NCBI GenBank assembly: GCA_013821605.1
Contig: JACDGP010000032.1
Location: 1-47,538 of the forward strand
Direction: 5' to 3'
Origin: Herpetosiphonaceae bacterium
GTDB taxonomy: Bacteria; Chloroflexota; Chloroflexia; Chloroflexales; Kallotenuaceae
Length of the DNA stretch: 47,538 nucleotides
Part shown: piece by piece, positions 1-47,538 of the stretch
Position numbering within the stretch: the first letter of the stretch is position 1
Layout of the letters: each line of letters starts with the position of its first letter
Notes under the pieces: model-generated
Seen by the model: the letters and a program-made list of their open reading frames with translations, nothing else
Databases searched by the model: none
What the model was told of the DNA's origin: nothing
Program-made: the position numbers and the translations under genes

Positions 1-97
1 ACGTACTCACTATCAGTGCAAATGAGCGTTCGTCAGCGGCAAAGCATACTAAAAAAGTCGTGCCTGATGCAAAGAAGATTCCGTACAATGGCTCCTA

Positions 98-529
98 GTG
101 GAGGTTCGCCAGCAGCATCTTGAAAACACCATACATACGGCAGCAACGGCCGAACAAATTTGGCGCGTCTGGACAGATGTTAACAATTGGACAAGCTGGG
201 ATCCCCATGCTCTAGAGGCCAAACTCAAAGGTGAATTTGTCGATGGGTCGAGCATTTACTACAAGCCCAAAGATGCGCCGGCCGGTGATAATGCCCTATC
301 AGGAGTCGTTCCTAACAAGCAATGGATTACCACCTCCTCAACGCCATTCGGGAAGCTGGTGTTTACGCATACAATTACGGACAACGGTGCTTCACGCGCG
401 GTAACCGAACATATGGATGCAAACGGTCTCATCGCTCCGCTTTTTAAGCGTATTTGGGCCAAGAAACGGGTTATTGCTGGCGAGGAAATACTGAGCGCAC
501 TCGTTGCCAAAGCTGCGACTATTGAATGA
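98..529 (+). CDS. SRPBCC / polyketide-cyclase-like protein
   Basis: A 143-residue protein with the helix-grip START-like pattern of the SRPBCC superfamily. It begins with LENTIHTAATAEQIW and a W-T-D-V-N-N-W segment near residues 25-31, then alternating strands and a long C-terminal helix from about residue 115. Such proteins bind hydrophobic ligands in a central cavity; the ligand cannot be told from sequence. The length fits the family. The start is a GTG, because the frame is closed by a TGA at 65-67 and offers no ATG; the ribosome binding site is poor, so the start is uncertain. It stands alone, with no operon partner in view. Confidence 0.75.
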   Translation: MEVRQQHLENTIHTAATAEQIWRVWTDVNNWTSWDPHALEAKLKGEFVDGSSIYYKPKDAPAGDNALSGVVPNKQWITTSSTPFGKLVFTHTITDNGASRAVTEHMDANGLIAPLFKRIWAKKRVIAGEEILSALVAKAATIE

Positions 530-765
530 ATCTGTTTCCGATGAAACAGCTGCCCGAACGAGCGTTTGGATTGCTGACTCATTAAGATCGTCACCTTCAT
601 AAAAGTCTATACCTTGTGACAGCTTGGCCTCCCGACCTGTGACGGCTACGTGCGTCATCCACTTTTATTTTACGGTGGATACGGCCAGTAGCCAGCACAG
701 GGCCATCAGGAACCTTATTATCGTGTCGTTGGGCGAGCCGCAGAGTAAGAGGAGAAGAGCGCCTC
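530..765. other. Intergenic region, no gene seen
   Basis: No convincing reading frame in either direction. A weak dyad ATCCAC/GTGGAT (657-662 and 675-680) with an AT-rich loop might end transcription of the upstream gene. An AGGAGA Shine-Dalgarno sequence near 750-756 belongs to the glycosidase that follows. Confidence 0.4.
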
Positions 766-2730
766 ATGGAGCATGACAACGATCATGGCTGGCCCGTTCT
801 CACCCGCTACGACCAGGATCACCTGGCGCGCATTGCCTTACCACTTGGCGGTATTGGAACGGGCACGGTCTCGCTCGGTGGACGTGGCGATCTGCGTGAT
901 TTTGAGATCGTCAACCGGCCGGCGAAGGGCTTCAGACCCTCGCACACCTTCTTTTCGCTCTACGTGCGTCCGGAAGATGGTCAAGCGATCACACGGGTAC
1001 TGGAAGGGCCGCTCGATGTGGAGTCCTATGAAGGAGCGACCGGCAATACGGCCCAGAACCATGGCCTGCCCCGCTTCCGGTCATGCTCGTTCGCGGCCGC
1101 CTATCCCTTCGGTCAGGTGTTGCTTGATGATCCGGACGTGCCGCTCAGCCTACAGATCGAGGCGTTCAACCCGCTGATCCCGGCGGATGCCGACCGCAGC
1201 GGTATCCCGCTCGCCCTGCTGCGTTTCGTGGTGACCAATCCTACCCAGGTAGCGGTACAGGCGGCGATCTGTGGCAACCTCCAGAACTTCATTGGACAGG
1301 ACGGCACCCACGGCCTGCCGCGCCAGAACTACAATCGGTTTCGGCGCGAGGATGGACTTACTGGAGTCTTCCTCGCCTCCCGCGACGTCGACCCGCAGGC
1401 CGAGCAATGGGGTACGCTTGCGCTGTGCACGACGGCCGCTGATGTTACATACCGTACGGCTTGGGCGAATCTGAGCTGGGGCGACGCGCTGCTGGACTAC
1501 TGGGACGATTTCAGTGCGGACGGACGGGTCGAGGATCGGGATGCGGATGGCGTGGATGCACCAATGGCCTCCCTGGCAGCCAGCTTTGAGCTCGCTTCAG
1601 GGGCGACCGCGCAGATCACCTTTCTGCTGACCTGGCACTTCCCCAACCGCCAGTCGTGGTCACCGAACGGGCATACCATCTCACTGGGCGGGGGTGCGAA
1701 TGAAGTTGGCCCCCCGACTGTCGGCAACTATTACACGACACGCTACCTCGATGCGTGGGATGTGGTCGCGCGCACCGCTGCGGTGTTGCCGGATCTTGAA
1801 CGCGATACACTGGCATTCGTGCGCTCCTTCTGCGCGAGTGATCTCCCTGACGTGGTGAAAGAGGCTGCGCTCTTCAACCTCAGTACCCTCCGCACACAGA
1901 CCTGTTTCCGTACCCCTGACGGCCGCTTCTGGGGCTGGGAAGGCTGTCACGATCACTACGGCTCGTGTCATGGCTCGTGCACGCACGTCTGGAACTATGA
2001 GCAGGCAACCGCCTTTCTCTTTGGCGATTTGGCGTGCAAGATGCGCGAGGTCGAGTTTGTGCATGCCACCCGCAGCGACGGCCATATGAGCTTCCGCGTG
2101 CACCTGCCGCTTGAGCTCGCCACCGAATGGGGCCTGGCAGCGGCGGATGGGCAAATGGGATGCATCATGAAGCTCTACCGCGACTGGCAACTCTCCGGCG
2201 ACGACGGCTTCTTGCGGGAGCTATGGCCACATGCGCGCAGGGCGCTGGAGTTCTGCTGGGTCCCTGGCGGATGGGACGCCGACCGGGACGGCGTGATGGA
2301 AGGCTGTCAGCACAACACGATGGATGTCGAATACTACGGGCCGAATCCGCAGATGGGCTTCTGGTACCTGGGAGCACTCCGTGCCGCCGAGGAGATGGCG
2401 CGGTATTTGGGCGAGACCAATTTCGCCGCCACATGTCGTGATCTCTTCGAGGGCGGCAGCGCCTGGATGGACCGGCACCTCTTCAATGGTGAGTACTATG
2501 AGCAGGTGATCCGGCCTCCACAGCATAGCGAGGCCATCGCACCGGGTCTGCGCCATCAGGACATGGGCGCGCGCGACCTGGAGAACCCGGAACTGCAGCT
2601 CGGGGCGGGCTGCCTGGTCGACCAGCTGGTTGGCCAGTACATGGCACACATCTGTGGCCTGGGCTATCTGGCAGATCCCGCAAAGATTCGCAAGACGCTT
2701 CAAAGTATTATGCGCTACAATCTGGGTTGA
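766..2730 (+). pseudogene. GH116 (GBA2-like) beta-glucosidase, C-terminally truncated
   Basis: Relative of bacterial GH116 beta-glucosidases and human non-lysosomal glucosylceramidase GBA2. The N-terminal beta-sandwich domain begins with LPLGGIGTGTVSLGGRGDLRD. The (alpha/alpha)6 catalytic domain shows the nucleophile glutamate in MDVEYYGPNPQM (E522) and the acid/base aspartate in VDQLVGQ (D619). Known family members continue roughly 150-200 residues beyond the acid/base residue to close the barrel. This frame stops about 35 residues later, after IMRYNLG, where it runs head-on into an antisense kinase remnant. No signal peptide is visible. I read it as a gene broken by a rearrangement near 2715-2727. 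Both catalytic residues remain, so residual function is not strictly excluded, but a folded barrel is unlikely. Confidence 0.8.
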
Positions 2731-3526
2731 GCGCGTTGATGGTGTCGTCGACGAGCGCCAGGAACTGCGCAACATCTAGCGGCTTCGTCAGGTAGGCGTT
2801 TGCTCCGGCGGCCAGCAACTGCTCACAGCGACGCAGATTGGCATCCGCACTCAGCATGACCACGGGCGTCGCGCACGTCACGGGGTTTGCCCGTAACTGC
2901 CGCAGCATCTCCTCACCGGACACGTCAGGTAGGTGCACATCCAGCAGGATCAGGTCGGGCTGATGCTCGTTCGCCAGTTCCAAGCCCAGCCGACGCTGCA
3001 GCGCAGGGAGCAGGGTAATCACCGGGCGACGGCTGAGCACGCGCTCGATCAACCGGAAGTTGGCGAGATTGCCCTCGACGTAGAGCAGCTTGTGCACCGG
3101 CTGTATCGGCGGAAGCGGATCCAAGAAACTCCTCGCGGCGATGGGCTCGATCAGCGCGATGGCCTCCTCCAGAATCTCGCCAAGATTGACCAGTTCAGGC
3201 GACATCGACAGGCGACCACTCTCGATGCCCACGATATCGAGCACTTCATTGATGAGTACGAGCAGGTGGCGGCCACCTTTGAGGATCTGGTCGATGCTCT
3301 CTTGCTGGAGCGGCTCAAGCCCTTCCATTTCGAGCAGTTGGGCAAAGCCGAGGATCGCGTTGAGCGGTGTACGCAGTTCGTGGCTCATGCGCGATAAAAA
3401 CTCGCTTTTGGCGTGGTTCGCTTGCTCCGCTAGGATGCGTGCCTGCTGTGCTGCTGCGGTCTGTTGTTGGGCAGTGACATCATGAATGATGGAATAGAGC
3501 AAGCGATGGCCTCCATGCCATACCAC
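2708..3526 (-). pseudogene. Hybrid histidine kinase remnant (PAC end, DHp, receiver; no ATPase domain)
   Basis: The 272-residue frame opens in the tail of a PAS/PAC domain (LLYSIIHDVT). It then has a DHp dimerisation domain with the H-box SHELRTPLNAILGF, and then jumps from EEAIALIEPIAARSF straight into a receiver domain (LLYVEGNLANFRLIE, phospho-acceptor in LILLDVHLPD, conserved Lys in YLTKPLD). The whole HATPase_c domain with its N, G1 and G2 boxes, about 120 residues, is missing without loss of frame. The receiver acidic pair, usually E-D-N, reads E-G-N, so a metal ligand is gone. The GTG start lies inside the PAC domain, so the N terminus is also lost. Its 3-prime end overlaps the truncated GH116 gene by 23 bp. 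It cannot autophosphorylate and is best called a decayed pseudogene. Confidence 0.8.
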
Positions 3527-3699
3527 AGCCTGACGAGCTGTGGGGGTGTTATACCCCGTACCTATTATGTTCCTGATAGCTGGCGCACAGTACTATGCGT
3601 TGTACGGGCTTCGTCGGTAGGACGCTACGCCACAGCCGCGGTATTCTCCATTGCCTGCTCCTCATAGTTTTAATTGTTGAAATATAGTATAGTCTAGCC

Positions 3700-5772
3700 T
3701 CACGCAACCAGATCACCCAAAAACTCCGATGCCGGCTCCACGCCGGTAACGAGCAGATGATCGCGGGCACGGGTACAGGCGACATACAACAAATGGCGCT
3801 CGGTGGTATACACCTCTTCGAGATCGGCTTCGTCGGAAACTGTTTCGATGCGGCTCTGCAACGGGATCACCTCGTCATCGCAGGCCATCACCGCTACCGC
3901 CCGAAACTCCAGCCCTTTTGCCAGGTGCATCGTACTGATCGCCACGCAGCCCTGGGCCGGGGTCACTTTATCGTCTAGCTCTGCCCCTTCAGCTCCCGCC
4001 AGCTTAACCGCTGCTCGCGCCCTGGAGAGTTCGGCTTCCGACCGTACAAACACACCAATTTCCCCTGCCCGCACCCCTTCTGCCAGGCGCTCGGCCACCC
4101 ATTTGCCAACCATCTGCCCTTCCGCGTCGGCCGTTTGAGCGATGGCGATGGTCGGCGGGGGGCCATTGAAGACCGAGATCGTCCCACGCCGCTCTTCGAC
4201 ATTGCCATCAACATCGGTCATTTCCTTGGGCAACAGCCGGTCGGCCTGTTCGCGAATTTGGTGACTTGTGCGGTAGTTGATCGTCAGTGTCTGAGATCGC
4301 CCCCGCACGTCCACGCCGACGCTTTTCCACGAAAAGGGCTGCTGAAAAATGCGTTGCCCCAGGTCGCCTGTGAAGAACAAGCTGTCTTTATGGTGTTTGC
4401 CCAACACTGCCAGCAGGCGCAGCTCGGCCACGTTTAAATCTTGTGCTTCATCGATGACGGCAAAATCATAGGGCCTTGTCGCGCTGGCCGCCAACTGCTC
4501 CCTAACGCGGCGGTAAAGCACCGGCCAGGTCAGCAGCTTGCGCTCCTCAAGGCGGGCAATGACCTGTCGGAAGATTGACCACAGCGCCTCCCGCTGCTTG
4601 CCACCGATGCGCGTCTTCCGTCCCAGCCGTGGCACATCCCGGTACTGTTCCCACGAGGCGAGTTGCCACGCATCGACGACGTCTGTCCACTCTTCGAGCA
4701 AAAACTGTTCGCTCCAATGGTGGCCGGGCGTGGTCGCCGCGATCTCCTGCAATAGCGATCGGATCACTTCTGGAGCTACCATGTCGGGAGGCCCAAACGC
4801 CTCGCTATACAGATCGCTGCCCAACTCCTTCATGGCGTAAATGTGGATGCGGTCCCGCACACTTCGCTCATTGCCGATCAAGCGAGTGAGCTTAATATGC
4901 AAGGCATTGGCGAGCGCCTTAGAGAAGGTGGCAAGGAGTATGTTTGCTTCGGGATGCTGCCGGGCCAGAAATACGGCGCGATGCAGCGCCACAACCGTCT
5001 TGCCCGTTCCGGCCGAGCCTGCTACCCGTGCCGGACCGCTATACGTCCGCTCCACCAGATGGCGTTGGGCTGGATGCAGAAACACCGTCCACTTTTCCCA
5101 CGGGTACTCCAGGGCCCGTTCCAGTTCTTCCATATTGGTCAGTACCCGGAACCGGCGCTGCGCATCGGGGTGCTCAAAGGGGTCGATATGGTCGGCAAGC
5201 GGCGCAGTGATCTGTGGTGTCCCGCCGGTTGCCAATTCCAGCAATGCTTCGGCTGCTTCCTGCGGCAGATGGGGCAGCAAATCAAACAGGGAGTCTTCGT
5301 CGGCGCGCAGCGCGTCGTCCAACCACTCCGGTGGGACGCCATAGTTCAGCAGCGCATCAGTCCCGAACCCAGCAAGCAGGAATGGCTTGGCAGCCGGTCG
5401 GACCTCCACTGCCACCGGCCGATAGACGGGAATCTCCTCCACCCGTTCGCGCACTTCCACCAGTTGGGCGGCTCCGGTGCGCGGATGGACCTCGATCTTG
5501 CGTCGGGTCGCCCAATCATACGCGGCATCGTGATGATCGACATAGCACAGCAGCAGGCTCGCTTCCGTTTGGTGAACGATCACCCGCACATCACTGCTGA
5601 CGCGCACCGACCAGAAGTTGGGATCTTTGGCGCGATCGATCCGGTGCAATTGCAGGCTAGGATGGGCCGGATTCAACTGCAGGTCGAACGCCGTCGTTTT
5701 GACGGCCTTCTGCTCCGCGCCGGTCAGCCTGGTCAGGCTGTCTTGGAAGGTATCAGCAATCCGAAACTCCAT
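3700..5772 (-). CDS. RelE/ParE-like domain fused to UvrD-family superfamily 1 helicase
   Basis: 690 residues. The first ~95 resemble a RelE/ParE toxin fold (LNPAHPSLQLHRI, FWSVRVSSDVRVIVH, CYVDHHDAAYDWA). After a linker comes an SF1A helicase: Walker A GSAGTGKT (252-259), Walker B IDEAQD (440-445), motif IV-like NYRTSHQIREQA, motif V ISTMHLAKGLEF and motif VI LLYVACTRARDHL. The helicase portion should be a 3-prime to 5-prime ATP-driven translocase. The RelE-like portion may be a nucleic-acid-binding module rather than an active toxin. It lies 13 bp behind mod, with a good GGGAGG ribosome binding site, so it is the third gene of a res-mod-helicase operon. A role in phage defence with the restriction enzyme is inference from this linkage. 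Confidence 0.85.
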   Translation of the reverse strand: MEFRIADTFQDSLTRLTGAEQKAVKTTAFDLQLNPAHPSLQLHRIDRAKDPNFWSVRVSSDVRVIVHQTEASLLLCYVDHHDAAYDWATRRKIEVHPRTGAAQLVEVRERVEEIPVYRPVAVEVRPAAKPFLLAGFGTDALLNYGVPPEWLDDALRADEDSLFDLLPHLPQEAAEALLELATGGTPQITAPLADHIDPFEHPDAQRRFRVLTNMEELERALEYPWEKWTVFLHPAQRHLVERTYSGPARVAGSAGTGKTVVALHRAVFLARQHPEANILLATFSKALANALHIKLTRLIGNERSVRDRIHIYAMKELGSDLYSEAFGPPDMVAPEVIRSLLQEIAATTPGHHWSEQFLLEEWTDVVDAWQLASWEQYRDVPRLGRKTRIGGKQREALWSIFRQVIARLEERKLLTWPVLYRRVREQLAASATRPYDFAVIDEAQDLNVAELRLLAVLGKHHKDSLFFTGDLGQRIFQQPFSWKSVGVDVRGRSQTLTINYRTSHQIREQADRLLPKEMTDVDGNVEERRGTISVFNGPPPTIAIAQTADAEGQMVGKWVAERLAEGVRAGEIGVFVRSEAELSRARAAVKLAGAEGAELDDKVTPAQGCVAISTMHLAKGLEFRAVAVMACDDEVIPLQSRIETVSDEADLEEVYTTERHLLYVACTRARDHLLVTGVEPASEFLGDLVA

Positions 5773-5785
5773 CCTGCCTCCCTGC

Positions 5786-8563
5786 TTACGTCACGCTGAA
5801 GACTTTCATGACTTCGTCGCCCAGGTGGTTAATGACCTTGACGGCAATCCTGCCCGTCTGCGGCTTGGCGAACGGCCGCGAGGTGTCGCTATGCAGACTT
5901 TCCCACGCTTCCTCGTCAATCTCGGCCTTGAGCGTGGTCTTGAGCGACTTGTAGGGATCGTTGGCTCCCAGAAAGTAAGCCTGGCGTACAAAGAAGCTTT
6001 CTTCGTTATAGTCGGTGTCGATGAACCAGCAGGCGATGCCGTCGGGGCCGGATGACTTCACTTCGCCTGACTGCGGGTAAAAGACGTCGACACCGTTGAT
6101 TTTGACCTGAATCTGGTCGTTCGCGACGCGCTCGATGTCGATATCGGGCTCGCCAAAGATCACAAACAGATTGCCTGCGCCGGTGTTTTTGAGCGTGTCG
6201 GCCATATGCAGGTCGGCGTTCATGCGCGCTTTGAGCACCGGCACACGTCCGAGCTTTTCAAACTCGGCGGAGTGGGCGTCGTAGTTGAAGGCGCAGGCGA
6301 TCAGCACATCAAAGCCGGCATCGCCGGCCTCACGCGCGGCGGCTACGAGGTCGGAGCGGGCGACGGTGCCGAATTCGGGGCCGATGAAGATGCCCGCCCG
6401 CCGCTCTTTGCCGCTTTCGCCTTCCAGATAGCGCCCTTCGGCACAGATATAACGGCCCGGCCAGCCGGTCAACGCCGTGAAGGTGATGCGGTCTGCCTTA
6501 TGAGCCTGCTGCACGCCCGCTGTTTTGAGGTTGTCCAAAATCACGGTGGTAAAATCCGGTTCGTCGCCGTAGGTAGTTTTTGCGTCGGCGATAAACTTGC
6601 CGGGCCCTTGCAGTTCGTCGTCCTCGTTCACCACCAGCATGCGGTGCGGCGACAGGCTTTCGACGGTGAACGGCCCCGCCACGCGCACCGTTGATTTATC
6701 GTCGTAGGGCTTGTCGTACAACAATTCCTGCTCGGCCTTGGCATCAATCGAGGCGTCGATCTCCTTCTGCCGGGCGATGCGCGCCTGCCACCACGCCGCG
6801 TGCAGTTCTTTGGCCCTGGGCGACCAGCCCGCACTCGCATCGCGTGGTATTTCCCATTCTTCCCACTGCTTCCCAACGGCAGCATTAAGTTGCTCCCGCA
6901 GCGGCTCCAGGTTGTCCTGATAGTGTTGCCAGATCACGTCGATCTCGGTGTTGTGGGCGATGGATTTGAGGGTGACGTGCGGCACGCGCTCGTAGACAAA
7001 GCCGTGGCGGATGTTGCCATAGGTGCGCACGTTGGAAGGCATAGTGCGGTTGATTTCCGCTTCTTTATGCTGCCCCGCCTGCGAATCGGCCAGTAGATAG
7101 TAGGGATAGCGTGCACCCATAATGCGGGCGCGGGCTAGTGCCAGGGCTACACGCGAGGTATCAATCGTGATCCATCGCCGCCCCCACTGCTCGGCTACAT
7201 ACGCTGCCGTCCCGGAGCCACAGGTAGGATCTAGAACGAGATCGCCTGAGTCAGTAGTCATAAGAATGCAACGTTTTATTGCTTCTGTCGCAGTCTGAAC
7301 AACATATATTTTTGGATCAAATCGACTTTGGATGCCACCAATATCTAGCCAGATATTAGTTTGTGGGTATGTTGCATAGTCATCAAGGTACCGAACGTAC
7401 CGTATCGATTTTCCTTCCTTGATTACCCGCTCACTTTTTGCTAAACGACCAAGGCCTGTCACAGTTGTCTTCCAATGTAAACCCGATGGAGGTTGCCACA
7501 ATTCATTCCTAAAACTGAACGTCTGGTCAGAGTTAGTTGAGTCGCCTTGCGACGTCAGCTGATCTGACGTCGCAAGGCGACTCAAATTTACAGGAGCATT
7601 TCCTAGTGCTTTTATCGTCGATGCTGGTCTATATTTCGATGCACCTTCTTCACCTGCCTGCTTAGAAACCTGAATAGATCTGTATTTCAACGAATCTACG
7701 TGTTTGGAATACCAGATAATATAATCAGAAACTGAGGAAAGATATGATCCTGAAAAACCGGTTGTCTTGGCATAGGTAACTATAGAAACAAAATTATCTT
7801 CCCCAAACACTTCATCAAGCAACGCCCGCACCCGGTGCATATTTTCATCGCCGATTTGCACGAAAATCGAACCACTGTCGGTAAGCAGATCGCGTGCAAT
7901 GGTTAGGCGATCGCGAAGGTACGTCAGGTAGGAATGAATACCGTCGCGCCACGTATCGCGAAACGCCTTGACCTGCTCCGGCTCACGGGTGATATGGTCT
8001 TTATTGCCATCCTTCACATCCCGGCTGGTCGTAGACCATTGAAAATTGGAGTTGAACTTGATGCCGTAGGGCGGATCAAGGTAGATACACTGCACCTTGC
8101 CGCGCAGCCCTTCGCGCTCGGCCAGGCTCGCCATCACCTGCAAGGAATCGCCCAAAATCAGCCGGTTGGTCCAGTTGGCCTCGTGCTGGTAAAACTCGGT
8201 GGCCGCAGCACCGCTGGGCAGCCCATTGAAGTCGGCAAACAGGCTCAATTGCGGCTGATCGGCGTCGGAGCGTTGGCGGCTCTGGCGGCGCAGATCATCG
8301 ATCAACACCTTGGGATGGACTTTTTCCTGAATGTAGAGCGGCGGCGCGGGCACCACCAGATCCGACCAATCCTGCTCATCCTTGCCACGCCACACCAACT
8401 GCGGGTCTAAGTCGCGATTGCGCCGCTCATACGCCACCTGAATCGGGCGTTTCTGCTCGTCCGCCATCACCGACTCATACTCGGCGGTCGGGATATTAGA
8501 ACGACGAGCCTCGCCGTGTGTCAGCGTTGCAACCTTTTTGCCCGGCTTTGAGGATTGTGTCAT
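5786..8563 (-). CDS. mod: Type III restriction-modification DNA methyltransferase (Mod)
   Basis: 925 residues, an N6-adenine (or N4-cytosine) methyltransferase of the beta class. The catalytic DPPY (163-166) precedes the AdoMet-binding DPTCGSGT (about 444-451), with the target-recognition region between them. A long C-terminal region follows, ending in LGDEVMKVFSVT. Mod supplies DNA specificity and host protection for the adjoining Res subunit. The N terminus (HGEARRSNIPTAEYESVM) continues into PIQVAYERRN without a better start, so the ATG at 8563 is kept although its ribosome site is weak. Bases about 7240-7810 (residues 252-442) are clearly richer in A and T than the flanks, a sign that the specificity segment was exchanged by recombination. 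This segment contains the perfect inverted repeat at 7537-7585. Confidence 0.92.
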   Translation of the reverse strand: MTQSSKPGKKVATLTHGEARRSNIPTAEYESVMADEQKRPIQVAYERRNRDLDPQLVWRGKDEQDWSDLVVPAPPLYIQEKVHPKVLIDDLRRQSRQRSDADQPQLSLFADFNGLPSGAAATEFYQHEANWTNRLILGDSLQVMASLAEREGLRGKVQCIYLDPPYGIKFNSNFQWSTTSRDVKDGNKDHITREPEQVKAFRDTWRDGIHSYLTYLRDRLTIARDLLTDSGSIFVQIGDENMHRVRALLDEVFGEDNFVSIVTYAKTTGFSGSYLSSVSDYIIWYSKHVDSLKYRSIQVSKQAGEEGASKYRPASTIKALGNAPVNLSRLATSDQLTSQGDSTNSDQTFSFRNELWQPPSGLHWKTTVTGLGRLAKSERVIKEGKSIRYVRYLDDYATYPQTNIWLDIGGIQSRFDPKIYVVQTATEAIKRCILMTTDSGDLVLDPTCGSGTAAYVAEQWGRRWITIDTSRVALALARARIMGARYPYYLLADSQAGQHKEAEINRTMPSNVRTYGNIRHGFVYERVPHVTLKSIAHNTEIDVIWQHYQDNLEPLREQLNAAVGKQWEEWEIPRDASAGWSPRAKELHAAWWQARIARQKEIDASIDAKAEQELLYDKPYDDKSTVRVAGPFTVESLSPHRMLVVNEDDELQGPGKFIADAKTTYGDEPDFTTVILDNLKTAGVQQAHKADRITFTALTGWPGRYICAEGRYLEGESGKERRAGIFIGPEFGTVARSDLVAAAREAGDAGFDVLIACAFNYDAHSAEFEKLGRVPVLKARMNADLHMADTLKNTGAGNLFVIFGEPDIDIERVANDQIQVKINGVDVFYPQSGEVKSSGPDGIACWFIDTDYNEESFFVRQAYFLGANDPYKSLKTTLKAEIDEEAWESLHSDTSRPFAKPQTGRIAVKVINHLGDEVMKVFSVT
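7537..7585. repeat. Perfect 22-bp inverted repeat inside mod
   Basis: The arm at 7537-7558 is the exact reverse complement of the arm at 7564-7585, with a 5-nt loop (ctgat). It is translated as about residues 327-343 of the methyltransferase, in the AT-rich specificity region, but the repeat itself is GC-rich. Such a strong hairpin inside a coding frame is unusual; it may be an inserted element, a recombination site or a translational pause structure. Confidence 0.95.
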
Positions 8564-8594
8564 AGCGCTTCTTTCTCTGTGGGGAGCGCCGCGC

Positions 8595-11500
8595 TTAGGC
8601 GGCTGCTTGAGCTACGAAGGACTCGACCAGCTTATTGAATTCCGCTTCAATTTCAAAGACCTGCGTGAATTCGGCGAAGGCCCAGCGGCCATGGGCCCGC
8701 AAATTATTCACCCCCGGCACCCAATAGTTCCGCATCGTAGTGGCCTTAACTTTGGCATCGTCACCCCGCAGCCCCTTGATCTCCACCACCAGATTGAGCC
8801 AATCGGGCCGCCCATCGTCGATCTGCACAATAAAATCGGGCAGATAGGTATGCGGTGTCGCGCGATACAGATACGGCACTTCCAGCCCCAGCCCCTGATT
8901 TTTGACATACGCATGCACACGCGGATGTGCCTCGACCACGCGGCACAGCTCGGCTTCCCAATCACTGTCACAGATCACCCAGTTAACCTGGCTGCGACGC
9001 GGATCGGTCTGCCAGCGCGTTGCTTTGGAGGTCGTAAAGTTAACGTGCACCGAGGAGCCCACCGGATTAAAGGCATCCAGCAGCGCCTTGATCGGCCTGT
9101 CCCCCACCATCGCCTCGGTAATCGCGGCCTTGATCCGCTCGCACGCCATATCGGCTATATCCTGATACAGCACCTGGGCCGGATAGGTCCCGCCCGTGCA
9201 GCGCAGATAGCCACCATCGATCCATTGGCGTGTAATGGTTTTGAGCTGCCCAAACAAATGCATCTTGGGGTCTTCGCCCGGATCGCGGAACTGCGTGGAC
9301 ACCAAATGGCCGGCCAGTTTATACAGAATCGTTGATTGGCGCGTATCGCCCAGATGCGCCACCGTCAGATCAACGCCCTCCCCAATAATCCCCTGATTAT
9401 GCGTCACCGACGGCCCGAGCAAAAAAGGCGTTAATTCGAGCACCGAATCGGTCGTAAAGCGCGCTACAAGCCGCTCCTTAGGCAGTTCCACACTATAGCC
9501 CTCCACGCGCGGGAACGCGATCTCCAGTGCATCGCGGTCGGGACGCACGGCGTGTACCTGCACCGTTTGACGTGGGGTTTGCGGCTTCACAATCACCGGC
9601 TGCGCCGTAAAGTCGAAGGGAATACCGAGGACATCGGCATACTCGACATTAAACAACCCTTCCTCATTGAGTTCATAGGATTGTCGCCGTAGCGCTCGAC
9701 CCACCACCTGCTCACAGAGCAACTGCGTGCCAAAGGCACGTACACCGAGCACATGCGTCACCGTATTTGTGTCCCAACCTTCCGTCAGCATTGAGACCGA
9801 TACCACACACCGTACCGATTCGCCCAGGCGGTCCACTTTGCCGACGGTGTTCATCACCTCGCGCAGCAACTCCTGGTCGCTGATATGCTCGCCATCGGCG
9901 AGATTACCACTGCGCTCGACGATTTCACGGCGGAAACGCTCGATTTCATCCGACGCCATCTCGCGAAAATCGTTATCGAGTGCATCGCCCGACTCAAGTT
10001 GCTCGCTATCGATCAGCAGCGTACGTGGGCGGGCCAGCCGATTCCCATGCTCGTCAAAGTTCCGAAAGAGCGCCAGCCGCCCGGCGTTATAGCTTTCACG
10101 CTCGTCATCGCCCTCCCGATGAAAGCCGCTGATATAATCATGGACCAGCTTCGAGGTCGAGGTATTGTTGCACACCACAATAAAGACCGGCGGTACCCGA
10201 ATGCTGGCCTGTTGCCAGCTTTCAAAGGTCTTTTCGTAATGACCGTACAGCGCCTGAAGGGCAGTTTGCAGCTCGACGGGCAAGCTGAGCGGATCGAGGC
10301 TCTTGGCCGCTTTGCCGCGCCCCTTTTTGGGCATTTTGGCGCGAATATACTCCCACAAAGCGCGGAACTTGGGCATCTCGCCGCCCGGAATATTATCGGC
10401 CACCGGCACACGCGGCAACTTAACAATCCCACATTCGATCGCGTCCATCAGCGAAAAGTCACAGACCGTCCACGGAAAGAGCGTCCTTTCAACATAGCCG
10501 GAGCCGCGCAAAAAGAACGGCGTGGCCGACAAATCAAAGACGTTGCGCACCCCCAGTTTGCGCTTCACCGTTTCGATCCCCGAGATCCATAAACGCGCGG
10601 CCTCGTTGTTTTTCTGCGCCTCTTCCCGCTCCTCGCCCTGCAAATCTACCAGCTCGTCATTCATAGGCCGTTCGCGGTAGCAGTGATGCGCCTCATCATT
10701 GAGCACCAGCACATTCTTCAGCCCCATCAAGTCGGGCATCACCCGCTGCAGCATTTGCCCTTCGGTTTCCAGCGTCTGCAACTCAGGACCACGACCCTGC
10801 AGCAATGCACGTCCACCTGCCGACAGGCTCATGCGCTCTCGCAGCTTAAAGGCGTGATAGTTGGTAATCACAATCTTGGCACGCGCAATATCGGGGAGCA
10901 TATCGGTGGGCACCAGCTCGCGGTCGGCATAGTAGCTATCGGGATCATTCGGCTGCAACACCCGCAGCCGGTCGCGGATGGTAATGCCGGGTGCCACAAT
11001 CAAGAAACCACGCGTAAAGCGCTGGCTCTGCGGATGGCGTACCGCATTGACCGTTTGCCAGGCGAGCAGCATCGCCATCACCGTCGTTTTGCCCGCACCC
11101 GTCGCCAGCTTCAGCGCAATCCGCAGCAATTCCGGATTCGCCTGCTCATTGGCCCGCTCAATATAATCCAGAAAGTCCTTGCCACGCTTGCCCACCTGCG
11201 GCGCTACTTCGGTCAGCCAGATCGCCGTTTCGACCGCTTCAATCTGGCAGAAGAAAGGGCGCACACCCTGAAATGGATGGTTCCGCCAGTGCTGCAGCAA
11301 ACGCGCCGTTTCGGGCGTGACCTTCCAATCCTCGGGCTTCGGCAACTGCCGCCACACATCGACCTGCAAGCGCACGCCATTAATAAACTCGGTCGGATTG
11401 TAGAGCTGAACATCATCGTCCCGACCTGCGACCTGCTCGGTAAACCCGCCATCCAGCACGAGCCCCAACTGCTGGCCCTCGGCCCGTTTGCGTTTCTTAG

Positions 11501-11648
11501 GCTTCGGGATCGGCGAAACAAAATCGGCCGAACGTCGCTGCTCAAGAATATAGTTGGTCGGTTGCCCATCCGGGTCAAGCTCCCAATGCCGAGCCGGATA
11601 AAAATAAGGCGAATTGAGGATCGGTTTTTCAAAGAATTGTTCGGCCAT
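8595..11648 (-). CDS. res: Type III restriction enzyme Res subunit (helicase-endonuclease)
   Basis: 1017 residues. Superfamily 2 helicase with Walker A ATGAGKTT (182-189), DEAH box (318-321), motif III LSATPFF, and motifs V-VI TEGWDTNTV and QVVGRALRR. The C terminus carries a PD-(D/E)XK-type nuclease with PDFIV (937-941) and EIK (956-958). It cleaves unmethylated DNA after ATP-dependent communication between sites, together with Mod. Size and layout fit the large Res family sometimes named BPTD_3080-like. It is transcribed before mod with a 31-bp gap, the reverse of the common mod-res order. The ATG at 11648 has only a weak GCGGA upstream, so expression may be low, as often for nucleases. Confidence 0.92.
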   Translation of the reverse strand: MAEQFFEKPILNSPYFYPARHWELDPDGQPTNYILEQRRSADFVSPIPKPKKRKRAEGQQLGLVLDGGFTEQVAGRDDDVQLYNPTEFINGVRLQVDVWRQLPKPEDWKVTPETARLLQHWRNHPFQGVRPFFCQIEAVETAIWLTEVAPQVGKRGKDFLDYIERANEQANPELLRIALKLATGAGKTTVMAMLLAWQTVNAVRHPQSQRFTRGFLIVAPGITIRDRLRVLQPNDPDSYYADRELVPTDMLPDIARAKIVITNYHAFKLRERMSLSAGGRALLQGRGPELQTLETEGQMLQRVMPDLMGLKNVLVLNDEAHHCYRERPMNDELVDLQGEEREEAQKNNEAARLWISGIETVKRKLGVRNVFDLSATPFFLRGSGYVERTLFPWTVCDFSLMDAIECGIVKLPRVPVADNIPGGEMPKFRALWEYIRAKMPKKGRGKAAKSLDPLSLPVELQTALQALYGHYEKTFESWQQASIRVPPVFIVVCNNTSTSKLVHDYISGFHREGDDERESYNAGRLALFRNFDEHGNRLARPRTLLIDSEQLESGDALDNDFREMASDEIERFRREIVERSGNLADGEHISDQELLREVMNTVGKVDRLGESVRCVVSVSMLTEGWDTNTVTHVLGVRAFGTQLLCEQVVGRALRRQSYELNEEGLFNVEYADVLGIPFDFTAQPVIVKPQTPRQTVQVHAVRPDRDALEIAFPRVEGYSVELPKERLVARFTTDSVLELTPFLLGPSVTHNQGIIGEGVDLTVAHLGDTRQSTILYKLAGHLVSTQFRDPGEDPKMHLFGQLKTITRQWIDGGYLRCTGGTYPAQVLYQDIADMACERIKAAITEAMVGDRPIKALLDAFNPVGSSVHVNFTTSKATRWQTDPRRSQVNWVICDSDWEAELCRVVEAHPRVHAYVKNQGLGLEVPYLYRATPHTYLPDFIVQIDDGRPDWLNLVVEIKGLRGDDAKVKATTMRNYWVPGVNNLRAHGRWAFAEFTQVFEIEAEFNKLVESFVAQAAA

Positions 11649-11875
11649 GCGGTCCGCTTTCTTATTGGTGGCCTACTGTTCTTATCGTAGAGCATATTAT
11701 TGCACGGATTTTATATGCAAAGGCATGCGTCCCTCCATTCCCATGTTCCTCCCCAAAAGTGGGGAAGCCAGCCACTTCTCTTGTGCTGGACGAGCCGGGG
11801 CAGTCATCGTCGAACCCAACAGAAGTAGACGGGAGATGTATTCCTATCTCTGTCCAACCCTGATATGATGAACGT
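11649..11875. promoter_or_regulatory. Divergent intergenic region between res and the PIN gene
   Basis: Holds a short hairpin CCCCAAAAGTGGGG (11751-11764) and a TATGAT -10-like box at 11864-11869. That box would start transcription at or next to the ATG of the PIN gene (11876), implying a leaderless or nearly leaderless message. The -35 match (TTCCTA, 11841-11846) is poor. No other gene is seen here. Confidence 0.35.
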
Positions 11876-12346
11876 ATGAAAGTGCAACGGGTGTACATTG
11901 ATACATCGGTGGTGGGCGGCTGTTTCGACGTCGAGTTTGCGAAGTGGTCGAATGCCCTCATAGACGACTTTCGTTTCGGTCGCCTCAAGCCCGTCCTGTC
12001 TGAGGTCATCGAGGCTGAAATCCAAGACGCACCAGAGCCTGTACAAGCGTTGTACATCGAGCTATTGACCTTATCACCCGATGTGGTAAGTAGCACAAGG
12101 GCGGCATTGGATTTAGCAGATGTATATCAACAGCGGGGAATTTTGACGCCAAAATACTACGCCGACGGGCTCCATATTGCACTGGCGACCATCGCGGAAG
12201 TCGATGTGCTGGTCAGTTGGAACTTTAAGCATATCGTCCATTTGGACAAAATTCGCTTGTTCAATGCCGTCAACTTGGAGGCAGGCTACAAGCCGCTGCA
12301 AATCTACTCGCCACGGGAGGTAGCAACGTATGAAGACGACCATTAA
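11876..12346 (+). CDS. PIN-domain protein, VapC-like putative ribonuclease toxin
   Basis: 156 residues. Acidic metal-binding residues sit where PIN nucleases need them: YIDTSVVGG at the N terminus (D9), an E in VLSEVIEAEI, D in YYADGLHIALAT and a final acidic/Asn turn in VLVSWNFKHIV. PIN proteins cleave RNA with Mg2+ or Mn2+. The downstream 61-residue gene overlaps by 17 bp, as toxin-antitoxin partners often do, although here the nuclease comes first. It lies divergently beside a restriction island, so a defence or addiction role is plausible. Activity as a toxin is inferred only. Confidence 0.8.
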   Translation: MKVQRVYIDTSVVGGCFDVEFAKWSNALIDDFRFGRLKPVLSEVIEAEIQDAPEPVQALYIELLTLSPDVVSSTRAALDLADVYQQRGILTPKYYADGLHIALATIAEVDVLVSWNFKHIVHLDKIRLFNAVNLEAGYKPLQIYSPREVATYEDDH

Positions 12347-12515
12347 TGCAGTTGAGCTCGTAAGACGGATTCGCGACCAACACTACGAGGAGCTCAAAGA
12401 TAAGACGCAGGAAGAGCGCATCGCCTTCTACCGTGCCAAGTCACAGGCGCTGCACGAAAAAGTGCGGGTGGTACGGCCAGCGCAGCCGCACGACGAACAA
12501 TCGACTCCGCGTTGA
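12330..12515 (+). CDS. Small charged protein, likely partner (antitoxin candidate) of the PIN protein
   Basis: 61 residues, very rich in charged residues (VELVRRIRDQHYEELKDKTQEERIAFYRAKSQ), predicted largely helical. No known DNA-binding fold is recognisable. The ATG lies inside the end of the PIN gene, so the two are translationally coupled. Short helical partners of this kind occur next to solitary PIN genes; that it neutralises the PIN protein is inference from position and size. Confidence 0.65.
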   Translation: MKTTINAVELVRRIRDQHYEELKDKTQEERIAFYRAKSQALHEKVRVVRPAQPHDEQSTPR

Positions 12516-12606
12516 TAATAGCCTACAAAGCCAGCGAGCCGCACCCCGGCAAAATGGACACCTGCACGCTCAAGGCCGCGATAAGGTTGCCGTTGCGCCA
12601 ATACTC

Positions 12607-12972
12607 CTACGTGATGAGCACCGTGAGTAATGCGAGCAGTGCCGGCCCCCCTTGTACCAACAGAATCGACTGCTTAACCGTCAGGCAGCCATAGATTGCG
12701 GCAACGAGCACACAGCCCAGAAAAAAGAGTTGAATTTGGGTTCCTATAGCAGCAGTGGGATGCACAAGTCCCCACAGGAGTCCGGCCGCCAAAAACCCGT
12801 TATACAGCCCCTGATTCGCTGCGAGCGGCCGCGATGCTTGGGCAAAATCCGGCGTCACACCAAACGCTCGTTGTGCGCGTGGCGTGGTCCATGCGAACAT
12901 TTCCAGATACAAGATATACACGTGTTCCAGCGCGACGCATGCGACGATGATCAGCCTGAGGATGGCAAGCAT
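12607..12972 (-). CDS. DUF1304 family small membrane protein
   Basis: 121 residues from the ATG at 12972, with AAAGGA a few bases upstream; the open frame reaches 13101 but that extension lacks family character. Four hydrophobic stretches (LRLIIVACVALEHVYILYLEM, the region around GFLAAGLLWGLV, QLFFLGCVLVAAIYGCLTV and ALLALLTVLI) predict an integral inner-membrane protein. The motif EMFAWTTPRAQRAFG and the NQGLYNGFLAAGL segment are typical of DUF1304, whose length is about 120 residues. The function of the family is unknown. It is transcribed towards the PIN partner gene. Confidence 0.85.
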   Translation of the reverse strand: MLAILRLIIVACVALEHVYILYLEMFAWTTPRAQRAFGVTPDFAQASRPLAANQGLYNGFLAAGLLWGLVHPTAAIGTQIQLFFLGCVLVAAIYGCLTVKQSILLVQGGPALLALLTVLIT

Positions 12973-13153
12973 CAAGTTCCTTTCGCGAGAACGCGGACCG
13001 TTCGTTGATGATCGTTTACCGGTGGGGCACCCGCTGTTATCGGATAATAGCACAGCCGTAGCACCACTGCAGTGGCACGACAACCTCCGCACAGAGTACA
13101 ATAAACCGAGGCTTGCTTGCTACATAATCTGCCACTAAGACGAAAGGAAGATC

Positions 13154-13393
13154 ATGAACGTACCAACATCCGAAGCCGCCATCCAATGGGCGACCGCTTG
13201 GCTCGATGGCGTGGCCGACGGGTCGAACACCATGAGCCAGCGCAAGCTGGCGTCCATCGAAACCCGAGGTGGTGGTCTTGAGGCCGTCAAGCTACTTGCT
13301 GAGCAGAAAGGCGTTCACTTGCTGCTGCTGGAAGATGACCGGGGAGACGCGCTGGTGGCGGCAAGTACGAAGCCCTTCGAGGTCATTTGCTGA
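13154..13393 (+). CDS. Hypothetical protein, 79 residues
   Basis: Not recognised. Soluble, with an alpha-beta pattern: a helix around EAAIQWATAWLDGVADG, a Ser/Thr/Arg middle (TMSQRKLASIETRGGG) that may bind a ligand or nucleic acid, and a strand LLLLEDD. The start is well supported by AAGGAAG about 5 bp upstream of the ATG. A hairpin follows 35 bp after the stop, so it is probably a single-gene unit. Confidence 0.6.
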   Translation: MNVPTSEAAIQWATAWLDGVADGSNTMSQRKLASIETRGGGLEAVKLLAEQKGVHLLLLEDDRGDALVAASTKPFEVIC

Positions 13394-13427
13394 GCGGTGT
13401 TACCAGCGGATCGCAACGCTACTGTAC

Positions 13428-13457
13428 TATAGGGGCAAGGCTTGCCCTTGTCCTATA
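13428..13457 (+). terminator. Nested hairpin after the 79-residue gene
   Basis: Outer arms TATAGG (13428-13433) and CCTATA (13452-13457) enclose the inner palindrome GGCAAGGCTTGCC (13434-13446). The right arm is followed by AAAATT rather than a clean T run, so it is a possible but imperfect terminator. A second dyad, CTATAAG (13495-13501) with CTTATAG (13519-13525), overlaps the Shine-Dalgarno AGGAGA of the next gene and could mask it. Confidence 0.4.
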
Positions 13458-13534
13458 AAATTCTGTCAGAAAACAGCGCCCTTTACGTTAACCTCTATAA
13501 GACTGCCAATCTGTGCAGCTTATAGGAGACAGCA

Positions 13535-14479
13535 GTGCAGGAACTGGCCATCGAGACCTCCGATCTTACGCGGCACTTTGGCCGCGTGGTTGCCGTCAAT
13601 CAGCTTAGTTTGCATGTCCCCACCGGCAGCATTTATGGCTTTCTTGGGCCGAACGGTGCCGGCAAAACGACCACAATCCGCATGCTGTTGGGCCTTATTC
13701 GGCCTAGTGATGGTATCGTTTGCCTGCTCGGAGCCCCGCTAACGCGCACGAACCGCAGCCAGTTGGCGCATGTCGGAGCATTAGTCGAAACCCCATCCCT
13801 CTATCCCCATCTGACCGGCTATGAGAATCTCCAGGTCACGCAACGCCTACTTGACTCTCCCCACGCCCAGATCCAGCGTGCCTTGGAGATTGTACAGCTG
13901 GCCGGTGATGCACAGCGTTGTATACGGCAGTATTCGTTAGGCATGCGCCAGCGTCTCGGCCTCGCCTTAGCCTTGCTCCGCGAGCCGTCATTGCTCATTC
14001 TTGATGAGCCATCCAACGGTCTCGATCCGGCCGGCATCCGCGACATGCGTGCCCTCATTCAACGCCTGGCGACCACACTCCACATCACGGTCTTTTTGTC
14101 TAGCCACCTGCTGAGCGAGGTCGAGCAGATCGCTACGCATGTCGGCATCATCAATCACGGCCAGCTCCTCTTCGAGGGAACGCTACCTGATTTACGCCAA
14201 CACCAAACGGATTGTGTATGTGTGGTGGTCGATCAGCCACAAGTTGCGCTTGGTATCCTGACCGAGGCTGGGTGGCAAGCAGAAATCACATCTGATATCG
14301 CCTACGGGCACAACGTAGTACACGTGACGCTGCATGAACCTGCCGTAGTCGCCGCCATCAACGCGCTGCTCGTCCAACATGGTCTGGCCGTCTACGAACT
14401 TCGCCGCGAACAGCCGTCACTCGAAGATATCTTCCTTCAGCTTACGGGTGACCATAGCCCTGAAAGGAATGCAGCGTGA
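13535..14479 (+). CDS. ABC transporter ATP-binding protein (BcrA/CcmA-like exporter type)
   Basis: 314 residues with a complete nucleotide-binding domain: Walker A GPNGAGKT (38-45), signature YSLGMRQR, Walker B LLILDEP and an H-loop in FLSSHLL. A C-terminal extension of ~90 residues is typical of drug or bacteriocin exporters. GTG start with AGGAGA at optimal distance. The stop overlaps the GTG of the permease gene (GTGA), so the two are coupled and form one exporter. Substrate unknown; antimicrobial peptide or lipid export is typical of the class. Confidence 0.9.
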   Translation: MQELAIETSDLTRHFGRVVAVNQLSLHVPTGSIYGFLGPNGAGKTTTIRMLLGLIRPSDGIVCLLGAPLTRTNRSQLAHVGALVETPSLYPHLTGYENLQVTQRLLDSPHAQIQRALEIVQLAGDAQRCIRQYSLGMRQRLGLALALLREPSLLILDEPSNGLDPAGIRDMRALIQRLATTLHITVFLSSHLLSEVEQIATHVGIINHGQLLFEGTLPDLRQHQTDCVCVVVDQPQVALGILTEAGWQAEITSDIAYGHNVVHVTLHEPAVVAAINALLVQHGLAVYELRREQPSLEDIFLQLTGDHSPERNAA

Positions 14480-15243
14480 AAGCTCTGCTCCATGCTATCA
14501 ACTCCGAGGTACTGAAGCTCAAACGCACGCTGACTTTTTGGTTGATCCTGGCTGTGCCCGGTGTCGTAGTCGCTATGCAGTTCTCCAGCGCTCTGGCGCG
14601 CACGCGGCCCTTCCATCCTGAACCCGACCCCTGGCAATGGGTAACACAGGGTGTCTTCTTTATCTGGTGCCTGCTGGCCCTACCGCTGCTCGTGACACTC
14701 GAAACGGCCTTGTTGAGCGCTACGGAGCATGCCGGCCAGCAATGGAAGCACCTGTTTACCCTGCCGGTTCCACGCTGGACGATCTATAGCGCTAAGCTCG
14801 TCGTCGCGCTCGGCTTAATCGGGCTCAGTTCGCTGATGCTGTGGCTGCTGCTCCTCTTGGATGGGCGCATACTCACTTGGTTACGACCAGAAATGGGACT
14901 CGTAGGCCTGCCCTGGCTCCCCATTCTGCGGCAGGTCGCGCTCATATTTCTGGCGGCCTGGCTGATCATTGCGATCCATACCTGGATTGGTCTACGTTGG
15001 CCAAGCTTTGCAGTTGCCAGCGGCGTTGGCATTGGAGCAACCATCGCCGGGCTGATTCTGGGCATTTCTTCGGGCGCTTCAACCGCTGTGCCCTGGACAA
15101 ACTTCTATCCTTGGCTTCAGCCTGTGCTCATCCTGGCACGCGACCGCCAGCCACTCCCAACGACGCTCGGCTTTTCCATTGTTGGGGCAATTATCGTCGG
15201 CATCGTTGGCTGCTGGGAGGTGACCCGCCGCGACGTGCTGTAA
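14476..15243 (+). CDS. ABC-2 type permease protein
   Basis: 255 residues with about six hydrophobic segments (for example FWLILAVPGVVVAMQF, FFIWCLLALPLLVTLET, ALGLIGLSSLMLWLLLLL, LIFLAAWLIIAIHTWIGL and a C-terminal SIVGAIIVGIVGCWEV). The N-terminal lead INSEVLKLKRTLTFWL is characteristic of BcrB/ABC2-type membrane subunits working with BcrA-like ATPases. GTG start within the stop of the ATPase gene. It forms the membrane channel of the exporter. Confidence 0.87.
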   Translation: MKALLHAINSEVLKLKRTLTFWLILAVPGVVVAMQFSSALARTRPFHPEPDPWQWVTQGVFFIWCLLALPLLVTLETALLSATEHAGQQWKHLFTLPVPRWTIYSAKLVVALGLIGLSSLMLWLLLLLDGRILTWLRPEMGLVGLPWLPILRQVALIFLAAWLIIAIHTWIGLRWPSFAVASGVGIGATIAGLILGISSGASTAVPWTNFYPWLQPVLILARDRQPLPTTLGFSIVGAIIVGIVGCWEVTRRDVL

Positions 15244-15311
15244 GTACCGGTAATATGTTCCACATCGCCCTCTTATACCTAGTTAGATACACTTTCTTCC
15301 AAAATCCGACC

Positions 15312-15340
15312 TTGCAAATTAACCTGTGATGTGGTATAAT
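15312..15340 (+). promoter_or_regulatory. Strong sigma70-type promoter of the 8-oxoguanine deaminase gene
   Basis: TTGCAA (15312-15317), 17-bp spacer, TATAAT (15335-15340), followed by ACGCAC. The predicted start near 15347 gives a leader of about 300 nt before the ATG at 15650. A very similar promoter drives the other long leader at 43486-43513. Confidence 0.65.
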
Positions 15341-15414
15341 ACGCACATGTGTGCTGTCCACCAACTACGGTCACAAATCTCCGAACTTGCTCCTCATTAC
15401 GTCGACTCAGTGCT

Positions 15415-15517
15415 ATTGATCCCATTGATCCGATTGTTAATTCATTGTTATTGCATTGTTTTTTGTATTGCTCCGCCTCGCCATGCCAAGCTTACGAGCA
15501 ATGAATCGACCATTGCT
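15415..15517 (+). promoter_or_regulatory. ATTG-rich leader element, copy 1
   Basis: Bases 15416-15463 match 43264-43217 on the opposite strand at 41 of 48 positions without a gap, including TTGTTAA, CATTGTTAT and GCATTGTT blocks. Downstream lies a dyad ATTGCT (15467-15472) with AGCAAT (15497-15502), and then AGCAATG (15497-15503) with CATTGCT (15511-15517); these can form alternative stems. A GCATTGGGATGC block follows at 15546-15557 and recurs at 43125-43136. The element lies within the predicted transcript, so it may act as RNA structure or as an operator array. The rest of the 406-bp interval 15244-15649 holds no convincing gene. Confidence 0.7.
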
Positions 15518-15649
15518 TTTTATTGCTCCCGAATCGGCTTTTACCGCATTGGGATGCCAAATGTCAAAAATGTCCGTTAGGCGACAGGATCAATAGGAAC
15601 AATAGATTGCCGCATGTTACTATGAGCGCTCTACAAACTGGAGAACGCT

Positions 15650-17014
15650 ATGCCCTCGTTGCTGGTTACGCATGCCGACACGCTAGTTACGATGGACGAC
15701 GCTGACCAACGCTGGGAAGATGCCGGGCTGTATGTAGTCGATAACGTGATCCAACAGGTTGGGCCGACTGCCGACCTGCCGGAGCAGGCCGATCAGCAGA
15801 TCGATGGCCGCAACCTGCTGGTGATGCCTGGTCTGGTAAACACGCACCATCATTTTTACCAAACGCTGACCCGCAACGTTCCGGCCGCTCAAAACTCCAA
15901 CCTCTTTAACTGGCTACGTACGCTGTATCCCATCTGGGCCGACATGACCCCCGCGGCTATCCGCGTCAGCACCCAAATTGCCCTACTCGAATTGCTGATG
16001 AGTGGCTGTACTACCGCCAGCGATCATACCTACATCTGGCCCAACGGTGCGACACTCGATGATCAGATCGAGGCCGCCCTCCCCATCGGCGTTCGCTTTC
16101 ACGCCGCCCGTGGCTCCATGTCGGTCGGCGAAGCCCAAGGTGGCCTGCCGCCAGACCGGGTCGTCGAGGACGAGGACGCAATCTTGCATGACTCGCGCCG
16201 GCTGATCGAGCAGTATCACGATCCCGAGCGCTTTGCCATGCTACGCATCGTCTTGGCACCCTGCTCGCCCTTCTCGGTTTCACCGGACCTAATGCGCCAA
16301 AGCCTGGAGATGGCCCGCGCCTATGGCGTGCACTCCCATACCCATCTGGCCGAAACAATGGATGAAGTGATTTATTGCCAGGCCACCTTTGGCCACTCGC
16401 CGCTTGAACTGGCCGAAGAGCTCGGCTGGATGGGTGAGGACGTGTGGCATGCGCATATGGTTCATCCGACTGCCGACGAGGTCGTGCGCCTAGGACGCAG
16501 CCGGACCGGCGTAGCCCATTGTCCAAGTTCCAATATGCGCCTAGCCTCCGGCATTGCACCCCTCCTCAGTCTGCTGGCAGCGGGCGCGCGTGTGGGCTTA
16601 GGGGTCGATGGCTCCTCGTCGAATGACAGCTCGCATTTGCTGGCCGAAGCGCGCCAGGCGCTCTTACTCCAGCGCGTCCTGGGTGGCCCAGCCGCGATCA
16701 CCGCCCCTGCCGTCCTACGCTTGGCCACGCGCGGCGGTGCCGAGGTGCTAGGCCGCGACGACATTGGCTACCTGGCCCCCGGCATGGCCGCCGACTTCAT
16801 CGGCTATCGCCTTGACACGCTGGCCTTCGCAGGTGCCGCCGTGCATGACCCGCTCACTGCCCTCGTCTTTTGCCAGCCTCCGCAGGTCTCGCTCAGCGTC
16901 ATTAATGGCCGTGTTCGCGTCCAGGACGGCCAACTCGTTGACATTGATCTCCGCCCGGTGATCGAGCGCCACAACACCATCGCGCGCGCGCTGGTACGGG
17001 GCGAGCTAGTCTAG
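15650..17014 (+). CDS. 8-oxoguanine deaminase (amidohydrolase superfamily)
   Basis: 454 residues. Converts 8-oxoguanine to urate and ammonia; related to ATZ/TRZ-family chlorohydrolases and guanine deaminases. Metal-site motifs: NTHHHFYQ (H66-68), HTHLAE, WHAHMVH and GVDGSSSNDSSH. The signature stretches QNSNLFNWLRTLYPIWA, FHAARGSMSVGEAQGG and APCSPFSVS fit the 8-oxoguanine-specific subgroup rather than plain guanine deaminase. ATG with GGAG 8 bases upstream. It converges with the xanthine dehydrogenase operon, only 5 bp apart at the stops, and its product urate is also that enzyme's product. The long conserved leader suggests dedicated regulation. Confidence 0.9.
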   Translation: MPSLLVTHADTLVTMDDADQRWEDAGLYVVDNVIQQVGPTADLPEQADQQIDGRNLLVMPGLVNTHHHFYQTLTRNVPAAQNSNLFNWLRTLYPIWADMTPAAIRVSTQIALLELLMSGCTTASDHTYIWPNGATLDDQIEAALPIGVRFHAARGSMSVGEAQGGLPPDRVVEDEDAILHDSRRLIEQYHDPERFAMLRIVLAPCSPFSVSPDLMRQSLEMARAYGVHSHTHLAETMDEVIYCQATFGHSPLELAEELGWMGEDVWHAHMVHPTADEVVRLGRSRTGVAHCPSSNMRLASGIAPLLSLLAAGARVGLGVDGSSSNDSSHLLAEARQALLLQRVLGGPAAITAPAVLRLATRGGAEVLGRDDIGYLAPGMAADFIGYRLDTLAFAGAAVHDPLTALVFCQPPQVSLSVINGRVRVQDGQLVDIDLRPVIERHNTIARALVRGELV

Positions 17015-17019
17015 CTCCC

Positions 17020-17427
17020 CTACATTGCTTCGAAGACGATCTCTTGCGCGCCTTCCCACAGCACCATCCGTCCCAACGCCGGCAACTGCTCACGACCGTC
17101 GATGATCGTCAGGAAGTGGTTGCCGGCCAACTGGCCAACCTTGCTCGCAAAACAGGCGCTCCCATACGGGAACAAAATTTCGGTCTCACTGAGCCCGCCC
17201 GGATAAAACAAAATATCGCCGCGCGACGGATGGCTGGTATGGTTTTCGAAGGGAACGCCGACTTGGAAATCACCCAGCGGAATCCAGGCCGCCTCACCAC
17301 TCCAACGTGCATGAATGATCTTGTTGCGGAACGGCAACAGCTTCTGGAAGGCCGCACAGGTGATGGGTGCGTCCGCCTCTTCCAGCTTCGCTGTAAACGT
17401 GAACGGTCCGGCGATGATACGTAGCAT
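17020..17427 (-). other. DUF3830 (cyclophilin-like) portion of the fusion, possible separate translation
   Basis: The 135 residues from the ATG at 17427 form a complete DUF3830 domain (FPYGSACFASKVGQLAGNHFLTI). A GTG 6 bases upstream and a TGGAG about 8 bases before that provide a usable internal start. Function of the family is unknown; members sit near amidohydrolase and purine/hydantoin genes, which fits this location. Confidence 0.55.
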
Positions 17428-19635
17428 GGTCACAAAGATAGCTCCACTATATGTATGTCGGCTCAATCGACAGGGGACGGCTTGGTTCAAGGCGACCAGC
17501 ACCCGCTCCGGCGTGAGCGGCTGCTCCGAAACCCACACGCCCACGGCATCATGGATTGCAGCCGCAATCGCAGCAGTTAACGGCACCAACGGCATCTCGG
17601 CCACGCCGCGCGCACCCCAGGGTCCCAGCGGATCGGCCAACTCAAGGATCACCGGAAAAATCCGCGTCGGCATATCTAGCGTTGTCGGCAGCAGGTAGCT
17701 GCTGAAATGCGGCGTGAGCACATAGCCCTTACGCATCTGAAAGTTTTCCATCAACGCATAGCCGAGCGCTTGCGCCAGGCAGCCCTCAATCTGCCCCTCG
17801 ACTTGTTGCCGGTTGATCGCTTTGCCGACATCGTGGACGCTGATGATCTGCAGGACCTGTACCTGTCCGGTCAACGTATTGACCTCGACTTCGACCGCTT
17901 GTGCGACGTAGCCATACGCATAATTTGGGTGGCCCGCCGTCGTAACCGGATCTAATTTTGTGGTAGGCGGAGGACGGTACTCAATCGTGGCGGTGGCCGG
18001 CCGCTCTTCATCGTCCCAAATCGCTAGCGCCGCCATCGCCGCATCTTTAACGGCCCGCCCCGCCATTAACGTTAAGCGCGAGGCCGAGGCACTGCCAGCG
18101 TTCGGTGCCTCGCTCGAGTCATTACAGATCATCACGACCTGCTCAAGCGCTAGATCAAGCGCCGACGCCGCGATCTGGCGCATGGCCAGTTGCGTGCCTT
18201 GTCCCACCTCAGCCACGCCGACCCGCACCACTGCCTGCTCGATCTCCGCTCCACCATGCAGTTCGACCGTCGCCGTCGCTTGCTCCGGATAGCCGAAAGA
18301 GTAGCCAATATTTTTGATGCCACAGGCAATCGCAGTGCCGCGCCGCAGATGGCTTTGGACCGGAGCTTTGCCATCAAAGCGCTCTTGCGCTTCCGCCACA
18401 CAGCGTTCCAGGACCGGCAATGCGCTCACGCCGGGCGGCAGCGGCTGCTGCGTCGGCTCAATACTCCCTTCACGGTAGATATTGCGTCGCCGCAGTTCGA
18501 CGGGGTCCAGCCCTAACGCATGAGCCAAGCGGGTAACCATGCTCTCGCTGACGAATTGTGACTGGGGAGCTCCAAAGCCGCGAAACGCGCCACTCGGCAC
18601 GTTGTTGGTATACACAGCATAGCCATCAACAGCAATGTTGGGAATCTCATAGCAGCCGCTGCTGAATACTGCCGCAATCCTGACCACCTCCTGGCTGGTA
18701 GAAGCATACGCGCCGCCGTCTGCCAGCACCTCGGCTTCGACGGCGGTGATCCGACCGTCGCGCATGGCTCCCCAGCGACACCTGATCGTCATCGGATGCC
18801 GCTTGTGGTGGCCGATCATCGATTCCTCGCGGCTCCACACAAGCGCAGTGGGGCGACGCAACTGCCAGGTCGCCAGTGCCACAAGGTGTTGGATCGACAG
18901 ATCCTCGCGACCGCCAAAGGCACCGCCAATCGTGGCATAGCGAATCACGACCTGCTCTGCGGGCAACTGCAAGATCGCCGCGATTTGACGCCGGTCTTCG
19001 TGCAGCCATTGTCCCGCAGTTTCAACCACGAGTCGGCCGTCGTCATCGATCCAAGCAACCGCTGCCTCCGGCTGCAAGAAAGCATGCTCCTGCCAGGCCG
19101 TCGTAAACTCACCCGCCAGGACGACATCCGCCTCGCGTAGTGCCCGTCCCGCGTCACCCTTGCGAATAGGCGTATGGGAAAGCACATTCGTCCCCCGCCC
19201 GGCGTGCACCAGCGGCGCCGACGCCTCCATCGCCGCGCGCGGGTCCGTCACGGTCGGTAACTCTTCATAATCGATCGCTACCAACTGCGCGCCTGCCACC
19301 GCCGCAGCTCTGGTCTCGGCCACGACCAGCGCGACTTTATCGCCTACAAACCGCACTACGTCACCGCACAACACGGGCTGGTCGGCGGTAATCAGGCCGA
19401 AGGCGTTATAGGGCACGTCGGCGGCAGTCAGGACCGTTACCACGCCCGGATACTGCAGGGCCGGCCTCGTATCGATCGCCTTGATGCGGGCATGCGGACG
19501 TTGCGCAAAAACGACCTTCAGCTGCAACATATCAGGGCGCACGAGATCGCCGGGATAGCGTGCCTCACCGGTAACCTTGCCCAACGCATCCGGCCGTGGC
19601 AGCGATGCACCGATTAATGACGTGGGCTTATCCAT
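17020..19635 (-). CDS. Xanthine dehydrogenase molybdenum subunit fused to a DUF3830 domain
   Basis: Start chosen at the ATG at 19635, which overlaps the stop of the preceding subunit gene by 8 bp; the frame itself runs on to 19710. About 735 residues form the molybdopterin-binding chain: GKVTGEARYPGD at the N terminus, IGGAFGGRED, SGAFRGFGAPQSQF, and the catalytic glutamate in GVAEMPLVP. It hydroxylates hypoxanthine/xanthine to urate. The chain then continues without a stop through a region unlike any domain (VPCRLSRHTYSGAIFVT) into 135 residues beginning MLRIIAGPFTF (ATG at 17427), a cyclophilin-like DUF3830 protein. The linker DNA contains TGGAG before a GTG and this ATG, so it looks like a former intergenic region. 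DUF3830 may be made as a fusion, as a separate product, or both. Confidence 0.88.
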   Translation of the reverse strand: MDKPTSLIGASLPRPDALGKVTGEARYPGDLVRPDMLQLKVVFAQRPHARIKAIDTRPALQYPGVVTVLTAADVPYNAFGLITADQPVLCGDVVRFVGDKVALVVAETRAAAVAGAQLVAIDYEELPTVTDPRAAMEASAPLVHAGRGTNVLSHTPIRKGDAGRALREADVVLAGEFTTAWQEHAFLQPEAAVAWIDDDGRLVVETAGQWLHEDRRQIAAILQLPAEQVVIRYATIGGAFGGREDLSIQHLVALATWQLRRPTALVWSREESMIGHHKRHPMTIRCRWGAMRDGRITAVEAEVLADGGAYASTSQEVVRIAAVFSSGCYEIPNIAVDGYAVYTNNVPSGAFRGFGAPQSQFVSESMVTRLAHALGLDPVELRRRNIYREGSIEPTQQPLPPGVSALPVLERCVAEAQERFDGKAPVQSHLRRGTAIACGIKNIGYSFGYPEQATATVELHGGAEIEQAVVRVGVAEVGQGTQLAMRQIAASALDLALEQVVMICNDSSEAPNAGSASASRLTLMAGRAVKDAAMAALAIWDDEERPATATIEYRPPPTTKLDPVTTAGHPNYAYGYVAQAVEVEVNTLTGQVQVLQIISVHDVGKAINRQQVEGQIEGCLAQALGYALMENFQMRKGYVLTPHFSSYLLPTTLDMPTRIFPVILELADPLGPWGARGVAEMPLVPLTAAIAAAIHDAVGVWVSEQPLTPERVLVALNQAVPCRLSRHTYSGAIFVTMLRIIAGPFTFTAKLEEADAPITCAAFQKLLPFRNKIIHARWSGEAAWIPLGDFQVGVPFENHTSHPSRGDILFYPGGLSETEILFPYGSACFASKVGQLAGNHFLTIIDGREQLPALGRMVLWEGAQEIVFEAM

Positions 19636-21055
19636 GCTCGTGTGCTCCGGCCGCGCCCAGCACTGCATCAACGATCTTGCGGTAACCCGTGCAGCGGCAA
19701 ATATTGCCACTCAGTCCAACGGCCACCTGTTCCTCCGTTGGCTGTGGTCGCTCGGCCAGCAGCTTGGCACCGGCCATCAACATACCTGGAATACAATACC
19801 CGCACTGAACGGCGGCGTGGTCAATGAATGCTTGCTGAAGTGGATGCAGTGCACCCTCGGGGCTCGCCGCCTGCCCCGCCAAACCTTCGATGGTCGTGAG
19901 CGTAGCCCCATGCGCCTGGGCAGCAGGTACCAAACAGGCCATCACTGCTGCGCCATCGAGCCAGACAGTACAGGCCCCACATTCGCCTTCAGCACAACCT
20001 TCTTTGGTGCCTGTCAGGCCGGCGTCTTCACGCAGCGCATCCAGCAACGTTTTGCCCGCTGCATCCTCCAAGTGATAGCGCTGACCATTAATCGAGGTCG
20101 TGATCGTACCCCGGAATGGAGTAGCTTGTGATCGGGCAGCCGTATCAAGCAGCACCGGTGCCGACGGCCATCCATCAGCCTGCTGCCCTTGTGCGATCCG
20201 TTCAAGACCATGCGTGATCAGTGACGCCAGTGTCTGCTGGCGGTAGCTTGCCGAGCCACGCAGATCATCGATCGGTGCTACATCCCCACACGCGATGCGC
20301 CCGGCCTCTCGACAAACTGCCGCATTAAGCCGCTTGCCACCGAGATAGCTCTCCGCGCTGGGAGCACGGACAATCGTCGGTGCCACGCAGCCTAGCGCGA
20401 TCCGCGCCTCCTGCACCTGCGGCTCGTCCGACCCCTGCTCACTGTCACCGACCGTCAACAGTAGCGCGATGTTTATCACTGAAATCGCCTGCGCCCGGCG
20501 TAAGCCCAGTTTGAGGAACAAACCGCGTTGGTCATCACATAATGCCGCGAAGCGGATCTCACGAATCAGTTCATCTGGCCGCAGCACCGTGCGCCGAAAG
20601 CCAACGTAGAAATCACGCAACGGCACGATGCGTTCACCCTCCACGCTTGCGAGCAGCAGTTCGGCATCAAGCACCATGAGCGGCGTAATCGTGTCATTTG
20701 CTGGGGAAGCGGTCACCAGATTCCCGGCAAGCGTGCCACGCGTCCGAATCTGGGGCGCGCCAACTTCCCAGCACGCTTGTGCCAACGGCAGCGCCCGCGC
20801 GACGCAAGTGGCACTGCCAATCACATCATTATGTGTCGTCAGCCCGCCTAAGCGAATTTGCCCTTCAACCTCACGAATATAGCACAACTCATCGAGCCGT
20901 GTAATATCGATCAACGTCGTCGTTGGTCGTATCCCGCGCTGCAACTCCACCACCACATCCGTCCCGCCCGCTACAATGCGAGCTGAGGTCATATGCTGGC
21001 CTAGCAACTCGAGGGTGTCTTGCAAGGTCGTTGGTTGTAAATAGTTTTGCCACAT
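19628..21055 (-). CDS. Xanthine dehydrogenase FAD-binding and 2Fe-2S subunit fusion
   Basis: 475 residues. Residues 1-290 are the FAD subunit (VAGGTDVVVELQRG, GTLAGNLVTASPANDTITPLM, CO-dehydrogenase flavoprotein C-terminal part). Residues about 315-470 are the iron-sulfur subunit with both clusters: CAEGECGACTVWLDG and QCGYCIPGM...NICRCTGY. In many bacteria these are two genes; here they are joined. The chain passes electrons from the molybdenum centre through FeS to FAD. AGAGGA 8 bp upstream of the ATG supports the start. Its stop overlaps the start of the molybdenum subunit gene (ATGGATAA). Confidence 0.92.
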   Translation of the reverse strand: MWQNYLQPTTLQDTLELLGQHMTSARIVAGGTDVVVELQRGIRPTTTLIDITRLDELCYIREVEGQIRLGGLTTHNDVIGSATCVARALPLAQACWEVGAPQIRTRGTLAGNLVTASPANDTITPLMVLDAELLLASVEGERIVPLRDFYVGFRRTVLRPDELIREIRFAALCDDQRGLFLKLGLRRAQAISVINIALLLTVGDSEQGSDEPQVQEARIALGCVAPTIVRAPSAESYLGGKRLNAAVCREAGRIACGDVAPIDDLRGSASYRQQTLASLITHGLERIAQGQQADGWPSAPVLLDTAARSQATPFRGTITTSINGQRYHLEDAAGKTLLDALREDAGLTGTKEGCAEGECGACTVWLDGAAVMACLVPAAQAHGATLTTIEGLAGQAASPEGALHPLQQAFIDHAAVQCGYCIPGMLMAGAKLLAERPQPTEEQVAVGLSGNICRCTGYRKIVDAVLGAAGAHEHG

Positions 21056-21111
21056 CTATAATTCCTCTTGAATTGCTTAATAATCGTCCATGTCAGGCGC
21101 GTCCGACAGGC

Positions 21112-22470
21112 TCAGATCGACCGCCGTGGCCTTAGGAGCCGACCGGCAGGAGCCGATACAATCTGACCATCTAGAGATACGGTGATGCCACGTACTAACG
21201 TGCGCACAACACGTCCACGTAACGTCCGGCCAACATAGGGGCTATGCTGATGCCGATATGCCAGGTCGCCAGATTGTAGGACAGATTCACCTGCAAGGTC
21301 AACTAGCACGATGTCGGCGTCGGCGCCGACGCGTAACCCACCTTTTTGCGGCAGACCGAAGCGTCTGGCAATATAACCGGAGGTCATGTCAGCCAGAGCG
21401 GTCAACGGCAACTCGTGCTCATAGTACCCGGCCGTGAGCATGAGCGACAGCAACGATTGGCAGCCTGAGATACCGCCCCAAACCTGGAAGAAGTCGGCGG
21501 ATGTCTTAAGCTCGTGCGGCGCAGGCGAGTGGTCGGATGTGATCATGGGCAGGCTGCCATCCGCCAGATGCTGCCATAACTCGGCTTGTTCCGTAGATAG
21601 TCGCAAGGGCGGTGCGCACTTGGCGACCGCCCCGAGCGCCTCCATATCTTCTTCCGTCAACACCAGATAATGCGGGCAGGTCTCACAACTCACATCGATG
21701 CTTCGCTGCCGCGCCGCCGTGACTAAACGGACGCCGCGACCCGTGCTCACATGTACGATATGTAAAGCACAGCCAGTCTCCGCAGCAAACAGGATCGCCC
21801 GGCTGATCGCTTCGAGTTCGGCAACAATCGGCCGCGATGCTAAATAGTCGCGTACACCCATTCGGCCTTCGGCCCTGGCCCGTTGAGCCAACGCACCCGT
21901 CAGGCGATCATTTTCAGCATGCACCGCGACGATACAGCCCAATTCGGCGGCTTGCACCATGCCTTCATAGAGTGTCAGATCGTCAACGGCCTCGAAGTCC
22001 GCCGTACCGCTCTGCGACATGAACGCCTTGAAGCCGATCACCCCCCGCGCCGCCAGTTCGCGTAAGCGCTCGATATTGCCCGGCACCAGTCCCCCCCATA
22101 ACGCGAAATCAACGTACGAACTTGCTTGGGCAGCGCTGCATTTGAGATCAAAACTTGCGCCATCGATAGTCGGTGGATGGGCATTGAGTGGCATATCAAA
22201 GTAGGTCGTCGTACCACCGAGCGCGAGGGCGCAGGTGCCCGTCGCAAAGCCTTCCCACTCCGTGCGGCCCGGCTCATTAAAATGGACATGGGCATCGATC
22301 ACTCCCGGCATTAGATGCAGGCCATGGGCGTCGATTTCAGTGCCGCTGGTCCCCCCCAGCGCAGGTCCGATCGCCACGATCTGGCCATCCGTGATGGCAA
22401 TATCTGCGACCTGCACGGCGCTGGCACTCACTACCGTCCCTTGCCGGATTATGACATCATAGGTACTCAT
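21112..22470 (-). CDS. allB: Allantoinase
   Basis: 452 residues from the ATG at 22470, which overlaps the upstream gene's stop (ATGA). Amidohydrolase fold with DAHVHFNEPGRTEWEGF (metal His61/His63), carbamylated lysine in GFKAFM (K148), HAENDR, HIVHVST and TSDHSPAP. The NEPGRTEWEGF and CSAAQASSYVDFALWGG motifs are typical of allantoinase rather than dihydropyrimidinase. It opens the hydantoin ring of allantoin to allantoate. Cytoplasmic. Its product is the substrate of the upstream-encoded allantoate amidohydrolase. Confidence 0.92.
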   Translation of the reverse strand: MSTYDVIIRQGTVVSASAVQVADIAITDGQIVAIGPALGGTSGTEIDAHGLHLMPGVIDAHVHFNEPGRTEWEGFATGTCALALGGTTTYFDMPLNAHPPTIDGASFDLKCSAAQASSYVDFALWGGLVPGNIERLRELAARGVIGFKAFMSQSGTADFEAVDDLTLYEGMVQAAELGCIVAVHAENDRLTGALAQRARAEGRMGVRDYLASRPIVAELEAISRAILFAAETGCALHIVHVSTGRGVRLVTAARQRSIDVSCETCPHYLVLTEEDMEALGAVAKCAPPLRLSTEQAELWQHLADGSLPMITSDHSPAPHELKTSADFFQVWGGISGCQSLLSLMLTAGYYEHELPLTALADMTSGYIARRFGLPQKGGLRVGADADIVLVDLAGESVLQSGDLAYRHQHSPYVGRTLRGRVVRTLVRGITVSLDGQIVSAPAGRLLRPRRSI

Positions 22471-23714
22471 AGGCCTGCCTGTGTGAGCGCTAGTTGTTGT
22501 AGAAACGTATGCAAGATTGCCAGAGCGACTCCGACGTCTTCCGTCGTTACCGACTCGGCCGGATGATGGCTGATGCCCGCTTTGCAACGCACAAACAGCA
22601 TGGCAATGCGCGTTAGGTCGGCCAGTGCTACGGCGTCATGGCCCGCCCCGCTGACCAGTTTGCGCACCGGATAGCCCTGGGCTACTACTGCTTGTGCCAG
22701 CTCCTCCGTCAGTTGCTGGTCACATGCCACGGAAGAGCTCATTTGCAACAACTGCCATTCGAACGCGATGCCGCGCTCGGTACATAGTTCCGCTGCGATC
22801 TGCTGGAGTTGTCGGCAGGCGTCCTCACGCACATCGTCCTGCTGGTGTCGTACATCAAGGCTCAAATGCACATGTCCGGGAATGACATTGCTGGCACCGG
22901 GATCGACGACCATCTGCCCAACCGTCGCTACCAGTCCCTCCGTCTGCCGGCCCAATTGCTCAACCGCCAGCACAAACTCAGCAGCTGCACAGACGGCGTC
23001 CTGGCGTAAGGTCATCGGCACTGTGCCGGCATGGCCGGCTGTACCCTTGAAGTGCACCGCAATGCGACTTTGACCGGCAATCGCTACGACAACCCCGACC
23101 GGCAAACCTTCGGCTTCCAGCACCGGACCTTGTTCGACATGCAGCTCACAATAACCCAGCAGATCATCTGCTGCACGCCGGTCAGCTGCCAAAGCACTTG
23201 GATCACCGCCAAAGGCTACGACAGCATCATGCAACGTCATGCCATCAGCATCGGTTAGGGTGAGGATTTGTGAGTCGAAAGTGCCGGCGACGACCTTGCT
23301 GCCAAGATAGGTGCTCCCAAAGCGCAGCCCTTCCTCATCCGCGAAGGCGAGTAGCTCGACGGCAAACGGCAAGCGTTGGCTAGCACACTGCATGTGTTCG
23401 ATCGCTTGGAGCGCGAGCAACACACCGAGTGGCCCATCGTACTTGCCGGCATCCCGTACCGTGTCTAGATGTGAGCCCAGCAGCAGCGTTCGCGTCGCAC
23501 CCACACTGCCAGCGTAGCGTCCACGTAGATTGCCAATATGATCTTGCCACACGGACATGCCTGCCCCACGCATCCAGGTTGCAACGAGCGCATTGACCCG
23601 GCGCATGGCTAGCGACCCGTAGCGCCGGGTCAGACGGTCGGCCTCTTCGCTGCAACGCGCAAGCTCCTCGATGCGCTGCATCACGCTCAGAGCCGCCTCA
23701 TGATCGGCCAGCAT
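22467..23714 (-). CDS. allC: Allantoate amidohydrolase (M20/M28-like Zn/Mn hydrolase)
   Basis: 415 residues. Metal-binding motifs GSHLDTVRDAGKYDGPLG, FADEEGLRFGS and ELHVEQGPVLE, with the dimerisation domain around GTAGHAGTVPM and the closing GAGHDA motif. This matches the AllC/hydantoinase-carbamoylase family; the allantoinase next to it makes allantoate the likely substrate (giving ureidoglycine, CO2 and ammonia), although an N-carbamoyl amino acid or ureidoglycolate hydrolase remains possible. The start is the ATG of a TAATG junction with the hydroxyisourate hydrolase gene. Confidence 0.88.
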   Translation of the reverse strand: MLADHEAALSVMQRIEELARCSEEADRLTRRYGSLAMRRVNALVATWMRGAGMSVWQDHIGNLRGRYAGSVGATRTLLLGSHLDTVRDAGKYDGPLGVLLALQAIEHMQCASQRLPFAVELLAFADEEGLRFGSTYLGSKVVAGTFDSQILTLTDADGMTLHDAVVAFGGDPSALAADRRAADDLLGYCELHVEQGPVLEAEGLPVGVVVAIAGQSRIAVHFKGTAGHAGTVPMTLRQDAVCAAAEFVLAVEQLGRQTEGLVATVGQMVVDPGASNVIPGHVHLSLDVRHQQDDVREDACRQLQQIAAELCTERGIAFEWQLLQMSSSVACDQQLTEELAQAVVAQGYPVRKLVSGAGHDAVALADLTRIAMLFVRCKAGISHHPAESVTTEDVGVALAILHTFLQQLALTQAGL

Positions 23715-24073
23715 TAGCTCCCCCGGTACGTGCTATAAGACCAGGGGGACACGAGCAGCGGCACATGATAGTACGCGGTTGGGTCAGCAATGCCAAAGCG
23801 CACAGGCACTTCGTCAAGGAAGGGCAACTGCGCCTGCTCATCGTCGTGCACCGCAAAATAAGGACCGACCCGAAAGACAAGCTCATAGCACCCGGCTATC
23901 AAATCGTCGTCTTGGAGCAGGGGTTCGTCAGTGCGACCATCACTATTGGTGCGGACGGTCTTGAGTAAGCGCCGTTCGCTCCCCCCGACAATATGCCATA
24001 CCGCTACCTCTACATAGGCGGCCGGGCAGCCGTGGGCCGTATCAAGGACGTGGGTCGTTAGACGACCGGCCAT
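23714..24073 (-). CDS. uraH: 5-hydroxyisourate hydrolase (transthyretin-related)
   Basis: 119 residues, the normal length for the family. Begins LTTHVLDTAHGCPA (active-site His) and ends in the diagnostic SPWSYSTYRGS; the central RTNSDGRTDEPLL carries the active-site Arg. It hydrolyses 5-hydroxyisourate, the product of urate oxidation, to OHCU. First gene of the purine operon, preceded by its own extended -10 promoter. Neither urate oxidase nor OHCU decarboxylase accompanies it here. Confidence 0.95.
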   Translation of the reverse strand: MAGRLTTHVLDTAHGCPAAYVEVAVWHIVGGSERRLLKTVRTNSDGRTDEPLLQDDDLIAGCYELVFRVGPYFAVHDDEQAQLPFLDEVPVRFGIADPTAYYHVPLLVSPWSYSTYRGS

Positions 24074-24126
24074 ACGTAACTCTCAGGGTTAGCACTTGCT
24101 GCAAGGAGACACAATTTGTGGACGAC

Positions 24127-24135
24127 ATTATATCA
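24127..24135 (-). promoter_or_regulatory. Extended -10 promoter of the purine-degradation operon
   Basis: On the minus strand TGATATAAT (a TGnTATAAT extended -10) lies across the end of the glucoamylase gene, about 54 bp before the hydroxyisourate hydrolase ATG. No good -35 box is present at 17 bp, as expected for an extended -10. It would allow the purine genes to be expressed apart from the upstream glucose genes. Confidence 0.5.
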
Positions 24136-26544
24136 GCCCTCTTCCGCGACCCGGATCTCAAAGTTCGTACCCTCCCAGCGATCCCCATCGTTCCAGTGGA
24201 AGGTGAAGTTGATGGTCGTACCCGCTGCAAGGGTTACCGTTGGTAACTCGGCGATATACACATCTAGTCCGGTGTCTGTTGTCGCCATATCATGCACGGT
24301 GTTCCAGCTATCGGCACTCCAATGTACGCTTGCCGGTGCCAGAACTTCGATGCGTAACAGTTTACCAGACGGAAAGGCACGGCCTTTGTGATTGAAGCGC
24401 CAGATTGCGTGTGGCGAGCCAGTTTTCTCCACTAAATAACGCTGGACCGTTTGAGTCGGCCGATCAAAGACGCGACCCTCACGTACCGAGCGACAGAGCT
24501 TAATATACTCGGCATGGGCCCAAACGAGCGGCATGGCCGAGCCACTCGGACGACCAAAAAAGAGTTCGAGATCGGGAATATCTGGGGCATCCCAGATTTG
24601 CTCAGGGATCATGCCGCCCTCGTTCGCAAACGAGCCCATCACATCCCGCAGGCGCGCGGCTTCCCCTTCGCGTCCCGCTGCCAACTCATAATGCGCACGC
24701 TCGCCGGTGAATAGTGGCCATAACCGGCCGATACCGGTGCCGTCGAAAGGCGATCCATCTTCGTGTTCGCCATAGCCATCGTCATTATAACGATGCCAAG
24801 CCGGGCCCATCGGCGTCTCAACCCGTAAAAGGCTGTCGATCACTTTAACGGTGTTGACGATCCGCAGATCGTCGGCTGCCCGCAAGCCGAAGCGCACCAG
24901 TGCAAGCGCATCCGGACTCACAACTTCTGTTGCAGGCTCCGAGTCCGATCCCATCGGGCGGTTTCGGATGGGCACGGTGTCGTCCTTGATCGAGCCGTCG
25001 TCCGGTGCGCCCGGCGGCGCGATCCGCACATAATAGCCTTCCACTCCACAGCGGCGGGATATGTCGGTATCTGTCACGTAGGTCCAGCGCTCGATACTCG
25101 CATTCCAGACATCCGCCGTTTCACGCAGGTAGCGGGCGCTCTGCAACTCGCCTTGCAACTCGGCAAACTCGGCCGCTGCCAGCAGCGCACTAATCTCAAC
25201 TGCTAGGGTAAAGGGTGAATAGCCCGGATCTTCTTCCCAGCGATCTTGCTGGGTGACCGGTCCGTTACGCACTAGGAAGCTGGCAGCACTGCGAATCATC
25301 GGCCACAACTGCTTGCCGTCATCTGCAGTCAATGTACCTTCGTGCCAGGCTTGGGCCGTCAGCAGGATCGGGAAACCGACCTCGTCCATTTGCACACCCT
25401 GCCAGTAGGGCGTGCCATCAAGCCACATATTCTGGAGCCAGCGACCATCAGCTTCTTGCGTAATCTGCAGGTAGCGTAAGACACGGCGTGCCGCCTGAGC
25501 AGCGCCCGTCGCCATCAAGCCACCCACCGTTTCGACCAGATCACGCGTCCAAACTAGGTGATAACCGCCCAGGTCATCATCACCTTTCGAACTGCCCCAC
25601 GGGATCGAGAGACTGGCGATCAGGCCACCTGGAAACTGCTTGGCTTCGTGGGTGTGTAGGACCAGCGTGCTGACGCGATACAGGTTGAGCCCATCCTTGC
25701 CGCTGCTATCCAAGTCAAGCAGTTGCGCCTGCCACTCCTCCCAACCGTCAATATATTGTTGCAGTGCGAGATCGAAGCCATCAAACAAGCTGGCCCGCGC
25801 ATGATGGCCGGCCGATAAGGCGTGTAAGCCGAAGGCGATGACGAGCACAAAACGTCCCTCGTCGGCTAACAGATCGACTTCCCCGGTCAAGGCAATATTG
25901 CCATTCTCCGCCCGTTCATAGGCCCGCGTGAGTTGATGGTGATTGGTCAGATCATGCCAATCGTCCTCCGGCCCGACATAGCTGACCGAGCGCGCTTTCC
26001 AACCCGATGAGCAGGCGAAGGCAAGCGCGGCCTCACCTTCGCGGTCGGCAAACAGCATCGGCACACCCTTGGTATCGCCCAGCCAACCACTATTTCCATA
26101 ACCGCGATTACCCAGGTGCGGGGCCAGCATCGCGTAGACATGGTAGTCGGCAAGGCTACCCTGTAGCGGCACAAAACGCGTGCGCTGTAGCACAACGTCG
26201 CGCTGTGGGTCGGCAATAAACTCTTTCTCGATGCGGTAGCGTCCGTCGACGTCCGTATTCGTGATCCGGTAGGCTGGCACGCCCGTACGAATATACTCGA
26301 CCGTTGTGTGCGTGCTACGTTTTTCCTCGGAAAAAAAGTCTTTACCATCGGTAATGATCAAGCCCATGTCGCGCGTACAGGCAAGGTCCACCCGTGGATA
26401 ATAGATTTCGTTCAGAATGCCATGGCTCAGCGTAAACCAGACTTGGCTGGTAGCAGAAAGTGCCGTACCAACCCCAGATTTGGCGCTTGAAGTCCAGCGC
26501 GGCAAAATGCCAGGGCCGCCGGGGGCCATTTTCTCGGTTTGCAT
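24133..26544 (-). CDS. Glucoamylase, GH15 family
   Basis: 803 residues. N-terminal beta-sandwich (to about 270), (alpha/alpha)6 catalytic barrel with LVWTRDLVETVGGL, the acid motif RWEED (W436, E437/E438) followed by PGYSPFTLAVEI, and the base motif GGMIPEQIWD (E648). A C-terminal beta-rich domain ends HWNDGDRWEGTNFEIRV, as in glucodextranase-like enzymes. It releases beta-D-glucose from the non-reducing ends of starch or glycogen fragments. No signal peptide is seen, so it probably acts on cytoplasmic alpha-glucans. Located 11 bp behind glucose dehydrogenase, so glucose is likely passed to that enzyme. Confidence 0.92.
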   Translation of the reverse strand: MQTEKMAPGGPGILPRWTSSAKSGVGTALSATSQVWFTLSHGILNEIYYPRVDLACTRDMGLIITDGKDFFSEEKRSTHTTVEYIRTGVPAYRITNTDVDGRYRIEKEFIADPQRDVVLQRTRFVPLQGSLADYHVYAMLAPHLGNRGYGNSGWLGDTKGVPMLFADREGEAALAFACSSGWKARSVSYVGPEDDWHDLTNHHQLTRAYERAENGNIALTGEVDLLADEGRFVLVIAFGLHALSAGHHARASLFDGFDLALQQYIDGWEEWQAQLLDLDSSGKDGLNLYRVSTLVLHTHEAKQFPGGLIASLSIPWGSSKGDDDLGGYHLVWTRDLVETVGGLMATGAAQAARRVLRYLQITQEADGRWLQNMWLDGTPYWQGVQMDEVGFPILLTAQAWHEGTLTADDGKQLWPMIRSAASFLVRNGPVTQQDRWEEDPGYSPFTLAVEISALLAAAEFAELQGELQSARYLRETADVWNASIERWTYVTDTDISRRCGVEGYYVRIAPPGAPDDGSIKDDTVPIRNRPMGSDSEPATEVVSPDALALVRFGLRAADDLRIVNTVKVIDSLLRVETPMGPAWHRYNDDGYGEHEDGSPFDGTGIGRLWPLFTGERAHYELAAGREGEAARLRDVMGSFANEGGMIPEQIWDAPDIPDLELFFGRPSGSAMPLVWAHAEYIKLCRSVREGRVFDRPTQTVQRYLVEKTGSPHAIWRFNHKGRAFPSGKLLRIEVLAPASVHWSADSWNTVHDMATTDTGLDVYIAELPTVTLAAGTTINFTFHWNDGDRWEGTNFEIRVAEEG

Positions 26545-26555
26545 CGTAGCTGCTT

Positions 26556-27662
26556 CTACTTAGTCCACTCGATCACGACTTTGATCTCGTTGGCTTCATG
26601 GGTCGTTAAGGCCGTTTGAAAATCTGTGGACGGGTGGCGGTTGGTAATGAGCTTGGCGACGTGATCACCCCAGCGTAGATGGGCCGCCAGCAGATCATCG
26701 ACTGCCATCTGGAAGTGGGCACGGGCGGCATTCACACTCCCGATCAGCACCTGATTCTCCAACACCAATCGCCGCACCAGCTCGGCGCCTGGAATTTCCA
26801 ACGGACGATCGCCGCCTGGAATGCCGGTCAGGACATAGGCCCCATTAATGCCCAGGGCGTCGATGAGATTGAACTCTAGTGCAGCAACACCGGTTGCCTC
26901 GACGATCACATCCATGGCACCGATCACGTCGTTGATCTTATCAGCCGCCACCTGTCGACCATCGATATATTTCCCATCGAGGTGCGCGAGCCATTGGGGC
27001 CGCGCGGAGTTCTCATCCACGACATCCATGCCATACACTTCGGCACCGCGCAACCGTAGGATGATCGCCGCAAGTAGTCCAATCGGACCAAGTCCTGCGA
27101 TCAAACAGCGCCGCCCAAATAACCAGTTAGGGGTCGCACCGGCGTCGGGCAGCCGCGCACTTTGTACCCGGACGACCTCGTCGATCGCCTTTTCCACGAC
27201 CGTTAGCGGCTCGGTCAAAACCCCTACAGCCTCAAGTTCGGGCGGAACACGAACGATATACTGTTCGTGATCGACTGCGAACTCGCATTGGTACCCATCT
27301 AGCCCTTTGATCCCCCGTTCCAGGTATTCGCCGGTCGTACACATATCTGAGCGATTCATGGAGCACGAGACACATTTGCCGCAGCCCCGTCGCACAGTAA
27401 ACACAGCATAATCGCCGACCTTAACGCGTGTGACGGCATCGCCAATTTGGACCACCTGGCCGAACATTTCATGCCCGATCACCAAGTCCGTTTGTCCTGC
27501 CGGCGCATCGGCCCGTCCACCGGCAGCTTCTTCACGGTCGGTCCCACAAATTCCAACGCGCAGAACGCGCAGCTTAACTTCGTCAGCCGCACCAATTTGT
27601 GGCTCGGGCCGATCAACAAGCCGGACCGTTGTCGTTCCAGGAATCAAGGCTATCGCTTGCAT
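26556..27662 (-). CDS. gdh: Zinc-dependent glucose 1-dehydrogenase (medium-chain family)
   Basis: 368 residues. Catalytic zinc site GICGTDREEAAGG and GHEMFGQV; structural zinc cysteines in CGKCVSCSMNRSDMC; Rossmann motif AGLGPIGLLAA. The pattern CGTDxEEAAG and the end EANEIKVVIEWTK fit archaeal-type glucose dehydrogenases, which oxidise glucose to gluconolactone with NAD(P)+. GGGGGA about 5 bp upstream of the ATG supports the start. It heads a two-gene unit with glucoamylase and is divergent from the sugar kinase. Confidence 0.9.
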   Translation of the reverse strand: MQAIALIPGTTTVRLVDRPEPQIGAADEVKLRVLRVGICGTDREEAAGGRADAPAGQTDLVIGHEMFGQVVQIGDAVTRVKVGDYAVFTVRRGCGKCVSCSMNRSDMCTTGEYLERGIKGLDGYQCEFAVDHEQYIVRVPPELEAVGVLTEPLTVVEKAIDEVVRVQSARLPDAGATPNWLFGRRCLIAGLGPIGLLAAIILRLRGAEVYGMDVVDENSARPQWLAHLDGKYIDGRQVAADKINDVIGAMDVIVEATGVAALEFNLIDALGINGAYVLTGIPGGDRPLEIPGAELVRRLVLENQVLIGSVNAARAHFQMAVDDLLAAHLRWGDHVAKLITNRHPSTDFQTALTTHEANEIKVVIEWTK

Positions 27663-27777
27663 ACTATCCCCCGCTCACTATGTAATTAACACGGTCCTGC
27701 TCAATCAGAACGAGCTAGACCAACTATCCCGATTATGTAGCAAGGGGGACGCCATCAACGCCCGGCAAGAAGGTGCC

Positions 27778-27806
27778 TTGACCAACTGCGCATTTGGTCC
27801 CAGAAT
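27778..27806 (+). promoter_or_regulatory. Probable promoter of the FGGY kinase gene
   Basis: TTGACC (27778-27783), 17-bp spacer, CAGAAT (27801-27806). It is followed by a GGAGA ribosome site at 27822-27826 and the ATG at 27838. The -10 box is only a partial match. Confidence 0.4.
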
Positions 27807-27837
27807 GGGGGGGGATAACTGTGGAGAAAAGCAACCT

Positions 27838-29340
27838 ATGAGCAAGCACTCGACCGCACCACTCGTCCTCACACTTGATGTTGGTTCGTCCGGCGTGCGC
27901 GTCCGTTTATATGATCAGTCAGGGACCGCAGTCACTGGGGTCAAGGCGAAACAAGACCATACGATCACGACGACCCCGGACGGGGGGGCAGTCTTCGATG
28001 CAGAGGAACTGACGAACGCATGCGAGGCGGTCCTAGATGCTGCGGTTAAGCAGCTGGATCATGTGCATGGTGAGGTTATTGCGCTGGCCGGCGACACGTT
28101 GGTCCCCAATATCATGGGCCTGGATGCCAACCACACGCCGATCACCCCGATCTATACCTGGGGCGATACGCGGGCGCATGGTGATGCCTTGGAACTGCGC
28201 AAGGAACTCAATCCCACCGCCTATCATGAGCGCACCGGCTGCATCCTCCACGCCTCGTACGTTCCGGCGAAGCTGCGCTGGCTGCGACGTACCGATCCAG
28301 AACTGTATGGACGCGTTAAGTGCTGGGTTTCGGTGGGTGAATATTTGTTTCTGCGCTGGTTTGGCGAGCCCCGTTGTTCGTTTTCGGTCGCGTCGTGGAG
28401 TGGGCTGCTTAACCGGCACACGCTGGAATGGGATCAAGCGACACTCGCTGCGCTTGAGCTTACGCCAGACCAGCTTGGCACACTGGCAGATACGGGTGAC
28501 GGCTGCAAAGATTGGCTACCGGCCTATCGCAAGCGCTGGTCGGTCTTAAGCGACGCACCCTGCTTACCAACCGTCGGCGATGGGGTGGGCTCTAATATCG
28601 GCAGTGGTTGTACCACACCGGACCGGGTTGCACTCGTCGTCGCCACCAGTGGTGCGATGCGGGTTATGTTGGAAGGAACGCCTGCGCAGCTCCCAGCTGG
28701 CTTGTGGTCATACCGCGTTGACCGCAAGCGCTGTCTGCTGGGTGGAGCGGTATCGAATGGGACCAATGTCTTCGATTGGCTGGATCGAACACTGCAATTA
28801 CCACCGGCTAAAGAGCTTGAGCAAGCGCTAGGGGAGCTGCCACCGGCCAGTCATGGCTTAACCGTCTTACCTTTCCTGGCGGGCGAACGCTCACCGGGCT
28901 GGGCCGATGATGCGACGGCGGCTTTTGTCGGGCTGCGCCTGGCAACCAAACCGATCCAGATCCTCCAGGCCGCTCTCGAAGCAGTTGCTTTCCGCTTTGC
29001 CTTGATTCATCAGGGCCTCAAAGCGCAATTACCCGCGACGCATACCCTGGTAGCTTCTGGCAAAGGCTTCGTTCAATCGCCCACGTGGGTCCAAATTACA
29101 GCTGACGTGCTCGGTCAACCGGTTGTAGCATCGGATCAAAAGTCAGCGACGGCACGTGGGATTGCGCTGCTGGCCTTTGATCTGCTGGGGACCACCCCAC
29201 TACAAAGTGTGCCATTCACCGCAGCTCAGACCTTTCAGCCACGTCCCGACCGCCATGCCGTCTACATTCAAGCATTGGCTCAGCACACAGAACTATACAA
29301 CCAACTACTCCATCAGGGCACTATAGCCCCTCAGCATTGA
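27838..29340 (+). CDS. FGGY-family carbohydrate kinase, probable gluconokinase
   Basis: 500 residues from the ATG at 27838; the open frame extends further upstream over the divergent dehydrogenase gene but that part is antisense. ATP-binding LTLDVGSSGVRVRLYD at the N terminus, substrate region around TWGDTRAHGDALELR, phosphate-binding TSGAMRVM, and FLAGERSPGW plus GLRLATKPIQILQAALEAVAFR in the C-terminal half are typical of the gluconokinase/xylulokinase group. Divergence from glucose dehydrogenase makes gluconate the most likely substrate, giving 6-phosphogluconate. Xylulose or another sugar cannot be excluded. Confidence 0.82.
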   Translation: MSKHSTAPLVLTLDVGSSGVRVRLYDQSGTAVTGVKAKQDHTITTTPDGGAVFDAEELTNACEAVLDAAVKQLDHVHGEVIALAGDTLVPNIMGLDANHTPITPIYTWGDTRAHGDALELRKELNPTAYHERTGCILHASYVPAKLRWLRRTDPELYGRVKCWVSVGEYLFLRWFGEPRCSFSVASWSGLLNRHTLEWDQATLAALELTPDQLGTLADTGDGCKDWLPAYRKRWSVLSDAPCLPTVGDGVGSNIGSGCTTPDRVALVVATSGAMRVMLEGTPAQLPAGLWSYRVDRKRCLLGGAVSNGTNVFDWLDRTLQLPPAKELEQALGELPPASHGLTVLPFLAGERSPGWADDATAAFVGLRLATKPIQILQAALEAVAFRFALIHQGLKAQLPATHTLVASGKGFVQSPTWVQITADVLGQPVVASDQKSATARGIALLAFDLLGTTPLQSVPFTAAQTFQPRPDRHAVYIQALAQHTELYNQLLHQGTIAPQH

Positions 29341-29381
29341 GCCTGATCGAGGTACAGCGAGGAGCAAACGAAAGCAAAGCT

Positions 29382-30497
29382 ATGCGGAGAGATACCGAGA
29401 TCAAGCTGGAGCATCCTCCAGAGGTGGATGTGCTTTCAGTTCATACCACAACCTTCCTGCCCGTCTGGTTGGAGAAAACGCTCCTGGTGATAGCGGGATT
29501 GAGTTTGTTTATTTTGGCGCTGCGCATGTTGACAAAGGGCGCGGGTGCTGTAGGTCCCTTGATGATCCATGCACTGCATATTCACGGTGCGACCAATACG
29601 TTAGGCTTTGGTTGGCTATTTGCCTCAATCGTTTTGAGTGGTGCGCCCGTCGCCAGTGTGGCCCTGACCTTTCTTGCCAGTCATGTGCTCACGCCCCTTG
29701 AAACCTTTACGATGATCACCGGCTCCCGGCTGGGTGCCGATATGATCGTCTTCTTCATCGGCTTCATTTACTTTCTGCGCGGCCACCCAAAATCTACGAG
29801 CATCTCATTAGGCGTGATCGCGCAAAGCGTCACCGCGACGACCTATCTGCCCGCACTGCCGTTCGGCTATTGGTTACTGACGAGCCACGTCATGGACCAT
29901 GCGCATGTTGCTTTGCCCAAATCGATCACCGGCCTAGTCCAGGTCGTTTTCGATCCGATCGTCACCTTCACCGCAGCGCATCTGAATGCCTGGCTCGTCT
30001 TTCTGCTCGGTCTGGGCGCGGTGTTAATCGCCTTCCGTATCTTGGATCGCGCTTTGCCGCATCTGGACGCTGACCAGCGGGCGTTCGGCCGGGTCGGTCG
30101 CCTCGTGTACCGGCCTTTCGCGATGTTCGCACTGGGGATGATCGTGACCTTGATCGGCATGTCGGTCTCGGTCTCGATCTCATTGCTGGTCCCGTTGTCG
30201 GCGCGTGGCATTATTCGCCGCGAGAATACTGTGCCGTATATTCTTGGCTCCAACCTGGCCACATTGATCGACAAGCTCTTGCCCGCCGTGCTGGTTGGCC
30301 ACCCACTGGCGGTGCCCATCATCTTGATCGAAATGGTGACGATCTCGACGATCTCGTTGGGCATTATGCTGTTTTTTTACCGACCGTACGAGCGTTTCAT
30401 CCTAGGTGTGCTAGACCGGGTGATCGAGAGTAACCGGGCACTCGCACTCTTCATGGGGTTGATGGTCGGCGTGCCGTTGGTGCTGATATTGATCTAG
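29382..30497 (+). CDS. Na/Pi-cotransporter-like integral membrane protein
   Basis: About 371 residues from the ATG at 29382 (a TTG at 29337 overlapping the kinase stop is an alternative). Some nine hydrophobic segments occur in two halves, each carrying a similar motif: TGSRLGADMIVFFIGFIYFLRG in the first and ILGSNLATLIDKLLPAVLVG in the second. This inverted-repeat layout resembles the NptA/PNaS sodium-phosphate symporters, but the classical QSSSA motif is absent. The match is therefore distant and the substrate is open. Its neighbours are the sugar kinase upstream and a universal stress protein downstream. Confidence 0.6.
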   Translation: MRRDTEIKLEHPPEVDVLSVHTTTFLPVWLEKTLLVIAGLSLFILALRMLTKGAGAVGPLMIHALHIHGATNTLGFGWLFASIVLSGAPVASVALTFLASHVLTPLETFTMITGSRLGADMIVFFIGFIYFLRGHPKSTSISLGVIAQSVTATTYLPALPFGYWLLTSHVMDHAHVALPKSITGLVQVVFDPIVTFTAAHLNAWLVFLLGLGAVLIAFRILDRALPHLDADQRAFGRVGRLVYRPFAMFALGMIVTLIGMSVSVSISLLVPLSARGIIRRENTVPYILGSNLATLIDKLLPAVLVGHPLAVPIILIEMVTISTISLGIMLFFYRPYERFILGVLDRVIESNRALALFMGLMVGVPLVLILI

Positions 30498-30512
30498 CGA
30501 GGGTTTTTAGTT

Positions 30513-31328
30513 ATGCAACTGCTCATCTATGCCGGGCATGCACCATCGCGAGACGCCGTACTGCAATTCACCGCGCCCATTGTTCAGCAGGTGGCAACGG
30601 GGTTGACGTTGGTAGCGGGAGGTGGATCTAGCAACACGGCTCTGCTCGAAGATGCCATCAAGCAATTGAGCGTCCCTGAGAGCTTGCCAGTGACGTTGCG
30701 GGCACTATCTGGTAATGCGCAAGAGGCGATCAGGAGTGCGGTACAGGAGCGAGCCTACGATCTTGTGAGCTTTGGCCGGCTCCGGCCACCAATTCGTCGC
30801 TGGCTGCCCGGACAACGGAGCAAGACCCTGACACAACGGTTGGAACCCTCCGTCCTACGGGTACAAGGTATGGTCAGGCCCTTGTGCCGGATCTTGCTTG
30901 CCAGCGGCGGCGATGCACACACCTTTGCCGATGTCGCACTGACTGCCCGGGTCGCGCAACCGCTGGGCGCGACCGTAACCCTGCTGCATGTACTGCTACC
31001 AGACGCACTGTTCGTTGAGGGCCGTGCACGCCGCCAGCGGACTGTCGAGGAATACTTGGCAGATGGCTCGCCGGAAGCAGGCGTCATGCAGCGTGCAGTA
31101 GCGCAGCTCAAAGCGGAGGGCGTACCAACGCAATTGATTGGGCGGGCCGGGCCGGTGCTCGACGAGATCATGGCTGAGCTGGAGCATGGCGATTATGATC
31201 TCTTGGTGATCGGGGCACACCAAGTAGCGAGTGCGCTTGATCGTATCTTGCTCGAAGACATTACCGGCGATTTGTTGGAGCGCAGTCCTCGCCCGGTACT
31301 GGTTGTGAAAGGTGATGAGGGAGCTTAG
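30513..31328 (+). CDS. Tandem universal stress protein (UspA family)
   Basis: 271 residues with two Usp-like halves. The second (from about residue 128) starts RILLASGGDAHTFADVAL and ends YDLLVIGAHQ...LLERSPRPVLVVKGDE; an ATP-binding GxGxxG loop is not perfectly kept in either half. The first half is more diverged. Often found next to transporters as a cytoplasmic regulator. It lies 15 bp after the membrane protein and its stop overlaps the convergent ptsI stop by 4 bp. Confidence 0.8.
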   Translation: MQLLIYAGHAPSRDAVLQFTAPIVQQVATGLTLVAGGGSSNTALLEDAIKQLSVPESLPVTLRALSGNAQEAIRSAVQERAYDLVSFGRLRPPIRRWLPGQRSKTLTQRLEPSVLRVQGMVRPLCRILLASGGDAHTFADVALTARVAQPLGATVTLLHVLLPDALFVEGRARRQRTVEEYLADGSPEAGVMQRAVAQLKAEGVPTQLIGRAGPVLDEIMAELEHGDYDLLVIGAHQVASALDRILLEDITGDLLERSPRPVLVVKGDEGA

Positions 31329-32983
31329 TCCTCACATGCTTGTGCGGCGCATTGTTTGACTTTCGGGAGTGACACTGCCTGCAGCGCCTCCCTGATCTGT
31401 GGAATTGCAGCGGGCAACATGCTTAATGTGCTGATGCCCAAGCCAACGAGTGCAATTGCGTGTTGCGGCTCGGCAGCTAACTCACCGCATAGGCTGACAG
31501 GTAGAGCCAAGCGTGCCGCCGTGGCGGTCACCATACGTAGCAGACGAAAGATTGCAGGGTCGTCTGAGCGGTAGCGTTGCACCAGCGTTGCATCAGTTCG
31601 ATCAGCCGCCAGTACATACTGGGCGAGGTCGTTGCTACCCACCGAGCAAAAGTCGATACCCCTAAAACGATCAAGTGAGATCGCAGCGGCTGGCGTTTCG
31701 ACCATGATCCCAAGCGGAACTTCAGGGCGGTAGTCGACACCGGACAGGGCCAGCTCGTTCGCCACAGCTTCAATCTCCGCACGCGCCCATAACACATCCG
31801 CCGGGGTAGACACCATCGGGAGCATAATGCGGAGGTCCCCGCATAGTCCGGCACGTAACAAGGCGCGCAGCTGTACCCGGAAGATATGGGGGAAACGCAT
31901 TGCCCACCGAATACCCCGCGTGCCGAGAAAAGGATTCGCTTCGTTGATCGACGGCAGATAAGCGAGCCGTTTATCACCGCCAATGTCTAGCGTCCGGACG
32001 ATCACCGGTCGTCCTGCCATCGTCTGGAGCACCTCGGCATAGGCCGCATACTGCTCATCTTCGCTGGCAGGCACCATCCGGTCAAGTAACAGAAACTCGG
32101 TGCGCAATAAGCCAATGCCGCCCGCACTGTACCGCAGAGCAGTTCGGGCTTCAGATGGATCGCCAATGTTGGCCCAAAGCTCGAAGGGAGAGCCATCGTG
32201 AGTACTATCCAGGAGGCCGCCGACCGCTAGGCGGTGGTGATTGGTGGCCTCCATTGCCGCGCGTTCGGCTGCGTACAATGTTACCTCAGCGGCGGTCGGC
32301 TCGATCAGGAGCAGGCCGCTACTTGCGGCCAGAATGGCGGGGACCCCAGCAGGTACGTCCATCAAATCCTCGCCCAAGCCAACCACTGCCGGGATGCCAA
32401 GCGCGCGGGCCAGGATTGCGACGTGCCCATTCGACGTACCGCCGGCCGTGGCAAGCCCCGCGATACCACGTTTGCGTAACGTTGTAGTTTCTAAAGGTGT
32501 CAGATCATGGCTGATCACGATGGCATTGGAGAGCAACGTATCTACGGGAGTGGTTCCCATTAATACTTGCTGCAATTCCTTGCCGACGGCCAGCACGTCA
32601 ACAGCTCGCTCGCGGAGATATGGGTCGTCCAGACTGCTCAACAGCACCGTCATTGCTTCAGTCGCCGCGTGGATAGCATCTGCCAATGGCATCTGCTGGT
32701 CTACAGCTCGCCGCCGAACCTCTTCGGTTAGGGCCACGTCATTCGCCAGCAGCGCCTGAGCATCCAATATCGCCGCCTCGTCCCGCTTCCCTTCATCCCG
32801 AAGCTCACGAGCGACCCCTTGAAGCTGTGCGACGACCTCCATCTGCACGCGCTTGAAATGTTCCATCACATCGACCTCCACAGGGAGGGCAGCTCGCGAA
32901 GCTAGGTCAGTCAGCTCCAGGCGAACCGTCGTGCCCAAGGCAATGCCAGGAGCACCGCTCTGACCATGCAGCACGCGGGTCAA
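31325..32983 (-). CDS. ptsI: PTS enzyme I (phosphoenolpyruvate-protein phosphotransferase)
   Basis: 552 residues. Domains in order: N-terminal HPr-binding helical part, phosphohistidine domain with GGTSNGHVAILARALGIP, and the PEP-binding TIM barrel with GLLRTEFLLLDR, DFCSVGSNDLAQYVLAADR and the active cysteine in SLCGELA. It transfers phosphate from PEP to HPr. The stretch before the active histidine reads T-S-N-G-H where enzyme I usually has G-x-T-S-H. A TTG start overlaps the ptsH stop (TTGA). No sugar-specific PTS permease is present; with HPr and DhaM in the same operon it should feed phosphate to dihydroxyacetone kinase. Confidence 0.92.
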   Translation of the reverse strand: MTRVLHGQSGAPGIALGTTVRLELTDLASRAALPVEVDVMEHFKRVQMEVVAQLQGVARELRDEGKRDEAAILDAQALLANDVALTEEVRRRAVDQQMPLADAIHAATEAMTVLLSSLDDPYLRERAVDVLAVGKELQQVLMGTTPVDTLLSNAIVISHDLTPLETTTLRKRGIAGLATAGGTSNGHVAILARALGIPAVVGLGEDLMDVPAGVPAILAASSGLLLIEPTAAEVTLYAAERAAMEATNHHRLAVGGLLDSTHDGSPFELWANIGDPSEARTALRYSAGGIGLLRTEFLLLDRMVPASEDEQYAAYAEVLQTMAGRPVIVRTLDIGGDKRLAYLPSINEANPFLGTRGIRWAMRFPHIFRVQLRALLRAGLCGDLRIMLPMVSTPADVLWARAEIEAVANELALSGVDYRPEVPLGIMVETPAAAISLDRFRGIDFCSVGSNDLAQYVLAADRTDATLVQRYRSDDPAIFRLLRMVTATAARLALPVSLCGELAAEPQHAIALVGLGISTLSMLPAAIPQIREALQAVSLPKVKQCAAQACED

Positions 32984-33270
32984 GGTTGTTCCTCAAAATC
33001 ACTGGCGACCAACTGCTGGAGCGCGAGCAAAGCAGCAGTTGCATCCACTCCAATGGAGTGTAGTTCGATCTGGTGTCCCTCAGCGACGCCCAACTGCATA
33101 AGGCCGAACATGCTTTTCGCATCAACGGAGTGGCTTTCTATACGGCTCAAGTTCCTGACTGTGATAGCACTGTGAAAGTGCGCAGCCGTTCGGACGAACA
33201 GTGCAGCGGGACGCAGGTGGAGCCCATTTGGATGACTGATGGTCAACACCAACTCATGGGTTTCGGGCAT
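32980..33270 (-). CDS. ptsH: HPr phosphocarrier protein
   Basis: 96 residues. GLHLRPAALFV carries the phospho-accepting histidine (H18 here), and AKSMFGLMQLGV carries the regulatory serine (S53), so HPr kinase control is possible. It carries phosphate from enzyme I to DhaM. It lies 61 bp after dhaM and is coupled to ptsI. Confidence 0.93.
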   Translation of the reverse strand: MPETHELVLTISHPNGLHLRPAALFVRTAAHFHSAITVRNLSRIESHSVDAKSMFGLMQLGVAEGHQIELHSIGVDATAALLALQQLVASDFEEQP

Positions 33271-33331
33271 GAGCAGAAACCTTTCTGTTCAAAGTGCAGC
33301 AGCAGTTGGAAAGCAAGTGCTGCGGAAGCTG

Positions 33332-33724
33332 TTAGCCGAGGAGTTTGCGCAACGTTTTGGTTCGTTCGGCCGCCGCCGCCACTCGCTCAAGGTCGCCACC
33401 GATGGCTGCTTCGATCACTGCCATAATCGCACCTTCGACCAACGGCGCATCGCTGATGACAAACGGCTTGGCGAAGCCTTCCAATGCCATCTCGGTGCTT
33501 AAGACTGCGCTGCCCAAATCAAGGAGGACGAGCAAACCGTCAATCGGAGTACTCCCAAGTTGCGTGGCAGCAGCATGGATTACCTCGGCACTGGTACCCA
33601 GCGTGCCATCGCTCATGCCACCGGCGGCTCGGATCAGCACCTGCTGCTGGCCCATTTGCTCGGCAAGCTCCTGGACACCTTCGGCGATTTTGCGGCTATG
33701 CGAGACAATCAGCATTCCGATCAT
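33332..33724 (-). CDS. dhaM: Dihydroxyacetone kinase phosphotransfer subunit DhaM
   Basis: 130 residues, a single EIIA-Man-like domain. The N terminus MIGMLIVSHS contains the phosphohistidine (H9); LLVLLDLGSAVLSTEMALE and DAPLVEGAIMAVIEAA are typical of DhaM. It takes phosphate from HPr and rephosphorylates ADP bound to DhaL. In E. coli DhaM is fused to HPr and enzyme I-like domains; here these are separate neighbours. Confidence 0.93.
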   Translation of the reverse strand: MIGMLIVSHSRKIAEGVQELAEQMGQQQVLIRAAGGMSDGTLGTSAEVIHAAATQLGSTPIDGLLVLLDLGSAVLSTEMALEGFAKPFVISDAPLVEGAIMAVIEAAIGGDLERVAAAAERTKTLRKLLG

Positions 33725-33752
33725 GATGATCCTTTATACAACTCCCGACCTG

Positions 33753-35255
33753 TTACTCGTTCTCGATCCAGCCAAACGAGCGCTCGACTGCGCGCTTCCA
33801 TTGACGGTACAGGTGCTTACGCTGTGCCTCGTCCATATGGGGCTCCCACGTTTTGGAAACGCCCCAGTTCCGGCGCAGCTCGCCGAGGCCGCTCCAGAAG
33901 CCCGTCGCTAGACCGGCGGCATACGCTGCACCAAGTGCTGTCGTTTCGGCAACCTTAGGCCGGATCACCGGCACGCCCAGAATATCGGCCTGGAACTGCA
34001 TCAACGTATCATTGACAACCATGCCGCCATCAACCCGTAACGACTTCAACTCGACGCCTGAGTCGGTTTTCATGGCGTCCAACACCTCGCGGGTCTGGAA
34101 GGCAGTCGCTTCCAAGGTGGCCCGTGCAAGGTGCCCCTTGTTCACGTAACGCGTCATACCAACAATCACGCCACGAGCATCATCTTTCCAATAGGGGGCA
34201 AACAGTCCGGAAAACGCGGGCACGATATAGATGCCGCCGTTATCGTCGACGGTTTTCGCCAGCGTCTCCACCTCCACGGATTGCCCGATCAAACCGAGAT
34301 TGTCGCGTAGCCACTGGACGAGCGCGCCGGTGATGGCGATCGAGCCTTCCAGGGCATAGACGGCCGGCTCGTTACCAAATTTGTAGCAGAGCGTGCTTAG
34401 CAGTCCACTTTTGGATGGCATCACCTCGGTTCCAGTATTGATCAGCATAAAGTTGCCGGTGCCGTAGGTATTCTTAGCTTCACCACGGTTGAAGCAGGTT
34501 TGACCAACCGTTGCCGCCTGTTGATCGCCAAGATCGCCGGCCACGGGGATACCAGCGAGGACACCCCGCGCCGTTCCGTACATTTCACTTGACGAGCGGA
34601 TAGCAGGCAGCATCTGCTTGGGAATCCGCATCGTCTTGCAAATCTCCTCATCCCACTGGAGTGTTTTAAGATCCATCAGCATGGTACGCGACGCGTTGGT
34701 GACGTCGGTCACATGGACACCGCCCTTGGTACCGCCAGTCAGGTGCCAAATTAAATAGGTATCTATGTTGCCAAAGACGGCATCACCGCGCTCGGCGGCA
34801 GCACGAGCACCATCAACATTATCGAGAATCCAACGAATCTTCGGTCCAGAAAAGTAGGTTGAGAGCGGTAGTCCAACCTTGTCCCGGAAGCGATCCTGAC
34901 CGCCTTCGGCAGCCAGTGCGTTACAAATTTGATCAGTGCGTGTGTCTTGCCAGACAATGGCGTTATACAAGGGCCGCCCGGTGGTCTTATCCCAGACCAA
35001 GGTCGTTTCACGCTGGTTGGTTATGCCGACAGCGGCAATTTCCTGGACGTCGATGTTGCCTTTATCGATGGCACCCTGCACGACTTCCTGCGTACGTTGC
35101 CAAATCTCGGTGACATTATGCTCGACCCAGCCGGGCTTCGGATAGATTTGCTCGTGTTCTTTTTGGTCATAGCAGACAATGTTGCCGCCATGATCGAAGA
35201 GCATGCAGCGTGTGCTGGTCGTGCCCTGATCTATTGCTGCTACATACTTTGCCAT
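33753..35255 (-). CDS. glpK: Glycerol kinase
   Basis: 500 residues, the standard length. [76 protein letters not shown] and [18 protein letters not shown] are diagnostic. Phosphorylates glycerol to sn-glycerol-3-phosphate. Inserted between dhaL and dhaM in the same operon, 31 bp after dhaL, so glycerol and dihydroxyacetone use are co-regulated. Confidence 0.96.
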
Positions 35256-35286
35256 GAGGTTTAACTCCTTGCCGCTTCAGCCTTGA

Positions 35287-35940
35287 TTATGATGACGCCT
35301 TAGCGGCGATCTGCTCAACCACCTCACCGAGCACGGTGATCATGAGATAGGCCGAGGTCGCGCCGGGATCTTGATGACCGATGGAGCGTTCGCCCAGATA
35401 TGAAGCGCGGCCTTTGGTGGCAAGCATGGGGATCGTAGCTTGCATGCCGAGTTCGGCAGCAACGGTTGCTTCCCGCACCGCCGTAACAAGATCGGCACCA
35501 CCAGCGCGTGCGGATTTGAGTGCATCGATCGCCGGGGCGAGCGTATCGATCATAGTTTTCTCGCCAGGTTGGGCCTTGCCCCGCATCATGATCCCTGCAA
35601 GTGCGGCTTCCAGGGCAGCCACCAGGTCCTCATCGGCAAGGTCATAGCGGTCGCTGAGCACTGTGCCCGCGCGCAAAAAAGCCGTCCCATAGAGTGGTCC
35701 AGATGATCCACCGACGGTGGAAACCAACGTCATGCCCGTCGTTTTGAGGATCGTACCAATATCTTTGTCGGCAACTGTTGGCAGTTTGGCAACGACGGCA
35801 CTGAAGCCACGGTCAAGGTTGGTACCATGATCTGCATCACCAATCGGTGAGTCAAGCTCAGTAAGATACGCCCGCTGCTCCTTGATACGTGCGGCAACTG
35901 TATCGAGAAATTGGATGACATAGTCGGTAGTGATCCGCAT
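35287..35940 (-). CDS. dhaL: Dihydroxyacetone kinase ADP-binding subunit DhaL
   Basis: 217 residues. GDADHGTNLDRGF (D35, D37 and H38 hold the two Mg ions and ADP) and TVGGSSGPLYGTAFLRAG are the family signatures; DPGATSAYLMITVL ends the helical barrel. It keeps ADP tightly bound as a cofactor that is rephosphorylated by DhaM, then passes phosphate to dihydroxyacetone on DhaK. Lies 9 bp after dhaK. Confidence 0.95.
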   Translation of the reverse strand: MRITTDYVIQFLDTVAARIKEQRAYLTELDSPIGDADHGTNLDRGFSAVVAKLPTVADKDIGTILKTTGMTLVSTVGGSSGPLYGTAFLRAGTVLSDRYDLADEDLVAALEAALAGIMMRGKAQPGEKTMIDTLAPAIDALKSARAGGADLVTAVREATVAAELGMQATIPMLATKGRASYLGERSIGHQDPGATSAYLMITVLGEVVEQIAAKASS

Positions 35941-35949
35941 GTGCCTTCC

Positions 35950-36951
35950 TTACATCCCCCACGTGAGTGCGGCGGTGTGGACCGGTTCATCCCACAGGCG
36001 CCGTAGCTCATCATCTAGCTTCATTAAGGTGAGCGAGGTGCCGGCCATTTCTAGGGAGGTGATGTAGCTGCCAACCAAGTTGCGGCTGAGCGTGATGCCA
36101 CGTGCTGCGCACACCTTAACGAGCTCGTTATACACAATATAGAGTTCGATCAGGGGCGTACCACCCATGCCATTTACAAAGGCCAACACCTCGTCGCCGC
36201 GCTCAAAGGGCAGATCATCGAGAACCGCACCAGCCAGCATCCCGAGGATGTCATGGGCCGATGCCAGGGGCAACCGCTTACGACCGGGCTCACCATGAAT
36301 ACCAATCCCGATCTCCATTTCAGCTGGGCCGAGTTCGAAGGTGGGCTTACCGGCTGCCGGAACAGTACAGGATGTTAGCGCCATGCCCATCGAGCGCGCG
36401 GCGGCATTAACTTTCTCACCAATGCGCTTCACCTCGGCCAGGGACATGCCCGCTTCCGCAGCAGCACCACAAATTTTCTCAACCAGGACCGTCGCTCCAA
36501 CACCACGGCGGCCTGCCGTGTACAAGCTGTCTTGCACCGCAACATCATCATTAATCACCACGCTGGCGATCTCAATGCCTTCGGCCTGAGCCAACTCCGC
36601 TGCCATTTCAAAGTTCATAATGTCGCCGGTGTAGTTCTTGACGATGTGCAAGACACCCGCACCGCCATCGACCGCTTTGGTCGCCGCCAGCATCTGGTCA
36701 GGGACCGGTGACGTGAAGATGGCTCCGGGACATGCGGCATGGAGCATGCCACGCCCCACAAAACCCCCGTGCAGCGGCTCATGACCGCTGCCGCCACCGG
36801 AGACAAGGCTCACTTTGCCATGGACCGGCGCATCAGACCGCACCACGAAATCAGGGTCGAAGTGCACACGGATCAGGTCGGAGTGCGCGGCAGCCATGCC
36901 TTCCAGCGCATCGCGCACCAGGCTTTCAGGTGAGTTAATCAGCTTTTTCAT
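35950..36951 (-). CDS. dhaK: Dihydroxyacetone kinase substrate-binding subunit DhaK
   Basis: 333 residues from the ATG at 36951 ([12 protein letters not shown], as in E. coli DhaK); an in-frame ATG at 36966 is the alternative, and neither has a clear Shine-Dalgarno sequence. [16 protein letters not shown] carries H57, and GIGIHGEPG carries H219, which forms the covalent hemiaminal with dihydroxyacetone. With DhaL and DhaM it makes dihydroxyacetone phosphate. First gene of the operon. Confidence 0.95.
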
Positions 36952-36987
36952 CGTCAACACAACCATCGAAGTTTTGAAATGTCTTCT

Positions 36988-37017
36988 ATCCTACGCAATT
37001 TGTTGGGGGTATGTCAA
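36988..37017 (-). promoter_or_regulatory. Promoter of the dhaK-dhaL-glpK-dhaM-ptsH-ptsI operon
   Basis: On the minus strand: consensus TTGACA (37012-37017), 18-bp spacer, TAGGAT (36988-36993), about 37-40 bp before the dhaK start. The 219-bp interval to the divergent aquaporin gene (36967-37185) otherwise shows no gene; a weak TTACACT box near 37060-37066 could serve the aquaporin. Confidence 0.6.
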
Positions 37018-37170
37018 TGTACTCATCGGCGAAGCGTGATCCCATGCAAAGCGAATGTGTTACACTTGCTCCCTCGAAGATTGACGTCCGACCCTCGACA
37101 GCACAGATGTTCATCCATGGCAGGCCAGCAACCACGGTGATTCACGCTTGCTCGATAGTCGATCAAGTGA

Positions 37171-37869
<699 letters not shown>

Positions 37870-37921
37870 TATAGTGCGTTGCTAAGGCAGGAGGACGCAG
37901 GGCTCGGACTGGTAGGCGGTT

Positions 37922-37970
37922 CATGGCAGGACTACAGGCATTTCCCGTAGTCCCTTACCATGACCTGTAG
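37922..37970 (+). promoter_or_regulatory. Two overlapping, mutually exclusive hairpins
   Basis: GGACTAC (37929-37935) pairs with GTAGTCC (37947-37953), strengthened by CATGG (37922-37926) with CCATG (37958-37962). Alternatively CTACAGG (37932-37938) pairs with CCTGTAG (37964-37970). The shared CTAC means only one can form at a time. It could terminate the aquaporin transcript or attenuate the pilin message; a further dyad GACAAA/TTTGTC lies at 38000-38017. Confidence 0.45.
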
Positions 37971-38050
37971 CCCATTGACCTCTACGCGTATAGTTTAAGG
38001 ACAAACTGTGTTTTGTCATTAAATCATATGTAGAGGAGGTGAGGCTGAAG

Positions 38051-38206
38051 GTGCTCCGTACATTCTTTACCCGAGAGCAAGGTCAAGGACTCATCGAATA
38101 TGGCCTGATTCTTATTTTGATTGCTATTGTTGTCGTTGGAGTCGTGACAATCTTTGGGCGAAAGGTATCGACAACGTACTCGCAAATTACTTCCGGCGTG
38201 CCTTAG
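38051..38206 (+). CDS. flp: Flp/Fap-type pilin subunit, orphan
   Basis: A 51-residue protein read from the GTG at 38051 (GAGG 6 bp upstream; a GTG at 38039 is in frame but overlaps the ribosome site). Short positive leader LRTFFTREQGQGLIEYGLILILI: the Gly before Leu-Ile-Glu-Tyr is the prepilin peptidase cleavage site with Glu+5-type residue, followed by a ~20-residue hydrophobic helix and a polar tail (STTYSQITSGVP). Flp subunits form tight-adherence pili exported by the Tad machinery. No tad/cpa genes are in the window, so assembly genes must be elsewhere. Confidence 0.87.
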   Translation: MLRTFFTREQGQGLIEYGLILILIAIVVVGVVTIFGRKVSTTYSQITSGVP

Positions 38207-38227
38207 GCACACTAGAGACTACCAAAC

Positions 38228-38250
38228 GTAGCGGTGTCCCCCACCGCTAC
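38228..38250 (+). terminator. Hairpin after the pilin gene
   Basis: Perfect 9-bp stem GTAGCGGTG/CACCGCTAC with a TCCCC loop, 22 bp after the flp stop. No T run follows, so it may be a message-stabilising or Rho-linked 3-prime structure rather than a classical terminator. Confidence 0.5.
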
Positions 38251-38322
38251 ATGTCAAGCCACACCCATATTCCTCAAAGGCAATATCCACTCGCGTCATG
38301 CGCTCTGGTTAGGCACCATAAG

Positions 38323-38360
38323 ACGCTCTGTGCTCTAGCGTCTGGTAGAGCACAGAGCGT
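38323..38360. repeat. Perfect 15-bp inverted repeat
   Basis: ACGCTCTGTGCTCTA (38323-38337) and TAGAGCACAGAGCGT (38346-38360) with an 8-nt loop. It lies between flp and the enoyl-CoA hydratase gene, 36 bp before the latter. No T run follows. It may be a second terminator or an operator for the downstream gene. Confidence 0.85.
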
Positions 38361-38395
38361 ACTATATACTGCACCAGTCATAAGGAGACGTTCCC

Positions 38396-39184
38396 ATGCT
38401 ACAAACGACGGGCGTTCGCTACGAGCTTGATGGCGCGGTGGCAGTAATTACGTTGAACCGCCCGGAGCGACGTAATGCCCTGGACCAAAGCACGATCGAG
38501 GGGCTGACCGAGGCTTTCTCCATGGCGCGTGATGCTGGCGAGGTACGGGCAGTTGTGCTTACCGGCGCGGGCAGAGGGTTTTGCTCGGGGGCCGACCTAG
38601 CAGTGTTTGCCGACCGGCCCAGTCCCGAGCAGGTTTACCAGTATCTGGTCCAGTTTTACCAGCCGTTGATGCAGCTGATATGTACCATCGAGAAACCGGT
38701 CATTGGGGCCATTAATGGAACTGCCGCAGGCGCGGGAGCCGGGCTGGCGCTGGCCTGTGATTTACGCGTGATGGCGGATAACGGTGGCCTCTTGCAAGCC
38801 TTCAGCAACATTGGACTCGTCCCAGATGCGGGTGCCTCCTGGTTCTTCGCCCGTTTGATCGGGTATAGCCGGGCCTATGAGTTGACGATCCAGGGCGAGC
38901 AGATTCCGGCAGCGCGCTGCTTAGAACTCGGCTTGACGAACCGGATCGCTCCTGCCGACAGGCTGCTACCTGAGGCCTTGGCCTGGGCCACGCAGCTCGC
39001 GCAGCGACCGACGCTCGCGCTGGGGTTGACCAAACGGGCGCTTGATTATGCACTACAGCATGATTTGGCCTCCAGCATTGAGTACGAGGCGCAGCTGCAG
39101 AAGCAGACGATTGTGAGCGATGATCACCGTGAAGGCGTAGCGGCCTTTTTGGAAAAACGGGTACCGCAGTTCAAGGGACGGTAG
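38396..39184 (+). CDS. Enoyl-CoA hydratase/isomerase family protein
   Basis: 262 residues with the crotonase fold: NRPERRNALD, oxyanion-hole strands GAGRGFCSGADL and NGTAAGAGAGLALACDLRV, and FSNIGLVPDAGASWFFARLIG. The IGLVPDAG segment has an Asp where PaaG-type isomerases keep theirs, so a PaaG-like isomerase is as likely as a plain hydratase. AAGGAGA lies 9 bp before the ATG. It converges with the oxidoreductase gene that follows, so no operon defines its substrate. Confidence 0.87.
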   Translation: MLQTTGVRYELDGAVAVITLNRPERRNALDQSTIEGLTEAFSMARDAGEVRAVVLTGAGRGFCSGADLAVFADRPSPEQVYQYLVQFYQPLMQLICTIEKPVIGAINGTAAGAGAGLALACDLRVMADNGGLLQAFSNIGLVPDAGASWFFARLIGYSRAYELTIQGEQIPAARCLELGLTNRIAPADRLLPEALAWATQLAQRPTLALGLTKRALDYALQHDLASSIEYEAQLQKQTIVSDDHREGVAAFLEKRVPQFKGR

Positions 39185-39199
39185 CATTTTCCAGCCGTC

Positions 39200-40072
39200 T
39201 CATTGTTCAGCAGTGCGGACGGTCTCGGCGACTGCCGCAAAATCCTCATCCGCCAGACCACGCTCAATGCCTTGCTGGTACAGATTGCGGGCTGCTGCCA
39301 CCGTGGTCAATGAGAGGTGGTGCCGCTCGCCTTCTGCCAGAGCGTAGGAGAGGTCTTTGTGCATCCAGCGCAGGGCAAAGTTCGTGGGGTAGTCGTGGGC
39401 AACGATCCCCGGTGCTTTGGTCTTAACGATTGGGCTACCGGGAGCACCATTCGACAATAGGTCGGCTACCTGTTGGACATTGAGGCCAGCTTGTTCAGCC
39501 AGCGCTAGTGCCTCACCGAGCGCGGCAACCTGGACACCACCCATCAGATTGTTGACCAGCTTCATCGTTGCACCGCTGCCGATCGGCCCTAGATAATTGG
39601 TGCGTTGTCCGAGCACATCAAGAATGGCAGCGACGTGGTCGAGATCCGCACGTTCGCCGCCGACAAAAAAGGTGAGTTGCCCACCTTCAGCCTGCGGTTT
39701 GCTGCCCCCGACGGGTGCATCAATTAAGCGGCACTGCTTGGCCTCGGCCAAACCGGCCAGCTCGCGAATCCAGGCCGGCGATAAGGTGCTTGATTCGATC
39801 AAGAGCGTGTTCGGGCGGACACCCGCCAGCACGCCATCCGCTCCCAGCCACACGGCGCGCGACGCCTCATCATTGGCGACGATGCTGATCACCACATCAG
39901 CGTTCTGAGCAGCCACTCTGGGAGTTGCGGCGCTTGTCGCCCCCGCGCTTACCAACCCCTCGGTCTTCGCTTGCGTACGGTTATAGACTGTCAGTGGGTA
40001 ACCTGCCTTAAGGAGGTTGTGTCCCATGCCATTGCCCATGATGCCTAGTCCGACTAACGTGATATGCTGCAT
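39200..40072 (-). CDS. NAD(P)-dependent 3-hydroxyisobutyrate-dehydrogenase-like oxidoreductase
   Basis: 290 residues. Rossmann motif GLGIMGNGMGHNLLKAGY, substrate loop DAPVGGSKPQAEGGQLTFFVGG, and the catalytic lysine in GSGATMKLVNNLMGG. Beta-hydroxyacid dehydrogenases reduce or oxidise small hydroxyacids such as tartronate semialdehyde, 3-hydroxyisobutyrate or succinic semialdehyde; which one is not decidable here. Ends with HKDLSYALAEGERH as in the GLYR/HIBADH group. A good AGGAGGA sequence precedes the ATG. Confidence 0.88.
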   Translation of the reverse strand: MQHITLVGLGIMGNGMGHNLLKAGYPLTVYNRTQAKTEGLVSAGATSAATPRVAAQNADVVISIVANDEASRAVWLGADGVLAGVRPNTLLIESSTLSPAWIRELAGLAEAKQCRLIDAPVGGSKPQAEGGQLTFFVGGERADLDHVAAILDVLGQRTNYLGPIGSGATMKLVNNLMGGVQVAALGEALALAEQAGLNVQQVADLLSNGAPGSPIVKTKAPGIVAHDYPTNFALRWMHKDLSYALAEGERHHLSLTTVAAARNLYQQGIERGLADEDFAAVAETVRTAEQ

Positions 40073-40142
40073 ACGTTCCTCCTCCTATCCTGCGGAGCAT
40101 GTGGAGTGCCAACATCAACAGGGATGCTTTATACTGCGCTAG

Positions 40143-41123
40143 ATGAGAGAGACCATGTATTTTCGATGGTTTGTGGTCACACTGCTGGCTTGTACGCTCC
40201 TGGGTTGTACAGCGTCTGGGACCACGGAGCAGCAGACAGCCGCGAGTCCGACTAGTGTCGCGCTCAAACAATCCATACCCACCCAAGCGCTTACGGTTGT
40301 TCCGCAGACCATGCTACCGGCTCCATCCGCAGTGGTCGTGGAAGTGCCAACACGGGGTGCAACCCCAACGGAACCAGCAACACAGACAAAAACTGTGGGC
40401 GATGCCAGCAGTACGGTGGTGCGGGTGACGTCCGTCGTAGCCAACACAGGCACCCCGCTCCCAACCATTCCGCAACCACGATCGACCAGTACGCCAACGA
40501 TGATGTCCACAGCCAACACAACTCAGACGCCCACCATGGTGGTGCCTACAGCCAACACAACTCAGACGCCCAGCTCTGCACAGGCGACAGCGCGCGAGCA
40601 GGTAACGCCAACCTCTGCCGTTAAGTCAAGGGTCTACCTGTTTCCGGTACAACCGGCTCGTGATGTCTCGTATGGAACTTGTCATCATGACTACCCTGCT
40701 ACGGATATTTTTACACCGGTTGGCTCGGTCTTCGTCGCGGTTACCGGTGGTGTCGTAGATTTCGTGAGCTACACGGATACATGGGAGCCACAGACCGATG
40801 ATCCGGTGGTTCGCGGGGGCTTGTCGGTCGCGATGATTGGCGACGATGGTATCCGCTATTATGGCTCGCATCTTTCGCAGATTGCAGCGGGTATCCAGCC
40901 TGGAGTACGTGTTGCGGCGGGACAACGGCTCGGGTTAACCGGCAAGACGGGGGATGCACGCTTTACCCCGGCCCATCTGCATTTTGGTATTTCCCGCCCA
41001 ACTGCGCCGGATGATTGGCGCGTCCGACGGGGCGAGACGAGTCCGTACCGTTATCTTATTGCGTGGCGACGAGGCATCAATCTCACGCCGGTGCTCACTC
41101 AAACGGGAGAAGGAGCTTGTTGA
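40143..41123 (+). CDS. Lipoprotein with C-terminal M23 (LytM-like) peptidase domain
   Basis: 326 residues. Lipobox LLGC (acylated Cys22) after a hydrophobic signal, then a ~130-residue Thr/Pro/Ser-rich linker typical of surface lipoproteins, then an M23 domain from about 165 with HDYPATD (H182, D188) and AHLHFGI (H278, H280), the zinc and catalytic positions. It should cut peptidoglycan peptides outside the membrane. An ATG at 40155 is an alternative start with GAGAGA nearby. A TATACT box at 40130-40135 would make the 40143 start nearly leaderless. Confidence 0.82.
   Translation: MRETMYFRWFVVTLLACTLLGCTASGTTEQQTAASPTSVALKQSIPTQALTVVPQTMLPAPSAVVVEVPTRGATPTEPATQTKTVGDASSTVVRVTSVVANTGTPLPTIPQPRSTSTPTMMSTANTTQTPTMVVPTANTTQTPSSAQATAREQVTPTSAVKSRVYLFPVQPARDVSYGTCHHDYPATDIFTPVGSVFVAVTGGVVDFVSYTDTWEPQTDDPVVRGGLSVAMIGDDGIRYYGSHLSQIAAGIQPGVRVAAGQRLGLTGKTGDARFTPAHLHFGISRPTAPDDWRVRRGETSPYRYLIAWRRGINLTPVLTQTGEGAC
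40509..40572 (+). repeat. 25-bp direct repeat in the lipoprotein linker
   Basis: Bases 40509-40533 recur exactly at 40548-40572, 39 bp apart, so the frame is kept. The repeats encode TANTTQTP twice in the Thr/Pro linker. This permits length variation of the linker by slippage or recombination. Confidence 0.9.
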
Positions 41124-41193
41124 GACTGGAGCAAGCGGCCGATGATGATGGCTGGGCAGGTATGCAGCGAGGTCGAGCCATCTCATTCGGTGA

Positions 41194-41979
41194 CTACCGA
41201 TGATGCTGGGTGATGGCCAGGACGCGTAAGGGGCTGCCACTGCCATCAACGATTTTGAGTGGAGCAGCGATGACGACTGCTCCAGTTGGTGGAAGCTGGT
41301 CGAGGTTGCATAAGCTGGCCAGACCAAACTTGCCAGCACCGTGCATGGTCGTGTGATTGGGGAAGGGCGGGTCGAAGGTGCCGGCCTGACCGGCATCAGT
41401 GCCCACGGTCTCGACGCCGACGCCGAGCACATCACGCTCGTGCGCTAAGAATGCTGAGGCGGATTGGTGGAAGCCTGGACTATGAGCGCCATCTGGTCCA
41501 ACATTCAAGAATGTCTCTGGATCGCTGCGCTTGCTCCAGTCCGTGCGCAACAACACCCATGCTCCGACCGGAATACGGCCATATTGGGCTTCCCACGCTT
41601 GAATATATTCCGGCGTTAGCAGAAAGTCGGGATTCGTGGCTACTTCTTGCGTTACGTCAATCACACAGGCAGGCCCAACAAAGCGCCGGGCTGGGATCGT
41701 ATCGCAGCGATTGTCGGGTATATCTTTGCCGGTGATCCAGTGCACAGGCGCGTCGAAGTGCGTGCCCGTATGCTCGCCCAATTCGATTTTATTCCAGTAC
41801 CAACCCGGGCCGCGCTCGTCGTAGCGCGAGATGACTTCCATCGACAGGCCCGGCGACGAGGCAAAGATCGGCGGTAGGCCGATCACCGGCGTGGCGGGAC
41901 CGAGGGGCTGGGTTAGATCCACCACTTGGAGACGACCGTCAACAAGCTCCGCGATTAATTGCGTGAGTACGTTCGACAT
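41194..41979 (-). CDS. Cyclase family protein (kynurenine-formamidase-like metal hydrolase)
   Basis: 261 residues from the ATG at 41979, with GGAGGAG close upstream. The metal-binding HTGTHFDAPVHW (70-81) defines the family; a second conserved histidine lies in NHTTMHGAGKFG. Members hydrolyse amides or lactones of small acids (kynurenine formamidase, isatin hydrolase). It follows the two ThDP decarboxylase subunits by 14 bp in the same operon, so it should act on a related small carboxylic compound. The substrate is unknown. Confidence 0.85.
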   Translation of the reverse strand: MSNVLTQLIAELVDGRLQVVDLTQPLGPATPVIGLPPIFASSPGLSMEVISRYDERGPGWYWNKIELGEHTGTHFDAPVHWITGKDIPDNRCDTIPARRFVGPACVIDVTQEVATNPDFLLTPEYIQAWEAQYGRIPVGAWVLLRTDWSKRSDPETFLNVGPDGAHSPGFHQSASAFLAHERDVLGVGVETVGTDAGQAGTFDPPFPNHTTMHGAGKFGLASLCNLDQLPPTGAVVIAAPLKIVDGSGSPLRVLAITQHHR

Positions 41980-41993
41980 TGGGACTCCTCCAG

Positions 41994-42557
41994 TCACATT
42001 TCGCGCAGGTGGCGTTGGAATTGAAAACGGTTTTCGAGCATCGCTAGATCGGTCAGGAAGATGGGCGGTCCTTTGGCCTCAACCTTGGCGACTAAAGTCG
42101 TGAGTTGATTGGAAGCGAGGGCTGCATCAAAGGCGGTGCGAAAATCATCAAGGCTGGCCACGGTTGCAGTACGCGGGATACCAGCGCCTTGCGCCATCAC
42201 GGCAATGTCACTACCTGTCGCAGTCGCCGTGGGAAAGCCGCCGACCGAGAGCAGGCTCTCGTTGTCGAATACGACATGGACGAGATTATGCGGGCGGTAG
42301 CGAGCCATGGTGGTCAGACTGCCAAGGTTCATTAAGATCGAGCCATCACCATCAAGGACGACGACTTTGAGTTCGGGACGACTCAGGGCGATACCCAAGC
42401 CCATGGAAGAGGCGAGCCCCATGGCATGGAGCAGGTAAAAGAAGTTGGGCCGGTGGCCAAGCGATTGAAGCTCAGCCGAGACCGCGCCCATGATCGTCAC
42501 GACAACGCAGCGCTCTAGCTGCGGATACACGGACTGCAAGGCATCAATACGCAGCAT
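41994..42557 (-). CDS. ThDP-dependent decarboxylase, cofactor-binding (ComE-like) subunit
   Basis: 187 residues starting at the ATG of a TAATG junction with the partner subunit. Thiamine diphosphate motif LDGDGSILMNLGSL (69-82) through VVFDNE (96-101), preceded by HAMGLASSMGLGIAL. This is the C-terminal PP-binding half of enzymes such as sulfopyruvate decarboxylase ComE or phosphonopyruvate decarboxylase. Needs the PYR-domain subunit for activity. Confidence 0.87.
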   Translation of the reverse strand: MLRIDALQSVYPQLERCVVVTIMGAVSAELQSLGHRPNFFYLLHAMGLASSMGLGIALSRPELKVVVLDGDGSILMNLGSLTTMARYRPHNLVHVVFDNESLLSVGGFPTATATGSDIAVMAQGAGIPRTATVASLDDFRTAFDAALASNQLTTLVAKVEAKGPPIFLTDLAMLENRFQFQRHLREM

Positions 42558-43069
42558 TATTCCTCCCACATGAGGTCACGGCACAACAGCAAGGCAACCG
42601 GTTTGAGCGATGCCTCGGCCAGGGTTTGGGCTTGGCGAATGCGGTGGGCAACGTGGCTTGGATCATCAAGCCGGTTGAAGGGAATGTGCAGCGCTTGCAG
42701 CAGGGCCTCGGTGTTACCGCCGCCCTCGGTTTGCCAGGGATCGCGCTCGCCGAACTCGCCACGGTAGCTCACGAGCATGAGCAATGGGATGCGGTACAGG
42801 TGGGCCAGCGAGACGATGCCGTTAATACTGGCCAGAAAGCCATGGTTTTGCATGAGCATGGCTGACTTCACGCCGGCCAGATGTGCGCCCGCCGAGATGC
42901 CTATGGCTTCCTCTTCCTTGGCCAGCCGCACCATATGAACGTCGGGGTCCTCGTCGGCCATACGGATCAGATGCACCAGCCAGGTCTCGGGCAGGGCTGA
43001 AAACATGCGGATGCCGCAGGCTTTGAGCGAGTCATAGATCAGCTGCGAATTACGGACGGAGACAGGCAT
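42557..43069 (-). CDS. ThDP-dependent decarboxylase, PYR-domain (ComD-like) subunit
   Basis: 170 residues with the cofactor-activating glutamate in RLAKEEEAIGISAGAHLAG (E52-E54) and QNHGFLASINGIVSL. Together with the next gene it makes a split alpha-keto acid decarboxylase like sulfopyruvate or phosphonopyruvate decarboxylase. No phosphonate or coenzyme M genes are nearby, so the substrate could be another 2-oxo acid. AGGGAG lies 8 bp before the ATG. It is the first gene of the operon, behind a leader of about 410 nt. Confidence 0.87.
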   Translation of the reverse strand: MPVSVRNSQLIYDSLKACGIRMFSALPETWLVHLIRMADEDPDVHMVRLAKEEEAIGISAGAHLAGVKSAMLMQNHGFLASINGIVSLAHLYRIPLLMLVSYRGEFGERDPWQTEGGGNTEALLQALHIPFNRLDDPSHVAHRIRQAQTLAEASLKPVALLLCRDLMWEE

Positions 43070-43086
43070 CGGGTTGCTCCCTTAGG

Positions 43087-43100
43087 CATTGCTAGCAATG
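43087..43100. promoter_or_regulatory. Perfect palindrome CATTGCTAGCAATG
   Basis: A 14-bp palindrome 17 bp upstream of the decarboxylase start. Its half-sites CATTGCT and AGCAATG are the same ones that make the dyads in both leader elements, here back to back. A dimeric repressor site or an RNA stem near the ribosome site are both possible. Confidence 0.7.
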
Positions 43101-43188
43101 GAAATCCAGGAGTACGGACTTTTCGCATTGGGATGCGCTATTTCGCGATGTGGGAGCAATAAGGAACAACGTCCAACGCTTGTTAATG

Positions 43189-43265
43189 CATTGCTAAGAC
43201 GGCAAAAAAGCAATGAAAGAACAATGCGATAACAATGATTTAACAACGGGAGCAATGGGAACAAT
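43189..43265 (-). promoter_or_regulatory. ATTG-rich leader element, copy 2
   Basis: On the minus strand 43264-43217 matches 15416-15463 at 41 of 48 positions without gaps. It is followed by CATTGCT (43215-43209), 13 nt, and AGCAATG (43195-43189), which can form a 7-bp stem in the RNA. The mismatches do not follow codon third positions, so a conserved peptide is unlikely. It lies in the leader of the decarboxylase operon. Confidence 0.7.
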
Positions 43266-43276
43266 GACGAACTCGT

Positions 43277-43425
43277 GGTACAAACATGGCCTCCGCTTGG
43301 TACAGGAGCCGACACCACTTGGTACATTTACGTTCAACTTTGGTACAGTACCAAGATTTTTGGTACATTCACGTTCAACGTTGGTACACGGTACTGATAC
43401 ACCGTTTTCGATTTTCCCTGGTACA
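43277..43425. repeat. Array of TGTACCA sites at helical spacing
   Basis: GGTACA (TGTACC on the minus strand) starts at 43277, 43299, 43321, 43342, 43362 and 43383, spacings of 22, 22, 21, 20 and 21 bp, with a further copy at 43420. Two units share ACGTTCAAC between the sites, and TTGGTACAGTACCAA (43340-43354) is a perfect dyad. Spacing of two DNA turns places all sites on one face of the helix, as expected for cooperative protein binding. The 507-bp interval 43070-43576 contains no convincing gene. Confidence 0.85.
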
Positions 43426-43485
43426 CATTATTTTGGAGTGGACGCGGACGATTCGCATGCCGAAGGGCAGCAATCAATCGGGTGT

Positions 43486-43513
43486 ATTATAGCACGTATA
43501 TTCGGAAAAGCAA
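43486..43513 (-). promoter_or_regulatory. Promoter of the decarboxylase-cyclase operon
   Basis: Minus strand: TTGCTT (43508-43513), 16-bp spacer, TATAAT (43486-43491) with TG one base ahead (TGCTATAAT) and ACACCC after. Predicted start near 43479, so the TGTACCA array and the ATTG element lie downstream of the start, inside the transcript. Confidence 0.6.
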
Positions 43514-43576
43514 GGGCGATAAGGTGATGGGCTAGTGATGAGCCACATCTCGATCCTCCTTTTGGGATGGCAGTCA

Positions 43577-44032
43577 TCATACATGTTGAGTCCACCGGCA
43601 ACCCGGCGACTTACATGCACAGACTTCAAGACGAGGGTCCCCATACTCAATATAATTGGCAGTGATTTCCTCATTTGCACGAATATCACGCAACGCAATG
43701 TAGTGTGTCCAAGTTGGGTGATGCGACTGATCGATCGCGTTTGGCTCACACGAGTGGTTGATATAGTAGTGAAAGCTTTTCGGTGTAGCAATCAGCAAAT
43801 TTTCCCCTAGTCGTTCCTCGTTATACATGTCGGGCTCAAGCTGTACCTGCCCTGAATGCCAATCCTCTGGTGTATACACTATGCCCCCTGTAACCCAGAT
43901 CAGCGCCTCGCCAGCACGTATGTCTTCAGTTGCAAATGTGCCTGTTCCATGAATTGGCGACTTTCGCATCACAAGTCGTCGGTCAAACCACATCGTAACT
44001 GGTTCAGTTCGATAGTTCATACACCTGCTCAT
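43577..44032 (-). CDS. SET-domain protein (putative lysine methyltransferase)
   Basis: 151 residues, a compact SET domain: SPIHGTGTFATEDIRAGE (25-42), INHSCEPNA (91-99, the pseudoknot core), IALRDIRANEEITANYIEYG (catalytic Tyr near 127), and a post-SET motif CACKSPGCRW, a likely zinc site. SET enzymes methylate protein lysines with AdoMet; bacterial targets are mostly unknown. Alternative starts exist at M5 and M14; the ribosome site is weak. Divergent from a class I methyltransferase gene. Confidence 0.88.
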   Translation of the reverse strand: MSRCMNYRTEPVTMWFDRRLVMRKSPIHGTGTFATEDIRAGEALIWVTGGIVYTPEDWHSGQVQLEPDMYNEERLGENLLIATPKSFHYYINHSCEPNAIDQSHHPTWTHYIALRDIRANEEITANYIEYGDPRLEVCACKSPGCRWTQHV

Positions 44033-44087
44033 TTGAAGGGATCTTTAGCACCATAACAGTGATGACCCTTTGTTGTAGGCGGCATAG

Positions 44088-44147
44088 TCTACCAGATCGA
44101 GGGGAACGACTACCAGGGAGAACTGGTTTATCGTCGAATCTGGTAGA
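44088..44147. repeat. Nested inverted repeats between divergent genes
   Basis: TCTACCAGAT (44088-44097) pairs with ATCTGGTAGA (44138-44147). Inside, ACCAG (44112-44116) pairs with CTGGT (44123-44127). The repeated core ACCAG/CTGGT suggests paired operators for the SET and methyltransferase genes, or a cruciform. Confidence 0.75.
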
Positions 44148-44234
44148 ACGATGTGGTGCGCGCTCACTACCGGGCAGGGCAGCGCATGATTCTTGCTCCG
44201 GTGTAGATGTTGATGGGGATTTGCGGTAAGAGTT

Positions 44235-45020
44235 ATGGACGGTGTATGCGCTACTGCTGATGTGGGACACGATGTCCCACGAGGACCGAAGATTGGTGAT
44301 GCTTTCGGGATGCTTCTGATGGAGTGCTGCGAGAGCGGTGCGGAGCCTGGGCGGGTATTGGAGTTCGTCGAGCGGGATGATGGATACCTTGCTGCGGGTG
44401 ATGCACGTCGGTACTTCGTTGAACCCGAGGCTTGGAGTGTGCTGGATCGCTGGGCCTGTAATCAGGTACAGGGGCGCATCCTTGATATTGGAAGTGGTGC
44501 AGGACGACACGCACTTTACCTGCAGCATGCCGGTCACGAGGTCGTAGCACTCGACGTTTCACCGCTCGCGGCGGAGGTTTGTCGGCGTCGCGGAGTACAC
44601 CGGATCGTGGTTGGGACAGTTTCAGATCTGCTTACGCCCCTCATAAAACCCTTCGACTCGTTTCTCATGCTGGGCAATAATCTCGGCCTGCTCCGGGATG
44701 CGCAGAACGCGCGGTCCTTATTCCAAACATTGGCGGAATTGGCAACACCCGATGCGGTGATCATTGGACAAGGGATGGATCCGTGTCAGACCGAGAGTCA
44801 GCTCCATCTTGCGTACCATCAGCACAACCGGGATGTGGGACGCATGCCGGGACAGATCCGGATGCGAGTGCGCCATGCGAACATTGCGACTGATTGGTTC
44901 GACTATCTGTTTTGCAGTATTGAGGAGTTGGAGGGGCTGGTCGCCAATACAGAGTGGCGGTTAGAGCAGTGTGAGACGGAAGGTGCTAGCTACATAGCAG
45001 TACTTCGTCGCTCTACCTAG
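44235..45020 (+). CDS. Class I SAM-dependent methyltransferase
   Basis: Up to 261 residues. AdoMet-binding motif I ILDIGSGAGRHALYLQ (82-97), motif II acid in VVALDVSP, motif IV-like FDSFLMLGNNLGLL. Small-molecule type; substrate unknown. The first ~25 residues (DVGHDVPRGPK) span a perfect DNA dyad GTGGGACA/TGTCCCAC (44262-44269 and 44273-44280), which suggests that the true start may be the ATG at 44310 or 44319 and that the dyad is an operator. No convincing ribosome site decides the matter. Confidence 0.82.
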   Translation: MDGVCATADVGHDVPRGPKIGDAFGMLLMECCESGAEPGRVLEFVERDDGYLAAGDARRYFVEPEAWSVLDRWACNQVQGRILDIGSGAGRHALYLQHAGHEVVALDVSPLAAEVCRRRGVHRIVVGTVSDLLTPLIKPFDSFLMLGNNLGLLRDAQNARSLFQTLAELATPDAVIIGQGMDPCQTESQLHLAYHQHNRDVGRMPGQIRMRVRHANIATDWFDYLFCSIEELEGLVANTEWRLEQCETEGASYIAVLRRST

Positions 45021-45085
45021 GCCGTAAGGTAGGGCTGTTGCACAGTCCTGACATGATAGGTTATGGAATTACTCATCTCAACGGA

Positions 45086-45904
45086 CTAAGCATCTGAAGA
45101 GGGAAAGGCCGTGTCCAAACCAAGAAGTGCTAGTTCCTTGTGTACATAGCCGAGTACAGCAGCCTCCAATTCATCGGGGTATGGGTAGCTGTGCTTTGCC
45201 GCGATGATACGACCATGCTCCTCCATGATACGGGCCAACTTCATCTGGGCCTCAGCTAGGCTTACCTGCGACAGGTCCTGCATCGATAAAGCATCTTCGA
45301 TGGATTGCCGGATATCATCGGGCAAAAACACATTCAAACGCTTCACCCCACTTTCACGGGCAATGCCGTAGCCGGAGATCAGAACATCCGTTAGAATATT
45401 TGTCTCGACGGTTAGGCCTGCGAACGCAACTATCAACTCCTTCCGTCCAACCACTGGCGGTAGGAGAGAAATACAACGCCAGAATTCCTTCGTCTGCCTC
45501 AGCAAGACTTTCGCAACAGTTGACGGATCCCGTGGCTCAGCAACATGCTCGTATTGAACTACATTGCCGGTTTGAAAGAGGATCTGTGTTTTGGCCGGGT
45601 CGACGGAGACCAATTTTTCCCCGTGCAGCCAGACATCTAGCCGCAGCCCATCCTCCGTAAGGGCGTTCACCATCGTGTCGTTGAAGAGCAGGTTGAAGAG
45701 CACCAAAGGTCGGATACGAGACAGCCAGGCTTCGACGCTGGCTTTGAAATCGTGGAGATCGGATTCATCAAGCAACAGATGGATGTCTAGATCAGAATAG
45801 CGATCGGCGTTGCCCCTGCCGAAGCTCCCCGCAAGCCATGCCGCTTTAATACGACCATCGGGCTCAGTTTGTGCTATGAGTGCCTGTATGTATTCTTGTT
45901 GCAT
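45086..45904 (-). CDS. Nucleotidyltransferase-domain protein (aminoglycoside-adenylyltransferase-like)
   Basis: 272 residues. Pol-beta nucleotidyltransferase motif GSFGRGNADRYSDLDIHLL (26-44, metal Asp38/Asp40) and a further acid in LRLDVWLHGEK. A helical C-terminal domain follows. It resembles streptomycin/lincosamide-type adenylyltransferases, but key substrate residues cannot be assigned, so antibiotic modification is only a possibility. Single gene, convergent with the methyltransferase. Confidence 0.8.
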   Translation of the reverse strand: MQQEYIQALIAQTEPDGRIKAAWLAGSFGRGNADRYSDLDIHLLLDESDLHDFKASVEAWLSRIRPLVLFNLLFNDTMVNALTEDGLRLDVWLHGEKLVSVDPAKTQILFQTGNVVQYEHVAEPRDPSTVAKVLLRQTKEFWRCISLLPPVVGRKELIVAFAGLTVETNILTDVLISGYGIARESGVKRLNVFLPDDIRQSIEDALSMQDLSQVSLAEAQMKLARIMEEHGRIIAAKHSYPYPDELEAAVLGYVHKELALLGLDTAFPSSDA

Positions 45905-46094
45905 CGACGCCCTCTCTACATCGACACGAGCTTAGCACATGTCGCGGGGGCACGGTACTCTTCCGCAGTAAGGCGATGTCTCCGTGGACAGAAGTGCTCA
46001 CGAATGGCGAGTACCCTGCAGGCGTGAAGGCATCGGGTGCCCCTAGGGCGAAGCGTTGGGCATGACCGCGCGACTTAAAGCGGCGTAATACCCC

Positions 46095-46343
46095 TTAATG
46101 TACCACTGTCTCAATGTGCTTGACGCCTTGCGCTCCACGGACGCGGTCAAGGACTGCCCCTGCCGTCGACTGATCGACGGACGCGCCGCGCCAGGCCACG
46201 TGCTGGTCAGGTCGCACGAGGAGCAGCGAGGCACCGTAGAGTTGATCGAGTGTTTGACCGCGCAGGTCGAGCAGGGTCAGCGGCACTCCACGGGCTGCAG
46301 CGGCCTCTATGAAGGAGGTCACATCGGCGTCGTCGCGGAGTCT
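46095..46343 (-). pseudogene. C-terminal remnant of a FAD-dependent aromatic hydroxylase
   Basis: About 80 residues (LRDDADVTSFIEAAAARG, VPLTLLDLRGQ, LYGASLLLVRPDQHVAWRG) match the C-terminal thioredoxin-like domain of PheA/TfdB-type flavin monooxygenases. The FAD and substrate domains are absent: upstream the frame meets a TAG (46347-46349) at the edge of the insertion sequence. The IS appears to have split the gene; the N-terminal part may lie beyond the window. Confidence 0.78.
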
Positions 46344-47538
46344 AAGCTAGGCTTTATCCATATTACGCCGCAAAGGCAAGTGTGTCTGTTAGACGCGTCA
46401 ATAAGGCGCGTGGAATTTCCACAACATCGGGTTTGGCCGGTGACAGGTAAGAAAGAGTGACAGGCCAAAGCTGCCGGCGCACGAAGGCTAACGTATCCGC
46501 AAAGGTCGGTGCTGCTTTCGTGTACCACGCCGCTTGACGCACGGGCAAGGCTGCCCCCTGCAGCAACTGGTGGGCGAACAAGACGACTAATGAAAAGAGG
46601 CCCAGCAAGGCTGGTGTCGTACGCAGAATCGCAAGCTCCGCCCATTGGCGTTGGGTTTCGACACCGAGATGGCTCCGCACTTCGTGAAAGGTGACTTCCA
46701 GTTGCCAGCGCATCACAAACCACTCCACGATCTGGCGGGTCGTGCAGCTCAGGTCGGTGCACAGCACCGCTTGGGGCGTGAACTTCTCATCTGGGTCACG
46801 AATGAGCACCCAACGGATGGCGACGGGCAGCATCCCGGCGTGGTACCAAAGTGCCGTGTTGGTCGCAACCTCAATCGGTCGCGCTCGTGCGCCATACCAC
46901 TGGACCGTGACCATCTCCCAGCTGGTTGTCGGTGCCGCCAACCGTGCACGGAGGGGTGGTTGGCGCTTGCCTTTGCAGCGTGGTCGACCAATCGTCTGCT
47001 GGCTGCGCGACGGTGCAGCATCATACAAGGCCGCGTCCAAGCGCAGGCGCGTGACCATCGTGACGGGCTGGGGCAATCGCGTGCAGCGGGCGAGCAAGTC
47101 GAGGACCGCATAACTTCCGTCCGCAACGACGACGATGCGGCGGTTCGGCAGCCAGCGCCGCAGCTGCAGGATCATCTGACGACCCCAAGCGGGTATCGTC
47201 TTGTGGCGTCGCCCCCGCTGGGCGGCGTAGCGTTCCGATGGAGCCAGGACGGTCAGAAAGGGCAAGGCCCACACCCGACCAATCCAGGGAATCGGCGTCA
47301 ACAGCTGCATCGAGACCCAGCGCAGCCCACCCGTCTTGACAAAGTGCGTCGCGCTCGAGCGCACGGGATCACGATAAATACCGCGGGCTGCGATCTTCAC
47401 ACCACGACGGCGCTCAATCGTTTCATCGAGACCAACCACAATTGGCAGGTCAGCGGCCACAAAAGCGCGCACCAGACTGTGGAGCAGGACGGCACTGAGG
47501 GTGCGGCTCGACCAGACTGCGCGATTGAGGACGCGGTG
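46344..47538 (-). mobile_element. Insertion sequence with DDE transposase, cut by the window end
   Basis: One end lies near 46341-46350, where homology to the interrupted hydroxylase stops. The element continues past 47538, so its terminal repeats and target duplication cannot be confirmed. Confidence 0.7.
46363..47538 (-). CDS. IS4/IS701-like DDE transposase, partial at its N terminus
   Basis: The reading frame is open to the window edge: beyond the internal GTG at 47472 it continues as HRVLNRAVWSSRTLSAVLL, so the true start is outside. Catalytic acids: D in VVGLDETIERRRG, D in VVVADGSYAV, E in WQLEVTFHEVRSHLGVETQRQW (a YREK-like motif with R and the QRQW tail). It cuts and joins DNA at the ends of the element. 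No frameshift or stop is visible, so it may be active. Confidence 0.87.
   Translation of the reverse strand, partial: HRVLNRAVWSSRTLSAVLLHSLVRAFVAADLPIVVGLDETIERRRGVKIAARGIYRDPVRSSATHFVKTGGLRWVSMQLLTPIPWIGRVWALPFLTVLAPSERYAAQRGRRHKTIPAWGRQMILQLRRWLPNRRIVVVADGSYAVLDLLARCTRLPQPVTMVTRLRLDAALYDAAPSRSQQTIGRPRCKGKRQPPLRARLAAPTTSWEMVTVQWYGARARPIEVATNTALWYHAGMLPVAIRWVLIRDPDEKFTPQAVLCTDLSCTTRQIVEWFVMRWQLEVTFHEVRSHLGVETQRQWAELAILRTTPALLGLFSLVVLFAHQLLQGAALPVRQAAWYTKAAPTFADTLAFVRRQLWPVTLSYLSPAKPDVVEIPRALLTRLTDTLAFAA

Follow-up and report, generated by a model that had tools for sequence, protein, structure and literature searches.

The window analysed here, that is, the whole stretch of 47,538 nt, contains two gene leaders that resemble each other. 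Copy 1 lies on the forward strand ahead of an 8-oxoguanine deaminase gene (15650-17014; NF006055, 671 bits against a cut-off of 532). Its promoter (15312-15340) consists of TTGCAA, 17 nt and a TATAAT with TG extension, and is followed by an ATTG-rich module, hereafter the ATTG module (15413-15605). This module is bounded by a 19-bp terminal inverted repeat matched at 17 of 19 positions (15413-15431 with 15587-15605), and encloses an inner dyad ATTGCTC...GAGCAAT (15467-15502; 15467-15473 with 15496-15502), which shows compensatory changes among other copies of the same type, as well as a GCATTGGGATGC hairpin (15546-15557). Copy 2 is read on the reverse strand ahead of an operon (41194-43069) encoding sulfopyruvate-decarboxylase-like alpha and beta subunits, both scoring under the NCBIfam cut-off, and a PF04199 cyclase. 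Its promoter core (43486-43503) precedes an array of seven TGTACCA sites (43276-43425) spaced mostly by 20-22 nt (TRF period 21), which is followed by an ATTG module (43087-43266) that holds a dyad CATTGCT...AGCAATG (43189-43215; 43215-43209 with 43195-43189) and a GCATCCCAATGC hairpin (43125-43136), and terminates in CATTGCTAGCAATG (43100-43087). Near copy 2, also on the reverse strand, are a DDE_5 transposase (46363-47472) and a streptomycin-adenylyltransferase-like protein (45086-45904).

A preliminary description of this DNA had reported an ungapped match of 41 of 48 positions between the two leaders. Direct alignment of 15416-15463 (+) with 43264-43217 (-) returned exactly this value, while the best ungapped 48-mer from 300 shuffled pairs of both leaders reached 29 of 48, and profiles indicate that the similarity extends well past 48 bp. 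The dyads and the TATAATACrC promoters were likewise located at both copies. The hairpin sequence said to be common to both holds only in part: the same 4-bp stem is present twice, but on the transcript strand the loop is inverted between copy 1 and copy 2.

Genome searches established that the two leaders belong to a dispersed family. Using copy 1 and copy 2 as blastn queries against their own genome (5.88 Mb in 259 contigs) yielded 24 and 32 matches, respectively, and a sequence profile of the ATTG module, built from 17 copies, found 38 matches at E<=0.0013. The same profile had no match in 99 relatives, nor in a sample of 400 genomes of the phylum apart from the source genome itself (399 others), where the larger genome searches ran under stricter filters able to lose weak matches. 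Exact 18-mer matches elsewhere (85,000 genomes and IMG/VR) fell mainly in scattered AT-rich taxa and were judged to be chance; a profile search of these taxa gave no convincing copy (best E 0.0024). The cassette family occupies about 50 places and is confined to one genome among those searched. Since these included no second genome of the genus, the family may predate this species. The shared element was described with too narrow a scope: its conserved dyads and its co-oriented position ahead of genes stand, but it belongs, as a single module, to a family dispersed over the intergenic regions of the genome.

A complete cassette starts with an extended -10 promoter, often followed by an array of TGTA(A/C)CA sites, then by the ATTGYT array with its dyads, and finally by the gene. 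Two main types of ATTG module were recognised. Type A, about 195 bp long and framed by the terminal inverted repeat, comprises copy 1 and seven further loci (L009, L010, L011, L012, L013, L017, and L020). Type B, to which copy 2 and no fewer than 16 further copies belong, is devoid of this repeat and has the 3' end seen in copy 2. More diverged copies are found at L019, L023, L028, L030, L073, and L193-L196, and others are truncated at their 5' or 3' side. In types A and B alike, ATTGYT-like units follow one another through the 5' half of the module with a period of about 10-11 nt; the distance from one [AG]TTGN motif to the next is mostly 9 nt (40 gaps) or 11 nt (60 gaps), and some copies differ in length by whole units, such as an extra 11-nt unit in L026 and 12 nt missing from L069 and L011. 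This arrangement brings to mind the boxes of phosphate-type response regulators, which are 11-nt direct repeats.

Most type B modules are preceded by the second array, with 5-10 TGTA(A/C)CA sites whose commonest spacing is exactly 21 nt (91 gaps). Inverted partners of these sites track the array type, as TGTAACA copies are accompanied by TGTTACA and TGTACCA copies by TGGTAC, a pattern compatible with inverted binding sites as well as with hairpins. The cassette family is modular, because its parts also occur separately: the TGTA(A/C)CA array is found without an ATTG module, and the ATTG module can be reduced to its 3' third (C193, C29:2223, and C137), which is joined straight to a promoter in C193 and to arrays in C29 and C137. 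At L185:2337-2410(+), an array-only cassette directly abuts a separate promoter and a tRNA gene; ending just before these, the array does not form an mRNA leader there. Two further repeats were seen beside cassettes, namely a dispersed hairpin repeat, GTCGGCGGAGCCGACTT...CCGAACTTCAGTTCAGGGC with variants, in the upstream flanks of L018, L020, L070, and L188, and a CCGCGCACTGGGAGAGG-containing repeat common to L018 and L070 directly after the cassette.

The ATTG-module copies have an orientation bias relative to genes. Scored on ORFs no shorter than 115 aa rather than on curated gene calls, the next ORF was co-oriented with 31 of 37 ATTG-module copies (binomial p 4e-5), the other six facing a convergent gene; of the array-only copies, 7 of 10 face a convergent ORF. 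The genes behind the cassettes include NuoB (preceded by a short ORF), an isocitrate-type dehydrogenase, cysteine synthase, threonine synthase, a MiaB/RimO-family protein, a MoxR-type ATPase, an ABC permease, hydrolases, Uma2, and DUF2961. No pathway was found to be common to these genes, the 8-oxoguanine deaminase and the sulfopyruvate-decarboxylase-like operon included.

Such a distribution raises the question of whether the family consists of non-autonomous transposable elements (MITE or REP-like), in which case the promoter and the location ahead of genes would be incidental. The multiplication to about 50 places in a single genome, the degenerate and truncated copies, and the terminal inverted repeat of type A are what such an element would leave behind. 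Against this speak the strong co-orientation with the next gene, the conserved promoter at the 5' boundary, and the lack of terminal inverted repeats in type B. Furthermore, no target-site duplication was seen by eye, and no transposase element with a matching terminal repeat turned up in about 1 Mb (a sixth of the genome). As no empty site was recognised either, among genomes that included no second one of the genus, mobility can be inferred from copy number only. We consider this explanation rather improbable. The preliminary description had itself named a dispersed repeat as the finding under which a specific regulatory role would fall; with about 38 module copies the element is largely such a repeat, although its 31:6 bias towards co-orientation and its attached promoter show that it is not inert.

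Cassettes of all types begin at a TGnTATAAT promoter, and many have GAAC or GCAC four bases 5' of the GTG (GMAC-N4-GTG). The resulting GAAC/GCAC-N4-GTGnTAYAMT is the recA promoter pattern of the same genome (GAACAGACGTGCTATACT) and matches the lexA box GAAC-N4-GTTC, of which the lexA gene of this genome carries a perfect example (GAACAGGTGTTC). Genome-wide, GMACNNNNGTGBTAYAMT occurs at 23 sites and its reversed-pattern control at none; 20 of the 23 lie at cassettes or arrays (the pattern led to the discovery of new arrays at C202 and C211), one at recA, and two (C70 and C235) at non-cassette positions, while relatives have 0-12 sites. The exact box is present in 17 of 36 cassette promoters but in none of 69 background extended -10 sites, drawn from both strands of 0.69 Mb of other contigs (Fisher 5e-10), and a wider form that counts an upstream GAACN4GTT raises the number of cassettes to 26 of 36. 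Many cassettes bear an operator of the form found at lexA and recA of their own genome, but the window copies differ in this respect: in copy 2 the LexA-like box departs from the GAACN4GTGC form by one mismatch and leads straight into TATAAT (GAATATACGTGC), whereas at copy 1 it is degenerate beyond recognition (CCTGTGATGTGG). Judged by these promoter motifs, many cassettes are probably LexA-controlled. A 74-aa protein consisting of a LexA-type DNA-binding domain only is encoded at L201:973-1197(+) (matched part, C16:1012-1182 of the same genome), with GAACATTCGTAC just 5', divergently from a type A cassette.

As in LexA (SOS) regulon promoters of the GAAC-N4-GTTC type, for instance the SOS box CGAACN4GTTCG of B. 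subtilis (PMC9578287), the cassette operator overlaps the promoter and has the form of the genome's own recA and lexA sites. Two features set the cassettes apart: a long repeated leader accompanies their operator, and the genes behind them are mostly metabolic, unlike a DNA-repair regulon.

A different explanation is that the leaders constitute a class of cis-regulatory RNA, riboswitch-like or protein-binding, in which defined hairpins control the downstream genes. Most copies do lie in leaders, and type A has a mean folding z of -3.9, with 42 predicted pairs, of which 9 are changed on both sides, a value as high in only 1 of 500 shuffles. In helix 1 of type A, though, A-C and G-U departures are about equal, as expected of a DNA dyad, and the opposite strand folds about equally well. 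The consensus fold of type B is weak (RNAalifold -5.7 kcal/mol, mean z about -1.7), comprising one reasonably supported hairpin in whose dyad G-U variants and, at a few pairs, changes on both sides were seen; departures in type B favour G-U over A-C, but the helices were picked by a program that permits G-U. Alternative hairpins can be drawn, as AGCAATG is able to pair with CATTGCT upstream or downstream, and one terminator-like hairpin is present at 15496-15518. An attenuator with terminator and antiterminator, which these two AGCAATG partners brought up, was rejected, as several copies of type A (L009 and L012) do not preserve the pairing.

Like T-box and other leader RNAs, the cassettes are located in leaders and can form alternative hairpins, but they have neither a conserved single fold nor coherence of pathway, and an Rfam search left the element without a match, its hits being a T-box and tRNAs at other positions. 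The T-box leader (RF00230, 100 bits) is situated at L027:1547-1768(-), downstream of a cassette gene. Altogether, RNA structure in the leader modules has limited support, and we regard an RNA class as unlikely, if somewhat less so than a MITE or REP-like element. The riboswitch-like link once proposed between the 8-oxoguanine deaminase and the ThDP decarboxylase operon was not supported, given about 38 copies before unrelated genes, the missing Rfam match, the weak type B fold, and the A-C tolerance of type A helix 1; it is improbable that the leaders act as riboswitches with purines or 2-oxo acids as ligands. Being two of about 50 cassette copies before unrelated genes, many with a recA-like operator, the window leaders are probably not a riboswitch common to two pathways. 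The other early proposal, an operator cluster read by one regulator, persists in altered form, as a LexA-type promoter box plus two arrays of putative binding sites.

We also considered whether the module codes for a small hydrophobic peptide, in the manner of SOS-induced type I toxins. In one subtype (L193, L195, L196, and L019), frames starting MS(H/Y)P.. and preceded by a good Shine-Dalgarno sequence run through the ATTG module and are leucine-rich, so that they may encode such peptides. For the family as a whole this was rejected: in other copies the frame is lost, with stops in all three frames and indels of 1 and 11 bases, and variation has no period of three (p 0.46 and 0.84), in keeping with the original remark that the differences do not favour codon third positions. 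As a general explanation it is very improbable.

Taken together, we favour, with reasonable though not high confidence, the reading that the two leaders represent different subtypes within a dispersed and lineage-specific family of promoter-leader cassettes, which often have LexA-type operators and which place unrelated genes under a common promoter type. The degenerate or missing LexA box of the two window copies, downstream genes unlike a DNA-repair regulon, and the copies that face a convergent gene weigh against it. A complete cassette would supply its own sigma-70-type extended -10 promoter, often with a LexA/SOS-type operator overlapping it, followed by one or two tandem arrays of near-integer helical periodicity (21 nt for TGTA(A/C)CA, 10/11 nt for ATTGYT) and by dyads, running into the gene. 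Copies may have spread via duplication or recombination, and as the cassette multiplied, modules would have been lost or exchanged within the genome. LexA would repress many of the cassettes and DNA damage would induce these, while the arrays might bind a protein or form alternative hairpins, tuning expression of the downstream gene. A more far-reaching version, which we put forward as no better than tentative, is that DNA-damage-inducible, self-propagating cassettes rewired dozens of housekeeping genes in one Chloroflexota lineage, and that the 21-nt TGTA(A/C)CA and 11-nt ATTGYT arrays are two new kinds of array of tandem binding sites, read by a protein or an RNA switch.

The favoured reading has precedents. 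In promoter propagation, or horizontal regulatory transfer (Matus-Garcia et al. 2012, as cited in PMC9944727), similar promoter regions are reused before unrelated genes of a genome, and the cassettes likewise place a similar promoter ahead of non-homologous genes within one genome. Compared with propagation as outlined in that citing passage, they form a long modular unit, found in about 50 places, that combines a LexA-type box with two tandem arrays. Like the cassettes, REPINs and other dispersed intergenic repeats (PMC8049555) make up a population of short non-coding repeats within a single genome, dyads and decaying remnants included, but the cassettes carry a promoter, point toward genes, and contain tandem arrays, and no RAYT or transposase partner showed up in the roughly 1 Mb searched for transposase elements. 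If confirmed, the family would illustrate with unusual clarity how multiplication of a whole promoter-leader unit can rewire regulation, and genes of respiration, amino-acid metabolism, and tRNA modification may have become tied to the SOS response in one lineage. Its approximately 50 natural variants provide a ready set for studying how such cassettes spread and what binds their arrays.
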